Origin: Novosphingobium sp.
GTDB lineage: Bacteria > Pseudomonadota > Alphaproteobacteria > Sphingomonadales > Sphingomonadaceae
Length of the DNA stretch: 64,000 nucleotides
Direction: 5' to 3'
NCBI RefSeq assembly: GCF_025351285.1
Contig: NZ_JANXWG010000103.1
Location: 1 to 64,000, forward strand
Shown: positions 1 to 64,000 of the stretch, piece after piece
Position numbering within the stretch: the first letter of the stretch is position 1
Layout of the letters: every line of letters begins with the position of its first letter
Translations under genes and position numbers: made by a program
The notes under the pieces: generated by a model
The model's database searches: none
Told to the model about the DNA's origin: nothing
The model's input: only the letters and a program-made list of their open reading frames with translations

Positions 1-1818
1 GGCGCGCGCCGGCGCGGCGCCGCCCTGAAGCCCCGGAACCGCATGCGCATCATCACGCCCCATCCACACGCCGGTGGTGATCCCGCTGGAAAAGCCCAGG
101 AACCAGCCGTCCTTGTCCGAAGTGGTGGTGCCGGTCTTGCCTGCCACCGGCCGTCCGATCTGCGCGGCGCGGCCGGTGCCGATGTTGACCGCGGTTTGCA
201 ACAGGTCGGTGATTTCGGCCGCGACATATTGCGCGACCAGGATCTGCGGCGGTTCGGGGTTGTGCGTGTAGAGCACCTGGCCTTCGGTCGTCGTGATCTT
301 GCGGATGCCGTAAGGGGTGACCAGCGCGCCCTTGCTCGACACCGCCGCGAAGGCGCGGACCATGTCGATCACGCGCACATCGGATGTGCCCAGCACCATC
401 GAGGGCAGCGTGTTGATCGGCGTGGTGATCCCAAAGCGCCGCGCCATGTTGGCGACCGCGCCGAACCCGACTTCGCTGCCCAGTTGCGCGGCCACGGTGT
501 TCTTCGAATAGGCAAAGGCGGTGCGCACGTCGATCGCGCCGGCGTATTTCCCACCCGAATTGCGCGGGCTCCACCCGTCGATCGTGACCGGCGCGTCGAC
601 CACGCGATCGCCCGGTTTGTACCCGGCCTCGAGCGCAGCCATGTAAACGAACAGCTTCCACGCCGATCCGGGCTGGCGCACCGCGTTGGTGGCGCGGTTG
701 TAGTTCGAGGTGACGTAATCGGTGCCCCCCACCATCGCCAGCACCGCGCCGTCGCGGTCCACGCTGACGAGAGCGCCCTGCGCACCATTGGGCGCGTTCT
801 TCGCCACCGCATCGGTGGCGGCGCGCTGCATGGCAGGATCGAGCGTGGTCCACACCTCGATCGGGCGATCGTTGTCGGGCAGCAGCAGATCGAGCTGCGG
901 CAGTGCCCAATCGGTGAAGTAACGCGCCGAATTCTGCCCGGATTCGTGGTTGAACTTCACGCCTTGCAGATCGGCGTTGACGGCCTGTTCGGCGGTGATC
1001 GCGTGCGTATCCTGCATCGTATCGAGCACGACCGAGGCGCGGCCGACCGCAGCCTTGGCATCGGCGCTGGGCGCATATTGCGACGGCGCCTTGACCAGCC
1101 CGGCGATGATCGCGGATTCGCCCAGGCTTAACCGTTCGGCGCCATGGCCGAAGAACTTGCGGCTGGCCGAATCGACGCCATAGGCCCCGCCGCCGAAGTA
1201 GACCTTGTTGAGGTACAGTTCGAGGATCTGGTCCTTGCTGAACTTCTGTTCGAGCGCCAGCGCCAGCACCGCTTCGCGGATCTTGCGATCGAACGTGCGG
1301 TTGTTGTTGAGGAACACGTTGCGCGCCAACTGCTGGGTGATCGTCGATCCGCCCTGCCGCCAGCGGCCCGATTGCACGCGCACCATGAAGCTGCGCGCGA
1401 TGCCCAGCGGATCCACGCCCCAGTGATCGCGGAAGCGCCGGTCCTCGACCGAGACCATCGCCGCGCGCATCGTCGCGGGAATTTGCTCATAAGGCAGCCA
1501 CTTGCCGTAGCTCGGCCCCAATGCGAAGATTTCCGAGCCATCGGAGGCGCGCACCACGATCGTGCGCCCGGCCTGGCTGGATTTGAGCGTTTCGTACCCC
1601 GGCAGCGAACGCGCGGTGACGACCACCGCGGTCACCAGCCCGATCACCGCCACCAGGGCCACAGCGCCGCCCCACACGAACACCCGCCGCAACGCCAATC
1701 GCCAGCCGGAATACTTCGACGCCTGCCCGCGCGTCGCCAAGCCACGCGGCGCTTTGCCGGAAGGGGGAGGCGGCGGGGTGCCCGCGCCACTGCGGTTGGG
1801 GAAATCCCGTCTGGCCAT
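1..1818 (-). CDS. Penicillin-binding protein 1A-type bifunctional transglycosylase/transpeptidase (3' end cut)
   Basis: This class A PBP polymerises and cross-links peptidoglycan at the inner membrane. It is missing from the ORF track because the frame runs off the window edge; 606 codons are present. Reading from the ATG at 1818: a proline-rich cytoplasmic start, one membrane anchor (about residues 46-68), then the GT51 glycosyltransferase motifs EDRRFRDHWG, GGSTITQQLARN and ELYLNKVYFGGGAYG. The penicillin-binding domain follows with SxxK (GSAWK), SxN (SKN) and KTG (GKTGTT). All catalytic motifs are intact; only the C-terminal tail lies outside the window. It is the last leftward gene after msrB, 116 bases downstream of it, and probably has its own promoter. 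Which PBP1 paralogue this is cannot be told from the fragment. Confidence 0.93.
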   Translation of the reverse strand, partial: MARRDFPNRSGAGTPPPPPSGKAPRGLATRGQASKYSGWRLALRRVFVWGGAVALVAVIGLVTAVVVTARSLPGYETLKSSQAGRTIVVRASDGSEIFALGPSYGKWLPYEQIPATMRAAMVSVEDRRFRDHWGVDPLGIARSFMVRVQSGRWRQGGSTITQQLARNVFLNNNRTFDRKIREAVLALALEQKFSKDQILELYLNKVYFGGGAYGVDSASRKFFGHGAERLSLGESAIIAGLVKAPSQYAPSADAKAAVGRASVVLDTMQDTHAITAEQAVNADLQGVKFNHESGQNSARYFTDWALPQLDLLLPDNDRPIEVWTTLDPAMQRAATDAVAKNAPNGAQGALVSVDRDGAVLAMVGGTDYVTSNYNRATNAVRQPGSAWKLFVYMAALEAGYKPGDRVVDAPVTIDGWSPRNSGGKYAGAIDVRTAFAYSKNTVAAQLGSEVGFGAVANMARRFGITTPINTLPSMVLGTSDVRVIDMVRAFAAVSSKGALVTPYGIRKITTTEGQVLYTHNPEPPQILVAQYVAAEITDLLQTAVNIGTGRAAQIGRPVAGKTGTTTSDKDGWFLGFSSGITTGVWMGRDDAHAVPGLQGGAAPARA

Positions 1819-1934
1819 GGCTGCGTCAATGTCCCTCGGCGCGCCAAGTGGCACCCGTCGCGTGTACTAGGCCAATAGCAATGCCATATTAACCAAAACT
1901 TTCCGAACGGACGGGGTGTCCGCAATCGGGCGTG

Positions 1935-2333
1935 TTATTCCTTCGGCTTGAACGCAAGCGACGCGCTGTTCATGCAGTAACGCAAGCCTTCCGGTCCCGG
2001 GCCATCGGGGAACACGTGGCCCAGGTGACCATCGCAAGTGGCGCAGCGCGCTTCGGTGCGGACCATGCCGTGGCTGACATCGCGATGTTCGTCGACCGCG
2101 TCCTCGTCCACCGGCGCGGTGAAGCTGGGCCAGCCCGATCCGCTGTCGTACTTGCTGTCCGAGGTGAACAGCGGCGTGCCGCAGCCGGCGCAAAGATATT
2201 CGCCGGGCGCCTTGTTCTTTTCATACTTGCCGGTGAACGCGCGTTCGGTGCCGGCCTGGCGCAGCACCTGGAACTGTTCAGGGCTCAACCGCTCACGCCA
2301 TGCGGCGTCGGTGAGCTGGATCTTGTCGGGCAT
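1935..2333 (-). CDS. msrB: Peptide-methionine (R)-S-oxide reductase MsrB
   Basis: This enzyme reduces methionine-R-sulfoxide in proteins and so repairs oxidative damage. The 132-residue product has the usual length. It carries the two zinc-binding pairs CAGC and CATC, the SGWPSF signature and the catalytic cysteine in RYCMNS near the C terminus. I start it at MPDKIQ (2333), preceded by GGAGA; the track's 149-residue version adds an unsupported leader. There is no signal peptide, so it acts in the cytoplasm. It lies 51 bases downstream of the secreted-protein gene ending at 2385 and may be co-transcribed with it. Confidence 0.96.
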
Positions 2334-2384
2334 GTCGTTCTCCGTGCGGATTATGGCGCCAATATGGGCGCTGCGCGCGCGCAC

Positions 2385-3179
2385 TCAATAGTGCGATTTG
2401 GCCGATGGCTTCGACAGATCGTAGCAATGCCCCATGTCATACTGATCGGCCCCGCCGCCAGCCGCACCGGGCGCGGTTGTCGCAGCCATCTTTTCGCGCG
2501 CGAGTTCGACCGCGGTATCGGCTTCATTGCCGCTTCTGCCCTTGGCGATCTGCGCCTCGCGCGCGCGGGTGGTGAGCACGGTGGCGAGCGTGGTCAGGTC
2601 TGACGCCGTCGGCGACATTCCTTCGCGCGCGTGGACTTCGGCGGCGGCGAGCGTGAGAATTGCGCTGCATTCAAGCAGATCGGGGGTCTTGAGCGGGGCC
2701 ACCAGCTTTTCCAGCCGATCGAGGCACGGACGCATGACCAGCCGCACTTCGGCCGCAGGGTCCGAGATGGCGCCGGCCTGCTGCTGCATTTCGGCCACGT
2801 CCTGCACCAGCAAGCCGCGCACCACGTCGCGGCTGAGCCCGACCTGTTCCATGACTTGCGCCGCCACGCGCACGAAGTACTCCTTGCCCCGCAACGCCAA
2901 CGGCGGATAGGCGAGCGCTTCCTTTTCACCGCGCTGTTGTTCGGTGGCGACCACCGCGAACGCCGCAGCGCAGCGCAGCGCGGCCTTGTGGTCTTCGGTC
3001 AGCCGCGAGAAGTCGGGCGCCGGGCCGACCGGGGATGCAGGTGGCGCCGCGGGTGGCGCCGCCTGGGCTATCGTGACCTGGCCTGCGGTGGCGAGTGCGA
3101 GAAAGGCGAGGACGAAAGAGGCGGGGCCGAAAGAGGCGGGGCCGAACAATCTGGTGAGCATGGCTTGAGGTATAACCAT
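2385..3179 (-). CDS. Secreted protein of unknown function with FGPAS repeat in the leader
   Basis: I do not recognise this 264-residue protein. It begins MVIPQAM, with a second possible start at 3161. A hydrophobic export signal ends near QAAPPAAPP, followed by a short Ala/Pro linker and a helical, charged domain containing several cysteines (ALRCAAAF, RPCLDRL, LLECSAI, GHCYDL), which could form periplasmic disulfides. The signal peptide contains FGPASFGPAS, encoded by a perfect 15-bp tandem duplication. The track's 383-residue ORF adds upstream sequence with no coding character. It lies upstream of msrB on the same strand. The existence of the gene is fairly secure; its function is unknown. 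Confidence 0.7.
   Translation of the reverse strand: MVIPQAMLTRLFGPASFGPASFVLAFLALATAGQVTIAQAAPPAAPPASPVGPAPDFSRLTEDHKAALRCAAAFAVVATEQQRGEKEALAYPPLALRGKEYFVRVAAQVMEQVGLSRDVVRGLLVQDVAEMQQQAGAISDPAAEVRLVMRPCLDRLEKLVAPLKTPDLLECSAILTLAAAEVHAREGMSPTASDLTTLATVLTTRAREAQIAKGRSGNEADTAVELAREKMAATTAPGAAGGGADQYDMGHCYDLSKPSAKSHY
3115..3144. repeat. 15-bp tandem duplication inside a signal-peptide coding region
   Basis: Two perfect copies of aaagaggcggggccg lie head to tail and a third begins to degrade just after them. They encode the duplicated FGPAS segment in the hydrophobic leader of the secreted protein on the minus strand. The unit is a multiple of three, so copy-number change would keep frame. Confidence 0.85.
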
Positions 3180-3218
3180 AGCTGGCCGACCGTGAAGGGT
3201 TTTTCGCAGGCGACTGTG

Positions 3219-3261
3219 CTGCGGCACAAACAAATCGGGGCTGCGGCACAAACAAATCGGG
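3219..3261. repeat. Intergenic 21-bp direct repeat, two copies
   Basis: The sequence ctgcggcacaaacaaatcggg occurs at 3219-3239 and again at 3241-3261, separated by a single g. It lies upstream of the secreted-protein gene that reads leftward from 3179. It could be a duplicated regulatory site or a simple slippage product; two copies are too few to be a CRISPR array. Confidence 0.8.
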
Positions 3262-3391
3262 CGGATCGCCGTGGCTGCCCGCATGTCCGGGTCCAGGCCG
3301 GGATGCGGGTACACGGTGATCCGCCCTGAATTGGCGCGCCGGGACTGGGTGGGTCTGGAGGCGCGCGCTGAGGGGAGGAAAGTTGAGCTTG

Positions 3392-3790
3392 TTAACGCTT
3401 GGCGGCGGCGCTGCCGAGCTGGACGCGATCGCCCGAAACCTTCTTGTTGCACTTGGTCAGTTCGTCCGCGCCCATTTCGCCGCCCTGGGCGGTGAAGCTG
3501 GCGACGCCGCCGAGCTTGGTGGCGAGGCGTTCGCAAGTGATGACGGTGCGCGAGCCGTCACGTGGGGCATGGCATTCGCCGCCTTCGCACGACCACACGG
3601 TGTCACCCAGCGCGATGTGCTGAAGCGATTTGACCGGGGTGGCCAGCTTGGCGGTGTAGTAGGCACCAGTTTCGGCGTGGGCGGGGCTGGTGGTTCCGGC
3701 AAAACCGGCAGCGGTGCCGACCAGCGCAGCAAGCGCGATCGTCAGGGTGCGGAAACCGTTGGTGGTGCGGTTGGAGAGGGTCGCAGTCAT
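3392..3790 (-). CDS. Small secreted protein, CC_3452-like family
   Basis: This 132-residue protein has a clear signal peptide (TLTIALAALVGTAAGFAG, cleaved near SPAHAE). The mature part has the pattern YYTAKLATPVK, VWSCEGGECHAPRDGSRTVITCERLATKLG and an AL/DELTKCN ending, which I recognise as the CC_3452-type family of small alphaproteobacterial exported proteins. Four cysteines suggest two disulfides. No biochemical role is known to me. It is divergent from the HxlR regulator, so the 170-base gap must hold both promoters. Confidence 0.8.
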   Translation of the reverse strand: MTATLSNRTTNGFRTLTIALAALVGTAAGFAGTTSPAHAETGAYYTAKLATPVKSLQHIALGDTVWSCEGGECHAPRDGSRTVITCERLATKLGGVASFTAQGGEMGADELTKCNKKVSGDRVQLGSAAAKR

Positions 3791-3962
3791 GGTGAAATGT
3801 CCCTTGTTTGTTGTGTCTGCACGGGGATCGTCGGTGGAGAGGATGGCGTTCGTTTTCCCGTTGCGAATCGATACCTAATGGATTAGATTGCAAGTTGCAA
3901 CTAGAAACTTACATTGAATTGCGGGATGCGATACACCGTGGCCCGGGATAGAGGTGATGCCG

Positions 3963-4478
3963 ATGGACAAACTCCGCGAACCGCTTGCAGCACTCAGCCA
4001 GTGCGGGCTGCCGATGGCGCTCGAAGCGATGGGGGAACGCTGGTCTTTCATGATCTTGCGCGCCGCCTTCAACAAAGTCCGGCACTTCGAGGAATTCCTG
4101 GAAGAACTCGGAATCGCGCGAAACATCCTGTCGAATCGGCTGTCGCGCCTGGTCGAAGCCGGCATTCTCAAGCGCGAACATTGCGCCGATGATCGGCGCC
4201 GAATCGAATACCGCCTGACCGACAAGGGCTATGACCTGCTGCCCGCGATGCTCTCGCTGCGCCAATGGGGCGAAAAGTGGGAGATGGGCTGCGTATCCGA
4301 TCCGGTACTGTGCGACGCACGTGACGGCATGCCGATCGCCGCGATCGGCATCCACGCGCACGATGGCCGCGCGCTGCCGCACGATGGTCTCAAGTGGCGC
4401 ACGCGGGCCGAAGTCGATGCAGACATCGCACGAGGTTCAGCCGCTTCGTCAGCAGGCCGGCCAACCGCCGTCGCTTAA
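3963..4478 (+). CDS. HxlR-family winged-helix transcriptional regulator
   Basis: This is a DNA-binding regulator of the HxlR (MarR-like winged helix) type. It shows the family hallmarks CGLPMALEAMGERWSFMILR and the recognition region FEEFLEELGIARNILSNRLSRLVEAGIL, followed by a wing with RRIEYRLTDKG. The cysteine close to the N terminus is typical. A C-terminal extension of about 60 residues follows the HTH. I prefer the ATG at 3963 because GAGG lies 8 bases upstream; GTG 3954 and ATG 3957 are alternatives. It is transcribed divergently from the CC_3452-like gene, which is a plausible but unproven target. Confidence 0.88.
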   Translation: MDKLREPLAALSQCGLPMALEAMGERWSFMILRAAFNKVRHFEEFLEELGIARNILSNRLSRLVEAGILKREHCADDRRRIEYRLTDKGYDLLPAMLSLRQWGEKWEMGCVSDPVLCDARDGMPIAAIGIHAHDGRALPHDGLKWRTRAEVDADIARGSAASSAGRPTAVA

Positions 4479-4484
4479 GAAAAT

Positions 4485-4523
4485 CGGCCCGAAAGCGTGG
4501 GGCTGAAGCACGCTTTCGGGCCG
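4485..4523 (-). terminator. Strong hairpin terminator between convergent genes
   Basis: The arms cggcccgaaagcgtg and cacgctttcgggccg form a perfect 15-bp stem with a 9-base loop. On the minus strand the stem is followed by ATTTTC, so it best serves the leftward UrcA-family gene, but its strength would also stop the rightward HxlR transcript ending at 4478. Confidence 0.75.
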
Positions 4524-4573
4524 CAGGACACCGCACCCCTTGCGGGGGCTGGCGGTGGCCAATTCCTGGACAT

Positions 4574-4873
4574 TCAACGCAGGCGGTCGGTGCTGGTCGT
4601 CCGGCGCGCCTGGATGCTGGCGAACTGCTGTTGCGCGCTCGAGACTGCGTGCGCCATGCAGGCCCGATTGGCGGTCTGTTCGGCAAGCGAAACATTGGCG
4701 GCACCGACTTCGCAGACCTGGCGGGCAGCGCTGCGCACGCGGGCATCGAGCGCCACGCGGCCATGCGCAGTCGACAAGTCGAGATCGACGTAAGACACGG
4801 TGCGTGTCGAAGCGGCAGCGGGATGGGCGATGGACAGGGCGGCCAGGCCGGCGGCGATAAGGGCATGGGTCAT
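4574..4873 (-). CDS. UrcA family protein
   Basis: This small exported protein has 99 residues. A signal peptide (ALIAAGLAALSIAHPAAAS) is followed by the UrcA pattern: VSYVDLDLSTAHGRVALDARVRSAARQVC, then ACMAHAVSSAQQQFASIQA. The two cysteines are placed as in the family. UrcA-family proteins are abundant in sphingomonads, and I know of no defined function. The upstream 340 bases hold no gene, so the promoter should be just right of 4873. The hairpin at 4485-4523 terminates it. Confidence 0.85.
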   Translation of the reverse strand: MTHALIAAGLAALSIAHPAAASTRTVSYVDLDLSTAHGRVALDARVRSAARQVCEVGAANVSLAEQTANRACMAHAVSSAQQQFASIQARRTTSTDRLR

Positions 4874-5212
4874 GGGAAAATCCTTTCATGAGTCGCAGTG
4901 GATCAGGGGTCGCAGTATTCTTATGGCAGCGACGGTGACCCTGAAGCGGGGGACCAGATGGCTGGTGGGGGGTTCGGCCAGATGGCCTGATATTGGGCCG
5001 ACCGCCGCTGCCGAGTTCGCTCTACCCCACGCCCGTGCCGCCGACTCGCGCGCTTCGATCGGCCATCGCATCGGGCCGACCAATGACTCGCCCGCCCGAC
5101 CAACCGCCAAGTTCGGTCGGTGAACGACAAGGTGATTGCAGGCGGAACCAAATCGGCCGATTCGCGCTCTGAATATCTCGCCAGTGCATCCAACCCCGGT
5201 TAAAGGACTGCG
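4874..5212. other. Intergenic region, no gene recognised
   Basis: This 339-base gap lies between two divergent genes (UrcA left, metallophosphoesterase right). I see no RNA gene, transposon end or long inverted repeat, only a C/G-rich stretch with scattered cggtcgg/ccgacc words. It presumably holds the two promoters. Confidence 0.5.
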
Positions 5213-6061
5213 ATGCCGCGCATCTTTCACCTTTCCGACATCCACTTCGGGCTCGAAGACACCGCCATGCTGGCCTGGGTGAAAGAGCGTATCGCCGACG
5301 AACGCCCCGACGCCGTGGCGATCACCGGCGACCTGACCATGCGCGCCCGCTTCCGCGAATTCGCCGCCGCCACCGCCTGGATTTCCAGCCTCGATCTTCC
5401 GGTCACCGTCGAAGTCGGCAATCACGATCTGCCCTACTTCAACCTGCCCGAACGCTTCGTCGATCCCTACCGCCGCTTTCGCGACATCGAATCGCTGATC
5501 GAACGTACTATTTCGCTGCCCAATGTGGCGATTGTCCCGCTGAAAACCACCGCGCGCGCGCAATGGCGGCTCAACTGGTCGAAAGGCTGGATCACCGGCG
5601 ACGCGCTGCGCGAAACGCTCGACCGCATCGACGCCCTCCCCTCCGGCACCCAGGCGCTGGTTACCGCACACCACCCGCTCGTCGAAACCGGCACGCACGG
5701 CACCGCACTCACCCGCGGCGGCCAGAACGCGCTGGAAGAACTGGCCAAACGCCCGGTGCTCGCCGTGCTGTCGGGCCACGTCCACGACCCCTTCGACATG
5801 CAGCACCAGACCCGCAACGGCCCCGTCCGCATGATCGGCGCCGGCACGCTGTCCAAACGCATCCGCTCCACCCCCGCCAGCTTCAACGAACTGCTCATCG
5901 CCGACGGCACGATCCGCGTGCGCGTGCGCAACCTCGAATACGTCCCTACCCGCGAGATGATGATCGACGACGTGCCCGAAGACGCGATGCCCCCGCGCAA
6001 GCCGGGCGAGCCTGTGGCGCTGGTCGATGCGGTGCCGGAGGTTGATCCGCCGGTTTATTGA
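5213..6061 (+). CDS. Metallophosphoesterase (calcineurin-like)
   Basis: This is a 282-residue binuclear-metal phosphohydrolase. The five signature blocks are all visible: LSDIHFG, TGDLT, GNHD, TAHHPL and SGHVHDPF. There is no signal peptide or membrane segment, so it is cytoplasmic. The overall pattern resembles the Icc/CpdA-like branch that cleaves cyclic nucleotides or similar phosphodiesters, but the substrate cannot be read from the sequence. It stands alone: divergent from UrcA and followed by more than 500 bases without a strong gene. Confidence 0.92.
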   Translation: MPRIFHLSDIHFGLEDTAMLAWVKERIADERPDAVAITGDLTMRARFREFAAATAWISSLDLPVTVEVGNHDLPYFNLPERFVDPYRRFRDIESLIERTISLPNVAIVPLKTTARAQWRLNWSKGWITGDALRETLDRIDALPSGTQALVTAHHPLVETGTHGTALTRGGQNALEELAKRPVLAVLSGHVHDPFDMQHQTRNGPVRMIGAGTLSKRIRSTPASFNELLIADGTIRVRVRNLEYVPTREMMIDDVPEDAMPPRKPGEPVALVDAVPEVDPPVY

Positions 6062-6081
6062 GGGGTTTAAGAGGTTATGAT

Positions 6082-6116
6082 GCCTCCGGCGGGCAAAGGC
6101 CATCGCCCTTGCATCC
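6082..6116 (+). repeat. Dispersed cctccggcggg palindromic repeat, copy 1
   Basis: The sequence gcctccggcgggcaaaggccatcgcccttgcatcc lies 20 bases after the metallophosphoesterase stop. It is nearly identical to the copy at 46809-46843 and related to those at 6962-6995 and 54449-54484. The inner part (gcaaaggc...gcccttgc) can fold. It sits where a transcript terminator would be expected. Confidence 0.8.
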
Positions 6117-6276
6117 CTACCCCCTTCCGTGGCGATCGCACCAAGGCTACAATGCGCGACCATGGCATTTAACGGGAGTTGGCTTTCGCAAAGCAGGGTT
6201 TCCGGACGCCACAACGTTGCAAACGTTCGGAGATCGCTTCAGTTCGCGCGCACCGCCAGCCCAGCAACCGCTCGTC

Positions 6277-6372
6277 GCCCCGTGCTTGACACGGGGCATG
6301 GATAACCTTCTGCGGCTCTTCCCGACAACGAACGCTCCGAAGGAAAGCCAAGCCCCGCATCGAGTGCGGGGC
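6277..6372. repeat. Inverted pair of REP-like hairpins
   Basis: The first hairpin (6277-6297) is gccccgtg-cttga-cacggggc; the second (6352-6372) is gccccgca-tcgag-tgcggggc. Both have perfect 8-bp stems with 5-base loops. The first is preceded by cgtc and the second followed by gacg, so the two units face each other, as in bacterial interspersed mosaic elements. The 54 bases between them show no gene. Confidence 0.75.
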
Positions 6373-6616
6373 GACGAAGTTGAACGAACAAAGAATCTTC
6401 GTCCATTAACACCGGGGTGTCCGCCACCCACGCTCATTCCTGCCGCAGCGCCGGTCGCCACGCGGACCTGCAAGCCGCCATTGGGCAATCTGGCGAACGA
6501 AGGTCCGTTTGCTGCCCATCTGCAACGAACGCGGCCTGACCGGACACGACAACATTGCGAGTTTAACACCACATGCTAAAGTCAGATTATGGAAATGGTC
6601 AAAGGGAGTGATCCTT

Positions 6617-6748
6617 GTGAATAAAAATCCAGAGTGGTGGTGGATAAAAGGTCGGCGTTACATAACATTAGCTATCTTGTTTACTTTTGCTGCTGCTTGG
6701 ATTGTCCGGTGGGTCGTAGAAGTTACAGCGAAGACCAACGGCAGCTAA
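6617..6748 (+). CDS. Possible small single-span membrane protein
   Basis: A GTG-start reading frame of 43 codons encodes VNKNPEWWWIKGRRYITLAILFTFAAAWIVRWVVEV: a tryptophan/basic N terminus and one hydrophobic span. GGGAG lies 8 bases upstream of the GTG. The region is clearly AT-richer than its surroundings. The track extends the frame back to 6509, but the upstream part looks non-coding. No homologue is recognised. It could be a genuine small membrane protein or a chance ORF; the hydrophobic span and ribosome site favour the former. Confidence 0.35.
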   Translation: MNKNPEWWWIKGRRYITLAILFTFAAAWIVRWVVEVTAKTNGS

Positions 6749-7024
6749 CCGCGCCTATCTTCCCGCAAAGGCCGCTCCTGACCGAACACACAAACTGCTA
6801 TTCGTTGTCGGGGTGCAAGAAAGCCATGTGCGCATTCAGTTGGTAGCCTCTCAACGCTGGCCACATGGATGCACTACACCTGCAGAGTGCCTTGCCGCAA
6901 AGCGGCTTTCAAACTCTTGCCGCTGCGCAACGAGCGCTAGTCTGCAACAATCCGCAACCCAGATGCAAGGGTGGTAACCCTTGCCCGCCGGAGGCACCTT
7001 CAACCTTCCCCCAAGCCCGAAACC
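6749..7024. other. Intergenic region with a repeat copy
   Basis: No gene is supported here. The main content is the second copy of the dispersed hairpin repeat (6962-6995), located just downstream of rpsI and its terminator. The ORFs crossing it are shadows. Confidence 0.5.
6962..6995 (-). repeat. Dispersed cctccggcggg palindromic repeat, copy 2
   Basis: The sequence gatgcaagggtggtaacccttgcccgccggaggc is the reverse orientation of the copies at 6082 and 46809, with ggtggtaacc in place of ggccatcgcc in the centre. The gcaaggg / cccttgc arms form a short hairpin. It lies beyond the rpsI terminator. Confidence 0.8.
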
Positions 7025-7058
7025 AAAAAAGGCGGCCCGTTCCCGGACCGCCCCTTTT
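7025..7058 (-). terminator. Rho-independent terminator of rplM-rpsI
   Basis: Read leftward, GGCGGTCC-GGGAAC-GGGCCGCC forms a stem with one G-U pair and is followed by six T residues. It lies 20 bases beyond the rpsI stop codon. Confidence 0.85.
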
Positions 7059-7077
7059 GGAACCAAAGGCTGAAAGA

Positions 7078-7656
7078 TCAGCGCTTCGAGAACTGGAAGC
7101 TCTTGCGCGCCTTGGCGCGGCCGTACTTCTTGCGTTCCACGACGCGCGGATCGCGGGTCAGGAAGCCGGCGGCTTTGACCGTGCTGCGCAGCAGCGGTTC
7201 AAACTTCGACAGCGCTTGTGCGATGCCGTGCTTGACGGCGCCGGCCTGGCCGGAGAGTCCGCCGCCCTTGACGGTGCAGATCACGTCGTAGGCGCCGTCG
7301 CGATCGGCGACCTGGAACGGCTGGTTGATCACCAGGCGCAGCGTGGGGCGTGCGAAGTACACGTCCTGATCGCGACCGTTGACGGTGATCTTGCCGCTGC
7401 CGGGCTTGATCCAGACGCGAGCGACCGCGTCCTTGCGCTTGCCGGTGGCGTAGGAGCGGCCCTGCGCGTCGACTTCGCGGTCGCGGATCGGCGCGGCGGG
7501 TCCAGTGCGGACGACGGGTGCTGCGACGGTGTCGGTCGCGCCGGTGTCGGTCGCGCCGGTGTCGGTCGCGCCGGTGTCAGCAGCAGGGGCGTTGGCGGTC
7601 AGCGCGGCCAGATCGGCCAGGCTCGAAACCGAATCGGTGTTGTTGGTATCGGGCAT
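7078..7656 (-). CDS. rpsI: 30S ribosomal protein S9 with repeat-bearing N-terminal extension
   Basis: S9 sits in the head of the small subunit, with its C-terminal tail reaching the P-site tRNA. The core (from about residue 66: [31 protein letters not shown]) and the C-terminal [17 protein letters not shown] are canonical. The 192-residue product carries about 60 extra N-terminal residues, Ala/Thr/Asp-rich with GATDT repeated three times, encoded by a perfect 15-bp tandem repeat. The start MPDTNN overlaps the rplM stop (TGATG). Acidic, low-complexity N-terminal extensions of S9 occur in some alphaproteobacteria, so this is not necessarily misannotation. Confidence 0.96.
7528..7572. repeat. 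Three 15-bp tandem repeats within rpsI
   Basis: The unit ggtgtcggtcgcgcc is repeated three times without mismatch, with a partial fourth copy. It encodes the GATDT repeats of the S9 N-terminal extension. The unit preserves frame, so copy number could vary between strains. Confidence 0.9.
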
Positions 7657-8135
7657 CACGCACCCACCTTGTTCTTGCGGTTCATCGAAGCAACGTCGAG
7701 CGCAACGGGCTGGGTGCCCGCGTGCGGATGCTCGGCGCCGGCGTAGAGGTGCAGCGCGCGCATCTGCGCACGGCCGAGTGGGCCGCGCGGGATCATGCGT
7801 TCGACCGCCTTTTCGATCACACGCTCGGGGAACTTGCCCTGGAGGACCTTTTCCGCGGTGACCTGCTTGATGCCGCCGGCGTAACCAGTGTGCTTGTAAT
7901 AGATCTTCTGGCCAAGCTTGTTGCCCGTCAGCCGCACCTTGTCGGCGTTGATCACGACAACGTGATCGCCGCAATCGACGTGGGGGGTGAAGGTGGGCTT
8001 GTGCTTGCCGCGCAGACGGTTGGCGATGACCACCGCGAGCCGGCCGACAACCAGGCCTTCGGCATCGATCAGATGCCAGTTCTTTACCACTTCGGCCGGT
8101 TTGATCGACCGGGTGACCTTGCTGAGCGCCTTCAT
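7656..8135 (-). CDS. rplM: 50S ribosomal protein L13
   Basis: L13 is an early assembly protein of the large subunit. The 159-residue product starts [27 protein letters not shown] and shows the conserved [31 protein letters not shown] and [25 protein letters not shown] blocks. The track's 172-residue version starts 13 codons early; the ATG at 8135 matches the family. Its TGA overlaps the rpsI ATG by one base, the usual L13-S9 pair. The promoter should lie in 8136-8264. Confidence 0.97.
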
Positions 8136-8264
8136 GGCTCGGTTCCCTATTTGTAAAACTTTGGCCGAGAGCACGAAGCTATCGGAGCGAGGTGGCGCTA
8201 GTGTTGCACGAGGCCCGATAAGTCAAGCAAAACGGCGCGTTTGCCGAGAGGTAAAATAATACCT

Positions 8265-9320
8265 TCAGCGGGATGCGCGGGTGCGACCGAGCTCGTGCGC
8301 ACCCCACACGGTGGAGATCACCAGCAGTGCGCCGGTCAACTGGTGCAACACCGCCAGCGGGATCGAGACGTTGCTCATAACCGTAGCGATCCCCAGCAGC
8401 ACCTGCACCCCGAACGCGCTGTGGATCGCGATCGAGGACGGCCGCGCGCCGATTGCCTTGAGCTTGCGTCCCATAACCAACAGCGCCGCGACGACCGCCC
8501 AAGCCCACCAGCGGTGGAGGAAATGGAGCAGGTAGGGATCATAGAACAATGCGTGCAGCGATCCCTGCGCCCAGTCGATCCCGGCCGGAAACAGGCTGCC
8601 CATCATCAGCGGCCAGTCGTTGGCGACATGGCCCGCACGCAAGCCCGCCACCATCGCGCCGAGCAGGAGCTGCATGAACAGCAGCGCGATCGCCAGCGCA
8701 CCGAAGCCCGTGACCCTTGCGGGTGCCTCACCGCGTGCTAGCCGGCGCATATCGAGCGCGGTCCACACCACGCCCGCCATCGTCGTCAGCGCCAGCAGCA
8801 AGTGCGTTGCCAGCCGCAAGTGGCTGACTTTCACGTCGTGCGATATGCCCGATTTGACCATCCACCAGCCGACTACGCCCTGCAACCCGCCCAGCGCCAG
8901 CAGCCCCACCAACCGCGGGCCGTAGCCTTTCGGAATGCTACCACGCACCGCGAACCACGCCAGCGGCAGCGCGAAGGCCGCGCCTATGCTGCGCGCCAGC
9001 AACCGGTGGACCCATTCCCAGAAGAAGATGAACTTGTACGTCGCCAGCGTCATCCCCGCCGGGCCGTTCACCTCGATGAACTGCGGCGTCTGGCGGTACT
9101 TGGCGAATTCGACCTGCCACGCCGCATCGCCCAGCGGCGGGAGAATGCCGCTGACCGGCTTCCATTCGGTGATCGAAACCCCCGATTCGGTCAGCCGCGT
9201 AATCCCGCCCACCACCACGATGCCCACGATCAGCGCCGCCACTGCGAACAGCCAGCGCGCGATCGCGAGCGGCTGCGACTGGCGGATTGACGGGGCGGTG
9301 GGGGATGCGAGGCTGGCCAT
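8265..9320 (-). CDS. ctaA: Heme A synthase (COX15/CtaA)
   Basis: This integral membrane enzyme oxidises heme O to heme A for aa3-type cytochrome oxidases. The 351-residue protein has about eight membrane spans and the conserved histidine sites EWVHRLLAR, SHLRLATHL, LHFLHRWWAW and AVLHQLTGALL, plus the GGITRLTESGVSITEWKPVSG block characteristic of the longer COX15-type form. The start is ATG 9320 (MASLASPTAPS); the track's extra 49 residues are unsupported. It is divergent from the MerC-like gene. Confidence 0.96.
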   Translation of the reverse strand: MASLASPTAPSIRQSQPLAIARWLFAVAALIVGIVVVGGITRLTESGVSITEWKPVSGILPPLGDAAWQVEFAKYRQTPQFIEVNGPAGMTLATYKFIFFWEWVHRLLARSIGAAFALPLAWFAVRGSIPKGYGPRLVGLLALGGLQGVVGWWMVKSGISHDVKVSHLRLATHLLLALTTMAGVVWTALDMRRLARGEAPARVTGFGALAIALLFMQLLLGAMVAGLRAGHVANDWPLMMGSLFPAGIDWAQGSLHALFYDPYLLHFLHRWWAWAVVAALLVMGRKLKAIGARPSSIAIHSAFGVQVLLGIATVMSNVSIPLAVLHQLTGALLVISTVWGAHELGRTRASR

Positions 9321-9398
9321 GATGGCCTTTGCTCTGCGTCCGACGGGTCCGAATCGCAAGCTGGTTTGAGGGACATGACCGTCGGACCAGTTGCGCAA

Positions 9399-9413
9399 TG
9401 TTATATTATCACA
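9399..9413. promoter_or_regulatory. Zur-box-like palindrome upstream of the MerC-like gene
   Basis: The AT-rich site tgttatattatcaca is a 15-bp palindrome around a central base with one mismatched pair, standing out in a GC-rich background. It resembles TGTTATAnTATAACA-type Zur sites of alphaproteobacteria. It ends 13 bases before the MerC-like start codon, a position suited to repression. The assignment is by resemblance only. Confidence 0.5.
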
Positions 9414-9426
9414 TATATCGACCTCC

Positions 9427-9810
9427 ATGAGCATCCCGCCCTCCACCGACCGTTCGCGACTCGACAAGGCAGGCGTGCTGCTGTCCGGGCTCTGCGCAGT
9501 TCACTGCATCGCGGGGCTGGTGCTGGTGAGCGTACTGGGCATCGGCAGCCTGGGCGCGGGCGAAGTACTGCTCAATCCGGCGATTCACCGCATCGGGCTG
9601 GTCATGGCCGTGGCAATCGGCGTGGTTACGCTGGGCTTTGCCGCGCATCGCCACCGCCGCACCGATTTGCTGATATTGGGCGGCACCGGGCTGGCGCTGA
9701 TGGCCGCCGGGCTGATCGCACCGCACGGCACCGCCGAAGCCGTGCTGACGATCGGCGGCGTGGGCCTGCTCGCCACCGCGCACATCCGCAATCTGCGGCG
9801 CGGCTGCTGA
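9427..9810 (+). CDS. MerC-domain membrane protein
   Basis: This 127-residue protein has about four membrane spans and the MerC hallmark near the first one, LLSGLCAVHCIAGLVL (paired cysteines with a histidine). MerC proteins carry mercuric or other soft metal ions across the inner membrane. No mer operon genes are nearby. With the Zur-like site just upstream, a role in zinc transport or homeostasis is a reasonable alternative to mercury. I start at ATG 9427 (MSIPPS), since the track's longer leader crosses the putative operator. Confidence 0.78.
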   Translation: MSIPPSTDRSRLDKAGVLLSGLCAVHCIAGLVLVSVLGIGSLGAGEVLLNPAIHRIGLVMAVAIGVVTLGFAAHRHRRTDLLILGGTGLALMAAGLIAPHGTAEAVLTIGGVGLLATAHIRNLRRGC

Positions 9811-9849
9811 TTACTTGCGATCGGGGGCGGGTTCGGTAAGAGCCTGAAT

Positions 9850-10857
9850 ATGGCCACCAACCCCGCAGCAGCAACCCTGTCCCTTACCGTCAACGGCGAA
9901 CCACACCGCGCCGCCCCCGGCAGCGTCGCCGATCTGGTCCGCACGCTCGGGCTCGATCCGGCCAAAGTCGCGGTCGAACGCAACGGCGAAATCGCCCCGC
10001 GCTCGCAACTGGCCACGATCGCCATCGCCGAGGGCGACGTCCTTGAGATCGTCCACTTCGTCGGCGGAGGTGACCACCCGGTCGTTGATGACGACACCTG
10101 GGAAGTCGCCGGCCGCCGCTTCCGCTCGCGGCTGATCGTCGGCACCGGCAAGTACAAGGATTTCGCCCAGAACGCCGCCGCGGTCGCCGCCTCGGGCGCC
10201 GAGATCGTCACCGTCGCCGTACGCCGCGTCAATGTCACCGACCCCAAGGCGCCGATGCTGACCGACTTCATCGACCCCAAAAAGATCACCTACCTGCCCA
10301 ACACCGCCGGCTGCTTCGATGCCGACAGCGCCATCCGCACGCTGCGCCTGGCGCGCGAAGCCGGCGGCTGGGACCTCGTCAAACTCGAAGTCCTGGGCGA
10401 AGCGCGCACGCTCTACCCCGACATGCGCGAAACGCTGAAGGCCACCGAAGTGCTTGCCAAAGAAGGCTTCCTGCCGATGGTCTATTGCGCCGACGACCCC
10501 ATCGCCACGCGCCAGTTGGAAGATTGCGGCGCGGTCGCGGTCATGCCGCTGGGCGCGCCGATCGGCTCAGGCCTCGGCCTCCAGAACAAGGTGATGATCC
10601 GGCTGATCGTCGAAGGCGCGAAAGTGCCCGTGCTGGTCGACGCCGGCGTCGGCACCGCGTCGGACGCCGCCGTCGCAATGGAACTCGGCTGCCACGGCGT
10701 GCTGATGAACACCGCCATCGCCGAGGCCAAGGACCCGATCCGCATGGCGCGGGCGATGAAGTTGGCGGTGGAAGCCGGCCGCGAGGCGTATCGCTCGGGG
10801 CGGATGGCTACGCGGAAGTATGCCGATCCTAGCAGTCCGTTGGCGGGGTTGATTTAA
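9850..10857 (+). CDS. thiG: ThiS-ThiG fusion (sulfur carrier protein / thiazole synthase)
   Basis: ThiG makes the thiazole phosphate half of thiamine from 1-deoxyxylulose 5-phosphate, dehydroglycine and the sulfur carried by ThiS. Residues 1-74 are a complete ThiS-like beta-grasp domain ending in VHFVGGG; a linker [14 protein letters not shown] follows; residues from about 88 are full ThiG ([61 protein letters not shown]). Normally ThiS must end in free Gly-Gly to be thiocarboxylated; here Gly-Gly is internal. No other thi gene is in the window, and no TPP riboswitch is visible upstream. Confidence 0.95.
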
Positions 10858-10954
10858 AAAGGGAAACTCTGCATTGCTTGAGCAAATGGCATCATCTGAA
10901 TTGGATTGCACGGCTGCGATACTGCAAGGTACCAAGGCCTTGGGGATTGTGGTC

Positions 10955-12067
10955 ATGCGGTTCTACCTCCACATCGCGGTTGCATCGCTGATGATTGCTA
11001 TCTCGCACCCGGCTGCGGCGACTGCATGCGTGCCTGTTCGACAAACGGTCAGCCTGCCGCTCCCCGGCTTCGATAGTCCTGCCGAAATTGTGACACCGCC
11101 GGCTGGCATGGCGCGGCGTGGCGCTCTAGTGCTCTTTCCGGGGTCGGACGTCGCCGATCGGGATGGTGCGATCGAAGGCGTGGGGGGCAAGATCGTGTCA
11201 CGACCGATGTTGCAAATTGCCGGTCGGCTCGCGTGCGCGGGCTATGTATCCTTTCGCTACAACAAGCGGTTCGTGACGGGGCCGACGAGCGTGGATAGGG
11301 CCAAGTTCGATGCCTTGAACGGCGTGGATTTCGCCGCGGACGGGAAGACGGCGCTGAATTTCGTGCGGAGCCGAGCGGGCATAGGTAAGCTGCAACTTGG
11401 CCTTGTCGGGTGGAGCGAAGGAACAACGACCGCAATGGCGGTCGCGTCGAACGACAGCACGGTTCGTACTATCGTTTTGATTGCGCCGGTCGTCGATACT
11501 GCGGCCCATGTCGCGCAGGCCCAGTATGGCCGGATCGGCAGACCTTACTTGATGCGCTTTGCCACCGATGGCGCCCTGGACGCAGACGCCATAGCGCGTG
11601 CCGACGCAGGTCCCGGCGGAGACCTGGCCCATATCTTCGTCCGGATGTTTCGCGGTTTTCGGCCGGGAGAACGGGTCAATCCGCTGCTGGATCGCAACGG
11701 TGACGGGCGCATCGCGTTCGCGGAAGCAGATCCGGTCATCGCTTCGTGGTACGCCGACGGACCTGACAGCGGACTCGGAATGTCATCGTCGTCGCGCGCG
11801 CTTAGAGGGGTCTCGGATGCCTTCGCTGCGACAACTGCGCGCATCCTGATTCTGCAGGGTATGAATGATTCAATGATCGATCCCGCAGCGGCACGCGCGT
11901 TCGTTGCTCGATCTGATGTACGGCAACGCGTGACGATGATCTTATACCCTGAATTGGGTCACTCGCTGGGCCGGGCGGAATCAGCGCAGAATGATAGCCT
12001 GTTGCCGATGGAGAGCAAACCGCTCGATGACATGGCAAAGTGGCTACAAAAAGCCGATCGACGATAA
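10955..12067 (+). CDS. Secreted alpha/beta hydrolase with an EF-hand-like loop
   Basis: This 370-residue exported protein starts MRFYLHIAVASLMIAISHPAAATA, a clean signal peptide. The alpha/beta-hydrolase elements are ALVLFPGSD, the nucleophile elbow LVGWSEGT, an acid candidate in LILQGMNDSMIDP and the histidine in LYPELGHSLG. The cap region contains DRNGDGRIAFAEAD, a textbook calcium-binding EF-hand loop. The substrate is unknown; esterase or peptidase activity is possible. The upstream extension in the track (to 10874) is not needed. The gene is less GC-rich than its neighbours and stands alone. Confidence 0.8.
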   Translation: MRFYLHIAVASLMIAISHPAAATACVPVRQTVSLPLPGFDSPAEIVTPPAGMARRGALVLFPGSDVADRDGAIEGVGGKIVSRPMLQIAGRLACAGYVSFRYNKRFVTGPTSVDRAKFDALNGVDFAADGKTALNFVRSRAGIGKLQLGLVGWSEGTTTAMAVASNDSTVRTIVLIAPVVDTAAHVAQAQYGRIGRPYLMRFATDGALDADAIARADAGPGGDLAHIFVRMFRGFRPGERVNPLLDRNGDGRIAFAEADPVIASWYADGPDSGLGMSSSSRALRGVSDAFAATTARILILQGMNDSMIDPAAARAFVARSDVRQRVTMILYPELGHSLGRAESAQNDSLLPMESKPLDDMAKWLQKADRR

Positions 12068-12188
12068 TTTCGATCGACCTCTTTCGCAACGACGCAAATA
12101 ATTCGGGCCTGCCCGTGAGGCCCTGAAATCATGTCGACAAGTCTTGGAGGTCTGCGGCCGCCCTCCCCCGGGTCACCCCTTCAAAACA

Positions 12189-14453
12189 TCAAACCGCTAC
12201 CCCGGCCGCCGCCAGCACCGCCAGCGTCAGCACGTCCGAAGCGTTCGAGGTCATCGCGGCGATCTGGACCGGCTTTTCCATGCCGATCAGCATCGGGCCG
12301 ATGGTGGCGTTGCCGGCCAGTTCGCGGAGCAGTTTGGCCGAGAGGTTGGCCGATTGCAGGCCGGGCATGACCAGCACGTTGGCGGGGGCGGAAAGTCGGC
12401 TGAACGGATAGTTGGCCATGACCAGCGGGTTGAGCGCGGCGTCGGGGGCCATTTCGCCTTCGTATTCGAAGCCCGGCGGGTTGGCGTCGAGGATCGCGAC
12501 GGCGTCACGGATGCTTTCGAGCCAGCGGCCCGAGGGGTTGCCGAAGGTGGAGTACGACAGGAACGCCACGCGCGGTTCGTGGCCCAGGCGCTTGGCCACT
12601 TCGGCGGTGCCGCGCGCAATGTGCGCGAGTTCGGACGCGGTAGGGCGTTCGTTGATCGTGGTATCGGCCAGGAATACGGTGTAGTTCTTGCCGATCATCA
12701 GGTGGATGCCGAAGGGCACCTGATCGGGCGCGGGATCGAGCACGCGGCGGATTTCGCGCATCGATTGCGCGAAGGGCCGGGTGAGGCCGGTGATCATGGC
12801 ATCGGCATGGCCGAGCTTGACCAGCGCCGAGGCGAAAACGTTGCGGTCCTGGTTGACCATGCGGCGCACGTCGCGTTCCATGAACCCGCGCCGCTTGAGC
12901 CGTTCGTACAGCATCGACACCATCGCGGGCACGTGCGGGCTGATCGCGGCGTTGTGGATTTCGTAGCTGTCTGGTTTTTCGATGCCCAGTTCGACCAGCT
13001 TGGCGCGCACCACCTGGTCGCGCCCGACAAGCAGCGGTTCGCCGTAACCGCCGCTGCGGAACTGGATGGCGGCGCGCAGCACGATTTCGTTTTCAGCTTC
13101 GGCGAAGACCACGCGCTTGGGGTTGAGCTTGGCTTGCGCATAGACGTGGGTAAGCACCGAAGTGGTGGGGTTGAGCCGGCTTTTCAGGCTGTGCCGATAG
13201 GCGTCGAAATCCGCGATCGGCTTTTGCGCCACGCCCGAATCCATCGCGCCCTTGGCCACGGCGGACGAGACGACTTCCATCAGCCGCGGATCGAACGGTG
13301 CGGGGATGATATAATCGTGCCCGAACTGCATCGACTTGCCGCCGTAGGCCGCGGCCACTTCCTCTGGCACTTGCTCGCGCGCGAGTTCGGCGATGGCGCG
13401 CGCGGCGGCGATCTTCATGTGATCGTTGATCGCGGTGGCGCGCACGTCGAGCGCGCCGCGGAAGATGAACGGGAAGCCGAGCACGTTGTTGACCTGGTTC
13501 GGATAGTCCGAACGCCCGGTGGCGACGATGCAATCGGGCCGCACGCGCTTGGCATCGGGCGGGGTGATTTCGGGATCGGGGTTGGCCATCGCGAAGATGA
13601 TCGGCTGCGGCGCCATCTTCTCGATCATTTCCGGCTTCAACGCATCCTTGGCCGACAAACCCAGGAAGATGTCGGCGCCGACGAGCGCTTCTTCGAGCGT
13701 GCGGCGATCGGTGTCGACCGCATGCGCGGACTTGAACTGGTCGATCCCGTCGCGCCCGCGATAGATCACGCCCTTGCGATCGCACATCAGCACGTTTTCG
13801 TGGCGCACGCCCATCGCCTTGATCAGCGCGGTGCAGGCGATTGCCGCCGCGCCAGCGCCGTTGACCACGACCTTGACCGTGCTGAATTCGCGGCCCGTCA
13901 GGAAGCAGGCGTTGAGCAGCCCGGCGGCCGAGATGATTGCGGTGCCGTGCTGGTCATCGTGCATGACCGGAATCTTGAGGCGTTCCTTCAGCGCCTGTTC
14001 GATGATGAAGCATTCGGGCGCCTTGATGTCTTCAAGGTTGATGCCGCCGAAGCTCGGCTCCATCAGCGCGACGGCTTCGATGAACTTGTCGGGATCTTCG
14101 GTGTCGAGTTCGATGTCGATCGAATCGACGTCGGCAAAGCGCTTGAACAGCACCGCCTTGCCTTCCATCACCGGCTTTGACGCGAGCGCGCCCAGATTGC
14201 CCAGCCCGAGGATCGCGGTGCCGTTGGTGATCACCGCGACGAGGTTGCCCTTGGCGGTGTATTCGTAGGCATCGGCGGGGTTCTTGGCGATTGCGAGCAC
14301 GGGCACGGCCACGCCGGGCGAATAAGCGAGCGACAAATCGCGCTGCGTCGCCATCGGCTTGCTGGCGATGATCTCGATCTTGCCCGGGCGTCCGGTGGAA
14401 TGGAAAAACAGCGCTTCACGTTCGGTAAAACGGACGTTGTCTTCATCGGCCAT
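12189..14453 (-). CDS. maeB: NADP-dependent malic enzyme MaeB with phosphotransacetylase-like domain
   Basis: It oxidatively decarboxylates malate to pyruvate, feeding gluconeogenesis and NADPH supply. The 754-residue protein has a malic-enzyme half (about residues 1-420: YSPGVAVPVL, TNGTAILGLGNLG, MHDDQHGTAI, NGAGAAAIAC, MANPDPEI) and a PTA-like half (about 430-754: KRVVFAEAENE, MIGKNYTVFLADTTINERPTA, NVLVMPGLQSAN), which in this family is usually regulatory. The start MADEDN at 14453 follows GGGGGA. The stop lies about 120 bases from the hydrolase; genes converge there, with a weak gggcct/aggccc hairpin at 12105-12123. Confidence 0.96.
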   Translation of the reverse strand: MADEDNVRFTEREALFFHSTGRPGKIEIIASKPMATQRDLSLAYSPGVAVPVLAIAKNPADAYEYTAKGNLVAVITNGTAILGLGNLGALASKPVMEGKAVLFKRFADVDSIDIELDTEDPDKFIEAVALMEPSFGGINLEDIKAPECFIIEQALKERLKIPVMHDDQHGTAIISAAGLLNACFLTGREFSTVKVVVNGAGAAAIACTALIKAMGVRHENVLMCDRKGVIYRGRDGIDQFKSAHAVDTDRRTLEEALVGADIFLGLSAKDALKPEMIEKMAPQPIIFAMANPDPEITPPDAKRVRPDCIVATGRSDYPNQVNNVLGFPFIFRGALDVRATAINDHMKIAAARAIAELAREQVPEEVAAAYGGKSMQFGHDYIIPAPFDPRLMEVVSSAVAKGAMDSGVAQKPIADFDAYRHSLKSRLNPTTSVLTHVYAQAKLNPKRVVFAEAENEIVLRAAIQFRSGGYGEPLLVGRDQVVRAKLVELGIEKPDSYEIHNAAISPHVPAMVSMLYERLKRRGFMERDVRRMVNQDRNVFASALVKLGHADAMITGLTRPFAQSMREIRRVLDPAPDQVPFGIHLMIGKNYTVFLADTTINERPTASELAHIARGTAEVAKRLGHEPRVAFLSYSTFGNPSGRWLESIRDAVAILDANPPGFEYEGEMAPDAALNPLVMANYPFSRLSAPANVLVMPGLQSANLSAKLLRELAGNATIGPMLIGMEKPVQIAAMTSNASDVLTLAVLAAAGVAV

Positions 14454-14562
14454 GCGCAGTCCCCCCGGGGTTCCCCCGATATGCAATGATGCGTCGCTCG
14501 AGTTTCATTCAACCTTTTTGCGACAGATTCGCTTCCCGCCACTGATCACTTAGCGCCAAAGC

Positions 14563-16185
14563 TCAAAAACCCAAGTGATTTACAGCGAAAAGCGTGCTTT
14601 CCCCGTCTCTCCAGACAAGCCGCAAACGGCGATCCGGCCGGCTCGGCGGACCTGTCTCGATAAACCAGAGATAGTCCACCTTCTCGATCGGCGCGTTGCG
14701 TATGACTGAGTCGACGTTGTGCACACCAGGCGTCGCCAGGCACTTCGGCGAAGTCAGAAATTGAGACGGATCGGACGTATAATAGCGTCCGGGCCTGAGC
14801 CGGGTCTGGACCATGTCCAGGCCTGGAACTGCCCAGATATCGTTGACCCAGGCGCCACGCAACGGAACTACCAGGCTGGAAATGTGGTAGAGGCGAGACA
14901 GGCGCCAGCCGCTCCGCCAACAATCCCAGTTGACGAAAGCCAGCACCCGGCTGCCGGGCGCAATGTGCGTTGTTGCGGCAAGGTTGCGATCGAACGTCTG
15001 GGCATAGACCGGGAAGCTGGCGGTGGTGACGGCCAACCTGGTCAGGAACAAGGCTCCACCGACGATGCCGACGATCCGGGCCGCTCGAATCCGTGGGCCC
15101 GACCAATCCTGCAGGCCGAGCAATAGCATGATGCCCACCGGCAGCAGGCGCGAATCGATCATGTAGGAATGGCCGATACTGAACGGCCCCAACAGGAAGA
15201 TTGCCAGCACGGACAAGCCGGGCAGACTGCCCCGAAACGTCCATTTTGCGCCCAACAGGCTTGCGGCAAAAACAAGCACGATCGACATGAGCGCAGTCGT
15301 CAGGTCGAGTATCATGGATTGATCGCGCAGAACCAGCAATGGCGCATCGGCCTTCGAGCGCCACCACCACCCGATGCCCTCACCCGGGCCCGTGGCGGTC
15401 AATCGCCAAACCGCCACGGTGATCAGAGAAGCAAGCAGCGGCCAGCAGCGCCGTATCCATTCGGCTCCGATCCGAACGCAAAGTGCACGCTTGCCAACGC
15501 CCTGCCGAAACTGCGGCAAGCGCCGGTCGATTTCCTGCCCGAGCACGAAGGCACCGAACAAGACCGGCAGCAGAATTCCTCCGATAGCGTGGCAGATCAA
15601 CAGCGTTGGCTGGGCGGCAACCAGAAACACCGCCTGCCAACGCGGCCGGTTCTGCAAACCGATTGCGACCGCGCAGGCACATAGCGCCAGGCCTTCTGCG
15701 ATGATGAAGTTCAAAAAGCCCCACAGGACCGGATAGCTATAGACGAAGATCATCGCCCAGCCGACGCCGTAACCACCACGCGGATTGACGGCGCGGATCA
15801 TGGCAAGACAGCCTACGGCAAGCAGGAAGACACCGCATACCGCGCAGATCCAGCCGGCGCGGATCGGCCCGAACAGGGGGACCAGCGCTTTCAACAACAG
15901 CACGCCGCCAAGATTGAACGAGAAAGCCCAACGCCATTCGAAATAGTGCTTGATCGAACTGGTAGGCGCCGCGTTTTCGATCGAAGCGGCCGCAATATGG
16001 CCTGGCAGATCGATCAATGGCGGCAGGGCCACGAGTGCGAACGGCAAACAGGTCAGGATCGCAAACAGGGCAATGACCGGAGCCTTCAGCCACGGCAGGT
16101 GCGAAGCTGGCCCGGCTGTGAGTGGGGCCGATCGGGTCAAGGAGAAAGCCGATGAAGCGCGATGATCCGAATGCGATACAGCCAT
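14563..16185 (-). CDS. Polytopic membrane protein, GT-C-like, paralogue A
   Basis: This 540-residue protein has about ten membrane spans and a C-terminal soluble tail. After the first span it carries LPPLIDLPGHIAAASIE, an acidic loop position like that used by GT-C glycosyltransferases, so a lipid-linked sugar transferase role is possible but unproven. It is clearly homologous along its whole length to the next gene ([53 protein letters not shown]). It is noticeably less GC-rich than its neighbour, suggesting different ages or origins of the two copies. The gap to the upstream copy is 47 bases. Confidence 0.75.
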   Translation of the reverse strand: MAVSHSDHRASSAFSLTRSAPLTAGPASHLPWLKAPVIALFAILTCLPFALVALPPLIDLPGHIAAASIENAAPTSSIKHYFEWRWAFSFNLGGVLLLKALVPLFGPIRAGWICAVCGVFLLAVGCLAMIRAVNPRGGYGVGWAMIFVYSYPVLWGFLNFIIAEGLALCACAVAIGLQNRPRWQAVFLVAAQPTLLICHAIGGILLPVLFGAFVLGQEIDRRLPQFRQGVGKRALCVRIGAEWIRRCWPLLASLITVAVWRLTATGPGEGIGWWWRSKADAPLLVLRDQSMILDLTTALMSIVLVFAASLLGAKWTFRGSLPGLSVLAIFLLGPFSIGHSYMIDSRLLPVGIMLLLGLQDWSGPRIRAARIVGIVGGALFLTRLAVTTASFPVYAQTFDRNLAATTHIAPGSRVLAFVNWDCWRSGWRLSRLYHISSLVVPLRGAWVNDIWAVPGLDMVQTRLRPGRYYTSDPSQFLTSPKCLATPGVHNVDSVIRNAPIEKVDYLWFIETGPPSRPDRRLRLVWRDGESTLFAVNHLGF

Positions 16186-16232
16186 ACCAAGACTTCTCCG
16201 AAGTTCACCGGATCATCGCGGCGTATCATTTT

Positions 16233-17867
16233 CTAAAGCTGACTTAGCGTCCACGCCGAAAAACCCAAGGGTTTTACCGCAAAAAGCACGCTGCGGCCTT
16301 CCTGCCAGACGATGCGCAAGCGCGGATCGGGGCGCTTGGGCAGCCCGGTGTCGATCAGCCACACGTAATCGACCAGATCGATCGGCGCGCGCTTCAAGGC
16401 GGTGTCGACGCTGCGCAGCCGGCCACCCTGGCAGCCGGGCGACCACACGAATTCGGATGGATCGGCGGTGAAATAGCGCGCCGGCCGGAACTTCGGCTGG
16501 AGCATGTCGAGCCCTGGCACCGCCCAGTTGTCGTTGACCCAGGCCTCGCGATAGACGCTGGCGAGGCTGGCAAGGTGATCGCGGCGGGTATTGCGCCAGC
16601 GTTCTTCGACGCAACTGTGTTCCACGAAGGCAAGTATGCGGCTGCCTTGCGCCACCCTGCCGAGCGCGCCGAGCTGGCGTTTGTAGTCTTCGGCATAATC
16701 GGCGAAGCTTGCGCCGATCACCACCAGCCGCAGCCCCAGCAGCACCGCGCCCGAAACGGCCACGAACCGCGCTCGATCGGGCGGCGCGAAGCTCCAGTCC
16801 TGCAAGCCCAGCAGAAGCATCGCCGCCACCGGCAGCAGCCGCATGTCGACAAAGGCGCTGCCGTTGATATCGCTGGGGATCACCACGAACAGTACGAACA
16901 CGCTAAGCCCCGGCAGCAGTTGGACCCAGGTCCAGCGCGCGCCCATCGCCCGGGCCAGCACGATCATGATCACCGCCATCAGCGTGGTCGCCACGTCGAG
17001 CATCAGCGACTGATCGCGCAAGGTCAGCACGAACGACCAGGCCTTCTGGTCCCACCGCCACTTGTTGAGCCCGCTGTGGCCGGGCGCGAGCACCTTCCAC
17101 ACGATGATCGTCATGACCGATACCACCAGCGGCCATACCAGCGCCACGAAGGTGCGCAGCGGCGGGGCCAGCCGCGGATCGAGGATGCGCCAGCGCTTGG
17201 GTCGGTGCCAGTCGCGGCGCATTTCGGTGATCGCGGGTTCGTGATCGTCGAGCACGCGGCCGAGCGCATAGGCACCGATCAGCAGCGGCAGCAGCACTCC
17301 GCCGATGGCGTGGCTGATCAGCGCGATCGGCTGGAGCACAACCAGCATCGCCACGCGCAGGCGCGGTCGGTGCTCGAGCCGGATCGAGGCGGCAAACGCG
17401 CACAGCGACAGCCCGGTGGCGAGGATGTAGTTCAGGAACCCCGTGAGCAGCGGAAAGCTGAAGACGAACAGCAGCGCCCACGCCACGCCATACCCACCGC
17501 GCGGATTGAGCGCCCGCACCGTGGCCAGCAAACCTGCGCCGAACAGCGCCACCGCCAGCACGGTGCTGACCCAGCCCGCCACGATGATGCCGAAGTGCTC
17601 ACCAATCAGCTTCATCAGCACTTCGCCGCCCAGGTTGAGCGCGAACATCCAGCGCCAACTGAAATAGCGCGCAAGCGGGCTTTCGGGGCCGGCCAGCTCG
17701 ATCGCAGAGGCGCCCATGTGGCCGGGCAGATCGACCAGCGGCGGGATCGTGACGAGCGCGAACGGCAGGCACAGCACCAGTACCCACAGCACGATCGCCG
17801 GTGCACTCAGCCATGGCAGCGAGCGGCGATACCACCGCGCGGGCCAAAGGTGATCGCGCTGCGGCAT
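16233..17867 (-). CDS. Polytopic membrane protein, GT-C-like, paralogue B
   Basis: This 544-residue homologue of the preceding entry shares [90 protein letters not shown] and [11 protein letters not shown]. It has roughly ten spans with a periplasmic or cytoplasmic C-terminal domain ending LFAVKPLGF. Function is not known; GT-C glycosyltransferase-like is the best guess from the DLPGH loop. It probably forms an operon with paralogue A and is divergent from mutS. Confidence 0.75.
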
Positions 17868-17962
17868 GGGGTTGCGGGACCTGTCGATATCGGACGCCGA
17901 ATGGGTGGATAGAAGAAGGGGGGGATTTGAGAAACACGGGCGTTTGGTCTAGCCCCGAGCTG

Positions 17963-20587
17963 GTGACGCCCACTGAATCGCCCCCAGAATCCGCCAATGC
18001 CGCAAGTCCGATGATGGCGCAATATCTTGCGCTCAAGGCGCAGGCCCAGGACTGCCTGCTGTTCTATCGGATGGGCGACTTTTTCGAGCTGTTCTTCGAC
18101 GATGCGCGCACCGCATCGCAAGTGCTCGACATCGCGCTGACCAGCCGCGGTGCGCACGGTGGCGCGCCGATCCCGATGTGCGGCGTGCCGGTTCACGCGG
18201 CCGAGGGCTACCTTGCGCGGTTGATCCGTGCCGGGTGCCGGGTGGCCATCGCCGAGCAGGTCGAGAGCCCCGCGCAGGCGAAACAGCGCGGCGGATCGAA
18301 GGCGCTGGTGGCGCGCGACATCGTGCGGTTCGTGACCGCCGGCACACTGACCGAGGAAGCCTTGCTGGAGCCGCGCCGCGCCAATGTGCTGGCGGCGGTG
18401 TGCGTGGTGCGCGGCGCGATCGGGCTGGCGGCGTGCGACATCTCCACCGGGCGGATGGAGCTCGAGGAATGCGCTCCCGATGACCTGGCCGCCGCGCTGG
18501 CCCGGCTGGCGCCTAGCGAACTGGTCGCGCCCGAAGGCTGGGCCGAAGCACCCACGCACACAGTGGCGCGGCCGACGCACGCCTTCGCCAGCGATGAGGG
18601 CGAGGCGCGGTTGAAAGCCATCCACGGCGTCGCCACGCTCGACGGGTTCGGCAGGTTCACCCGCTCGATGCTGGGCGCGGCGGGCGGGCTGGTGGCCTAT
18701 CTCGACCATGTCGGGCGCGGCGCGCTTCCGCTGCTGCTGCCCCCGGTCGCGCGCGAGGCGGGAGGGCACATGGCGATGGACGAAAGCACCCGCGCCAGCC
18801 TGGAAATCCTGGTCTCCACCACCGGACAGCGCGCGGGTTCGCTGCTCGATGCGATCGATCGCTGCGTGACGGGAGCGGGCGCGCGGGCGCTGGCTGATGA
18901 TCTTTCGGCGCCACTGACCGATGCCGGGGCGATTCGCCAGCGGCTCGAAGCGGTAAGCTGGCTGCACGACGATCCGCTGCTGCGCGGCGATCTGCGCGGT
19001 GGCTTGCGTGCTTTGCCAGACATCGGCCGCGCGCTCGGCCGGGTAGTTGCTGGGCGCGGCAGTCCGCGCGATCTGGGCCAGTTGCGCGACGGGCTTGATG
19101 GCGCACGGCGGATCGGGGCGATCCTGTCGGGGCGGGCTGACCGACCGGCGCTGATCGCCGGTCAATCACACGCGCTGGGCGGCCACGGCGCGCTGATCGA
19201 CCTGTACGCACGCGCGCTCATCGCCACCCCGCCGACCGAGCGCGGCCAGGGCGGCTTCATCGCCGAGGGCTACGACGCCGCGCTCGACGAACTGCGCCGC
19301 GCCTCGGGCAATTCGCGCCGCGCCATCGCCGCGCTGGAGGCGAAATACCGCGACGAAACCGGCGTGCCCGCGCTGAAAGTGCGTCACAACGGCGTGCTCG
19401 GCTACTTCATCGAAGTCCCCGCGCGCCACGCCGACAAGCTCATGGCCTCGGAGTCCGGCTTCACCCACCGCCAGACGATGGCCGGCGCGGTGCGGTTCAA
19501 TGCCTTGGCGCTCCACGAGGAGGCCAGCCGCATCGCCGAATCGGGCGGCCATGCGCTCGCGGCTGAGGAAGCGCACTTCGAGGAACTGGTCGCCGAAGCG
19601 GTCAAGGCGCGCGAGGCAATCGCCGCGACCGCCGCCGCGCTCGCCCGACTCGATGTTTGCGCCGGGCAAGCCGAGCGCGCGGCGGAAGGCCGCTGGGCGC
19701 TGCCGCAGATCGAGGACAGCGGGGCGCTCGCCATCGAAGGTGGCCGCCACCCGGTGGTTGAGGCCGCATTGGCCAAACAGGGCGACCGCTTCGTCGCCAA
19801 CGATTGCGCGCTGTCCGGTACCGATCGGCTGTGGCTGGTCGGCGGCCCCAACATGGGCGGAAAATCGACCTTCCTGCGCCAGAACGCGCTGATCGTGCTG
19901 CTTGCCCAAGCCGGCGGGTTCGTGCCCGCGACATCGGCGCGGATTGGCCTCGTCGACCGCCTGTTCAGCCGCGTCGGCGCCGCCGACAACCTCGCGCGCG
20001 GGCGATCGACCTTCATGGTCGAGATGGTCGAAACCGCCGCGATCCTGGCGCAAGCCACCGAGCGCAGCTTCGTAATCCTCGATGAAGTCGGCCGCGGCAC
20101 CTCGACTTACGACGGCCTCGCGCTCGCCTGGGCGGTCGCCGAGGCGGTGCACGAGGTCAATCGCTGCCGCTGCCTGTTCGCCACGCACTACCACGAGTTG
20201 TCACGCCTCGCCGAAACCTGCGACGCGCTCAGCCTCCACCACGTCCGCGCGCGCGAATGGAAGGGCGATCTCGTGCTCCTCCACGAACTGGCCGAGGGGC
20301 CGGCGGATCGCAGCTATGGGCTGGCGGTGGCGAGGCTGGCGGGCGTGCCGGCGCCGGTGTTGCGCCGCGCCAAGGCGGTGCTCGACAAGCTGGAAAAAGG
20401 CCGTGCTGCGACCGGCGGCCTGGCGGCGGGACTGGACGACCTGCCGTTGTTTGCCGCCGCCTTGCAGGCCGAAGAGGCGAAACGTGATCCGTTGCGCGAG
20501 CGGCTGGGCGCGCTCGACCTGGACTCGCTCAGCCCGAGGGAGGCTTTGGACGCGCTTTATGAATTGAAACGCGAGGCGGATGGCTAA
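17963..20587 (+). CDS. mutS: DNA mismatch repair protein MutS
   Basis: MutS recognises mispairs and starts mismatch repair with MutL. The 874-residue product has the mismatch-reading motif [14 protein letters not shown] near the N terminus, the core and clamp domains, then the ATPase: Walker [13 protein letters not shown], Walker [17 protein letters not shown] and the conserved FATHYHEL. I choose GTG 17963 ([10 protein letters not shown]...[11 protein letters not shown]); the track start at 17801 lies inside the divergent membrane gene. Its stop overlaps the convergent DUF2185-like gene by four bases. mutL is not in the window. Confidence 0.97.
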
Positions 20588-21228
20588 TCGACGGGAAAGT
20601 ATTCGCCGGTTTGGAAATTGCGCTCAAAGGCAGACCCAACTTCGGCATCCAGCAGCGCGAGAAAGCTGTCATCGCGGTTCAGCACCGCTCCCAAAGCCAA
20701 ATAGCTGATTTTGCGATCATCAAGCTGTGGCGCACTGGCATGGTCAAATTGACCCCGAATTCGCCAACCGCTGTCGGGATATGTTTCCCCTTCTTCGAGC
20801 GGCTCCGGTTCCTCCCGATAGAGGTATTGAACGGGCACGCCGTCGTCGATGACGCAGCTGTCCACCATGCACCGTTCCCAATAGCCTTTTTCTTCTTCGA
20901 CCAACGGATGCGCGTTCGGGTTCGCCCAAAGAATACTCAGGATCTTTTCGATGCCGAATTTGACAGGAAGTCCGAGCACCAAACCCTTTTCGAACGGCTC
21001 ATTGTCAAGAATGCCCGCGAATGACAGGCCGGTCCTGCTGGTGACCCGCACCCACATGCGCTCTCCACCGTATTCCTCGGTCTGCCATTCGTACTCGAAG
21101 CCGAGTTTGACGAGATCGCCAACGTCGACCTGAACGCGCTCTTCGCGGAGCGGTATGAAGAACGTGTACGGCGATTCGGCAGCCGCCTCGTCGGCGTCGC
21201 GCAAATGGAAGGGAAACGCTTCGCTCAC
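20584..21228 (-). CDS. DUF2314 / DUF2185 (Imm33-like) protein
   Basis: This protein of about 214 residues has two recognisable parts. The N-terminal half ([39 protein letters not shown]) matches the DUF2314 pattern; the C-terminal half ([23 protein letters not shown]...[13 protein letters not shown]) matches DUF2185, also called Imm33, which appears among polymorphic-toxin immunity proteins. The track start overlaps nupC; I choose GTG 21228, which overlaps the nupC stop as GTGA, giving translational coupling. Its stop overlaps that of mutS by four bases. No toxin is adjacent. Family assignment is from remembered patterns. Confidence 0.72.
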
Positions 21229-22493
21229 AAGCTCAAAAACAACCCCGCCAGCGCCGCGCTCATCAGGTTGCTCAAGGACCCAGCGGCCAAAGCCTTCATC
21301 CCTAGCCGTGCGATCACCGGCCGCTGGTTTGGCGCCAATCCGCCGGTCACCGCCATCTGGATCGCAATCGACGAGAAATTGGCGAAGCCACACAGTGCGA
21401 ACGTGACCAGCGCCACGGTCTGCTGCGACAGCGCGGTGTCCTTGCCCAGTTCGATGAACGCCACGAATTCGTTGAGCACCAGCTTGGTGCCGAACAGGCC
21501 GCCGGCGGCGAGCGATTCGGTCCAGTTCGGCGCGCCGAGCAGGTAGAAGATCGGCGCGAAGACGTAGCCGACGACTTGCTGGAACGACAGCCCGTGCAAG
21601 CCCACCAGCCCGCCCAGCCAGCCGAAGATCCCGTTCGCCAGCGCCACCAGCGCCACGAACGCCAGCACCATCGCGCCGACCGCGACCGCCAGCTTGACGC
21701 CGGTCTGCGCGCCCTGGCTGGCGGCCATGATCAGGTTGGCGGGGCGTTCCTCGTCCTCGACCGTTGCTGAAGGATGTAGCGAGGCTGGATCGTGCGGGTT
21801 GGTCAGCGCATCGCCTGCCGCTCCCACCGGCGCGGGCGGTTCGTCTGGCATGACCAGCTTGGCCATCAGGATACCGCCCGGCGCCGACATGAACGCGGCG
21901 GCCACCAGGTAATCGATGCGCACGCCCATGCTGGCGTAGGCTGCCAGAATCGTACCTGCGACGCCTGCCATGCCGACTGTCATCACCGTGAACAGTTGCG
22001 ACGGGCTCAGCGCGGCGAGATAAGGCCGGATCACCAGCGGCGCCTCGCTCTGCCCGACAAAGATGTTCGACGCGGCGCAGAGCGATTCGATCTTGCTGAT
22101 TCCGGTGATTTTCTCCAGCCCCCCGCCGATCCAGCGGATCACCAGTTGCATGATCCCCACGTAATACAGGATCGAGATCAGAGCCGCGAAAAAGATGATC
22201 ACCGGCAGCGCCGAGATGGCAAAGCTATGCCCGCCGATCTCGGGCGCGGCGAGCGGGCCGAACAGGAAGTCCACGCCGGCATGCGCATAGCCGAGCAAGC
22301 CCTCGACGCCGCGAGCCGCGCCCTCGAGCATCGACTTGCCCAGCGGCACGTAGAGCACAAGTGCGGCGAACGCGGCTTGCAATGCAAAGGCACTGCCCAC
22401 CACGCGCAAACGGATTGCACGGCGGTTGGACGAAAGCAGGACGGCGAGCCCCAGGATGATCGCCATGCCGGCAAGGCTGGTCAGGATGCGCAT
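21225..22493 (-). CDS. nupC: Concentrative nucleoside transporter (NupC/CNT family)
   Basis: It imports nucleosides by ion symport across the inner membrane. The 422-residue protein shows the CNT core: SALPVIIFFAALISILYYVGIMQ, the GQSEAP nucleoside-binding motif in SNIFVGQSEAPLVI, LFTVMTVGMAGVAGTILAAYA, SAPGGILMAKL, GTKLVLNEFVAFIEL and CGFANFSSIAIQ. An unusually polar loop (about residues 217-250) separates the two halves. It is probably the first gene of a two-gene unit with the DUF2185-like gene. Confidence 0.93.
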   Translation of the reverse strand: MRILTSLAGMAIILGLAVLLSSNRRAIRLRVVGSAFALQAAFAALVLYVPLGKSMLEGAARGVEGLLGYAHAGVDFLFGPLAAPEIGGHSFAISALPVIIFFAALISILYYVGIMQLVIRWIGGGLEKITGISKIESLCAASNIFVGQSEAPLVIRPYLAALSPSQLFTVMTVGMAGVAGTILAAYASMGVRIDYLVAAAFMSAPGGILMAKLVMPDEPPAPVGAAGDALTNPHDPASLHPSATVEDEERPANLIMAASQGAQTGVKLAVAVGAMVLAFVALVALANGIFGWLGGLVGLHGLSFQQVVGYVFAPIFYLLGAPNWTESLAAGGLFGTKLVLNEFVAFIELGKDTALSQQTVALVTFALCGFANFSSIAIQMAVTGGLAPNQRPVIARLGMKALAAGSLSNLMSAALAGLFLSL

Positions 22494-22590
22494 CCGGGAA
22501 CTTGGCTCCGATTTGACGGGATCGTGGAGAAGATCCGCATGGTCCTAATGGCGATTTGGCGCGTGGTCAAAAGCGGGCTAACGATTGGCG

Positions 22591-23271
22591 ATGAACGACG
22601 CCAGCCTCCCGTCCCCCGTCATCCCCCGCCAAATGCCACAGTCGCTTTTCGCGTTTTCGCTGTTGTACGGCGGGCTGTGCGTGCTTGCGGGCGTGCTGGG
22701 CACCAAGCTTGCTTCGCTGGGGCACTGGCCGCTGTTGGGCGATCTTGCGGTCGAATCGGGGATTTTCGCGTTCCTGCTGCTGGTGGTGATGGCCAGCGCG
22801 GTGTCTGAACTGTTCGGCAGCGATGTCGCCAACCGGCTGGTGCGGTTCGGGTTCGTGCCGCTGATCGTGTCGATGGTGCTGTTGACCTTCGTCATCAACG
22901 TCGTGCCCCCCGCGCCGTTCTGGAAGGACCAGGACGCGTTTGCCCGCCTGCTCGGCCAGGGCGCCCGGATGCAGTTCGCGGGGCTGATTTCCTACGGCAC
23001 CTCGCAGACGCTCAACGTCTATCTGTTCTCGCGCATCGCCGGGGGCCAGGGCAAGTTCCTGATCCTGCGCGCGTGGATCGCCTCGATGCTGAGCCAGGTG
23101 ATCGATACCGTGCTGTTCATCACGATCTCGTTTTACGGCCAGGACCTGCCGATCGGATCGATCATGGAGGGGCAGATCATCTCGAAGCTGCTGCTCTCGA
23201 CGATCATGGTGCCGCCGGGAATCTGGCTGTTTGTGAAGCTGGGGCGCTATCTCGACCGCAGGCCAGCCTGA
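22591..23271 (+). CDS. yhhQ: Queuosine precursor transporter YhhQ (VUT family)
   Basis: This 226-residue inner-membrane protein has about six spans. It takes up queuosine precursors used to modify tRNA anticodons. Family features visible are LYGGLCVLAGVLGTKLASLG, FLLLVVMASAVSELFGSDVANRLVRFGF, FWKDQDAFARLLGQGARMQFAGLISYGTSQTLNVYLFSRI and ILRAWIASMLSQVIDTVLFITISFYG. ATG 22591 is used; MPQSLFAFS at 22633 is an alternative. It is divergent from nupC and 45 bases before argB. Confidence 0.9.
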   Translation: MNDASLPSPVIPRQMPQSLFAFSLLYGGLCVLAGVLGTKLASLGHWPLLGDLAVESGIFAFLLLVVMASAVSELFGSDVANRLVRFGFVPLIVSMVLLTFVINVVPPAPFWKDQDAFARLLGQGARMQFAGLISYGTSQTLNVYLFSRIAGGQGKFLILRAWIASMLSQVIDTVLFITISFYGQDLPIGSIMEGQIISKLLLSTIMVPPGIWLFVKLGRYLDRRPA

Positions 23272-23316
23272 CGCTCGCCACTTCACAATCCCCGCCAACC
23301 GCGTAAAGGCGCGGCG

Positions 23317-24267
23317 ATGACGACCGAAAAACTCCACGCCGCCCCGCCCAGCGCGGCCGCGCTCGATCCCGCGATGCTCGCCAAGGCCGAGACGTTGACC
23401 GAGGCGCTGCCCTACCTGCAACGCTATGCCGGGCGCACGTTCGTGGTCAAATACGGCGGCCACGCGATGGGCGATCCCGAACTCGCGCGCAATTTCGCTG
23501 AGGACGTGGTGCTGCTGAAAGCGGTCGGCATCAACCCGGTGGTGGTCCACGGCGGCGGCCCGCAGATCGGCGCGATGCTAAAGAAGCTGGGCGTCGAATC
23601 GCACTTTATCGACGGCTTGCGCGTGACCGACAAGGCCACCGCCGAGATCGCCGAGATGGTCCTGTCGGGTGCGATCAACAAGGAACTGGTCGGCTGGATC
23701 GCTGCGGCGGGCGGCAAGGCGCTGGGCATTTCGGGCAAGGATGCGGGTCTGGTCACCGCCACCAAGGTCGAACGCACGGTCAAGGACCCCGATAGCCACA
23801 TCGAAAGCGTGATCGACCTGGGCTTCGTGGGCGAACCGTCACACGTCGATCCGATGATCCTCCACACCGCCAGCGATGCCGGGCTGATCCCGGTGATCGC
23901 CCCGATCGGCGCGGGGACAGACGGGCACACCTACAACATCAACGCCGATACGATGGCGGGCGCGATCGCTGCTTCGCTGAAAGCCGCGCGGCTGTTCCTG
24001 CTGACCGACGTGGCGGGCGTGCTCGACAAGGACAAGCGGCTGCTGACCGACTTGCGCCCCAGCGACATCGCGCGGTTGCAGGCCGACGGCACGATCCAGG
24101 GGGGGATGATCCCCAAGCTGGAGACGTGCGTCGCGGCGGTAGAGGCCGGGTGCGAGGCGGCGGTGGTGCTCGACGGCCGGGTGCCGCACGCGATGCTGCT
24201 CGAGATCTTCACCTCGCAAGGCGCTGGCACGCTGATCCGGGCGGAGGATGCTTCGGGTGCGCGCTGA
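23317..24267 (+). CDS. argB: Acetylglutamate kinase
   Basis: It phosphorylates N-acetylglutamate, the second step of arginine biosynthesis. The 316-residue protein has [12 protein letters not shown] (phosphate binding), [73 protein letters not shown] and [17 protein letters not shown], all as expected for the amino-acid kinase fold. Its last 20 bases overlap the following lipoprotein gene. Other arg genes are absent from the window. Confidence 0.97.
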
Positions 24268-24820
24268 TCGGGCTACGCTCGCCCTGGCGCTGTTCGCGCT
24301 GGCCGGATGCCAGGCGTCCGCGCCAGCCGACGCGCCCACATCGCGCGCGGCGCAGGACCCGATCGCCAGCGAATCGACCTTCACCGAACCTTCGTCCACA
24401 CCCAAGCCGCCCAAGCCCGCACCCAGTGCCGAGCCGGTCCCGGTCGCCTTGCCCGCGCCCGCGCCCGATGCGATGCAATCGCGCAACCCCGCCGAAGTGC
24501 TCGCCGCCTGGGGCCACGCGGTCGAGGCGCGCGACTGGGCCAAAGTGCGCGGCTTCTGGGGCGAACACGGCACGGTGAGCGGGCTTTCGCCGCAAGCCTT
24601 CGCCAAGCGCTGGTCCGTGCTGAAACAGTCGCGCGTCACCATCGACATCGGCCTTGGCGATGCCGGCGCCGGATCGCTGTTCTACACCGCGCCGGTCACG
24701 ATCACCGACGGCGCCCGCCGCATCGCCGGGCAGGTGTCGATGCGCCGGGTCAACGACGTCGATGGGGCCAGCGCGGAACAGTTGCGCTGGCATATCGAGA
24801 AATCGTCGGTCACGCCCTGA
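24248..24820 (+). CDS. Lipoprotein of unknown function
   Basis: This 190-residue protein has a lipobox (ALFALAGC), so it should be lipidated at that cysteine and anchored in an envelope membrane. A long Pro/Ala/Ser-rich linker (about residues 25-75) precedes a small domain ([33 protein letters not shown]...) that looks like a single alpha/beta fold of the NTF2-like type, though I cannot confirm that. The start overlaps argB by 20 bases in another frame, suggesting co-expression. Confidence 0.75.
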
Positions 24821-24947
24821 ACCTCCTGCACGCCCCGCCGATCGACCAACCGCAAACGCCAGCCGTCAACCGCGCCTTGGGGTGATTTCGCGTTCAGGCA
24901 AAATGCTCTAGAGCGCCAACTTCGCATCGTGTGCGCAAGGGACCACC

Positions 24948-25241
24948 ATGATCAACCAGGTACTTATTCCGATTCTCGTGCTGCTCGCCAACGTGATTTC
25001 CACGGTGGTGCTGGTCAGCTTCGTGCTGGGGCTGCTGGTGGCGTTCAACGTGGTGAGCATGAACAACCGTCTCGTGTCGTCGCTGATGCAGGCGCTCGAC
25101 GCCATCCTTACCCCGATCCTGCGCCCGGTGCGCCGGTTCATGCCGCCCACAGGTGGCATCGATTTCTCGCCGATCGTGCTGCTGGTCATGATCAAGATCG
25201 TGCTGATCATCCTGTCGTACCTGGGAACGCAATTCGAATGA
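24948..25241 (+). CDS. yggT: YggT family membrane protein
   Basis: This 97-residue protein has two hydrophobic segments separated by the YggT signature [41 protein letters not shown]. YggT proteins are linked by context to cell division, osmotic response and membrane integrity, without a settled mechanism. The stop overlaps the folD start as ATGA, so the two are coupled. Confidence 0.9.
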
Positions 25242-26152
25242 GCGATGCCTTCCCTGCAAGCACCGCAGCGCTGATCGACGGCAAGGCCTTCGCCGCCGGC
25301 CTGCGCGCGAAAGTGGCCATCCACGCCGCCGCGTTCGAAGCGCAGTCGGGCCGCAAGGCCGGCCTGGCGGTGGTGCTGGTCGGCGAAGACCCCGCCAGCC
25401 AGGTCTATGTCCGCTCCAAGGGCAAGGCCACGGTCGAATGCGGCATGGCCAGCTTCGAACACAGGTTGCCCGCCGACACCACGCAGGCGGACCTGATCGC
25501 GCTGGTCGATCAATTGAATGCCGATGGCGCGGTCGATGGCATTCTCGTCCAGTTGCCGCTGCCGGGGCACCTCGACGAGCAGGCGGTGGTCGAACGGATC
25601 AGCCCGACCAAGGATGTCGACGGGCTCACCCCGGTCAGCACCGGCCGGCTTGCGTTGGGTTTGCCCGGGCTGGTGCCATGCACGCCGCTGGGCTCGCTGA
25701 TGCTGCTGAAAGACCGGCTCGGTTCGCTTTCGGGCCTCAACGCGGTGGTGATCGGGCGTTCGATCCTGGTCGGCAAGCCGATGGCGCAATTGCTGCTGGG
25801 CGAAAGCTGCACCGTGACGATCGCGCACAGCCGCACGAAGGACCTCCCCCAAGTGGTGCGCCGCGCCGATATCGTGGTGGCCGCGGTGGGCCGGCCCGAG
25901 ATGGTCAAGGCCGATTGGATCAAGCCCGGCGCGACCGTGATCGACGTCGGCATCAACCGCCTTCCGCCGACCGAGACGTCGCCCAAGGGCAAACTGGTCG
26001 GGGACGTTGATTTCGCCGGCGTGCGCGAGGTGGCGGGCGCCATTACTCCGGTTCCGGGTGGAGTCGGCCCGATGACGATCGCGGTGCTGTTGCGCAATGC
26101 GCTGGTGGCGGCCTACCGCAATGCGGGGTTGGACGCGCCTTCCGAACTTTAG
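25238..26152 (+). CDS. folD: Bifunctional methylenetetrahydrofolate dehydrogenase/cyclohydrolase
   Basis: FolD interconverts 5,10-methylene- and 10-formyl-tetrahydrofolate. The 304-residue protein has [22 protein letters not shown], the catalytic-lysine region [55 protein letters not shown] and [19 protein letters not shown]. The track's longer ORF runs back through yggT; the ATG at 25238 is right because it gives the family N terminus and the ATGA overlap. Confidence 0.97.
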
Positions 26153-26196
26153 CGCCGGGGTGGCGCCACGCGCGTGCCGGCCCTATGCTCACCCGC

Positions 26197-26898
26197 ATGA
26201 ACCGGATCGCGCTCACCGTAACCCTGCTCGCCCTCTCGACCGCCGCCGTCGCCGCGCCGCGCCAGACCTTGCGCCCCACCGCCAACCCCGGCGGGGTGAT
26301 CGCGGCCGAGATCGGCTTTGCCGCGCTGGCGCAGGAAAAGGGCCAGTGGACCGCGTTTCGCACCACCGCTGCCAAGGGCGCCAAGATGTTCGCGCCCGGG
26401 CCGGTGCTGGTTGCCGAGTACCTCAAGAACCGCAAGGATCCGCCGGTCGCGGTCAAGTGGCAGCCGCACAAAGTGTGGTCGAGCTGCGACGGATCGATCG
26501 CGGTCACGCGCGGGGCGTGGCAAAGGCCTGACTCTGTGGGCTATTTCATCACCGTGTGGCAGCGCCAGAAGGACGGCGGCTACAGATGGGTGCTCGACCA
26601 GGGCGATGCGCTGACGCAGCCGCTGGCCGAGCCCGACGCGATCGACGGCGTAGTGGCGGATTGCCCCGCGCCCGGACATCGCGGCGACCACAAGGATGAC
26701 CTGCGCGATGCCAAGGGCAAGCCGCTGACCGGCCCGCAGGCGTTTGCAGACCCGCTGAGCGCTACTTCGAATGACCGGTCGCTCGCCTGGACCACCACGA
26801 TCGATACCGCCGGCGCGCGCGATTTCACGCTGCACTTGCGCAAGGACGGCGCGATGCGCGATGTGCTCCACGCCAGCGTCATGCCCAAAGCCCGCTGA
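26197..26898 (+). CDS. Exported protein of unknown function
   Basis: This 233-residue product has a signal peptide (MNRIALTVTLLALSTAAVAA). The mature part, IAAEIGFAALAQEKGQWTAFRTTAAKGAKMFAPGPV...WSSCDGSIAVTRGAW...GYFITVWQRQKDGGYRWVLDQGDAL, has the rhythm of an NTF2/SnoaL-like cone-shaped domain with a W-x-V-x-x-D ending, followed by an extra C-terminal beta region. Two cysteines might pair. No function is inferred. It is followed closely by marC. Confidence 0.72.
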   Translation: MNRIALTVTLLALSTAAVAAPRQTLRPTANPGGVIAAEIGFAALAQEKGQWTAFRTTAAKGAKMFAPGPVLVAEYLKNRKDPPVAVKWQPHKVWSSCDGSIAVTRGAWQRPDSVGYFITVWQRQKDGGYRWVLDQGDALTQPLAEPDAIDGVVADCPAPGHRGDHKDDLRDAKGKPLTGPQAFADPLSATSNDRSLAWTTTIDTAGARDFTLHLRKDGAMRDVLHASVMPKAR

Positions 26899-26929
26899 AC
26901 TTCACCTCATCCAGATTGCGACCAAGCCC

Positions 26930-27559
26930 TTGTACGATCTTTTCATTTCCGCCTTCGTCACGCTGTTCCTGGTGATCGATCCGCCCGGCTGCGCGCCGAT
27001 CTATGCCGGGCTGGTCGCGGGCGCGAGCACCGCGCAGGCGCGCGCGATGGCGATCCGCGCCACGGTGATCGCCGGGTTGATCCTGGTGGCTTTCGCGCTG
27101 TTCGGGCAGGCGCTGCTGGGCGCGATGCACATCGGGCTCGACGCGTTTCGCATCGCCGGCGGGATCATGCTGTTCCTGATCGCGCTCGACATGGTTTTCG
27201 AAAAACGCACCCAGCGCCGCGAGCAGCGCGCCGAGAAGGTCAAGGCTGCGCACACGGAAGGCCCGCCGATCGACGACGTTTCGGTGTTCCCGATGGCAAT
27301 GCCGATGATCGCCGGGCCGGGCTCGATCGCCACGGTCATGCTGTTGATGAGCCGCAGCACCGGGCCCGAAGCAATGGGCGTGATCCTGGCGGCGCTGTTT
27401 GCGGTGATGGTGCTGACGCTGCTGGCGCTGCTGGCGGCGCGCTCGCTGATGCGGCTGGTCGGCGCGCAAGGCGAAGCGGTGTTGACCCGGCTGCTGGGCG
27501 TGCTGCTGGCGGCGCTGGCCGCGCAATACGTGATCGACGGTTTGAAGAACGTGCTGTGA
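26930..27559 (+). CDS. MarC family integral membrane protein
   Basis: This 209-residue protein has six predicted spans and the MarC pattern: ISAFVTLFLVIDPPGCAPIYAGL near the N terminus, RIAGGIMLFLIALDMVF in the middle, and FPMAMPMIAGPGSIATVMLL, the second-half signature. MarC proteins are putative small-molecule transporters of uncertain substrate. The frame is open upstream through the preceding gene; the only suitable start is TTG 26930 (LYDLFISAF), without a clear ribosome site. It ends 7 bases before the methyltransferase. Confidence 0.85.
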   Translation: MYDLFISAFVTLFLVIDPPGCAPIYAGLVAGASTAQARAMAIRATVIAGLILVAFALFGQALLGAMHIGLDAFRIAGGIMLFLIALDMVFEKRTQRREQRAEKVKAAHTEGPPIDDVSVFPMAMPMIAGPGSIATVMLLMSRSTGPEAMGVILAALFAVMVLTLLALLAARSLMRLVGAQGEAVLTRLLGVLLAALAAQYVIDGLKNVL

Positions 27560-27566
27560 GCGCGCG

Positions 27567-28262
27567 ATGAGTTCACTGGCGAACCGCACCATCGCTGATG
27601 AGCAGATGGATGCGGAGGATATCGATCCGGCAGTGTACGCGGCGGTGCTGCGCGATCTGGCGAAGATCAACCGCTGGACTTTCACCGCCTGGCCCACGCT
27701 GGCCTTCCTCGATCGCGCGATCGGGACGCGCCGCGCGTTCAGCCTGCTCGACGTGGGGTTCGGACAGGGCGACATGCTGCGGGCAATCGCCCACTGGGCC
27801 GGCAAGCGCGGGATCGCTGCGCGGCTGGTGGGCGTCGATCTCAACCCGCTGAGTGCCGAAGTGGCGCTCGCTGCTGTGCCGCATGATCCGGCCATCGAAT
27901 ACCGCACCGGCGACTATCTCGACCAACCCGAAGCGTTCGATTTCATCATCAGCAGCCAGGTCGCGCACCACATGGCCGACGCGCAGCTCGACCAGTTCCT
28001 GCGCCATATGGACGCCGAAGCGCGCGCCGGCTGGCTGGTCAGCGACCTCCACCGCCACCGCTTTGCGCACGGCGGCTACCCGCTGCTGGCGCGCGTGCTA
28101 GGCGTCCACCGCATCGTGCGCGAAGACGGCACGCTGTCGATCGCACGATCATACCGCCCGCGCGAATGGCCCGCCATCCTGGCGCGCGCGGGGATCGATC
28201 CGGAGACTGTCGCGATCGCGCGGCGCTTCCCCTTCCGGCTGACGGTCGAACGCGTGCGCTGA
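27567..28262 (+). CDS. SAM-dependent methyltransferase of the type III PKS cluster
   Basis: This 231-residue class I methyltransferase contains FSLLDVGFGQGDML (motif I), LVGVDLNP (motif II), FDFIISSQVAHHM (motif IV) and a basic C-terminal part. It sits directly before a type III polyketide synthase and a flavoprotein in the same direction, so its likely substrate is the polyketide ring or a derivative. That job is inferred from context, not from the sequence. Confidence 0.87.
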   Translation: MSSLANRTIADEQMDAEDIDPAVYAAVLRDLAKINRWTFTAWPTLAFLDRAIGTRRAFSLLDVGFGQGDMLRAIAHWAGKRGIAARLVGVDLNPLSAEVALAAVPHDPAIEYRTGDYLDQPEAFDFIISSQVAHHMADAQLDQFLRHMDAEARAGWLVSDLHRHRFAHGGYPLLARVLGVHRIVREDGTLSIARSYRPREWPAILARAGIDPETVAIARRFPFRLTVERVR

Positions 28263-28330
28263 ACCCTTCGGGGCATCTGGCGCGTTGAGCCGCCACGGTC
28301 CATACAGGTTGCAATAAGGATAACGATTTG

Positions 28331-29413
28331 ATGCCATCGGGCACGGCCTCACACCACGCGCATATCCATGCGATCGGCACTGCCGTGCCCGATCACGATA
28401 TCCATGGGCCGTACATCGCATGGGCGCAGCAGCGGCTGGCCGATCCGCGCGAGATCGCACTGTTCAAGCGCATGGCCGGCCGCGCCGGAATCGGACACCG
28501 CTGGTCGGTCCTGCCGCGCTCACCCGATGGCGGATCGCCGGTCGATGCGGGCGGGTTTTATCACGGCAACATCGCACCCAGCACTGCCCGCCGCATGGAG
28601 CTTTACGCCGCCACCGCGCCCAATCTGGCGATTGCCGCGATCCGCGACCTGGAGCGCCAGGTGTCGATCGAGGGCGTCACGCACCTCGTGCTCGCCAGTT
28701 GCACCGGCTTTGTTGCGCCGGGGGTGGACCAGATCGTGATCCGCAAGCTGGGGCTCGATCCGCATATCGAACGCACGCTGGTGGGCTTCATGGGTTGCTA
28801 CGCCGCCGTAGCCGCGATGCGGGTGGCGCATCACATCGCGCGCTCCGAGCCGGCGGCGCGGGTGCTGGTGGTGTGTGTCGAGCTGTCATCGCTGCATCTG
28901 GGTGCGTGCGGCACGATGGAGGAACTGCTGGCGGCCTTGCTGTTCGGCGATGGCGCCGCGGCGGCGCTGGTTTCGTCGGAACCATCGGGCTTGAGGATCG
29001 ATCGCCTGTTCACCGCCGCACTGCCCGACAGCGACGCGCTGATCCAGTGGAACATCGGCGATACCGGGTTCGAAATGGTGCTTTCGGGGGAAGTTCCGGG
29101 CCGGATCAACACCGCGCTGCACGATCCGGGATTGCGGCTCGATATTCTGGGCGGACAGCGAGCGAGTGAGATCGACTACGCGGTCCACGCCGGCGGACGC
29201 TCGATCCTGGATGCGGTAGAGCACGGGCTAGGCCTCGATCCGGAGGCGCTCACCGATTCGCGCGCCGTGCTGGCGGCCAACGGCAACATGAGTTCGGCCA
29301 CGCTGCTGTTCGTGCTCGCGCGATTGATGGCGAAAGACGGAAACCCCAACGGCGTGGCGATGGCGTTCGGGCCGGGGCTTGCCGCCGAAGGCTTCGCGTT
29401 TTCACGAACATGA
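28331..29413 (+). CDS. Type III polyketide synthase (chalcone/stilbene synthase-like)
   Basis: This homodimeric ketosynthase extends an acyl starter with malonyl-CoA and cyclises the chain. The 360-residue protein has the catalytic triad in context: Cys in LVLASCTGFVAPG, His in YAVHAGGRSILDAVE and Asn in VLAANGNMSSATLLFVL. GFMGCYAAVAAMRVA and the C-terminal GVAMAFGPGLAAEG loop are also typical. The ATG at 28331 follows an AAGGA site 12 bases back. Its stop overlaps the flavoprotein start as ATGA. Bacterial members of this group make alkylresorcinols, alkylpyrones or related phenolic lipids; which applies here is unknown. Confidence 0.92.
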   Translation: MPSGTASHHAHIHAIGTAVPDHDIHGPYIAWAQQRLADPREIALFKRMAGRAGIGHRWSVLPRSPDGGSPVDAGGFYHGNIAPSTARRMELYAATAPNLAIAAIRDLERQVSIEGVTHLVLASCTGFVAPGVDQIVIRKLGLDPHIERTLVGFMGCYAAVAAMRVAHHIARSEPAARVLVVCVELSSLHLGACGTMEELLAALLFGDGAAAALVSSEPSGLRIDRLFTAALPDSDALIQWNIGDTGFEMVLSGEVPGRINTALHDPGLRLDILGGQRASEIDYAVHAGGRSILDAVEHGLGLDPEALTDSRAVLAANGNMSSATLLFVLARLMAKDGNPNGVAMAFGPGLAAEGFAFSRT

Positions 29414-30495
29414 GCAGCGCCCGCCCTCTCGTGATCGGTGGCGGCCCGGCGGGTGCGGCGGCGGCGATCCGGCTGGCGATGGCGGGCACCCCCGCGCTGC
29501 TGGTCGAGCGCAACCGCACGATCGGCGATGCCTTGTGCGGCGGGTTCCTGAGCTGGCGCACGCTCGACCGGCTACGCGCGCTGGGGGTCGATCCCGATGC
29601 GATCGGCGGGCACCGCGTGACGCGGCTTGCGTTGATCGACGGCACGCGCGAGACGGTTCGTGCGCTGCCCTACCCCGCGCTCGGCCTCTCGCGCTACGCG
29701 ATGGACACTGCGCTGATCGAGCGGGCAATCGCGCTCGGCACCGAAGTGCGCCACGCTACCGTCAGGATGGATGGCGCCGAAGCGTTCGACGAAAGCGGCG
29801 TGGCAATCCCCGCCTCGGCGGTGTTCCTCGCCAGCGGCAAGCATGAAACGCGCGGCGCCAGCCGTCCGCGCGATGCGGCCGGGCCCGATCCGTTCGTGGG
29901 CATCCGGCTGCGCTTGGCGGCTACCCCCGCCCTCGCCCGCGCGCTCGACGAGCGGATCGAAATGCACATGTTCGAAGGCGGCTATTGCGGCGTGGTGCTG
30001 CAGGACGGCGCCAGCGCCAACTTGTGCATGGCGGTGCGCAAGAGCCGCCTCGCCCGCGCCGGTGGCAAGCCCGCCGGTTTGTTTGCAGAACTTTTCGCCA
30101 CGCACCCGATCTTGCGCGAACGACTTGCGGAAATGCCCGACGACGCCGCATTCGACGCCATCGGCCACGTCCCCTACGGCTGGCGCGCGCGCGAAACGCT
30201 GCCGGGCCTGTTCCGCCTGGGCGACCAGGCCGGCTGCATCCCCTCATTCGCCGGCGAAGGCATCGGCATCGCACTGGCCAGCGCAGAGGCAGCGGTGGAC
30301 GCTTGGGTGAAAGGCGGCGCAGAGGCCGCGCCCGAATACCAGCGGCGGTTTGGTGCGCACATTGCCGGGCCGGTGCGGACGGCTGGGCTGGTTACGAAGC
30401 TGTCGGTCCGTCCGAGCGGAGCCAGCGTCTTGGCCCGGCTAGCCGCCATCCCCGGCGCGACCGGGTTGGCGGGGCGGCTGACGCGGGTGAGTTAG
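29410..30495 (+). CDS. FAD-dependent oxidoreductase of the type III PKS cluster
   Basis: This 361-residue flavoprotein has a Rossmann FAD-binding start (LVIGGGPAGAAAAIRLAMAG...LLVERN) and the second FAD motif LFRLGDQAGCIPSFAGEGIGIALASAE. It resembles geranylgeranyl-reductase / aromatic hydroxylase flavoproteins. Its start overlaps the polyketide synthase stop, so it almost certainly acts on the same product, for example hydroxylating an aromatic ring to a quinol or quinone. The stop lies 6 bases from the convergent hicB stop. Confidence 0.88.
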   Translation: MSSARPLVIGGGPAGAAAAIRLAMAGTPALLVERNRTIGDALCGGFLSWRTLDRLRALGVDPDAIGGHRVTRLALIDGTRETVRALPYPALGLSRYAMDTALIERAIALGTEVRHATVRMDGAEAFDESGVAIPASAVFLASGKHETRGASRPRDAAGPDPFVGIRLRLAATPALARALDERIEMHMFEGGYCGVVLQDGASANLCMAVRKSRLARAGGKPAGLFAELFATHPILRERLAEMPDDAAFDAIGHVPYGWRARETLPGLFRLGDQAGCIPSFAGEGIGIALASAEAAVDAWVKGGAEAAPEYQRRFGAHIAGPVRTAGLVTKLSVRPSGASVLARLAAIPGATGLAGRLTRVS

Positions 30496-30501
30496 CCGCG
30501 T

Positions 30502-30723
30502 TCAGGCGGCAGCGTAGATAGCCGGACGGTAGCGCGGCTCGGGTATCGGCAGGCTACGCTCGATCGCAGTTTCGATCCACAATTCGATAGCGACTTGCGC
30601 TTCGGCAATGGCCTCTTCGGGCGTTTCGCCATGCGCCGAGCATGGCTTGAGATCGGGCACATCCGCGATCCAGCAATCGTCGTCAGCGGCCCAGAAGACG
30701 TTGATATGGTAGCGGTGCTGCAT
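30502..30723 (-). CDS. hicB: HicB-like antitoxin
   Basis: This 73-residue protein has the HicB partial RNase-H-like fold: YHINVFWAADDDCWIADVPDLKPCSAHGETPEEAIAEAQVAIELWIETAIE. HicB binds and blocks HicA. No C-terminal ribbon-helix-helix or HTH is present, so it is the short form and may not autoregulate strongly. Its ATG overlaps the hicA stop (TGATG), giving the usual hicA-hicB order. Confidence 0.88.
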   Translation of the reverse strand: MQHRYHINVFWAADDDCWIADVPDLKPCSAHGETPEEAIAEAQVAIELWIETAIERSLPIPEPRYRPAIYAAA

Positions 30724-30977
30724 CACTTGTCCAACTTGAGACCATTCGCCTCGACAATACCAAGAAACTCGCGGACCTGATAGCGCTTTGCGTCCTTGCC
30801 TTTGGGCTGGAGGACCAGAAGCGCATCGCATTGCGGGTGCGCGTAGGACCGATGGCTGCCCTTGGAGCGAATATGCGTGAAACCGAACGCTTCGATCATT
30901 GCGATGAAATCGCGAAAATCGATCGAACGATCGGTCGATTGCAGGAGCAGGGTGTAGAGTTTGGCGGGCTTGGTCAT
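30723..30977 (-). CDS. hicA: HicA-like mRNA interferase toxin
   Basis: HicA toxins are small double-stranded-RNA-binding-like ribonucleases that cut mRNA. The 84-residue protein has the core RDFIAMIEAFGFTHIRSKGSHRSYAHP, with the catalytic histidine in GSH. It is a little longer than the typical 60-residue HicA, with an extra N-terminal MTKPAKLYTLLLQSTDRS. The track's start at 31019 adds 14 unsupported residues. The active-site residues look intact. Confidence 0.87.
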   Translation of the reverse strand: MTKPAKLYTLLLQSTDRSIDFRDFIAMIEAFGFTHIRSKGSHRSYAHPQCDALLVLQPKGKDAKRYQVREFLGIVEANGLKLDK

Positions 30978-31063
30978 GGGCTTGATCCCCTTCGGCCACA
31001 CTACAGGTATCAACCACACATCTCTGTCAAACTGCTTTTCCCGGACTCTGCAATCACCAAGAA

Positions 31064-31381
31064 CTATCGGCCAAAGAGTCTTTCAAAGATCCATTTTCGA
31101 TCCCTTGTTCCCCACCGGCGATTTGCTGACTGAGCCCACTCCTCTGGTCGGCCACCCTGATGGAATTGACAGTCTGAGAAAATCTCAGCCACCAACAACA
31201 GGTCATCAAAGCCGAGCCTTGATGATAGTTCACCTCTCGCGATCGCCAAGTCCAAACTTGTGTCAATGAGCCAACAATTTTCTGCAATTTCGCATCGGGC
31301 ATATTGCGCCAGTGCCTTAGAAAAATGCGAGCGGTCCGTTTCCTCCGGACCCCAGCGGATCACAACAACTAGCACCGCCAT
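31064..31381 (-). CDS. Small protein coupled to uvrB, possibly Cas2/SinR-like fold
   Basis: I do not recognise a named family. The 105-residue product begins [67 protein letters not shown]. The pattern of a hydrophobic first strand, a helix, a W-LIDT strand, a helix and a LLLVAEI strand resembles Cas2/SinR-like ferredoxin folds. Its ATG overlaps the uvrB stop by one base (TGATG), so expression depends on uvrB. AT content is higher than uvrB's. No CRISPR genes are nearby. The fold is an inference; the gene itself is well supported by coupling. Confidence 0.6.
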   Translation of the reverse strand: MAVLVVVIRWGPEETDRSHFSKALAQYARCEIAENCWLIDTSLDLAIARGELSSRLGFDDLLLVAEIFSDCQFHQGGRPEEWAQSANRRWGTRDRKWIFERLFGR

Positions 31382-33567
31382 CACTTCCCCCACTTCTTCT
31401 GGCTCTTGCCATACCTCGTCTTCCGCGTCCCCGGCTTGCCCTCATTGCTCCTCCCCACATTCGGCGCCTTGCTCTGCTCTCCCGCCAAGCCAAGCTCGCC
31501 CGCTTCCAGCCGCCGGATTTCATCGCGCAACCGCCCGGCTTCTTCGAACTCGAGGTCCGCCGCCGCCGCGCGCATGCGCTTTTCCAGGTCCTCGACGTAA
31601 GCGCGCAAGTTGTGGCCGACGAGATTGTTCACCCCGTCATCCTCGATTTCCACCAGCACGCCGTCGCGGCTGGCGGTGTCGGCGATGATGTCGGCGATGC
31701 CGCGCTTGATCGAGGCGGGGGTGATGTCGTGCAAGAGGTTGTAGGCGTGCTGCTTTTCGCGGCGGCGGTCGGTTTCGGCCATCGCGCGCTCCATGCTGCC
31801 GGTGATCCGGTCGGCGTAGAGGATCACGCGGCCGTCCACGTTGCGCGCGGCGCGGCCGATGGTCTGGATGAGGCTGGTTTCGCTGCGCAGGAACCCTTCC
31901 TTGTCGGCATCGAGGATGCACACGAGGCCGCACTCGGGGATATCCAGCCCCTCGCGCAGCAGGTTGATGCCCACCAGCACATCGTAAACGCCCAGCCGCA
32001 GATCGCGGATCAGTTCGATGCGTTCGAGCGTTTCGACGTCGCTGTGCATATAGCGCACGCGCAACCCCGCCTCGTGCATGAACTCGGTCAGATCCTCGGC
32101 CATGCGCTTGGTCAGCGTGGTGACGAGCGTGCGATAGCCCACCAGCGCCACCTTGCGGCATTCCTCGATGCAGTCCTGCACCTGGTCTTCCACGGGCCGT
32201 ATGAACACCGGCGGGTCGATCAGTCCGGTCGGGCGGATCACTTGTTCGGCGAACACCCCGCCCGCTTGCTCCATCTCCCAATTGCCGGGCGTGGCCGAAA
32301 CCGCCACCGTCTGCGGGCGCATCGCGTCCCATTCGTTGAAGCGCAACGGGCGGTTGTCGATGCAGCTCGGCAGGCGAAAGCCATATTCGGCCAGCGTGAT
32401 CTTGCGACGGTGATCGCCCTTGGCCATCGCGCCGATCTGCGGCACGGTCTGGTGGCTTTCGTCGATGAACAGCAGCGCGTTGTCGGGCAGGTATTCGAAC
32501 AGCGTCGGCGGCGGTTCGCCCGGCAGACGGCCCGTCAGGAAGCGCGAATAGTTCTCGATCCCCGCGCAACTGCCGGTGGCGGCGATCATCTCCAGATCGA
32601 AATGCGTGCGCTGTTCCAGCCGCTGCGCCTCCAGCAGCTTGCCCTCCTCGTGCAGTTCCTTGAGCCGGTCTTCCAGCTCGAAACGGATCGCATCGGCCGC
32701 TTGCTTCATCGTCGGGCCGGGGGTCACGTAATGCGAATTGGCGTAAACGCGCACTTTTTCCAGCGACTGGCCCTTCTTGCCGGTCAGCGGATCGAATTCG
32801 TGGATCGCCTCGATCTCGTCGCCGAAGAACGACACGCGCCAGGCCATGTCCTCGTAGTGGCTCGGATAGATTTCGAGATTGTCGCCGCGCACGCGGAACA
32901 TGCCGCGCGCGAAGGCCACGTCGTTGCGCTTGTATTGCAGCGCCACCAGCTTGCGGATCAACTCGCTCTGATCGACGGTTTCGCCCTTCTTCAGGTCGAA
33001 CACCATCGCCGAATAGGTCTCGACCGAGCCGATGCCGTAGATGCACGACACCGACGCGACGATGATCACGTCATCGCGTTCCAACAGCGAGCGGGTGGCC
33101 GAATGGCGCATCCGATCGATCGCCTCGTTCACCGAGCTTTCCTTCTCGATGTAGGTGTCCGATCGCGGCACGTAGGCTTCGGGCTGGTAATAATCGTAAT
33201 AGCTGACGAAATATTCGACCGCGTTGTCGGGGAAAAAGCTGCGAAATTCGCCATAAAGCTGCGCCGCGAGCAGCTTGTTGGGCGCCAGGATCAGCGCGGG
33301 GCGCTGCAGTTCCTCGATCACCTTGGCCATCGTGTATGTCTTGCCCGACCCGGTCACGCCCAGCAGCACTTGCGTGCGATCATCCTCCCTCGCGGCCGCG
33401 ACAATGTCCCTGATCGCATCGGGCTGATCCCCCGCCGGCTCGAACTCCGACCGCACCACGAAGCGCTTGCCGCCATCGGGCTTGTCGGGCCGCGCGGGGC
33501 GGTGGGGGACGAAAGTGGAGGTGGTATCGGGCTCGGCAAGCCCCCGGCGGATGACGAGTTCGGACAT
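31381..33567 (-). CDS. uvrB: UvrABC system protein B
   Basis: UvrB is the damage-verifying helicase-like subunit of nucleotide excision repair. The 728-residue protein has Walker [14 protein letters not shown], the DNA-clamping beta-hairpin [28 protein letters not shown], the motif V/VI region [13 protein letters not shown]...QTIGRAARN, and a C-terminal UVR domain ([28 protein letters not shown]) for UvrC contact. A short basic tail follows. It is complete. No LexA box was identified by eye upstream. Confidence 0.97.
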
Positions 33568-33617
33568 GGCGAAGATATGTGCGTTCCGCTTGCGTTCCGC
33601 AACCGGGAGTGGGTGTC

Positions 33618-33700
33618 ATGCTGAACTTGTTTCAGCATCCAGCGTGCCGCCTGCACTGATCGTGGATTGGGAGAGATGGACCCTGAAACAAGTTCAGGGT
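33618..33700. repeat. Inverted pair of ctgaacttgtttcag REP-like repeats
   Basis: At 33618-33638 the sequence is atgctgaacttgtttcagcat; at 33680-33700 it is accctgaaacaagttcagggt, the same core in the opposite orientation. Each unit is itself a short palindrome. This kind of repeat is common between genes in sphingomonad genomes (from memory). The pair sits between uvrB and the DUF2251-like gene. Confidence 0.8.
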
Positions 33701-33727
33701 GACGTTGAGAGATAGGGAAGCTGCCGT

Positions 33728-34045
33728 TTAGTGGCTTCGAAATAGGTCATCGTCACCGCCATTAGCGTAGCGGGCCTTCAACTCATCTGCTTGGAGATCA
33801 AAGATCGCAAGAAGGCGACCGTTTACAAATAATCCGGTAGCCGTACCGGAGGAGTTCCACCTGATTGAAACGGGCACATCAACGGGCATGCTATTGACGA
33901 TATCGGCTCTGAACGTGCCAACGATCTGATTGCCCTCTCGCTTGTGCAAATCCAGCAAGTAGAAAAAAGCGGTTTCTTCGTCCCTTTCGAAAACGGACCC
34001 GAACCGACCCGCTGCTTCAACAGAGCTCTCATAAACGTCGACCAT
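33728..34045 (-). CDS. DUF2251-like small protein
   Basis: This 105-residue protein starts MVDVYESSVEAAGRFGSVFERDEETAFFYLLDL and ends with LFVNGRLLAIFDLQADEL. The layout (an FERDEETAFFYLLD strand pair, a central polar segment, then IRWNSSGTATGLFVNGRLLAIFDF-like) fits the DUF2251 pattern as I remember it. Function is unknown; some such small proteins are immunity-like. The track start at 34288 lies inside the flippase gene. Codon use is less GC-extreme than the neighbours. Confidence 0.62.
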   Translation of the reverse strand: MVDVYESSVEAAGRFGSVFERDEETAFFYLLDLHKREGNQIVGTFRADIVNSMPVDVPVSIRWNSSGTATGLFVNGRLLAIFDLQADELKARYANGGDDDLFRSH

Positions 34046-34161
34046 GGCCGAAGTATGCGCGCCTGCCGGGATATCCGCAACGGTGTCACAAGCGCCCATT
34101 CGCTGATGCCAACCCCCAATCAAGTGCCGGTAGCCGCGGTCCTTGGACCGCCCAGCCCTAC

Positions 34162-35694
34162 CTACCCCGCCACCACAGCCTCCGCCTTCCTGAACAGCAC
34201 CCGATCCTCCGGCCCGAAGCCCAGTTTCCAGATCATCGCCATGTAGCACGCCAGCATCGCCGGGATGCCCGCGAGCAATTCGAGCCACTCAGGCAGCCAG
34301 TGCGCAGCCCAGCCGATTGCCGCCGTCGGCAGCGCAGCGGCCACCAGCGCCCAGCGCCAGTTGCTCACCTTGCCGCCCAGCAAATAGCGCACCAGCCGCG
34401 ACTTGACCGCCGAGGCCAGCGCCAGCGTCAGCGCCAGCGCCGCCGCCACCGCCGCCGCCTGGTAGAACGGCAAGTGCGCGGCATCGACCGCCATCCACGG
34501 CGGCAGGTCCCAGTCGGGCAGCGAGCGCAGGAACAGGATGAACGCCACCGTCAGCCCAGCCTGCACCACGATCGTGCCCAGGCTGATGATCAGGTTGCGC
34601 ACCGGCGCGATGTAGATCAGCGCGGCCTCGCTCACCACCGCGGGCGCGGCCATCACTTCGGCCAGCAGCAGGAATGCCGCCGCGCCGGTGCCGCCCACGA
34701 AATGCGGGCCGACCAGCCCCATCACCGCCTTGGCCGGAATGCCCAGCGCCAGCGCGATGCCGGCTTGCGCGGCGGTGATCCAGAAGCCCACCTGGCACAA
34801 TTGCCGCGCGATTGCCGGCAGGTTGTTCTCGGCCAGGTTGCGCGTGATGACAGGCCCCAGGATCGGCTCGAAGCTGCTCTTGAGCTTCTGCGGCAGGCTG
34901 GCGATCTGCTGCGCCACATAATAGACGCCCACCGCCTCTGCGGGCGCGAACTGCGCCAGAATCGCGATATCGAGCTTGCGCGTGCCCCATTCGACCGCAT
35001 CGGCGCCCGCCAGCGGCAGGTTGGCGAGCGTCAGCCGGCCCAAGCCCAGCACATCGGGCCGCCACTGTTTGGGTAGGCCATAGCTTTTCACCAGCGGTAC
35101 CAGCGCGGTCGCGGTCGCGCCGAAGATCGACAGCATGTAGGCGATCGCCAGCCCATCGGTGGAATTGACGTAGTACAAGGCGCCGGCCGCGATCGACAGC
35201 GTCCACGGCTCCACCACCGCGCGCGCGCGCACCGTGGCGCCCACGTCGAAGCGATAGGCCAGCGCTGCCAGCGCGATGTCGCCGATCGCCATCGGCAGGA
35301 TCGTGATCGGCAGCAGGTGTTCGAGCAGGGTCGATCCGCCATGTGGAAACATCGGCTCGGGGAACAGCCACAGCACGAACGCCAGCACGCCCGCGCCGCT
35401 GACCGACAGCAGCAGCGCATCGGCGACGATGTTGGCGCTCGGCCGGGTCCGGCGCGACAATTCCTGCGCCAACCCGCGCTTCAGCCCCAGCGTGGCGAAC
35501 TGCGCGGCGAATTCGACGACGATGATCGCCGCAGCAAACCGCCCGAGCGCGGCGGCGCCGTAAAGCCGCCCGGCAATGAACAGGAACGGCAACCGCGCGG
35601 CCAGGCGCAGCAGGAAGCCGAACACATTGGTTCGTCCGCCACGCGCAAGCGCGGCGATATCGGTCTGTTCATTGGCGGGGGCGATGATCGTCAT
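34162..35694 (-). CDS. Polysaccharide flippase-type membrane protein (MOP superfamily)
   Basis: This 510-residue protein has 12-14 hydrophobic segments and the Wzx-like layout, with FLLRLAARLPFLFIAGRLYGAAALGRFAAA at the N terminus and RKLDIAILAQFAPAEAVGVYYVAQQIASLPQKLKSSFEPILGPVI in the middle. It probably flips lipid-linked oligosaccharides across the inner membrane. No glycosyltransferase cluster adjoins it, only gpsA 8 bases upstream on the same strand, so it is likely part of the tsaD-gpsA transcript. Confidence 0.85.
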   Translation of the reverse strand: MTIIAPANEQTDIAALARGGRTNVFGFLLRLAARLPFLFIAGRLYGAAALGRFAAAIIVVEFAAQFATLGLKRGLAQELSRRTRPSANIVADALLLSVSGAGVLAFVLWLFPEPMFPHGGSTLLEHLLPITILPMAIGDIALAALAYRFDVGATVRARAVVEPWTLSIAAGALYYVNSTDGLAIAYMLSIFGATATALVPLVKSYGLPKQWRPDVLGLGRLTLANLPLAGADAVEWGTRKLDIAILAQFAPAEAVGVYYVAQQIASLPQKLKSSFEPILGPVITRNLAENNLPAIARQLCQVGFWITAAQAGIALALGIPAKAVMGLVGPHFVGGTGAAAFLLLAEVMAAPAVVSEAALIYIAPVRNLIISLGTIVVQAGLTVAFILFLRSLPDWDLPPWMAVDAAHLPFYQAAAVAAALALTLALASAVKSRLVRYLLGGKVSNWRWALVAAALPTAAIGWAAHWLPEWLELLAGIPAMLACYMAMIWKLGFGPEDRVLFRKAEAVVAG

Positions 35695-35702
35695 GGGTGC
35701 CG

Positions 35703-36689
35703 TTACTCTGCGCGCAACGGGCGCGAAAGCAACGCCGTGACCATCTCGCCGGCGGGCATCGTGCCTGCCAGCAGCGCCCGTACCGCATCGACGATCGGCA
35801 TCGACACGCCGCGCTGGCGGGCGATCTCTGCCAACACCGGCGCGGTGAACGCGCCTTCGGCCACGGTGGTGCGATCGGCCATGACCGAGGCCGCGCTCGC
35901 GCCCTCGCCCAGCGCCTTGCCCAGCGAATAGTTGCGGCTGGCGGTGGAGGAGCAGGTCAGCACCAGGTCACCCAGCCCCGAAAGCCCCGCCAAAGTCTCG
36001 GGCATCGCGCCAAGCGCCAGCCCGAAGCGCTGCATCTCGGCAAAGCCCCGCCCGATCAGCGCAGCGCGCGCGTTCTGGCCCAGCCGCAGCCCGTCGACCA
36101 CCCCGCAGGCGATCGCCAGCACGTTCTTGACCGCGCCGCCGATCTCGGTGCCGATCATGTCGTCGGAATAATACGGGCGAAATTGCGGCCGCGCGATGGC
36201 GGCTGACAGCCGCTGCCATTGGGCCTCGCCATGTCCGCACGCCAGCGTAACTGCCGTGGGCAATCCCGCCGCGACTTCGTGCGCAAATGTCGGCCCGGAC
36301 AGCACGGCAAGCTGCGCGGACGGTGCGGCATCACGCGCGACATCGGCCATCAGCCGCCCGGTGCCGGCCTCGATGCCCTTGGCGCATAGCACCAGATCCC
36401 CGGCAAAACCGGGCAGCGCGCGCAAGGTTACGCCCAGGTGCTGCGCGGGCGTGACGATCAGCAGGATTGGTAGCGCAGCCAGTTCGGAAAGATCACCGGT
36501 TGCGCGGATCGACTGAGACAGCGTTGCGGATGGGAGGAACAGCGGGTTGCGATGCGAGGTGTTGACCGCTTCGACCAGTTCCGTCTCGCGGGCCCACAGC
36601 ACCACGTCGCGCCCATCCGATGCCAGCATCTGCGCCAGCGCGGTCCCCCACGCTCCAGCGCCCACAACACCAATCGCGGCGCGGCCCAT
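35703..36689 (-). CDS. gpsA: Glycerol-3-phosphate dehydrogenase [NAD(P)+]
   Basis: GpsA reduces dihydroxyacetone phosphate to sn-glycerol 3-phosphate for phospholipid synthesis. The 328-residue protein has GVVGAGAWGTALAQMLA, VLCAKGIE, LSGPTFAHEVAAGLPTAV, the catalytic lysine in GGAVKNVLAIACG, and GLSGLGDLVLTCSS. The ATG at 36689 overlaps the tsaD stop by one base; the track's 377-residue version reads back into tsaD. Confidence 0.97.
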   Translation of the reverse strand: MGRAAIGVVGAGAWGTALAQMLASDGRDVVLWARETELVEAVNTSHRNPLFLPSATLSQSIRATGDLSELAALPILLIVTPAQHLGVTLRALPGFAGDLVLCAKGIEAGTGRLMADVARDAAPSAQLAVLSGPTFAHEVAAGLPTAVTLACGHGEAQWQRLSAAIARPQFRPYYSDDMIGTEIGGAVKNVLAIACGVVDGLRLGQNARAALIGRGFAEMQRFGLALGAMPETLAGLSGLGDLVLTCSSTASRNYSLGKALGEGASAASVMADRTTVAEGAFTAPVLAEIARQRGVSMPIVDAVRALLAGTMPAGEMVTALLSRPLRAE

Positions 36690-37738
36690 CAACCCTTGAC
36701 CCCCGCGCCGCGCACCGCTTCGGCGGCGGCGTCGAGCGGCCAGCGCGGGCGAGCGGCCATGTCGAGCGGGTCGATCAGCCCCAGTGCAAGGCGTTCGGCG
36801 CCGGCCCAGCCGATCATCGCCGCGTTGTCGGTGCACAGCATGAGCGGCGGCGCCACCAGCCGCAGCCCAGCTTCGTTCGCCGATGTTTCGAGAGCACCGC
36901 GCAACGCCTGGTTTGCTGCCACCCCGCCTGCAACCACCAGCGCTGTCATGCCAGAAGTGCGCACAATAGCCCCCCGCAAGCGGTCGATCACGCAGTCGAT
37001 CGCCGCCTGCTGGAACGCGGCGGCGATGTCCGCATCGCGGTGCACACCCGCCAGCTTGGCGCGCATCACCGCGCTTTTCAGCCCCGCGAAGGAGAAATGC
37101 GGTTCGGCCGAGCCCAGCAGCGGTCGCGGCAACGGCACGGCTTTCGCATCACCCTCGCGCGCCAGCCGCTCCACTGCCGGGCCGCCCGGATAGCCCAGGC
37201 CCAGGATCTTGGCGGTCTTGTCGAAGGCCTCACCCAGCGCATCGTCGATCGTCGTCGCCAGCCGGCGATATTGGCCGACGCCGCGCACCTCCAGGATCTG
37301 GCAATGCCCGCCCGAAACCAGCAGCAGCAGGTACGGATAGTCCAATGTCGGATCGGCCAGCCGCGGCGACAGCGCGTGGCCTTCCAGATGGTTCACCCCG
37401 ATCAGCGGCTTGCCCGCCGCCATCGCCAGTGCCTTGCCCGTCACCAGCCCGACCATCACCCCGCCGATCAGGCCAGGTCCGGCAGTGGCGGCGATTGCGT
37501 CCATCTGGTCCAGCCGCAACCCCGCCTGCGCCAGCACCCGCCCGATCAGCGGACTGAGCACTTCGACATGCGCGCGCGCGGCGATTTCGGGCACCACGCC
37601 GCCGTAGGGCCGGTGCGCTTCATCCTGCGAGGCAATGATCTGCGCGACCACACGCGTCGCCAGCGACGCCCCGTCGCTGTCGATCACCGCGGCGGCGGTT
37701 TCATCACAGCTCGATTCAATGCCGAGGATCAGCGCCAT
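36689..37738 (-). CDS. tsaD: tRNA N6-adenosine threonylcarbamoyltransferase
   Basis: TsaD transfers threonylcarbamoyl to A37 of ANN-decoding tRNAs. The 349-residue protein begins [18 protein letters not shown] and carries the metal-binding [49 protein letters not shown] and [13 protein letters not shown]. The track starts 12 codons upstream; 37738 gives the family N terminus. It is coupled to gpsA, a common alphaproteobacterial order, and divergent from hemC. Confidence 0.97.
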
Positions 37739-37796
37739 AATGTCCACATAGTCGGGGGTTTCCCTGAACGACATTGCCGGTTATCGCAAGCCGACC

Positions 37797-38738
37797 ATGA
37801 ACGCACCACACCCCGATCATCCTTTGCGGCTGGGCACCCGCCGCTCTCCGCTGGCGCTGGCGCAAGCCGAAGAAACCCGCAACCGGCTCTGCGCCGCGCA
37901 CGGCTGGCCGCCCGAAGCGATCGAGGTCGTTACCGTGCTGGCCAGCGGCGACATCGTGCAGGATCGCCCGCTCGCCGAAATCGGCGGCAAAGCGCTGTGG
38001 ACCAAGGAACTCGACGCCGCGCTTCACGAACGCCGCATCGATTTCGCGGTCCATTCGATGAAGGACGTCGAAACCCAGCGCCCGCAAGCCTTCATGATCG
38101 CCGCGATCCTGCCTCGCGCCGATGTGCGCGACGTGCTGGTGGGCGCGGGCAGCGTGGCCGCGATCCCGCAAGGCGCACGTGTCGGCACCAGCGCCCCGCG
38201 CCGCGCCGCGCAGATGCGCAACTTGCGGCCCGATCTCGAGATCGTGATGTTTCGCGGCAACGTCGCCACCCGGCTGGGCAAGCTGGCCACGGGCGAGGCC
38301 GATGTCACGCTGCTCGCCGCCGCCGGGCTTGAACGCCTGGGCCAGAGCCACGTCGGCACCCCGCTCGATGCCGAAGCCTGGCTGCCGGCGCCTGCACAAG
38401 GCGCGATCGGCATCGAGTGCCTGGCCGCGCGCGCCGATGTGGTCGCTTGGCTTTCCGCGATCGACCATGCCCCCAGCCACGCCGCGATCCGCGCCGAACG
38501 CGGGCTTCTCGAAGCGTTGGGCGGCAATTGCCACAGCCCGATCGCGGTGCTGACGCGCGCCGAGGGTGCCGGCCTGCACATGCGCGCCGCGATCTACAGC
38601 TCCGATGGTGCCGAACGCGTCGAAGCCGCCGCGACCTTCGCCGCAACCGACACCACCGGCCCGGCCGCACTCGCTGCGCAATTGCTGGAACGCGCCTCGG
38701 ACGCGATCCGCCGGCATTTCGCCGGACCTGCGCAATGA
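37797..38738 (+). CDS. hemC: Hydroxymethylbilane synthase
   Basis: It condenses four porphobilinogens to hydroxymethylbilane in tetrapyrrole synthesis. The 313-residue protein has LGTRRSPLALAQAEE, FAVHSMKDV, RVGTSAPRRAAQ, FRGNVATRLGKL, PAPAQGAIGIEC and the dipyrromethane cofactor cysteine in GGNCHSPIAV. Its TGA overlaps the hemD ATG (ATGA). Confidence 0.97.
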   Translation: MNAPHPDHPLRLGTRRSPLALAQAEETRNRLCAAHGWPPEAIEVVTVLASGDIVQDRPLAEIGGKALWTKELDAALHERRIDFAVHSMKDVETQRPQAFMIAAILPRADVRDVLVGAGSVAAIPQGARVGTSAPRRAAQMRNLRPDLEIVMFRGNVATRLGKLATGEADVTLLAAAGLERLGQSHVGTPLDAEAWLPAPAQGAIGIECLAARADVVAWLSAIDHAPSHAAIRAERGLLEALGGNCHSPIAVLTRAEGAGLHMRAAIYSSDGAERVEAAATFAATDTTGPAALAAQLLERASDAIRRHFAGPAQ

Positions 38739-39475
38739 CAGCCACACCGGACGCGGCGCCGCTGCCGCTGCCGGTTGTCACGATCCGGCCCGAACCCGGC
38801 CTGTCGGCAACGCTGGCGCAAGGTCGCGCGCTCGGCCTTGCGATCCACGGTTTCGCACTGTTCGAAAGCCAGCCGGTCGATTGGACGCCGCCCGACCCCA
38901 AGCCGTACACCGCACTGCTCGCCGGAAGTGCCGCGTTGTTCCGGCTCGGCGGACCGGGCCTGGAGGCTCTGCACACGCTCCCCGTTCACGCGGTCGGCGA
39001 GAGCACCGCACAGGCCGCGCGCGCCGCCGGCTTCGCGGTGGCGGGCACCGGTGAAGGCGGGCTCGACGTGCTCGTCGGCCAGCTTCCCCCCGGCCAGTAC
39101 GTGCGGCTCGCGGGTGAGGCGCATGTGCCGCTCCACCCCGCTCCGGGCGTCGAAATCGACACCCGCGTGGTCTATCGCATGGCCACGCGCGCCTTCCCGC
39201 CAGACCTCGTGCACCTGCTCGCCCCGCCCGCGCTGGTGTTGCTCCATTCGGGCGAAGCCGCGCGGCATTTCGCTGCGGAATGCCGCCGCAACCGCATCGA
39301 CCGCAGCGCGATCATGCTCGCTTGCCTCGCACCGCGCATTGCCGAAATGGTCGATACGGGATGGGCTTCAGTGGCCGTGGCACCGCAACGCAGCGATTTC
39401 GCGCTGCTGGCGCTGGCCAGGCAAATGTGCCAGACAGGTTTGGGTCGCGGGGCCGATCGCGGGAATAAGCGCTGA
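38735..39475 (+). CDS. hemD: Uroporphyrinogen-III synthase
   Basis: It inverts ring D and closes hydroxymethylbilane to uroporphyrinogen III. HemD is poorly conserved; the 246-residue product shows the expected two-lobe layout with VVTIRPEPGLSATLAQGRALGL at the start, HAVGESTAQAARAAGF in the hinge region, and LVLLHSGEAARHF...CLAPRIAEMV...VAPQRSDFALLALA at the end. Its position, coupled to hemC by ATGA, makes the assignment firm. Confidence 0.9.
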   Translation: MTATPDAAPLPLPVVTIRPEPGLSATLAQGRALGLAIHGFALFESQPVDWTPPDPKPYTALLAGSAALFRLGGPGLEALHTLPVHAVGESTAQAARAAGFAVAGTGEGGLDVLVGQLPPGQYVRLAGEAHVPLHPAPGVEIDTRVVYRMATRAFPPDLVHLLAPPALVLLHSGEAARHFAAECRRNRIDRSAIMLACLAPRIAEMVDTGWASVAVAPQRSDFALLALARQMCQTGLGRGADRGNKR

Positions 39476-39485
39476 GCGAGACGTC

Positions 39486-40424
39486 ATGCCAGGTATCGAT
39501 GTGAGCACGAACGGAGCGGCGGACGGCCGCCCCCGGCGCAGTCGTGCGTTCAGCGCACTCGTTGCCGCGCTGGTGCTGGTGATCGCGCTGGGCGTGGCGG
39601 TGATGACGCTGCGCATGGGGTATTGGCATCTCGACCTGTCCTTCGCCAACCGCGCCGAATCCCCTCTACCCGCCGCCCTCGCCAGCGCAACGAACCCGCT
39701 GGCCGAACAGGCCGATCTTGCCGCACGCACCGCCGCCGGGCTGGCGCAGGACAACGAACGCATCGCCGCGCTCGAACAGCGGATCGAAACGCTCAGCCGC
39801 GCGGCCGATGCCGCCGCGGGCAACGCCACCCACGCCGAATCGATCATGGTCGCCGCGGCCGCGCGCCGCGCGGTCGAGCGCGGCGAGCCGCTGGGCTACC
39901 TCGCCAATCAGTTGCGCTTGCGCTTCGCGGTTGCGCAGCCCGACGCGGTCGAGCGCGTGATTGCCGCCGCCGCGCGCCCGGTCACGCTCAGCTATTTGTC
40001 CGCCGAACTCGAACGCCTCGCCCCCACGCTCAAGGGCGCACCGGCCGAAAGCGGCTGGTCGTGGGTGCGCCGCGAAACCAGCGACTTGTTCACGATCCGC
40101 CGCAACGACCGGCTGGCGCCCGATCCCGAAGCGCGGCTGCAACGCGCGCGGCTGTACCTGGTCAACGGCCGCGTCGACATGGCGGTTGGCGAAGTCAACC
40201 AGCTCCCCGGCCGCGCCGCCGCGCGCACCTGGCTGGGGCAGGCACGCGATTACCAGATCGCCACCCGCGCGCTCGACATGATCGAGGCCAGCGCGGTGAT
40301 CTCGGCATCCCCGCTCGCTCGCGCCACGCAACCCGCCGGACCGCCGCCGCGCGTGGCAGCCGGCACGCCGCAACCATCGGCAGCACCCGCTCCCACACCC
40401 CCCGCGTCGGGATCGAGTTACTGA
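39486..40424 (+). CDS. Mitofilin/Mic60-like inner-membrane protein
   Basis: This 312-residue protein has one N-terminal membrane span (AFSALVAALVLVIALGVAVMTLRM), then a long helical, coiled-coil-prone domain (LAQDNERIAALEQRIETLSRAADAAA) and a conserved-looking C-terminal region (RLQRARLYLVNGRVDMAVGEVNQLPGRAAARTWLGQARDY) typical of alphaproteobacterial mitofilin homologues, which are known to sit beside hemC-hemD. It probably organises membrane contacts. The last 40 residues are Pro/Ala-rich. It starts at ATG 39486, 10 bases after hemD. Confidence 0.75.
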   Translation: MPGIDVSTNGAADGRPRRSRAFSALVAALVLVIALGVAVMTLRMGYWHLDLSFANRAESPLPAALASATNPLAEQADLAARTAAGLAQDNERIAALEQRIETLSRAADAAAGNATHAESIMVAAAARRAVERGEPLGYLANQLRLRFAVAQPDAVERVIAAAARPVTLSYLSAELERLAPTLKGAPAESGWSWVRRETSDLFTIRRNDRLAPDPEARLQRARLYLVNGRVDMAVGEVNQLPGRAAARTWLGQARDYQIATRALDMIEASAVISASPLARATQPAGPPPRVAAGTPQPSAAPAPTPPASGSSY

Positions 40425-40604
40425 TCAACCGGGCGACGCGGCCGATCCGGCCAGCAACCCGCCATCGATGCTGAATTCGCTGCCCGTCACGTAAGTCGCC
40501 TCGTCCGACGCGAGCATCGAGCTTGTGGAACCGACACCCGATCTTGACGGCGGCTTCTGCGCCTGCAGCTTCGTCGATATCGGTGACGATCGCAACGCGG
40601 GCTC
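40425..40604 (-). pseudogene. Remnant of an SDR oxidoreductase with internal deletion and frameshift
   Basis: Read on the minus strand, one frame gives ARVAIVTDIDEAAGAEAAVKIGCRFHKLD, the beta2-alphaC-beta3 part of a classical SDR. After a shift of frame the sequence continues LASDEATYVTGSEFSIDGGLLAG and a stop, the SDR C terminus. The glycine-rich motif, catalytic serine and YxxxK are all missing, so the middle and the beginning were deleted. The stop abuts the Mic60-like stop. This explains part of the 318-base gap before rlmJ. Confidence 0.75.
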
Positions 40605-40742
40605 GAAGCCTCGTTCAGAAGGGCTTTGCGGGTTTTCGCCCGATTATCTATGGGCACCGGATTGGGGACTTCGATGGCCTCGCAATCGGCAATCGCGCTC
40701 GGAAACTCGCATGAAGGCGGATCGTCAGGGTTTTGAATCGCA

Positions 40743-41567
40743 ATGAATTATCGCCATATCTTCCATGCGGGCAACAGCGCCGATGTCGTGAAGCACTGCC
40801 TGCTGATCGCCCTCGTGCGGGCCCAGCAGCACAAACCGGGCGCGTTGACCCTGGTCGACACCCATGCCGGCTGCGGGCTGTACGACCTTGACGGCGAGCA
40901 GGCCCAACGCACCGGCGAGTCCACGCAGGGCGTGCTGCAAGCCTTGACCAACCCGAACCCCTTGCTGAACGACTACCGCGCCGTCGTCCAGGCGGTGAAT
41001 GTCGGGGCCGAACTGCAGTTCTATCCCGGGTCACCGCGGATCCTGGCGCAGCTTCTGCGCCCGCAGGACCTCCTGATCCTCAACGAAAAGCATCCCCAGG
41101 ACGCCTATACCCTGCGCGGCGCGATGCGCGGCACAACCGCTGCCGTGCATGAGCGCGACGCCTACGAGCTTTGGCTGGCGATGCTTCCGCCCAGAACGTC
41201 TCGCGGCGTGGTGCTGGTCGACCCGCCGTACGAGCAGCCCGATGAACGCGCACGTATCACCGCCACTCTCGCCGCCGCTCACCGCAAATGGGCGCATGGC
41301 GTGACGGTGATCTGGTATCCGCTGAAAGACCGCGCCACACATGGGCAGTGGAGCGAGCAGTTGCGCAAGCTCGGCATCCCGAAATTGCTGCGGGTGGAGC
41401 ATTGGTTGTACGATGGCGATCAGCCCGGCATCTACAATGGCGCGGGCCTTTATATCGTCAACCCGCCCTACGCCTTCACGCAGGTCTTGCCGCCTCTGCT
41501 GGAAGCCCTGCGCGCCGCGCTGGCGCCGGAGGGGCATAGCGGCGAGATCACGACCGATTGGTTATAA
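40743..41567 (+). CDS. rlmJ: 23S rRNA (adenine(2030)-N(6))-methyltransferase RlmJ
   Basis: It methylates A2030 of 23S rRNA. The 274-residue protein has the family N terminus MNYRHIFHAGNSADVVKHCLLIALV, LVDTHAGCGLYDL, the catalytic DPPY in GVVLVDPPYEQPDE and LYIVNPPYAFTQVLPPLLEAL. The gene stands alone between the SDR remnant and the convergent ubiH-like gene. The upstream 138 bases probably hold its promoter. Confidence 0.94.
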   Translation: MNYRHIFHAGNSADVVKHCLLIALVRAQQHKPGALTLVDTHAGCGLYDLDGEQAQRTGESTQGVLQALTNPNPLLNDYRAVVQAVNVGAELQFYPGSPRILAQLLRPQDLLILNEKHPQDAYTLRGAMRGTTAAVHERDAYELWLAMLPPRTSRGVVLVDPPYEQPDERARITATLAAAHRKWAHGVTVIWYPLKDRATHGQWSEQLRKLGIPKLLRVEHWLYDGDQPGIYNGAGLYIVNPPYAFTQVLPPLLEALRAALAPEGHSGEITTDWL

Positions 41568-41671
41568 CCCCTCATTGCCCCCCTTTTCGCCAAGCAGGAA
41601 TTGTCGCGCTGCAGGTTGCAAACAAGGCATCTCGCCAGATTCGATCGCTGCCGAACGCGAAGGCATCTGCC

Positions 41672-42907
41672 TTATCCGCGCAGCAATTCCGGCAAGTCCC
41701 CGCTCATTCCGCGCGCTTCGTCCATGAACCAGCGTTTGAGCGTGGGCAGGCGCTGCACGCCGCCCATGCCCAGCCGGCGGACGGCCGAGGGCAGCTTGCC
41801 GGGCAGGCCGAACAGCCGGGTCAGCACGTCGGTGGCGGTGGCGACCATCAGCGTGTCGCTGGCGCGCCAGCGTTCGTAGCGGGCGAGCGTTTGCGCATCG
41901 CCCGGATCGAGGCCCAGCCGCGCGCCTTCGGCCAGGACTTCGGCAAACGCGGCCACATCGCGCAAGCCCAGGTTGAGGCCCTGGCCCGCAATCGGGTGCA
42001 TACCGTGCGCGGCATCGCCCACCAGCACCAGCCGGTCAGACGTGACGCGCGCGGTATGGTGAAAGTTGAGCGGGTAGGATGATCGCCCCGCACCGATCGC
42101 GAGCTTGCCGAAAATGTCGCCCATGCGCTTTTCGACTTCGGCCAGGAACGCGCGGTCGGATAGTGCGAGCACGCCCGCCGCGTTCGTTTCCGCCACGGTC
42201 CACACCAGCGCCGAACGGTGCTTGCCGTCTGGCCCGGAGTCAGGATCATCGAGCAAAGGCAGCAGCGCGAATGGCCCGGCCGGGTAGAAGATCTCCCACG
42301 CGGTGTTGCCGTGCGGTTTTTCGTGCGTCAGCCCCGAAATGATCGCGCGGTGGCCGTAAGACCACTTCGCGGGCGTGAACCCGGCCTCGTCGCGGGTGGG
42401 CGAGGCGCGGCCTTCGGCGCCGACCAGCAGCGCGCCCGCCAGCACTTGCCCGTCGGCCAGGGTGACCTTCACGCCATGCGCATCGCGTTCGCGCGAGACC
42501 ACTTTGGCGCGGGTGTGGAAGGTGATTTCGGGGCACCCGGCCGCCACCGCGTACATCGCGAGGCGCAAATCGCGGTTGGCGAACATCCGGCCGAGCGAGC
42601 CTTCCTCGGCGGTCGGGCGGAAGTCGATGCGGCCAGGCTTCATGCCGTCGGTCACCGCGATCGCGTCGATCGGGGAGCCCTTGGCCACCAGCGCATCGGC
42701 CATGCCAAGGTTGGTGTAGAGGTTCCAGCTCGCGGTCGAAATCGCCGAGGCGCGGCCATCGAAATCGGCAGCGGTGGTGTCCGACGGGTCTGCGGCGTCG
42801 ACGACGTGAGTGGTCATGCCCTGCCTGGCCAGCGCGATCGCCAGCGTCATGCCGACCAGCCCGCCGCCCAGGATGACGGCATCGCGCGGGGATGCTGGTA
42901 CGCTCAT
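41672..42907 (-). CDS. UbiH/UbiF-type FAD-dependent hydroxylase (ubiquinone biosynthesis)
   Basis: This 411-residue flavoprotein monooxygenase hydroxylates the ubiquinone ring. It has the dinucleotide-binding start AVILGGGLVGMTLAIALARQG, the DG motif in LLVGAEGRASPTRDEAG and the FAD/ribityl motif LVLVGDAAHGMHPIAGQGLNLGLRDVAAFAEVL, which marks the UbiH/UbiF/Coq6 group. Which ring position it serves cannot be told. Its ATG overlaps the phosphatase stop (ATGA), an unusual partner for a quinone-pathway enzyme. Confidence 0.9.
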   Translation of the reverse strand: MSVPASPRDAVILGGGLVGMTLAIALARQGMTTHVVDAADPSDTTAADFDGRASAISTASWNLYTNLGMADALVAKGSPIDAIAVTDGMKPGRIDFRPTAEEGSLGRMFANRDLRLAMYAVAAGCPEITFHTRAKVVSRERDAHGVKVTLADGQVLAGALLVGAEGRASPTRDEAGFTPAKWSYGHRAIISGLTHEKPHGNTAWEIFYPAGPFALLPLLDDPDSGPDGKHRSALVWTVAETNAAGVLALSDRAFLAEVEKRMGDIFGKLAIGAGRSSYPLNFHHTARVTSDRLVLVGDAAHGMHPIAGQGLNLGLRDVAAFAEVLAEGARLGLDPGDAQTLARYERWRASDTLMVATATDVLTRLFGLPGKLPSAVRRLGMGGVQRLPTLKRWFMDEARGMSGDLPELLRG

Positions 42908-44577
42908 TTTGCCACCGGGCAGGTGTTGCCCGGCCCCGCATCAAGATCGAGGCAACGCCCGTCGAATGAAGCCTCTGCCACCTTGAGCCCGATCAGCGCG
43001 GCCAGCGTCGGCGCGATGTCGACCGTCTCGACCGGCGCCGGTTGTTCGAACCCGGTCATGCCCTTGCGCCAGAACAGCATCGGCACGCGGCGATCGTAAT
43101 CCCACGGGGATCCGTGCGTGGCGGTATAGCCGGGGGCAGCGCGCGGGATCGGCACGACCACGCGGCGCAGCAGCGACACCACGTCGCCCGACCGTTCGGG
43201 ATCGAACGAGGCGCGCGCGCGGTCCTTCAACGTCCAGTCCTGCGGCGATCCGGCAGGCAGTGGCGTGCGCGCCAGTTCCTCGTGCGTGAACACCGCGGCA
43301 ACCTGCGTGCTCGAACCGAGTAGCGCGGCGAGTTCGATGATGGCCTTGGCGCGGACCGCATCTGGCAATGCGCGGCTGACGTAGTAATCCCCGAAAGGCC
43401 CGTCGGACGAAACCAGGCCCGCGGCGGCAGGTAAGCCGAGCTTTGCCGCCAGCGCTGCGGACAGCTTGCCCGGGGTCAGCCCCACGTCAACGCGGGTGGC
43501 GTCGGGCAAGGACTGTTCGTCGAGCCGTTCGGGCGTATCCAGCCCGCCATGGTCTGCGGTCAGCACCGCCACGTAATCGATCCCTTGCTTGTCGAGCCGG
43601 GCAAACAGGCTGCCCAATGTGGCATCGAGCTGCGCCATCTGGATGCACATCTCCACGCCTTGCGTGCCGTATGCATGGCCGATGTAGTCGGTGGCCGAAA
43701 AGCTGACCGAAAGGACATCGAGCGCAGCGCCCTTGCCCAGCTTCATGTCGCTGGCGAGCGCCACGGCGAGGTCTGCCGTGGCGGCATCGATGCGCGGAGA
43801 GACGCGGAAGGCGTCATTCTGCCCGGCCTTCAGAGCAAAGCGGCCGGTGCCGATCTCGACTTCGCCCGCCTTCAATGCGCGATCGTGCGCGGCGCAATAG
43901 GCTGGCGGCGTGAAGGCGGGTGCGCCCTTCTTGAGCAGCGCGCCCACCATGGCGTTTTCGGCAACCGCCACCGGCACCGGCGCGCGGCCCTTGAGCGTGA
44001 CGAACTTGTCGCCCAGCCACCAATAAGCCGCGTCGATCTGGTGTCCGCCCATCATCATCACCGCGCGGTCCTTGGCCGAAACCGCCACGTTGCGGCTGGC
44101 CGGCCACTGCATCTTCATCCGCTCGCCCAGTGTGGGCACGCGCAAGTGGACGGCCGAAACCACCGGCTTGCCCGATGTGCTGGCGGGGTCTTTCTCGTCC
44201 TCGGCGCAATAGATGCGCTTTTCCGCGCGACTGGCCGAAAGGTCGTACCAGTTGTTGGCCACGATGCCCGCGCGGCCCGGATGAACGCCGGTGAGGATGG
44301 TCGAGTGCCCGGGGCAGGTTTCGGTTGCCGCGTGCGACTGGAAGCCCGATGGATAGACCGCGCCTTTCAGGAGCCGCGCGAAGCCGCCGGTGTAATGTTC
44401 GCGGTATTGCGCGAACAAGTCGGCCGAAAACTGGTCGACCGCGATTGCCAGCACCAGCTTGGGTGCGGGCAGCGGTGCAGGTGCTGGCTTGGCTTGAGCA
44501 GGGAGAGCCGATGCACAAGCCACCAGCGGCACGGCCAGAGAGGCGAACAAAGCGGCGAGCCGGTTCTTGCGAATCAA
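42904..44577 (-). CDS. Exported alkaline-phosphatase-superfamily protein (nucleotide pyrophosphatase/phosphodiesterase-like)
   Basis: This 557-residue exported hydrolase has a signal peptide (RLAALFASLAVPLVACASALPAQA), LVLAIAVDQFSADLFAQYREHYTGGFARLL, the nucleophile region HAATETCPGHSTILTGVHPGRAGIV (Thr candidate), SFSATDYIGHAYG, LTADHGG and the metal-binding ATHGSPWDYDRRVPMLFW. All metal ligands of the superfamily appear present. The track reports a 1308-residue ORF, but everything before 44577 is antisense to dsbD. I use TTG 44577 (GGAG upstream); no ATG fits. Confidence 0.88.
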   Translation of the reverse strand: MIRKNRLAALFASLAVPLVACASALPAQAKPAPAPLPAPKLVLAIAVDQFSADLFAQYREHYTGGFARLLKGAVYPSGFQSHAATETCPGHSTILTGVHPGRAGIVANNWYDLSASRAEKRIYCAEDEKDPASTSGKPVVSAVHLRVPTLGERMKMQWPASRNVAVSAKDRAVMMMGGHQIDAAYWWLGDKFVTLKGRAPVPVAVAENAMVGALLKKGAPAFTPPAYCAAHDRALKAGEVEIGTGRFALKAGQNDAFRVSPRIDAATADLAVALASDMKLGKGAALDVLSVSFSATDYIGHAYGTQGVEMCIQMAQLDATLGSLFARLDKQGIDYVAVLTADHGGLDTPERLDEQSLPDATRVDVGLTPGKLSAALAAKLGLPAAAGLVSSDGPFGDYYVSRALPDAVRAKAIIELAALLGSSTQVAAVFTHEELARTPLPAGSPQDWTLKDRARASFDPERSGDVVSLLRRVVVPIPRAAPGYTATHGSPWDYDRRVPMLFWRKGMTGFEQPAPVETVDIAPTLAALIGLKVAEASFDGRCLDLDAGPGNTCPVAK

Positions 44578-44703
44578 AGGATCAATCTCCGAAATTGGGC
44601 AGCGGTCTGGACTTGCGACGCGTGCGAACCTAGACCGGCCTCCAAGCCGGCATTGCACCAAGGCCCGGGGTGCGCAAGGGGTCTGGAGCGTCCATAAACC
44701 GTC

Positions 44704-46803
44704 ATGATCCGCGCATTGATCCCGTATCGCCCTGCCCTTCGCCTGCTCGCCCTGATCGCGGGCTTGCTCGCGCTGATGGCCGCGCCGCTCCACGCCCAAC
44801 CGGCCCCACCGCAAGGCGCATTCGGCCCGCCCGGCGGTGGCGCCGGCCCGTCGCACATCCACGCCACTTTGCTGGCCGAGGGGTCGGTGGCGCCCGGCGG
44901 CACAGTCACGCTGGCGGTGCTGATGCAGCCCGAGGCCGGCTGGCATGGTTATTGGTCGAACCCGGGCGATGCAGGGCTGGCGCTGACGCTCGACTGGACC
45001 TTGCCCAACGGCGCGAAGACCGGGGCGATGCGCTTCCCGGTGCCGCAGACGCTGCTGATCTCCGGCCTGATGAACCACGTCTACGAGCACGATTATGCGG
45101 TGCTGGTGCCGCTGACCGTGCCCGCCAATGCCGCGCCGGGCAGCAGGCTCGCAATCTCGGCGCAGGCGAACTGGCTCGCCTGTACGCTCCAGATCTGCGT
45201 GCCCGAACGCGCGGCGCTCAACGCCACGATCACGATCGGCACAGGCACCGCCGATCCGCGCTTCAACGCCTGGCGCGCCGCGCTGCCCGCCCCGCTCGAC
45301 CGGCCCGCCGCCTTCGCGTGGACGCCGACGACGCTGCGCATCGCCATCCCCTTTCCGCGCGCTGCCAAGGTGGAAGCACCGCAGCTGTTCCTTTCCAGCG
45401 AAGGGCTGGTCGATTACGCCGCACCACAGTCCTTTTCGCGCAAGGACGACCTGCTGATTGCCGAAGTGCCCCGCGCAAAAGTGCCGCCAAGCGCCATGCC
45501 GCAAGCGGTCAGTGCGGTGCTGTCGCTCGGCGGGGGCGCGGGCGGTGTCGAACTCACCGCCAACCCCGGCGCGGTGCCCGATGGCGGCACCCCGGTCAGC
45601 ACCCAAACCGCTCCGGCCAAGGGCAGCTTCTGGTGGGCGGTGCTGTTCGCCATGCTGGGCGGCCTCATCCTCAACGTGATGCCCTGCGTGTTCCCGATCC
45701 TCAGCCTCAAGGCGCTGGCGCTGGCACGGGGCGGCGACGAAGCGACCGCGCGTGCGGAAGGGCTGGCTTATGCGGCGGGCGTGATCCTGGCCTGCGTGGC
45801 CTTGGGCGCGACGATGCTGGGCCTGCGCGCCGCGGGCGAGGAGGTGGGCTGGGCGTTCCAGCTCCAGCAACCCGGCGTCGTGCTGGCGCTGCTGCTGCTC
45901 GCGGTGGCGATCACCGCCAACTTCGCCGGGTTGTTCGAGCTGCCCGGGCTTTCGTTCGAGCGCGGCGGCGGGCATATGGGCGCGTTCGGCACCGGGCTTC
46001 TGGCCGCCTTCGCCGCCACCCCCTGCACCGGGCCGTTCATGGCGGCGGCCGTCGGCGCGGCGCTGCTGTTGCCGTGGTACGCGGCGCTGGCGGTGTTCGG
46101 CGCGCTCGGCTTCGGCCTCGCGCTGCCGTTCCTGGCGATCGGCTTCATCCCCGCGCTGCGCCGGATGCTGCCGAAGCCGGGCGGCTGGATGGACAAATTC
46201 CGCAAGGCCATGGCGGTGCCGATGGGGCTGACCGTGCTGGCGCTGCTGTGGCTGGCGTGGCGGAGCGGTGGGCCGACATTCGTTGCGATCGGCATAGCGT
46301 TGGCGCTGGCGATGCTCGCCGGGTTCTACGCGATGCGCCGCGAACAGAAGCGCGGGCTCCTCGGCTCGCGCTACCTGCTGATGGTGCTGCCGCTGGCGCT
46401 TGCCACTTACGGCGCCGCGCAAATCGCCACCCCACCCGCCGCCGAAGCCAGCCTGATCGGCGCCAGGCCGTTCAGCGAAGCCGCGCTCGCGCAGGCGCGC
46501 GCCTCGGGCAAGCCGGTGTTCCTCTACTTCACCGCCGACTGGTGCCTGTCGTGCAAGGTCAACGAACAGACCTCGATCGACCGCGAAGCCACCCGCGACG
46601 CCTTCGCCAAGGCCGGCGTCACCGTCCTGATCGGCGACTGGACCCGCCGCGACGCCGCGATCACCCGCTTCCTCACCAGCCAGGGGGCCGGCGGCGTGCC
46701 GCTGTACTTGTGGTACCCGAACGGCGGCGGCGAGCCGAAGCAGTTGCCGCAAGTGCTGACACCCGATCTGCTGGCGGGGCTGGCGGGGCTGGCGAAGGGG
46801 TGA
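44704..46803 (+). CDS. dsbD: Thiol:disulfide interchange protein DsbD-like
   Basis: It moves electrons from cytoplasmic thioredoxin across the membrane to periplasmic partners. The 699-residue protein has a signal peptide, a periplasmic N-terminal domain (about 30-300, with CTLQICVP), eight spans with the redox cysteines in NVMPCVFPILSLKALALARG and AATPCTGPFMAAAVG, and a C-terminal thioredoxin domain with FTADWCLSCKVNE. It is divergent from the phosphatase gene and followed by a copy of the dispersed repeat. Confidence 0.94.
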   Translation: MIRALIPYRPALRLLALIAGLLALMAAPLHAQPAPPQGAFGPPGGGAGPSHIHATLLAEGSVAPGGTVTLAVLMQPEAGWHGYWSNPGDAGLALTLDWTLPNGAKTGAMRFPVPQTLLISGLMNHVYEHDYAVLVPLTVPANAAPGSRLAISAQANWLACTLQICVPERAALNATITIGTGTADPRFNAWRAALPAPLDRPAAFAWTPTTLRIAIPFPRAAKVEAPQLFLSSEGLVDYAAPQSFSRKDDLLIAEVPRAKVPPSAMPQAVSAVLSLGGGAGGVELTANPGAVPDGGTPVSTQTAPAKGSFWWAVLFAMLGGLILNVMPCVFPILSLKALALARGGDEATARAEGLAYAAGVILACVALGATMLGLRAAGEEVGWAFQLQQPGVVLALLLLAVAITANFAGLFELPGLSFERGGGHMGAFGTGLLAAFAATPCTGPFMAAAVGAALLLPWYAALAVFGALGFGLALPFLAIGFIPALRRMLPKPGGWMDKFRKAMAVPMGLTVLALLWLAWRSGGPTFVAIGIALALAMLAGFYAMRREQKRGLLGSRYLLMVLPLALATYGAAQIATPPAAEASLIGARPFSEAALAQARASGKPVFLYFTADWCLSCKVNEQTSIDREATRDAFAKAGVTVLIGDWTRRDAAITRFLTSQGAGGVPLYLWYPNGGGEPKQLPQVLTPDLLAGLAGLAKG

Positions 46804-46808
46804 AAGTG

Positions 46809-46843
46809 GCCTCCGGCGGGCAAGGGCCATCGCCCTTGCATCC
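46809..46843 (+). repeat. Dispersed cctccggcggg palindromic repeat, copy 3
   Basis: The sequence gcctccggcgggcaagggccatcgcccttgcatcc differs by one base from copy 1 at 6082-6116. It starts 5 bases after the dsbD stop codon, the same position relative to a gene end as copy 1. Confidence 0.85.
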
Positions 46844-46877
46844 CGGGTGTTTGGAAAGTGTTGAAGGCGAGGCGTTC

Positions 46878-47279
46878 ATGGTTAGATCGATATCGCCTCG
46901 GGAGCTTAAGCTGCGAATCCGCAACAACATCATCGACTACTTAGAACTGGCTTCGTCACCGGATCAGCAGCGCGAATTTGAGCGGCGCGTTCCAATCGCC
47001 CACATTCCAAACGAGATGATTAATCTGTGGGAGGACCACGTCCCGGACGCTGACTTCGACTGGTATTCGGAACCCGAGTTCAGTCTTGCTGAGCAAAGCG
47101 CTATTGAGCGTTTTCATGGTATTTGGAACTCCGTCGCTGACGAAACTCCCGACGTTATGCCAGACACAATCGAAACTCTCATTGGAACGCCCGTGTGGCA
47201 GCGCTTGATTGACGGAGCGACGGACGCGCTACGAATCTTCCAAAAGCGTGGGCGAATTGACGATGCATCACCAGAATAG
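46878..47279 (+). CDS. Hypothetical protein, AT-richer than neighbours
   Basis: This 133-residue protein, starting MVRSISPRELKLRIRNNIIDYLELASSPDQQREFERRVPIAHIPNEMINLWEDHV, is rich in acidic and aromatic residues (DWYSEPEFSLAEQSAIERFHGIWNSV) and predicted all-alpha. I recognise no named family. The composition is clearly less GC-rich than the flanking dsbD and SDR genes, and it lies directly after a repeat copy, which together suggest a later arrival. The track fuses it to a shadow frame of dsbD; ATG 46878 is the sensible start. Confidence 0.65.
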   Translation: MVRSISPRELKLRIRNNIIDYLELASSPDQQREFERRVPIAHIPNEMINLWEDHVPDADFDWYSEPEFSLAEQSAIERFHGIWNSVADETPDVMPDTIETLIGTPVWQRLIDGATDALRIFQKRGRIDDASPE

Positions 47280-47319
47280 CGATGCGCCCCGCAAATTTTC
47301 GAGAACGCGGAAAATCTGC

Positions 47320-48093
47320 CTACAAACTCTGCCCATCATCCACCGCGATATCCGTGCCCGTCACTTGGGCCGAGGCGTCCGACGCGAAGAACAGCATCAG
47401 GTCATCCAGCGCGGTGATTTCGGTCATGCGGCGGCGGGGCCAGCTTGCGACCTGTTTGGCGCCGCCTTCGCTGTCGAACCATTCGCCGTCGATTTCGGTG
47501 CGGATGTAGCCGGGGTGGATGACGTTGACGTTGATCCCCTGCCGCACCCATTCGCGCGCGAACTGGCGGCCGAGGTGCGCGATCGCGGCCTTGGTGGCGG
47601 CGTAGGCGGCATCGCCCTGGCCGGTCATCATCGAAGTGATCGAGCCGATCAGGATCACACGGCCCGCACCGGTGTGCTTGGTTCCCGCCGCGATCATCCG
47701 CCGGGCGCCCTCGCGCGCGGTGAGGTAGGCGCCGGTGAAGTTGGTGTCGATCACGGTGCGAACCCGCGCGATGTCGAGATCGATCGAACGCCCCGCTTCA
47801 GCGAGGCCAGCGTTCGCCACGACCACATCGGGCACACCCGGCCCGCCAGCAGCGGCATCGAACGCGGCCTGGACCGAGGCCTCGTCGGTCACGTCCATGG
47901 CCACCGCCAGCGCCTTGCCGCCGGCGGCCTCGATCTCGCGCGCCAGCGCCTCGATCCGCTCGATCCGCCGTGCGCCGATCACCACCGTGGCGCCCGCCGC
48001 TGCGTAAAGCCGCGCGAAGTGGTCACCGAGACCGGAGGAGGCCCCGGTGATCAGAGCCACGCGGCCAGCGAGTGAGTAGCGGGGAGTGGTCAT
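47320..48093 (-). CDS. SDR family NAD(P)-dependent oxidoreductase
   Basis: This 257-residue classical short-chain dehydrogenase has the cofactor motif LITGASSGLGDHFA, VVVANAGLAE, the catalytic serine in ILIGSITSMM, YAATKAA (YxxxK) and HPGYIRTEI. The substrate is unknown. ARR after the second beta strand favours NADP(H). It lies 19 bases downstream of parC on the same strand, so it may be co-transcribed with it. Confidence 0.92.
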   Translation of the reverse strand: MTTPRYSLAGRVALITGASSGLGDHFARLYAAAGATVVIGARRIERIEALAREIEAAGGKALAVAMDVTDEASVQAAFDAAAGGPGVPDVVVANAGLAEAGRSIDLDIARVRTVIDTNFTGAYLTAREGARRMIAAGTKHTGAGRVILIGSITSMMTGQGDAAYAATKAAIAHLGRQFAREWVRQGINVNVIHPGYIRTEIDGEWFDSEGGAKQVASWPRRRMTEITALDDLMLFFASDASAQVTGTDIAVDDGQSL

Positions 48094-48112
48094 CGCGGCA
48101 TCCTCTCATGCT

Positions 48113-50410
48113 TTAAAACTTGTTGTCCCGCGGAAACCCGTTCGGCGGCAGCCGTCCCGCAGCCCCGCGCGCGACCTTCCACATCATCATGTCCTTCTCG
48201 GTGCGCGTGCGCCCGCTGTCGCCGCCCATCGCCCAGGACAGTCCATCTTCAAGCCGGAACGTCACTGCATCGGCCATGCCGCCGTCCTTGTAGCGTTGCA
48301 GCGTGACGCCCTGGCCCTTCGCAAGGATCGGCAACTCACTCAAGGCGAAGACAACCAGTTTTCGGTTGTCGCCCATCACCGCGACGTGATCGTGCTCGGG
48401 CGCGATTTCGCGGACAACTGTCAGCTTCACGCCGGGCTTGGTGGTGACCACGCCGCGACCCTTGCGGGTTTCGGCGAGCAGTTCGTCGGCCTCGGCCGCG
48501 AACCCGCGCCCGGTTGAGGCCGCGAGCAGCAGTTGCGCCTTGGGGCGATAGACCGTGACCGCCACCACTTGCGCGGCGGGATCGATATCGAGCATCGTGC
48601 GGATCGGTTCGCCGAAGCCACGCGCGCCGGGCAGCTTGTCGGCGCCGATCGTGTAGAAGCGGCCATTGTCGAGCGCGATCAGCAGCTTGTCGGTGGTTTG
48701 CGCGTGGAGCGCGAAGGCCGGGCCATCGCCTTCCTTGAACTTGAAATCGGTGTCGAGCGCCATGTGTCCCTTGGCCGCGCGCGCCCAGCCCTTGGCCGAA
48801 AGGATCACCGTGACCGGTTCCTTCTCGATCATCGCGTCCATGTTGAATTCGCGCGTGGGCGCGGCTTCGGCGATGGTGGTGCGGCGGCGCCCGAGCGGCG
48901 TATCTTCGGCGTATTCCTTGCGCAAGGAGGCCAAGTCGCGCTTCAGGCGAGTGCGCTGCTTGGCCGGGCTGTCAAGCAGCGTTTGCAGGTTCTCCTGTTC
49001 GGCCAGCAGGTCCTTCTGCTCGCGCCGCAGTTCCATTTCCTCCAGCTTGCGCAAGCTGCGCAGCCGCATGTTGAGGATCGCTTCGGCCTGCACGTGAGTC
49101 AGCTCGAATTCGGCCATCATTACCGGGCGCGGTTCGTCCTCGGTGCGGATGATCGCGATGATCCGGTCGAGGTTGAGGTAGGCGATGATGTAGCCGCCGA
49201 CCAGTTCGAGCCGCGCGGCGATCTTTTCGAGCCTATGCCGGGTGCGGCGCAGCAGGATGTCGATCTGGCTGATGATCCATTCCTGCAACAGCAACTTCAG
49301 CCCCAGCACGCCGGGCGTGCGCCGCGCATCGAGCACGTTGAGGTTGAGGCTGAACCGGCTTTCCAGATCGCTCAGCCGGTAAAGGCTTTCCTTGAGCAGA
49401 TCGGGATCGACGTTGCGGCTCTTGGGCACCAGAACCAGCCGGATCGTCTCGTCGCTTTCGTCGCGCACGTCCTCGAGGATCGGCAGCTTCTTGTCACCGA
49501 TCAGCGCGGCGATCTGCTCGATCAGCTTGCCCTTGGGCACCATGTAGGGAATTTCGGAAACGACCAGTTGCCACTGCCCGCTAGTCAGCTTTTCGATGCC
49601 GGTGTCTTCCCAAACGCCATTCTCGTCGCGGCCGGTGGAGAACCGCGCACGCACCCGGACCGCGCCCTTGCCGGTTTCATAAGCGTGCGAAATCGCCGCC
49701 GGGCTGTCCACGATCACGCCGCCGGTGGGCAAGTCGGGGCCGTGAAACACCTGCATCAGCTCGGCGTGTTCGGCATGCGGGTTGTCGATCAACATCAGCG
49801 TCGCGTCGACGATCTCGGCCACGTTGTGGCTTGGGATCGAGGTGGCCATGCCCACCGCGATGCCGGTCGAGCCGTTGGCGAGCAGGTTGGGGAACAGCCC
49901 GGGGAAGATCTCGGGCTCCTCGTCCTCGCCGTTGTAGGTGGGGATGTAATCGACCGTGCCTTCATCGAGCCCGGCCATCATCCGCATCGCGGTGCGCGTC
50001 AGCCGTGCTTCGGTGTAGCGGTAGGCGGCGGCGTTATCGCCGTCGATATTGCCGAAATTGCCCTGGCCCTGAACCAGCGGATAGCGCAGCGCGAAATCCT
50101 GCGCCAACCGCACCATCGCGTCGTAAACCGACTGGTCGCCATGCGGGTGGTACTTGCCGATCACGTCACCCACCACGCGCGCCGATTTCTTGTAGGCGCC
50201 GGTGGGATCGAGCTTCAATTGCCGCATCGCCCACAGCAGCCGGCGGTGGACCGGCTTCAGCCCATCGCGCAGATCGGGCAGCGAGCGCGCGGTGATCGTG
50301 CTGAGCGCATAGACGAGATAGCGCTCGCTGAGGGCCGCATCGAATGGGGCGTCGACGATCGCGTCGAAGGGATCGGGACCGCTGTCACTGGGGGGCTTTG
50401 TTTTCACCAT
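48113..50410 (-). CDS. parC: DNA topoisomerase IV subunit A
   Basis: ParC cuts and rejoins DNA to unlink daughter chromosomes. The 765-residue protein has SERYLVYALSTITARSLPDLRDGLKPVHRRLLWAM, KYHPHGDQSVYDAMVRLAQ, the catalytic tyrosine in AAAYRYTEARL, GSTGIAVGMAT, a long coiled-coil region and a reduced C-terminal beta-pinwheel. The HPHGDQSVYD segment distinguishes it from GyrA (GDSAVYD). parE is not in the window. Confidence 0.95.
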   Translation of the reverse strand: MVKTKPPSDSGPDPFDAIVDAPFDAALSERYLVYALSTITARSLPDLRDGLKPVHRRLLWAMRQLKLDPTGAYKKSARVVGDVIGKYHPHGDQSVYDAMVRLAQDFALRYPLVQGQGNFGNIDGDNAAAYRYTEARLTRTAMRMMAGLDEGTVDYIPTYNGEDEEPEIFPGLFPNLLANGSTGIAVGMATSIPSHNVAEIVDATLMLIDNPHAEHAELMQVFHGPDLPTGGVIVDSPAAISHAYETGKGAVRVRARFSTGRDENGVWEDTGIEKLTSGQWQLVVSEIPYMVPKGKLIEQIAALIGDKKLPILEDVRDESDETIRLVLVPKSRNVDPDLLKESLYRLSDLESRFSLNLNVLDARRTPGVLGLKLLLQEWIISQIDILLRRTRHRLEKIAARLELVGGYIIAYLNLDRIIAIIRTEDEPRPVMMAEFELTHVQAEAILNMRLRSLRKLEEMELRREQKDLLAEQENLQTLLDSPAKQRTRLKRDLASLRKEYAEDTPLGRRRTTIAEAAPTREFNMDAMIEKEPVTVILSAKGWARAAKGHMALDTDFKFKEGDGPAFALHAQTTDKLLIALDNGRFYTIGADKLPGARGFGEPIRTMLDIDPAAQVVAVTVYRPKAQLLLAASTGRGFAAEADELLAETRKGRGVVTTKPGVKLTVVREIAPEHDHVAVMGDNRKLVVFALSELPILAKGQGVTLQRYKDGGMADAVTFRLEDGLSWAMGGDSGRTRTEKDMMMWKVARGAAGRLPPNGFPRDNKF

Positions 50411-50522
50411 GGCCGATCCGCCCTAGCAACGCGATGGACTGTCGCAAACACGCGGAACGGCAACATCCCCCGATCATTGTCCCCCCGACAGCGGGACGTC
50501 CCGCCTATCGCGGAGATTTTTC

Positions 50523-51062
50523 ATGACCAAGCGCATTCTCATCATCGCCACCGACGGATTCGAGCAAAGCGAGCTGATCGAACCCAAGAAGGCGTTGGAA
50601 GCCGCGGGCTTCGAAACCGTTGTCGCCAGCATCAAGCCCGGCGTGATCAAGGGCTGGAACCACGGCAACTGGGGCGAAAGCGTGCCCGTCGACAAGACTT
50701 TGGACGAAGTCGAGGCCGACCAGTTCGATGCGTTGCTGATCCCCGGCGGCCAGATGAACCCCGACATCATGCGCATGCAGGCGAAAGCGATCGACCTGGT
50801 CGAAGACTTCGACGACGCCGGCAAGCCGATCGCCGCGATCTGCCACGGCCCCTGGCTGCTGGTGGAAGCAGACATCGTCGACGGCCGCACGGTAACGAGC
50901 TGGCCGTCTGTCCGCACCGACCTCGCTAACGCCGGCGCCGATGTGGTGGACGAGGAAGTCGCAATCGACGGCAACCTCATCACCAGCCGCATGCCCGATG
51001 ATATCCCGGCATTTTCCAAGGCGTTGATCGAGATGCTGCAGGATGCGGAGGTTGATGCCTGA
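50523..51062 (+). CDS. DJ-1/PfpI family protein
   Basis: This 179-residue class I glutamine-amidotransferase-like protein has FEQSELIEPKKALEAAGFETVVAS, LLIPGGQMNPD and the nucleophile elbow IAAICHGPWLL (cysteine). Such proteins are deglycases, proteases or chaperones induced by stress; this one matches the YhbO/PfpI branch. It is divergent from parC and convergent with the ferredoxin gene. Confidence 0.93.
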   Translation: MTKRILIIATDGFEQSELIEPKKALEAAGFETVVASIKPGVIKGWNHGNWGESVPVDKTLDEVEADQFDALLIPGGQMNPDIMRMQAKAIDLVEDFDDAGKPIAAICHGPWLLVEADIVDGRTVTSWPSVRTDLANAGADVVDEEVAIDGNLITSRMPDDIPAFSKALIEMLQDAEVDA

Positions 51063-51085
51063 AGAATGAAAGTTTGAGGGGTTGA

Positions 51086-51110
51086 ATGTGGGGGCGATCT
51101 GCTCCCACAT
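51086..51110. terminator. Hairpin between convergent genes
   Basis: atgtggg and cccacat form a 7-bp stem around an 11-base loop, 24 bases after the PfpI-family stop and just before the ferredoxin stop. There is no clear T-run, so it is only a weak terminator candidate. Confidence 0.4.
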
Positions 51111-51120
51111 CCCGGAAAAG

Positions 51121-51453
51121 CTAGACCTGCTGCATGTCGTGCGCTTCAGCCGGAATGCGCACTTCCAGCCCGTCCAATGCGTCGTCCAGCAATATCTGGC
51201 ACGATAGGCGGCTGGTGCGGGTAACGCCGGCAGCGAGGTCGAGCATGTCTTCCTCGTCGTCGCTGGCCGGCACCAGCTTCCCGAACCATTCGGCGCTGAC
51301 GACCACGTGGCAGGTGGAGCAGGCCATCTGCCCCTCGCACGTACCCTCCAGCGCCAGCCCGGCCGCCTGCCCCACTTCGAGCAGCCGCGTGCCCGGCGCG
51401 GCCTGTGCCGCCACCTTCTGACCATTCGCCGTCAGGAACACCACGTCCACCAT
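51121..51453 (-). CDS. 2Fe-2S ferredoxin (adrenodoxin type)
   Basis: This 110-residue electron carrier has the cluster ligands in GTCEGQMACSTCHVVV plus the distant cysteine in SRLSCQILL. This is the adrenodoxin/Isc-Fdx pattern, used in Fe-S assembly or in P450 and hydroxylase electron chains. Its start overlaps the stop of the upstream cysteine desulfurase (TGATG), so a role in cluster assembly is likely. GTG 51456 is an alternative start. Confidence 0.92.
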   Translation of the reverse strand: MVDVVFLTANGQKVAAQAAPGTRLLEVGQAAGLALEGTCEGQMACSTCHVVVSAEWFGKLVPASDDEEDMLDLAAGVTRTSRLSCQILLDDALDGLEVRIPAEAHDMQQV

Positions 51454-52547
51454 CACAACACTCCCTGCGCCCGCGCCGCGGCGTTGATCGCCGCGGCCGC
51501 CGCCTCCAGGTCACTCTCCTTCGTATAGCGCCCGAACCCCAAACGGATCGATGCCTTCGCTTCTTTCCCGTCGAGCCCCAGCGCTTGCAACACGTGGCTC
51601 GGGCGTCCCGACCCGCTGGCGCAGGCCGAACCCGCCGAGAAGGCGATGTTACGACAATCGGACATCAACCGGCCCACGTCCAGCCCCTTGAGCCGCACGT
51701 TCAAATTGCCGTGCCAGCGATGGGCCGAATCGCCGTTGAGCGTCCACCCGGCGAATAGAGCGCGCGCCAATGCCCACAGCTTTTCCACATGCGCCGCATC
51801 GCTTGTCCCAAGGCTTGTGCACAGTGCTGCCGCCGCGCCGAACCCGGCGCACAGTGCGGGGCTGAGCGTACCCGAGCGCAAGCCGCCTTCCTGCCCGCCA
51901 CCGTGCTGGACGGGGTGCAAGGCCACCCCATCGCGCACCCACAGCGCGCCCACGCCCTTCGGCCCGTAAAGCTTGTGCGCCGAAATCGCGATCAGGTCTG
52001 CGCCTTCAAGGCTTTTGGCAGGAGCCGCGATCTTGCCCGCGCCCTGCACCGCATCGCACAGGAACAGCGCGCCCATCGCCCGCGCGCGCGCCGCCAGTTC
52101 CGCCACCGGTTGCACCGTGCCGATCTCGTTGTTGACCTGCATCACCGCGACCAGGCGGGTGCCTGCGGGGATCGGCACATCGGCCGAAACCAGCCCCGCG
52201 CCATCGACCGGCAGCACCGTGCAATCGGGATCGATGAACCGCGCCGTATCCAGCACTGCCGCGTGTTCGATCGCCGAAACCGCCAGCCTTTTCGCGCCGC
52301 TGCCGATGATCGCCAGGTTGATCGCCTCGGTCGCGCCACTGGTGAAGATCACCCGCCCGCCCGGCGGCAGCAGCGCCGCAACCTGATCGCGCGCAACCTC
52401 GACAGCCGCTGCTGCCGCACGACCGGGCCGATGGGGGCTGTGCGGATTGGCAAAACCTGATGTGTCAGGTCCGCCCAGCCACGGCAGCATCGCATCGCGC
52501 GCTTCGGGCGCAAGCGGGGTCGTCGCCTGATAATCGAGGTAGATCAT
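51453..52547 (-). CDS. Cysteine desulfurase (NifS/IscS-like), second of a tandem pair
   Basis: This PLP enzyme takes sulfur from cysteine for Fe-S clusters and thiolation. The 364-residue protein has IYLDYQATTPL, FTSGATEAINLAI, MQVNNEIGTVQPV, the PLP lysine in AISAHKLYGPKGVGALW and the active cysteine in FSAGSACASGSGRPSHVL (NifS/IscS class). Its ATG at 52547 overlaps the stop of the upstream paralogue (ATGA). The two are homologous but diverged, indicating an old duplication. Confidence 0.93.
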   Translation of the reverse strand: MIYLDYQATTPLAPEARDAMLPWLGGPDTSGFANPHSPHRPGRAAAAAVEVARDQVAALLPPGGRVIFTSGATEAINLAIIGSGAKRLAVSAIEHAAVLDTARFIDPDCTVLPVDGAGLVSADVPIPAGTRLVAVMQVNNEIGTVQPVAELAARARAMGALFLCDAVQGAGKIAAPAKSLEGADLIAISAHKLYGPKGVGALWVRDGVALHPVQHGGGQEGGLRSGTLSPALCAGFGAAAALCTSLGTSDAAHVEKLWALARALFAGWTLNGDSAHRWHGNLNVRLKGLDVGRLMSDCRNIAFSAGSACASGSGRPSHVLQALGLDGKEAKASIRLGFGRYTKESDLEAAAAAINAAARAQGVL

Positions 52548-53599
52548 CGTGTCACAACGCTGCGCACGACTGCAAGCAGCGCCTCCAGATCGGCACGCGT
52601 GGTCTCGCGCCCGATCGACACGCGGAACACCTCGCGCGCGGTCGCTGCGCCCAGGCCCATCGCGCGCATCACGTGGCTGGGGCTGATGCTGCCCGAAGCA
52701 CAAGCGCTGCCCGCGGAAATCGCGATACCCGCCGCATCGCAACGGATCAGCAGCGTAGTAGCGGCGGTGCCCGGTAGCCGGTACGCGCCCAGCGTCGGCA
52801 CGCGCGCAACGTCGGCGGCGATCACCTCCAACCCCAGCTCGCGCAATTGGCCCTCAAGCCAGCCGCGCAACGTCGCGGCGCCCGCCAGCCAATCGTGATC
52901 CGCCTCCAGCGCGGTCACCAGCCCGAGGATGTACGGCAAATTCTCGGTGCCCGGCCGATAGCCGCGCTCTTGCCCGCCGCTCGGCGCGAGCAGCGCAAGG
53001 TCACGCACCAGCAGCGCACCGATCCCCGGCGGCGCGCCCAGCTTGTGCCCGGCGATCGCGATCAGGTCGGCCGGTGGCAGCGGCACCTTGCCCGCGCTTT
53101 GCGCGCAATCGGCCAGCAACAGCCCGCCCCCCGCCTGCACCCCCGCCGCAATGCGATCGAGAGGCTGGATAATTCCGGTCTCGTTGTTGACATGCTGCAC
53201 GGCGACCAGATCGGCACGCGGTAAGCCATCCGGATCGACCAGCCCCTCACTATCGACCGCGATGATCGACTCGCCCGCATGGCGCAACACCGCGGTGTGC
53301 TCGACCGCCGACGCGAATTGATGCGCGCCCTTGCCGGCGCCCCACCCCAGCGCCAACGCCTCGGTCGCGCTGCCGGTGAAGATCACCGCGCCGCTCCACC
53401 CCAGCGCTGCCGCCACCCGGCCGCGCGCATCCTCGAGCGCTGCGCGCGCCGCACGGCCGGCGGCGTGGACGCTCGACGGATTGGCCCAACATGCCATCGC
53501 CTCGGCCACCACCGCGCGCACCTCGGGCAGGATCGGCACGGTGGCGGCATGGTCGAGGTAAATTGCCGCGTGCGGGCGGGCTGGTAGGTCGGATGACAA
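52544..53599 (-). CDS. Cysteine desulfurase-like protein, first of a tandem pair
   Basis: This paralogue of the following gene has 351 residues from TTG 53599. It shows IYLDHAATVPILPEV, IFTGSATEALALGWGAG, VQHVNNETGIIQPL, the PLP lysine in IAIAGHKLGAPPGIGALL and the cysteine in ISAGSACASGSISPSHVM, so it is probably active. The GAGAG just upstream supports the TTG start; the track's ATG at 53719 has an unconserved leader. Its promoter lies in the gap shared with the divergent hydrolase. Confidence 0.88.
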   Translation of the reverse strand: MSSDLPARPHAAIYLDHAATVPILPEVRAVVAEAMACWANPSSVHAAGRAARAALEDARGRVAAALGWSGAVIFTGSATEALALGWGAGKGAHQFASAVEHTAVLRHAGESIIAVDSEGLVDPDGLPRADLVAVQHVNNETGIIQPLDRIAAGVQAGGGLLLADCAQSAGKVPLPPADLIAIAGHKLGAPPGIGALLVRDLALLAPSGGQERGYRPGTENLPYILGLVTALEADHDWLAGAATLRGWLEGQLRELGLEVIAADVARVPTLGAYRLPGTAATTLLIRCDAAGIAISAGSACASGSISPSHVMRAMGLGAATAREVFRVSIGRETTRADLEALLAVVRSVVTR

Positions 53600-53758
53600 G
53601 CGGACTCTCGCAATTGTTGCTTTCGGGCCATCGCTTTCTATATAGCGCACAGCTTTCCGATAGTGTCCCTGATACGGGACCATGGCGGGGATCGACCAGT
53701 CGCAACGCCCGTTGCGCATTTTCGGCGAACCTTCGCGAAGCCAAAGGTCCTAGAACGT

Positions 53759-54415
53759 ATGCCAGCCGTTATTTTCCCCGGTCCCGAAGGCCGCCTCGAA
53801 GGCCGTTTCCAGCCAAGTTCGCGCCCGCGCGCGCCCGTGGCGATGATCCTCCACCCGCACCCGCAAGCGGGCGGCACGATGAACGATCGCATCACGCAAG
53901 CGATGTACAAGACGTTCACTGCACGCGGCTTTGCCACCTTGCGCTTCAATTTCCGCGGCGTCGGCCGCAGCCAGGGCAGCTTCGACAACGGCGTGGGTGA
54001 ATTGTCCGATGCCGCCTCGGCGCTCGACTGGGTGCAGTCGATCCACCCCGAAGCACAGACCACCTGGATCGCCGGCTACAGCTTCGGCGCGCTGATCGGC
54101 ATGCAATTGCTGATGCGCCGCCCCGAAATCCGTGGCTTCATCTCGGTCGCCCCGCCGGCCAACATGTACGATTTCAGCTTCCTCGCCCCCTGCCCGGCCT
54201 CGGGCATCATGGTCCAGGGCGCCGCCGATACCGTGGTCACCCCCGGCGCGGTCCAGAAGCTGGTCGACAAGCTGCGCACGCAAAAGCACATCACCATCCA
54301 CCACGACGAAATCCCCCGCGCCAACCACTTCTTCGAGAACGAACTCGACGAGATGATGCGCTCGGTTGATACGTACCTGGATATGCGGTTGGCCCCTGAC
54401 TCCCCAATCAAATGA
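53759..54415 (+). CDS. Alpha/beta hydrolase (COG2945-like)
   Basis: This 218-residue cytoplasmic hydrolase has AMILHPHPQAGGTMND (oxyanion region), LRFNFRGVGRSQGSFDNGVGE, the nucleophile elbow IAGYSFGALIGMQ, GAADTVVTP and the histidine in PRANHFF. It matches the short dienelactone-hydrolase-like family. It is divergent from the cysteine desulfurase pair, an arrangement I have seen beside Fe-S assembly genes in this group, though its substrate is unknown. MPAVIFPGPEG at 53759 is the preferred start. Confidence 0.88.
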   Translation: MPAVIFPGPEGRLEGRFQPSSRPRAPVAMILHPHPQAGGTMNDRITQAMYKTFTARGFATLRFNFRGVGRSQGSFDNGVGELSDAASALDWVQSIHPEAQTTWIAGYSFGALIGMQLLMRRPEIRGFISVAPPANMYDFSFLAPCPASGIMVQGAADTVVTPGAVQKLVDKLRTQKHITIHHDEIPRANHFFENELDEMMRSVDTYLDMRLAPDSPIK

Positions 54416-54448
54416 CTTATTCGCCGATCAAGTAGCGGAAGGTCCTGA

Positions 54449-54484
54449 GTCCGGCGGCATGGGTGGTAACCCTTGCCGCCGGAC
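54449..54484. repeat. Dispersed palindromic repeat copy 4 / hairpin
   Basis: The sequence gtccggcggcatgggtggtaacccttgccgccggac has perfect 11-bp inverted arms. The inner gggtggtaaccctt equals the core of copy 2 at 6962-6995. It sits between convergent genes and may terminate both. Confidence 0.75.
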
Positions 54485-54488
54485 GTAT

Positions 54489-54686
54489 TTACTTCCCTGC
54501 CGCTACCACGGGCGCTTCACCACCCGCATCGGGCAGGCTCCAGATCGCGATGTTCGCGCCCAGGATCAGCGCCATGAACACCATCAGCGCGGGCCGCTGG
54601 CGTTCACCGCGCCGCCATAAGAAAACCGCGCCGGCGCACAGCGCCAGCGCGGTCAGCATCATCAGCGAGAGTGCGAAATCCAGCAT
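54489..54686 (-). CDS. Small two-span membrane protein
   Basis: This 65-residue protein, MLDFALSLMMLTALALCAGAVFLWRRGERQRPALMVFMALILGANIAIWSLPDA, has two hydrophobic spans joined by a basic loop. No family is recognised. It reads leftward, 22 bases after the next gene, so both are likely on one transcript. Confidence 0.7.
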   Translation of the reverse strand: MLDFALSLMMLTALALCAGAVFLWRRGERQRPALMVFMALILGANIAIWSLPDAGGEAPVVAAGK

Positions 54687-54708
54687 GGCCTGATTTCGCG
54701 TGCTCTGC

Positions 54709-55077
54709 TCAGTCCTTCTTGCCGAAGAAGCCCGAAGCCATGCCCAGCAGGCTGCCAGCGCCGGGGATCTTGTTGAGCAGGCCCGCGGCCATTTCCATCG
54801 CCTGAGGATTGCCTTCGATCATCGTCGCGAACTGGCCGAGCGAGCCTTCGCCGCCGATGTGACCGACGATCTGCTGCAGCACGGCGGGGTCGATCCCGGT
54901 CGAGGCAGCGGCGGTTTCGACCGTGTCGCCTTCCTGCGGGTGTGCGACGGCGAGTGCGGATACGGCCTGTTCTGCGGTTTCGGGGCTGATACCAAGCTTT
55001 GTCGCCATGTTCGCCACATCGATCGGTGCGCCATCACCGCCACCGAGTTGGCCCAGAATGCTGTCGAAAATGCTCAT
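54709..55077 (-). CDS. Small DUF937-like protein
   Basis: This 122-residue, mostly helical protein starts MSIFDSILGQLGGGDGAPIDVANMATKLGISPETAEQAVSAL and ends LLNKIPGAGSLLGMASGFFGKKD. The glycine-rich, helix-repeat style resembles the DUF937/YidB-like group, but the match is weak. No catalytic residues stand out. The upstream 48 bases separate it from the GATase gene. Confidence 0.68.
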   Translation of the reverse strand: MSIFDSILGQLGGGDGAPIDVANMATKLGISPETAEQAVSALAVAHPQEGDTVETAAASTGIDPAVLQQIVGHIGGEGSLGQFATMIEGNPQAMEMAAGLLNKIPGAGSLLGMASGFFGKKD

Positions 55078-55125
55078 TCGATTGTCTCCATCTACGATCC
55101 CGCGATCAGCATAGACGCGTTATTG

Positions 55126-56040
55126 TTACACTTCCAGCGCGTGGATTTCGGCCATGCGGCGGGCTCCGTCGCTGCGCACGAGTAACGCACTGTATTCAGG
55201 CACTTCGATCCACGTGGCGAAATCGCTGGTGAGCGGTTCGGAGGCGACGATCACGCTGTCTGCGCGCGCGGCGCCGCCAGTCAGCTTCCATTCGTTGTCG
55301 TGGAGCCCGTAGTCGCTGCCGAAGCTGTACCACATGCTGAGGAATTCGTTGGTGCCCTGCATCTGCGCCTGGCCCGACTTGCCGAAATCGAACGTGAACC
55401 GCACCGCAACCAGGTTTACGCCATCGCAGAAAATGAGGTTGGTCGACGACGAGCGATCGATGCCGTGCGCGCGCCGAACTTCGCGCACGATCGCCAAAGC
55501 GCGGGTGATGGCGGCCAGGATCTCCTCGGGCGCGTTGATGCGATACGGATCTTCAAGCGCCGATACGGTCAGCGCGTAAAGCCATTCGCTGTCGGTCGAC
55601 CCCTGGATGTGCCGCGCGAATTCGGGCTTCACGTAAGGCACCAGATCGAAGCGAACGCTGCGGAAATCGGCCAGATCGCCGTTGTGCGCCATCGCCAGCG
55701 GCACGCCATCGAAGCGGAAGGGGTGGACGTTCTGCTCGTTGATCTGGACCGTGGAATTGTACGCCACGCCGCGAATATGCGCGAGCAGGGCGCTCGGCTG
55801 GAGCTTGCTGGCGAGCGCCTTGAGGTTGCGATCGAACAGCGCGACTTGCGTGGTGCGATAGCGGAACGGCGCGTGCGGTTCGTGGCTGGCAGGGTCCCAC
55901 GCCGCCATGCCGAAGCCCGCCAGGTTGAGCATGGCCAGCATCCGCGCGTGGATCGTCTGGTTGAGCAGCGACGAATCGGGCGCGTAAAGCAGGTGGTCGA
56001 GCAAGACCGGTGTGCCGAGGTAGCTGAGGATGCGGCACAT
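55126..56040 (-). CDS. Class II glutamine amidotransferase (YafJ-like)
   Basis: This 304-residue protein starts MCRILSYLG, so cysteine 2 is the N-terminal nucleophile after Met removal. It has HIRGVAYN, MAHNGDLADFRSVR and STDSEWLYALTVSAL, as in the YafJ-type Ntn-hydrolase GATase family. It lacks a synthetase domain, so the acceptor is unknown. Its ATG overlaps the stop of the cNMP-binding gene by one base, linking the two functions. Confidence 0.9.
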   Translation of the reverse strand: MCRILSYLGTPVLLDHLLYAPDSSLLNQTIHARMLAMLNLAGFGMAAWDPASHEPHAPFRYRTTQVALFDRNLKALASKLQPSALLAHIRGVAYNSTVQINEQNVHPFRFDGVPLAMAHNGDLADFRSVRFDLVPYVKPEFARHIQGSTDSEWLYALTVSALEDPYRINAPEEILAAITRALAIVREVRRAHGIDRSSSTNLIFCDGVNLVAVRFTFDFGKSGQAQMQGTNEFLSMWYSFGSDYGLHDNEWKLTGGAARADSVIVASEPLTSDFATWIEVPEYSALLVRSDGARRMAEIHALEV

Positions 56041-57059
56041 CAGGCGTGTCCCCCCAGACCGCCCAGATTGAACCGTTCGAGCGCGAGCGCGCGGCCGAGG
56101 TGGCGATTGGCGCGGCGCTGGTCGCGCACCAGTTGCCGGCCGAGCACCAGGGCCAGCGCGCCGTGCCAATCGTTCGCGCTGCCGGAATCGTTCGTCGAAT
56201 CGGGTTGCAGCACCGGCTGCAAGACTTTGCCCGGCACGCGCAGCAGCACGCAATCCTCGGCTGCCGCGATGTCGAGCGATGGCGCCGCACCGTCCTCGAG
56301 CGCAATCACGTTGACGCATTCGCCCGGTCCGTGGATCGAAATCTGCTCGGCCCCGCCGGTGCGCGCCATCGATGCGCGCAGTGCGCCGCGCAGCACGATC
56401 CACAAAGTGTTCGGCGTATCGTCGTTGATGCAAACCAGCCCCTGGCCCCGCTCCACCCCGACCATCCGCGACGGCGTGGCCAGCGCCCTTGCCCCGTCTG
56501 GTCCCAGATCGGCGAGCTTTCCGAGCCCCGCTAGCAAGGCTGCGGCATCGCCAGCGACCGGGACGGGCTTGGCCATGAACGAAATTGCCCGTCGCAGGCT
56601 CGATGGCTCGAAGCGGCCCTCTGCCGCGATCCGCGCAAGTGTGGCGCGGGTGCGCGTGGCCACCAGCCGGCGCAAACCGGCCGCAAGTTGCACGGTGCCG
56701 GGCTGCGCATCGGCCAGCAGCGCATGAAATCGCGCGCGGCTGATCCGCAAACCCTCGCTCGGCAGCAGCGCGGTCACGCGGGCCGAGCGTGGCGCATCGT
56801 CGAGCAGCGCAAATTCGCCGACCACTTCGCCCGGCAGGATCGGGCTGAGGGCTGCCGTATCGTCACCGGGAAGCCGCGTTTCGATCCCCAGTCGCCCGGA
56901 TTCGAGGATATACAGCGCGTCCGCCACGTCGCCCTGCCGGAACAGGACCTGGCCGCTATCGAGCGCAAAGCGTGTCGCATTGGCGAGCACTTCCGCGCGC
57001 GCCAACGCATCCAGCCGTGCCAATTGCGGCGATTGCGCGAAGATGTCTGCCCGAGCCAC
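56040..57059 (-). CDS. Protein with two cyclic-nucleotide-binding-like domains
   Basis: This 339-residue protein has a first cNMP-binding fold (about residues 15-125: LFRQGDVADALYILESGRLGIE...LPGEVVGEFALLDDAPRSARVTAL) and a second, less conserved one (about 195-305: VERGQGLVCINDDTPNTLWIVLRGALRA...GPGECVNVIAL). The first keeps the phosphate-binding cassette GEFALLDDAPRSA. There is no DNA-binding HTH, membrane span or kinase domain, so it is probably a regulatory subunit. It is coupled to the GATase gene. Confidence 0.85.
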   Translation of the reverse strand: MARADIFAQSPQLARLDALARAEVLANATRFALDSGQVLFRQGDVADALYILESGRLGIETRLPGDDTAALSPILPGEVVGEFALLDDAPRSARVTALLPSEGLRISRARFHALLADAQPGTVQLAAGLRRLVATRTRATLARIAAEGRFEPSSLRRAISFMAKPVPVAGDAAALLAGLGKLADLGPDGARALATPSRMVGVERGQGLVCINDDTPNTLWIVLRGALRASMARTGGAEQISIHGPGECVNVIALEDGAAPSLDIAAAEDCVLLRVPGKVLQPVLQPDSTNDSGSANDWHGALALVLGRQLVRDQRRANRHLGRALALERFNLGGLGGHA

Positions 57060-57065
57060 GCCCGA

Positions 57066-57572
57066 TCAGCCCCTCAGCGCCTTCCAGCGCGCCGCTCCCC
57101 CATCGCCGTAGATTCGCACCACATCCTTGCCGGTGTAGAATTCGCCGAACACTTCGGCGCCTTCGGGAAGCACGACCCAGGGCTGCTTGCTGTTGGTGAA
57201 GATATGCACGTCGGGCGGGCAGGCGCCAGGATCGTCGAGCGTACCCACGCGGATGAAACCGGCCTTTTCGCCCACGCCGCCGTAATGGCTCCACAACGCG
57301 ATCCGGCATGTCGGGCAGCGGAACACCGCCTGGCCGCGCCCCGATGCCGAAGGCGTGTCGATCCGCTCGGGCGCTGCGCCGGACAGTTCGAGCCGTTCCG
57401 CTTCGATCACCGCATTCAACGCGAAGGCAGCGCCGGATTCGCGCTGGCACCATGTGCAATGGCAGCAATGTACGACGATCGGCGCTTCGGTCAGCCGATA
57501 GCGGACTTCGCCGCAAGCGCAGCCGCCCCCAAGTCGCTGCTCCGAACCCTGCCCCTGCACCCCGTCCGCCAT
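57066..57572 (-). CDS. GFA family (glutathione-dependent formaldehyde-activating-like) protein
   Basis: This 168-residue zinc protein has the GFA pattern GGCACGEVRYRL, HCCHCTWCQRESGAAFALNAVI and FRCPTCRIALWSHY, with seven cysteines in the expected clusters. GFA proteins bind glutathione; the activity is often uncertain. It lies 6 bases upstream of the cNMP gene and downstream of the SRPBCC gene. Confidence 0.9.
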   Translation of the reverse strand: MADGVQGQGSEQRLGGGCACGEVRYRLTEAPIVVHCCHCTWCQRESGAAFALNAVIEAERLELSGAAPERIDTPSASGRGQAVFRCPTCRIALWSHYGGVGEKAGFIRVGTLDDPGACPPDVHIFTNSKQPWVVLPEGAEVFGEFYTGKDVVRIYGDGGAARWKALRG

Positions 57573-57582
57573 CAGCCCCCCT

Positions 57583-58026
57583 CTATTCTTCGCAAAGCGC
57601 CTTCAGTTGATCCGCCACGATACCCCAACCGGTGTCGAATCCCATATCCTTGTGATGCGCCATCGATTCGGGCGTCCAATGCCGCGCGCGGGCGGTGTAG
57701 CGGGTGCCGTGTCCTTCCGGCGCAATCTCCCAGATGCCAAGCATGAACGGACCCGCGGGCTCCAGATCGGCGGTGATGGCATCGGTAAAGGCAAAGCGCC
57801 GGCCATCGTCCCACGCCAGCACGAAGCCCTCGTGCGCGCTCTCCTCGCCCTCGGGCCCGCGCATGATCAGGCGCGAGCCACCGCCCGGGTGCCGATCAAG
57901 CTGATCGACTTCGGTGCGCCACGGCTTGGGTGCCCACCATTCGGGGATGCGGTTGGTCATCACGTCCCACACCCTGGCGGGCGGGGCGGAGATCAGGCGG
58001 GTGACGCTGAGTTCAAGATTGCTCAT
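57583..58026 (-). CDS. SRPBCC (AHSA1-like) domain protein
   Basis: This 147-residue protein, MSNLELSVTRLISAPPARVWDVMTNRIPEWWAPKPWRTEVDQLD, ends GFDTGWGIVADQLKALCEE and has the START/AHSA1 helix-grip fold pattern, which binds a hydrophobic ligand. ATG 58038, immediately after the GST stop (TGAATG), is an alternative start; 58026 has GGAA upstream. It is one of a run of small stress proteins. Confidence 0.88.
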   Translation of the reverse strand: MSNLELSVTRLISAPPARVWDVMTNRIPEWWAPKPWRTEVDQLDRHPGGGSRLIMRGPEGEESAHEGFVLAWDDGRRFAFTDAITADLEPAGPFMLGIWEIAPEGHGTRYTARARHWTPESMAHHKDMGFDTGWGIVADQLKALCEE

Positions 58027-58038
58027 GGACAATTCCAT

Positions 58039-58695
58039 TCAATCGCGGTCGGGGGCGCCGAGCGGGAAGTAGCTGCGAAAAGGCCGCGCCGCCTCGATGC
58101 ATTGCGACACCGCGGGTAGCGCGACGAGATGCGCACGCCAGGCCGAAAGGCGGGGGAATTCTGCGCCGATCTGTTCGACCCAGTCGGCATAAAACAGCGA
58201 CGGCGCGGCCGCGCATTCGACCAGCGTGATCGCGCCAGCCCCCTCCTCGCGCCCGGCCAGCCATTCCTCCAGCCAGGCGTAAGTCCGCCGCAATTGCGCA
58301 GTCACTTCGGCCAGCACCACCGGATCGGGCGCTCCCGGATGGCGGATGGCTTCGGCCACCGCGCCCTGCATGGTGTTCATCACATAGTTGTCGAACACCC
58401 GGTCCATCGTCCGCACATCGAGCGCAGCCGCAGCGTCTGCGGGAATCAGCGGCAGATCGGCCGGGAAGCGCTGGTTCAGGTATTCGATGATCGAGGTCGC
58501 CTCGAACACCACCTTGCCATCATCGACGAGCACCGGGAACTTAGCATGCGGCCCGCCGTGTTGCGCCACGATTGCGCCATGCTCGGGAAATTCGGCTTCG
58601 AGCACGCGGAAATCGTACTCCAGCCCCAGCGCATGGAGCGCGATCTGCGCCTTCCACGTGTAGGACGAGAACGGATGCCCATAAAGCGCGAGCAT
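58039..58695 (-). CDS. Glutathione S-transferase family protein
   Basis: This 218-residue protein has a thioredoxin-like N-terminal domain (LALYGHPFSSYTWKAQIALHALGL...KFPVLVDDGKVVFEATSIIEYL) and an all-helical C-terminal domain with the family N-cap region. The serines in PFSSY are candidate catalytic residues. Its ATG overlaps the stop of the upstream VOC gene (TGATG). Confidence 0.92.
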   Translation of the reverse strand: MLALYGHPFSSYTWKAQIALHALGLEYDFRVLEAEFPEHGAIVAQHGGPHAKFPVLVDDGKVVFEATSIIEYLNQRFPADLPLIPADAAAALDVRTMDRVFDNYVMNTMQGAVAEAIRHPGAPDPVVLAEVTAQLRRTYAWLEEWLAGREEGAGAITLVECAAAPSLFYADWVEQIGAEFPRLSAWRAHLVALPAVSQCIEAARPFRSYFPLGAPDRD

Positions 58696-59177
58696 CACGC
58701 GCCCTTTCGCGCCGTATCGATCGCCGCAATGTCGATCTTCCTCATCCCCATCATCGCCATGAAGACGCGGCCGCGCGCGTCGGGGTCGGGGTCCTTCATT
58801 CCGTCGGTCAGCGCGCGCGGGGTGATCTGCCAGCTTATTCCCCATTTGTCCTTGCACCAGCCGCACTGGCTTTCCTGTCCGCCGTTGCCGACGATCGCAT
58901 TCCAGTAGCGGTCGGTCTCCTCCTGCGAATCGGTCGGCACTATGAACGAGAAAGCCTCGCTGTGCTTGAAGTGCGGCCCGCCGTTGAGCCCCACGCACGG
59001 CAGGCCCATCACGCTGAATTCCACCGTCAGCGCGTCGCCCTTCTGCCCATCGGGATAATCACCCGGCGCGCGCTGGACCGTGCCGACGTGCGTGTCGGGG
59101 AAGGTCGCGGCATAGAACGTGGCGGCCTCCTCTGCGTTGCGTTCGTACCACAGGCACAGCGTGGGGGTTCCGGACAT
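58695..59177 (-). CDS. VOC family protein (PhnB/3-demethylubiquinone methyltransferase-like)
   Basis: This 160-residue protein shows LWYERNAEEAATFYAATFPDTHVGTVQRAPGDYP, NGGPHFKHSEAFSFIV, WNAIVGNGGQESQCGWCKDKWGISWQITPRAL and the C-terminal MMGMRKIDIAAI. This is the PhnB-like subgroup of vicinal oxygen chelate proteins, generally of unknown substrate. It is coupled to the following GST. Confidence 0.92.
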   Translation of the reverse strand: MSGTPTLCLWYERNAEEAATFYAATFPDTHVGTVQRAPGDYPDGQKGDALTVEFSVMGLPCVGLNGGPHFKHSEAFSFIVPTDSQEETDRYWNAIVGNGGQESQCGWCKDKWGISWQITPRALTDGMKDPDPDARGRVFMAMMGMRKIDIAAIDTARKGA

Positions 59178-59181
59178 GGCG

Positions 59182-59826
59182 TTATCCTTGTTTTTGAACC
59201 GCTTCGATCAGCGCATTGTCGATCGCCTTGGCCGCCTTGTAGCCTTCGCGCGCGCGGAACCGTTCTGCATAGGCTTCAAAGGCCGGGCGTGTCGGGATCG
59301 AGCCGAATGCCAGCCCCCAATCGACCTGGCTGCCGACGTAGACATCGGCCATCGTGAAGCGATCCCCGCAGACGAACGCATTCGCGGACAAGTGCTGGTC
59401 GAGCGTGTCCATCGTCCGATCGAAGCTGCCGAACCCGACCATGCCTTCGCGGCCCTCGGGCACCTCCCACCCCATCGCGCGCGCGACCACCGCTTGTTCG
59501 ATCGGGCCGGCGGCAAAGAACATCCAGCGCCAGTAATCGGCGCGTTCGGCGTCGGTCGGCGCCAATCCGGCGCCGGGTTCGGCAACTGCGAGATAGACGC
59601 AGATCGCCGCCGCCTCGGTTACCACGCAATCGGTTCCGTCGCGGCGATCAACCCCATGATCTACCAGCGTCGGCACCTTGTGCATCGCGTTGATCGCGGC
59701 GAGTTCGGGCGAACCCTTGGCGAAATCGACGATAACCGTTTCGTATTCGGCGCCCGCTTCATGAAGCGCCCAGCGCACGATCTGCCCGCGCGACATCGGG
59801 TTGGTATAGAAGGTGTAGCAGGCCAT
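59182..59826 (-). CDS. Glutathione S-transferase family protein
   Basis: This 214-residue protein begins MACYTFYTNPMSRGQIVRWALHEAGAEYETV and has HKVPTLVDHG and VTEAAAICVYLA in the thioredoxin-like domain. The helical C-terminal half carries NAFVCGDRFTMADVYVGSQVDWGL. It starts at 59826, 9 codons inside the track's ORF, and lies 4 bases before the VOC gene. Confidence 0.92.
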   Translation of the reverse strand: MACYTFYTNPMSRGQIVRWALHEAGAEYETVIVDFAKGSPELAAINAMHKVPTLVDHGVDRRDGTDCVVTEAAAICVYLAVAEPGAGLAPTDAERADYWRWMFFAAGPIEQAVVARAMGWEVPEGREGMVGFGSFDRTMDTLDQHLSANAFVCGDRFTMADVYVGSQVDWGLAFGSIPTRPAFEAYAERFRAREGYKAAKAIDNALIEAVQKQG

Positions 59827-59910
59827 GAGCGGTCTCCAGGAAGACAGGAACAAACAAGGAATATGATGCGCCGAGTCGAGTTAAGGCGTGTTGTGTTCAA
59901 GTGACGCGGT

Positions 59911-60720
59911 TCAAGCCAGCGCGCCAACCACTCCGAAGCGCGCGCCTTGCGGATCGATCGCCATGACCACGTGATCGCCGCCGGGCACTTCATGCGGGCC
60001 GCTGGTCACCGTGCCGCCGCCCGTCTCGATCGCCGCCTTGGCCGACGTGACATTGGGCACGCGGAAATAGAGCAACCACTGCGCCGGCGCGCTTTCATCG
60101 TGGCGCTGCATGATCGCGCCGAGCTGCATCCCATGGTGATCGATGAAGCAGTAATCGCCCATCGGCCCCATCGGCATGACGTTGTCGAAAGTGAAGCCGA
60201 AATGCTTGCCATAGAACGCCTTGGCGCCCGCCAGATCGGGGCTGGCCAGTTCGTTCCAGGCCACGTGCTGCGCGGTGTTGGGCGCAAACACGTCGCTTGC
60301 CATGTTTTCCATGCCCGCCGGCGGCTTCGGCTTCATCAGGTAGAACGCCACGCCTTGCGGATCGGACAGCATCGCAAACCGGCCGACTTCGTGATCGACT
60401 GCGGGCATGACCAAGTTTGCGCCATCGGCCGCCATCGCCGCAATCGCCGCGTCAACGTCCGCGACATGGAAATACGGCAGCCAGATCGGACAGGCACCGT
60501 GCTCCTGCATTGCGGGCGAAAGTTGGAGCATCCCACCGGCCTGGCCGCCATCGTCGCGCCCGATCATGCGGTAATCCATGTCGGCCTTGGGATCGGGCTG
60601 GCCGGCGATGGTCCAGCCGACCACGTCGCCGTAAAAGCGCGCAGCGGCGTTGGCATCGCTGGTCATGAGTTCGTACCAGATGAACGCGCCGGCCGGATTG
60701 GGCCCCTTCGTTTCAGCCAT
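59911..60720 (-). CDS. Two-domain VOC (glyoxalase/bleomycin-resistance-like) protein
   Basis: This 269-residue protein is made of two similar halves: FIWYELMTSDANAAARFYGDVVGW...DPQGVAFYLMKP and HVAWNELASPDLAGAKAFYGKHFGF...DPQGARFGVVG. The duplicated VOC modules would form one metal- or ligand-binding site. GGGGAGA precedes three consecutive ATGs; I use the last (60720). The substrate is unknown. Confidence 0.9.
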   Translation of the reverse strand: MAETKGPNPAGAFIWYELMTSDANAAARFYGDVVGWTIAGQPDPKADMDYRMIGRDDGGQAGGMLQLSPAMQEHGACPIWLPYFHVADVDAAIAAMAADGANLVMPAVDHEVGRFAMLSDPQGVAFYLMKPKPPAGMENMASDVFAPNTAQHVAWNELASPDLAGAKAFYGKHFGFTFDNVMPMGPMGDYCFIDHHGMQLGAIMQRHDESAPAQWLLYFRVPNVTSAKAAIETGGGTVTSGPHEVPGGDHVVMAIDPQGARFGVVGALA

Positions 60721-60777
60721 CATCATTCTCCCCGGGTAATTATGGGCGAAAAGCCGCCAAATATCATGCACTTGCCG

Positions 60778-61194
60778 TCAAACGGCATCAGCCGATTTCT
60801 CCGATCGGTCCATCCAGAACGGCTCCCATACGTGGCCATCGGGATCCACCAGCGTGCGCTGGTACGTGAAGCCGTGGTCTTCGGGCGGGTTGGCATCAGC
60901 GGTGCCGCCTGCCGCTGCGCCCGCCGCGATCATCGCATCGACCTCGGCGCGGCTGTCGACGGTGATCGCCAGGCTGACTTCGCTCGATCCGGTGGGGCAG
61001 ATCGGCCGGGTGGTGAAGCCCTGCCACTTGGCATGAGTCAGCAGCATCACCGATATGGCATCGCTCCACACCATCGCTGCGCCGGATTCATCGGAGAAGG
61101 CCGGGTTGTGGATGAAGCCAAGCGCTTCATAAAAGGCACGCGCGCGCGACAAGTCGGCCACGGGCAAGCTGACGAAGATCATCTTCACGGGCAT
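60778..61194 (-). CDS. VOC family protein
   Basis: This 138-residue glyoxalase-like protein shows FVSLPVADLSRARAFYEALGFIHNPAFSDESGAAMVW and YQRTLVDPDGHVWEPFWMD, the two ends of a single VOC module pair. It resembles the lactoylglutathione-lyase-related group used as resistance or detoxification proteins. It reads in the same direction as the rest of the cassette, 114 bases after tetR. Confidence 0.9.
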   Translation of the reverse strand: MPVKMIFVSLPVADLSRARAFYEALGFIHNPAFSDESGAAMVWSDAISVMLLTHAKWQGFTTRPICPTGSSEVSLAITVDSRAEVDAMIAAGAAAGGTADANPPEDHGFTYQRTLVDPDGHVWEPFWMDRSEKSADAV

Positions 61195-61308
61195 CATTCT
61201 CCAGTTGTCCGCGCACTTCAGGCCGGATCGGCCATGGAATCGACCAGGTTGAATACGGCGAGCGGCACCCGGGCGAAGGCTGTGGCTTCGAGCCGATGAG
61301 CGGGCGAA

Positions 61309-61962
61309 TCATGCGGCAAGCGACGGTTCCTCCGACAGCAGCAGTTCGACATAGCGCCGCAAGTGCCCAAGCGATTCGCGCGCGGCTGGTGCGGCTGCTT
61401 CCGGGGGAAGCGCCTTGGCGGTGACGAACGCGCCCTGGATCACCGTCTGCACGTGTCGCGCCAGGCTGACTGCACGGGGTTCAACCAGGCCCCGTGCAGC
61501 AAGTGCTGCGGCAATGTCGTCTTCCAGCGCGCGGGCGTTGGCACCGATGCTGGCTGCGCACGCGTCGCGGATTGCGGCGCTGGTGGCGAAGCTTTCCTGC
61601 AGCATCGTGCCCGCCACGCAACTGAAGCTTTCGGCCGGCCCTGAAATCAGCGCGATCCGCAAGTCGATATAGCCAAGCACCCGCACCGCCGGATCTGCTT
61701 CATGATGGAACGGCGCCGATGCGAAGAATTCGCCGGTCGACCTTGACCAGTATTGTGCGGCGGCCACGCCAAGCTGTTCCTTGCTGGGAAAATGGTGGAA
61801 AAACGCGCCCTTGGTGACCCCTGCTTCAAGGCAGAGCTGATCCACGCTGGTGGCCGAAAAGCCCTGCGCGCGCACCAGCCGCACCGCTGCTTCGAGCAAT
61901 TTGTCCCGCGCAGTGGCCGGCTGGGGGCGGAAGGGGCGATTCGGGATCACCCCCCCAAACAT
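61309..61962 (-). CDS. TetR/AcrR family transcriptional repressor
   Basis: This 217-residue regulator has the HTH ATARDKLLEAAVRLVRAQGFSATSVDQLCLEAGVTKGAFFHHFPSKEQLG and a ligand-binding domain of the TetR_C type. The annotated ATG 61962 lies inside a perfect palindrome that spans the putative promoter, so the true start may be GTG 61950 (after GGGGGG). It is the first gene of the leftward detoxification run and probably represses itself and the genes after it. Confidence 0.92.
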   Translation of the reverse strand: MFGGVIPNRPFRPQPATARDKLLEAAVRLVRAQGFSATSVDQLCLEAGVTKGAFFHHFPSKEQLGVAAAQYWSRSTGEFFASAPFHHEADPAVRVLGYIDLRIALISGPAESFSCVAGTMLQESFATSAAIRDACAASIGANARALEDDIAAALAARGLVEPRAVSLARHVQTVIQGAFVTAKALPPEAAAPAARESLGHLRRYVELLLSEEPSLAA

Positions 61963-61985
61963 ACCGACCGGTCGGTATGCGTCAA
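61958..61985 (-). promoter_or_regulatory. tetR promoter with operator between -35 and -10
   Basis: On the minus strand TTGACG (-35, 61980-61985) is followed by a 16-bp spacer and TATGTT (-10, 61958-61963). The spacer is almost exactly the palindrome, so repressor binding would block RNA polymerase. A promoter here implies that the mRNA starts after ATG 61962. Confidence 0.65.
61960..61979. promoter_or_regulatory. TetR-type operator, 20-bp perfect palindrome
   Basis: The sequence cataccgaccggtcggtatg is a perfect 20-bp inverted repeat, of the accgaccggtcggt type seen at TetR/AcrR operators. It overlaps the annotated tetR start codon. Negative autoregulation is the natural reading. Confidence 0.85.
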
Positions 61986-62187
61986 CCTGCTTTCGTGACT
62001 TGCTCGATACTCGCACAAAAATCAGTAAGTTACTGGACATGTTCAATTTTGCAAAAGCATGTCAGCGCAATTGCGCGTTGACTTTGGCGCATCGGACAAT
62101 AGGTTCTGCGCCAACAAGAACATGGGTCGGCTATTCCTGCCGCCACTACACGATAGTGGCGTTTCAACCTGCTAGGGGAGTTGGACT

Positions 62188-62709
62188 ATGCGTAAATTGA
62201 TCCTGACATCGATGCTCGCGCTTGGGATGGTCGTCGTGCCCGCCACCGCGATGGCGAAACCGATGAAGCATGCCGCGCATGCGATGAAGGAAAAAACCCT
62301 GTACGAACGCCTCGGCGGCGCGCCGGCCGTCAGCGCGGTGATCGACGATTTTGCCGGTCGTGTTCTCGCCGATACGCGCATCAACGCCAAGTTCGCCAAG
62401 TCGGACCCGACACGGCTTGTTGCCAACCTGAAAACCTTCGTGACGCAAGCCACCGGCGGTCCCAAGGTCTACAAGGGCCAGTCGATGGCGGCTGCACACC
62501 ACAACATGGGCGTGACCGATGCCGAATTCGGCGCGCTGGTCGAAGACCTGGTCGCCACGCTCGACAAGTTCAACGTTCCGGCCAAGGAAAAGGGCGAACT
62601 GCTCGCCGCGCTCGGCCCGCTCGGACCGCAGATCGTCTCGGTCCACAGCAACGAAACCGGTGGCGCGCTGCCCGCCAGCTTCAAACCTGCTCCCGCAGCC
62701 AAGAAGTAG
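62188..62709 (+). CDS. Exported group 1 truncated hemoglobin-like protein
   Basis: This 173-residue protein has a signal peptide ([20 protein letters not shown]) before a globin domain: [84 protein letters not shown]. The histidine pair in AAAHHNMG contains the expected proximal (F8-like) histidine, so heme binding is likely. A periplasmic location suggests NO or O2 handling there. It is a single gene, closed by the terminator at 62759-62788. Confidence 0.88.
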
Positions 62710-62758
62710 GCAACAGCCGCTAGCCCGCGCCATCGCAGTGGCGTGATTGCACCAAACG

Positions 62759-62788
62759 AAAGGCCCGCACTTCGGTGCGGGCCTTTTT
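62759..62788 (+). terminator. Rho-independent terminator after the truncated hemoglobin
   Basis: ggcccgcac-ttcg-gtgcgggcc is a perfect 9-bp stem with a stable ttcg loop followed by five T residues. Three A before and T after extend the stem, so it may work for the convergent GST transcript as well. Confidence 0.93.
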
Positions 62789-62820
62789 GTTTGCCTATGG
62801 CGCCGAAATACCGCGTTCGG

Positions 62821-63477
62821 TCAGAGAAAGCCCTTCAACGCCACGGCTTCGCGCGCCGCCACTGCCTGCCACGTGGGTCGTTCCTGCACGCGCGCCAGCC
62901 ATGCGGCCGAGCGCGGGTGCGTGCCGGCATCGATCACCACCCCACCGTAAGCGAGCGTTGTGAACACACTGGCCACCGAAATGTCGGCAATCGAGAACGC
63001 ACCACCGACCAGCCAGCCGGTTTCAGGCGCCGCGCCTTCGAACCACGCCATCAGCGGCACCAGTTCGGCCAGGCCTTGGCTGACGGCGTCCTCGTCGCAT
63101 TCCATCTTCATCAGCCGCGGCTTGACCACCCGGTTGAACACCACTTTGCCGCCGGCCGCAGCCAGCACGGTATCGGCGAATTCCTCGAAGAACACCGCCC
63201 GTCCGCGCGGCTTTGGCTCCGCCGGATAAAGCGCCGGAGTGGGCTGCAGCGCATCGAGATAAGTGGCGATTGCGGTCGAATCGGCCAGCGTGAAATCGCC
63301 ATGCTGCATCGCCGGGATCTTGCGAAACGGGCTCGCCGCCAGAAATTCGGCCGAAGCCGCCGGCCCATTGCCCGGCAGGGCTTGCACCGCGATGCCCTTT
63401 TCTTCGGCCACCACGTGCACCTTGCGCACGAACGGTGAGAACAACGCCCCGAAAACCGTGATTGTACCCGCACTCAT
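62821..63477 (-). CDS. Glutathione S-transferase family protein
   Basis: This 218-residue protein begins MSAGTITVFGALFSPFVRKVHVVAEEKGI, with FRKIPAMQHGDFTLADSTAIATYLDAL completing the thioredoxin-like half. The helical half has WLVGGAFSIADISVASVFTTLAYGGVVIDAGTHPRSAAWLARVQERPTW. The S in SPFVRK is the likely catalytic residue. It is separate from the other GST cluster, convergent with the globin gene and divergent from cobS. Confidence 0.92.
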   Translation of the reverse strand: MSAGTITVFGALFSPFVRKVHVVAEEKGIAVQALPGNGPAASAEFLAASPFRKIPAMQHGDFTLADSTAIATYLDALQPTPALYPAEPKPRGRAVFFEEFADTVLAAAGGKVVFNRVVKPRLMKMECDEDAVSQGLAELVPLMAWFEGAAPETGWLVGGAFSIADISVASVFTTLAYGGVVIDAGTHPRSAAWLARVQERPTWQAVAAREAVALKGFL

Positions 63478-63563
63478 CATCACATCCCCCACCATTGGAC
63501 AGTCGCCTGGTTATTGGCGCTTGCTTATTGCAGCCCCGCGCCCAGCCGTATAGGCGGAGCAGA

Positions 63564-64000
63564 ATGAGCGAGACCAGTGAGACCATGACCGCAAACCGCG
63601 AAACCACCATCCTCGACGCCCCCGATCGCGAAATCTCGGTGCGCGAAATGTTCGGCATCGATGTCGACATGACCGTGCCCGCATTCTCGATGGCCGACGA
63701 ACGCGTGCCCGATCGCGACGACGCCTATGTGTTCGACGCCGATACCACGCTGGCGATCCTGGCAGGCTTTGCCTACAACCGCCGCGTGATGGTCCAGGGC
63801 TATCACGGCACCGGCAAGTCGACGCACATCGAACAGGTCGCCGCGCGGCTCAACTGGCCGTGCATCCGCATCAACCTCGATGCGCACATCAGCCGTATCG
63901 ACTTGATCGGGCGTGATGCGATCGTGCTGCGCGATGGCCTCCAGGTCACCGAATTCCGCGAAGGGCTGCTGCCTTGGGCGCTCCAGACCCCCACCGCGCT
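63564..64000 (+). CDS. cobS: Aerobic cobaltochelatase subunit CobS (3' end cut)
   Basis: CobS is the AAA+ motor subunit that, with CobT, drives CobN to insert cobalt into the corrin ring. The track missed it because the frame is open to the window edge. From ATG 63564 (GGAG upstream) it reads MSETSETMTANRETTILDAP...VREMFGIDVDMTVPAFS...FDADTTLAILAGFAYNRRVMVQGYHGTGKSTHIEQVAARLNWPC; GYHGTGKST is Walker A. About 145 of some 330 residues are present. Confidence 0.95.
   Translation, partial: MSETSETMTANRETTILDAPDREISVREMFGIDVDMTVPAFSMADERVPDRDDAYVFDADTTLAILAGFAYNRRVMVQGYHGTGKSTHIEQVAARLNWPCIRINLDAHISRIDLIGRDAIVLRDGLQVTEFREGLLPWALQTPTA

Follow-up and report, generated by a model that had tools for sequence, protein, structure and literature searches.

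A type III polyketide synthase cassette in Novosphingobium, predicted to form a methylated, oxygenated phenolic lipid of the alkylresorcinol type

We analysed a 64,000-nucleotide stretch of Novosphingobium DNA (the window) and describe in it a three-gene type III polyketide synthase (PKS) cassette. The cassette probably combines an alkylresorcinol synthase with a tailoring methyltransferase (MT) and a hydroxylase, yielding a methylated, oxygenated phenolic lipid or quinone, and most likely belongs, as a sphingomonad branch, to an enzyme set that cyanobacteria (hierridins), planctomycetes and actinomycetes are already known to carry. This reading draws directly on the identity of the genes, their intact catalytic residues, the conservation of the trio, a resorcinol-type tryptophan in the PKS and the predicted folds.

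Gene layout and conservation of the trio

The features of the cassette are as follows.

27567-28262, forward strand: MT, a class I SAM-dependent methyltransferase (HidA-like, a relative of PRK06202), 231 aa, Methyltransf_25/11
28331-29413, forward strand: PKS, a type III polyketide synthase predicted to form alkylresorcinol (resorcylic acid), 360 aa, Chal_sti_synt_N/C
29410-30495, forward strand: FAD enzyme, an FAD-dependent oxidoreductase of the PHBH-fold class A type, predicted to be a ring hydroxylase, 361 aa
29410-29413, forward strand: ATGA start/stop overlap of the PKS and FAD genes, read from the sequence

An earlier, sequence-only reading had placed the same three co-directional genes here, and Pfam backs each of its assignments; its sphingomonad-like host agrees with the genus, Novosphingobium. 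The overlap it had noted is indeed present and suggests that translation of the PKS and FAD genes is coupled. Upstream, a gap of 68 bp separates the MT gene from the PKS gene, which starts with ATG at 28331 (a TTG is also in frame at 28328). The MT start at 27567 is supported because R7 and E12 are among the residues invariant over 38 homologues. No second type III PKS was found in the 4.08-Mb genome of the window.

The MT gene starts 7 bp past the stop of marC, the last gene of a block (argB, a yggT-like gene, folD, a hypothetical gene and marC; 23317-27559) that is conserved in the 12 genus genomes sampled. The cassette lies at marC in the window alone of the 13 compared, which suggests that the end of a housekeeping operon was locally rearranged or took up an insertion; transcription from this operon possibly reads through into the cassette. 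Scans of 27300-30900 for sigma-70 promoters and terminators gave nothing relevant above shuffles, and neither nucleotide similarity to plasmid records nor PHROGs matches were found. Convergent to the 3′ end of the cassette (30502-31019, reverse strand) are a gene for a hicB-like antitoxin (HicB_lk_antitox) and, upstream of it, a small ORF resembling hicA.

Close homologues of the PKS, at about 47% identity or more, are present in 36 of 201 genomes of the order and 37 of 196 of the genus. Since they recur there with full-length open frames, the occurrence of the PKS cassette is far beyond chance. The same identity bound delimits the clade of the window PKS, which a gap separates from a second alphaproteobacterial group at ~30%. 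One finding that would have spoken against the sequence-only reading, namely that homologues of the three genes are never neighbours in related genomes, did not arise: they stand in the order PKS-MT-FAD in 58 of the 77 clade loci (window included), and their co-occurrence in the genus is near-perfect. The PKS-FAD pair is kept in 16 further clade loci with the MT divergent upstream or elsewhere: in 11 the MT lies upstream on the opposite strand, and five show PKS-FAD with no MT within the examined stretch. Two loci have no recognisable MT and/or FAD gene, and the window alone has the order MT-PKS-FAD. In the five loci with a displaced MT, an MT orthologue (66-69% identical) is found elsewhere in the same genome: in one (G689) it lies some 6.5 kb off, and in the others (G582, G676, G699 and G678) it shows no linkage or sits on a different contig.

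Of the 37 PKS-carrying genomes among 196 Novosphingobium species, 36 also have the MT (Fisher 5e-37) and 35 the FAD enzyme (Fisher 4e-35), values that ignore kinship among the species and are indicative only. Outside these PKS carriers the MT occurs in one genome and the FAD enzyme in one; one PKS-less genome carries both orthologues. The exceptions G680, G724 and G741 look like drafts that are fragmented or incomplete, and in the first two the genes lie at the ends of contigs. Because the three genes co-occur even where they are physically separated, there is strong evidence that they form a real functional unit serving one pathway. The ~30% PKS group, common in Alphaproteobacteria, had no MT or FAD neighbours in the ten loci examined.

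Two further observations concern these relatives. Members of the ~30% group (L086-L095) are sister to Mtb Pks11 in our tree and carry the resorcinol tryptophan too. Some relatives have a second, CMAS-like methyltransferase in linkage with either the displaced MT or the PKS-FAD pair (L204:8195-9094, L063:9457-10290, L205:11680-12495 and L096:7859-8695); in the window genome no close copy was found, the best being a 38% partial match.

Catalytic residues and ring closure by the polyketide synthase

In the window PKS both Pfam domains, Chal_sti_synt_N (1.1e-25) and Chal_sti_synt_C (5e-21), score over their cut-offs, and the two thiolase-fold domains together with the Cys-His-Asn triad identify a type III PKS. 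The triad, already read as intact from the sequence, consists of C156, H286 and N319 and is invariant across all aligned PKS homologues. Aligned through Mtb Pks11, W240 falls at the position of ArsB Trp281, the resorcinol-type tryptophan. Exchange at ArsB Trp281 and ArsC Gly284 converts resorcinol into pyrone formation and vice versa (PMC6274091), the same tryptophan is reported in SrsA, FtpA, PKS10 and PKS11 (PMC5916927), and both papers link it to resorcinol formation, a single-residue switch that was worked out in ArsB/ArsC and may not apply to all clades. A tryptophan stands at this position in 63 of the 66 PKSs aligned, the exceptions being exactly PKS18 (Leu), THNS (Tyr) and CHS (Gly). 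Nine residues on, M249 would correspond to ArsC Met293, judging by spacing alone.

Of 13 pocket positions compared in PKS18 numbering, the window PKS departs from the Cyanobium type at just two, 205 (C to S) and 221 (N to A). The tree groups the window clade with PKSs of hierridin- and planctomycete-type cassettes, apart from PKS18, with modest support (0.79), and puts the window PKS in another clade than Mtb Pks11.

These data bear on the alternative that the PKS is an alkylpyrone synthase of the PKS18 or ArsC kind, its pyrone being tailored by the MT and the FAD enzyme (compare the BpsA-BpsB pair of Bacillus). The best PDB match by sequence is PKS18, a pyrone former, and pyrones are frequent by-products of type III PKSs. 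However, PKS18 has Leu and ArsC has Gly where the window PKS has W240 (PMC6274091), the window clade stands apart from PKS18 in the tree, and a resorcinol would be better suited to a flavin ring hydroxylase. The sequence-only reading had left the choice between a tailored phenolic lipid and an alkylpyrone; the former stands as a prediction, and the latter is disfavoured because the PKS has W240. We consider an alkylpyrone synthase quite unlikely.

Tailoring enzymes, starter supply and product

Methyltransf_25/11 match the MT in Pfam with E about 1e-10, and NCBIfam PRK06202 does so at 1.7e-42, yet under its cut-off. Its AF2 model (pLDDT 96) finds its best Foldseek matches in NovO/CouO, which C-methylate phenolic rings, followed by plant O-MTs. 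The predicted target of methylation is the ring of the alkylresorcinol or its hydroxyl; among related enzymes, that of G. maris appears to be a C-methyltransferase and HidA an O-methyltransferase (PMC10896814).

For the FAD enzyme, FAD_binding_3 (1.5e-8, Pfam) scores over its cut-off but spans residues 7-118 only. The AF2 model (pLDDT 88) has 3-hydroxybenzoate 6-hydroxylase as its top Foldseek match (E 3e-19), followed by class A monooxygenases, halogenases and also GGR-like enzymes. The FAD_binding_3 match and the PHBH-like fold of the predicted model place the protein among the class A flavoprotein aromatic hydroxylases, and we predict a ring hydroxylase. Since hierridin B carries an additional oxygen on its ring, its synthesis calls for a hydroxylase. 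Alternatively, the FAD enzyme could reduce or dehydrogenate the alkyl chain or the ring, leading to a saturated or otherwise reduced methylated resorcinol. Its best NCBIfam match is the geranylgeranyl reductase superfamily (GG-red-SF, 1e-20, 75 bits, under cut-off; QhpG also matches weakly), and GGR-like 3oz2 and the reductase AbsH3 are strong Foldseek matches too. With the geranylgeranyl reductase family (TIGR02032), though, it scores 74.7 bits against a curated cut-off of 158.8 bits, the top structural matches are aromatic hydroxylases and halogenases, and the Deinococcus cassette has a full-length FAD_binding_3 hydroxylase (175 bits), albeit one not clearly orthologous by pairwise BLAST. 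We regard a reductase as unlikely. A cyanobacterial survey describes the hierridin oxidoreductase step as a reduction (PMC8086630).

As the sequence-only reading had remarked, no starter-supplying gene is adjacent: an acyl-activating, ACP or ketosynthase gene is absent beside the window cassette. In 15 Novosphingobium loci the PKS gene is immediately preceded by a ketosynthase gene, and in ten of these an ACP gene was called just ahead of the ketosynthase gene. Such ACP-ketosynthase pairs (several of L208-L230; L110:3557-4989), sometimes preceded by a DUF2147 protein, could possibly be a dedicated starter-making module of these relatives. Nothing closely similar to the Novosphingobium pLA3-type ketosynthase was found in the window genome, where the best match is FabF-like, 37% identical and located elsewhere. 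Given that no starter gene is adjacent and no close ketosynthase copy is present, the window strain would draw its starter from primary fatty acid metabolism.

In our preferred explanation, an alkylresorcinol synthase with a tailoring MT and hydroxylase, the PKS would take a long-chain acyl-CoA or acyl-ACP from primary metabolism and extend it about three times with malonyl-CoA, and an aldol condensation would close the chain to a 5-alkylresorcinol or alkylresorcylic acid. The MT would then methylate a ring carbon or oxygen and the FAD enzyme would hydroxylate the ring, giving a methylated alkyl-hydroquinone, an alkylquinone or a hierridin-like phenol. Several parts of this scheme are inferred: how long the starter is, whether carbon or oxygen is methylated, whether and at which stage the ring is hydroxylated, and what the end product is and does, perhaps as a membrane phenolic lipid or a redox quinone. 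In the literature found, no product is reported for any alphaproteobacterial member of this cassette type.

A more specific proposal, whose claim on role is compatible with the preferred explanation, is that the product is a polyketide quinone and offers respiration an alternative electron carrier, the role reported for the pkqABC product of mycobacteria (PMC9927152). The order PKS-MT-oxidoreductase, usual among the window's relatives, is that of pkqABC (PMC9927152), and a cupredoxin gene adjoins the cassette in seven genus loci, a recurrent neighbour hinting at a redox role of the product. Against this, the cassette is found in only 37 of 196 species and has no cupredoxin gene beside it in the window; we assign the proposal a low probability. 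The cupredoxin is small and secreted, and its gene lies at L063:6329-6784, at L230:3260-3733 (oriented locus) and in five other loci. A bolder and decidedly improbable idea is that the product of the sphingomonad cassette is a methylated alkylquinone not yet described, serving ubiquinone-using alphaproteobacteria as an accessory redox lipid, and that variants of the cassette bring along an ACP-ketosynthase module of their own for the starter and are partnered by a periplasmic cupredoxin.

For sphingomonad genomes, reports of the antiSMASH type enter just 'T3PKS' and name no product (e.g. PMC13292080, PMC9281055). Here, a diagnostic residue and strict three-gene co-occurrence tie such a region to the hierridin/alkylresorcinol cassette type, so that a product class can be predicted and lipid analysis of Novosphingobium, a common soil and water genus, becomes directly testable. 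Were the product a quinone, this would touch on the question whether polyketide quinones reach beyond actinomycetes.

Comparison with known systems

The enzyme set is already known in kind, the product of the window cassette being predicted from sequence. Named genomes and plasmid records hold homologous trios in Planctomycetota, Cyanobacteria (Cyanobium, Aphanothece), Deinococcus, Bacteroidota, Acidobacteriota, Agrococcus and Legionella. The main orders among the 96 loci of this wider scan are MT-FAD-PKS (36), PKS-MT-FAD (18) and FAD-PKS-MT (12); the co-directional MT-PKS-FAD of the window is not among them. MT and PKS are homologous throughout the wider trios. By pairwise BLAST the FAD protein of the Deinococcus/Agrococcus branch has no detectable similarity to the window FAD enzyme, and its slot there may be filled by a different flavoprotein. 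To characterised types, the window proteins are about 37-41% (PKS), 26-32% (MT) and 24-31% (FAD) identical.

The hidABC cassettes of Cyanobium and other cyanobacteria have the same three enzyme types as the window, homologous sequences (BLASTP against the Cyanobium-locus proteins: MT 3e-18, FAD 2e-9) and a near-identical PKS pocket, with identities to a Cyanobium-type locus (L119) of ~41% for the PKS, 30% for the MT and 31% for the FAD enzyme. The hidABC order corresponds to MT-FAD-PKS and was read as such in Cyanobium/Aphanothece; hidC-hidA-hidB, or PKS-MT-oxidoreductase, also occurs in cyanobacteria (PMC8086630) and is the usual order in the window's relatives, whereas the window itself, with MT-PKS-FAD, has neither. 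The planctomycetal alkylresorcinol operon of the Gimesia maris type likewise has homologous MT, FAD and PKS genes and differs from the window in its order, MT-FAD-PKS, its PKS being ~37% identical (uncultured Gimesia, L112). Planctomycete PKSs of the cassette type made pentadecyl- and heptadecylresorcinols (C15/C17) in C. glutamicum, and addition of the MT and FAD genes to the planctomycete PKS gave a methylated resorcinol (PMC10896814).

According to the literature, srsABC (Streptomyces griseus) and pkqABC (Mycobacterium, Streptomyces) comprise the same functional trio and the resorcinol tryptophan. Their order, PKS-MT-oxidoreductase, is that of the window's relatives; the window PKS lies outside the Mtb Pks11 clade. 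At the actinobacterial loci examined (Nocardia, Streptomyces BHT-5-2, Tsukamurella) srs/pkq-type neighbours were absent, and two actinobacterial PKS loci lacked both MT and oxidoreductase genes. Azotobacter ArsB resembles the window PKS in its Trp281 and, as predicted, in its use of acyl starters, but the ars operon has a dedicated fatty acid synthase, ArsA, which passes the acyl starters on and has no counterpart beside the window cassette. The sequence-only reading had modelled the cassette on srsA-srsB-srsC, which is apt for the functional trio; homology was shown to the hierridin/planctomycete (hidABC-type) set. Judged by sequence, the nearest relatives with homology shown here are the hierridin and planctomycete alkylresorcinol cassettes.
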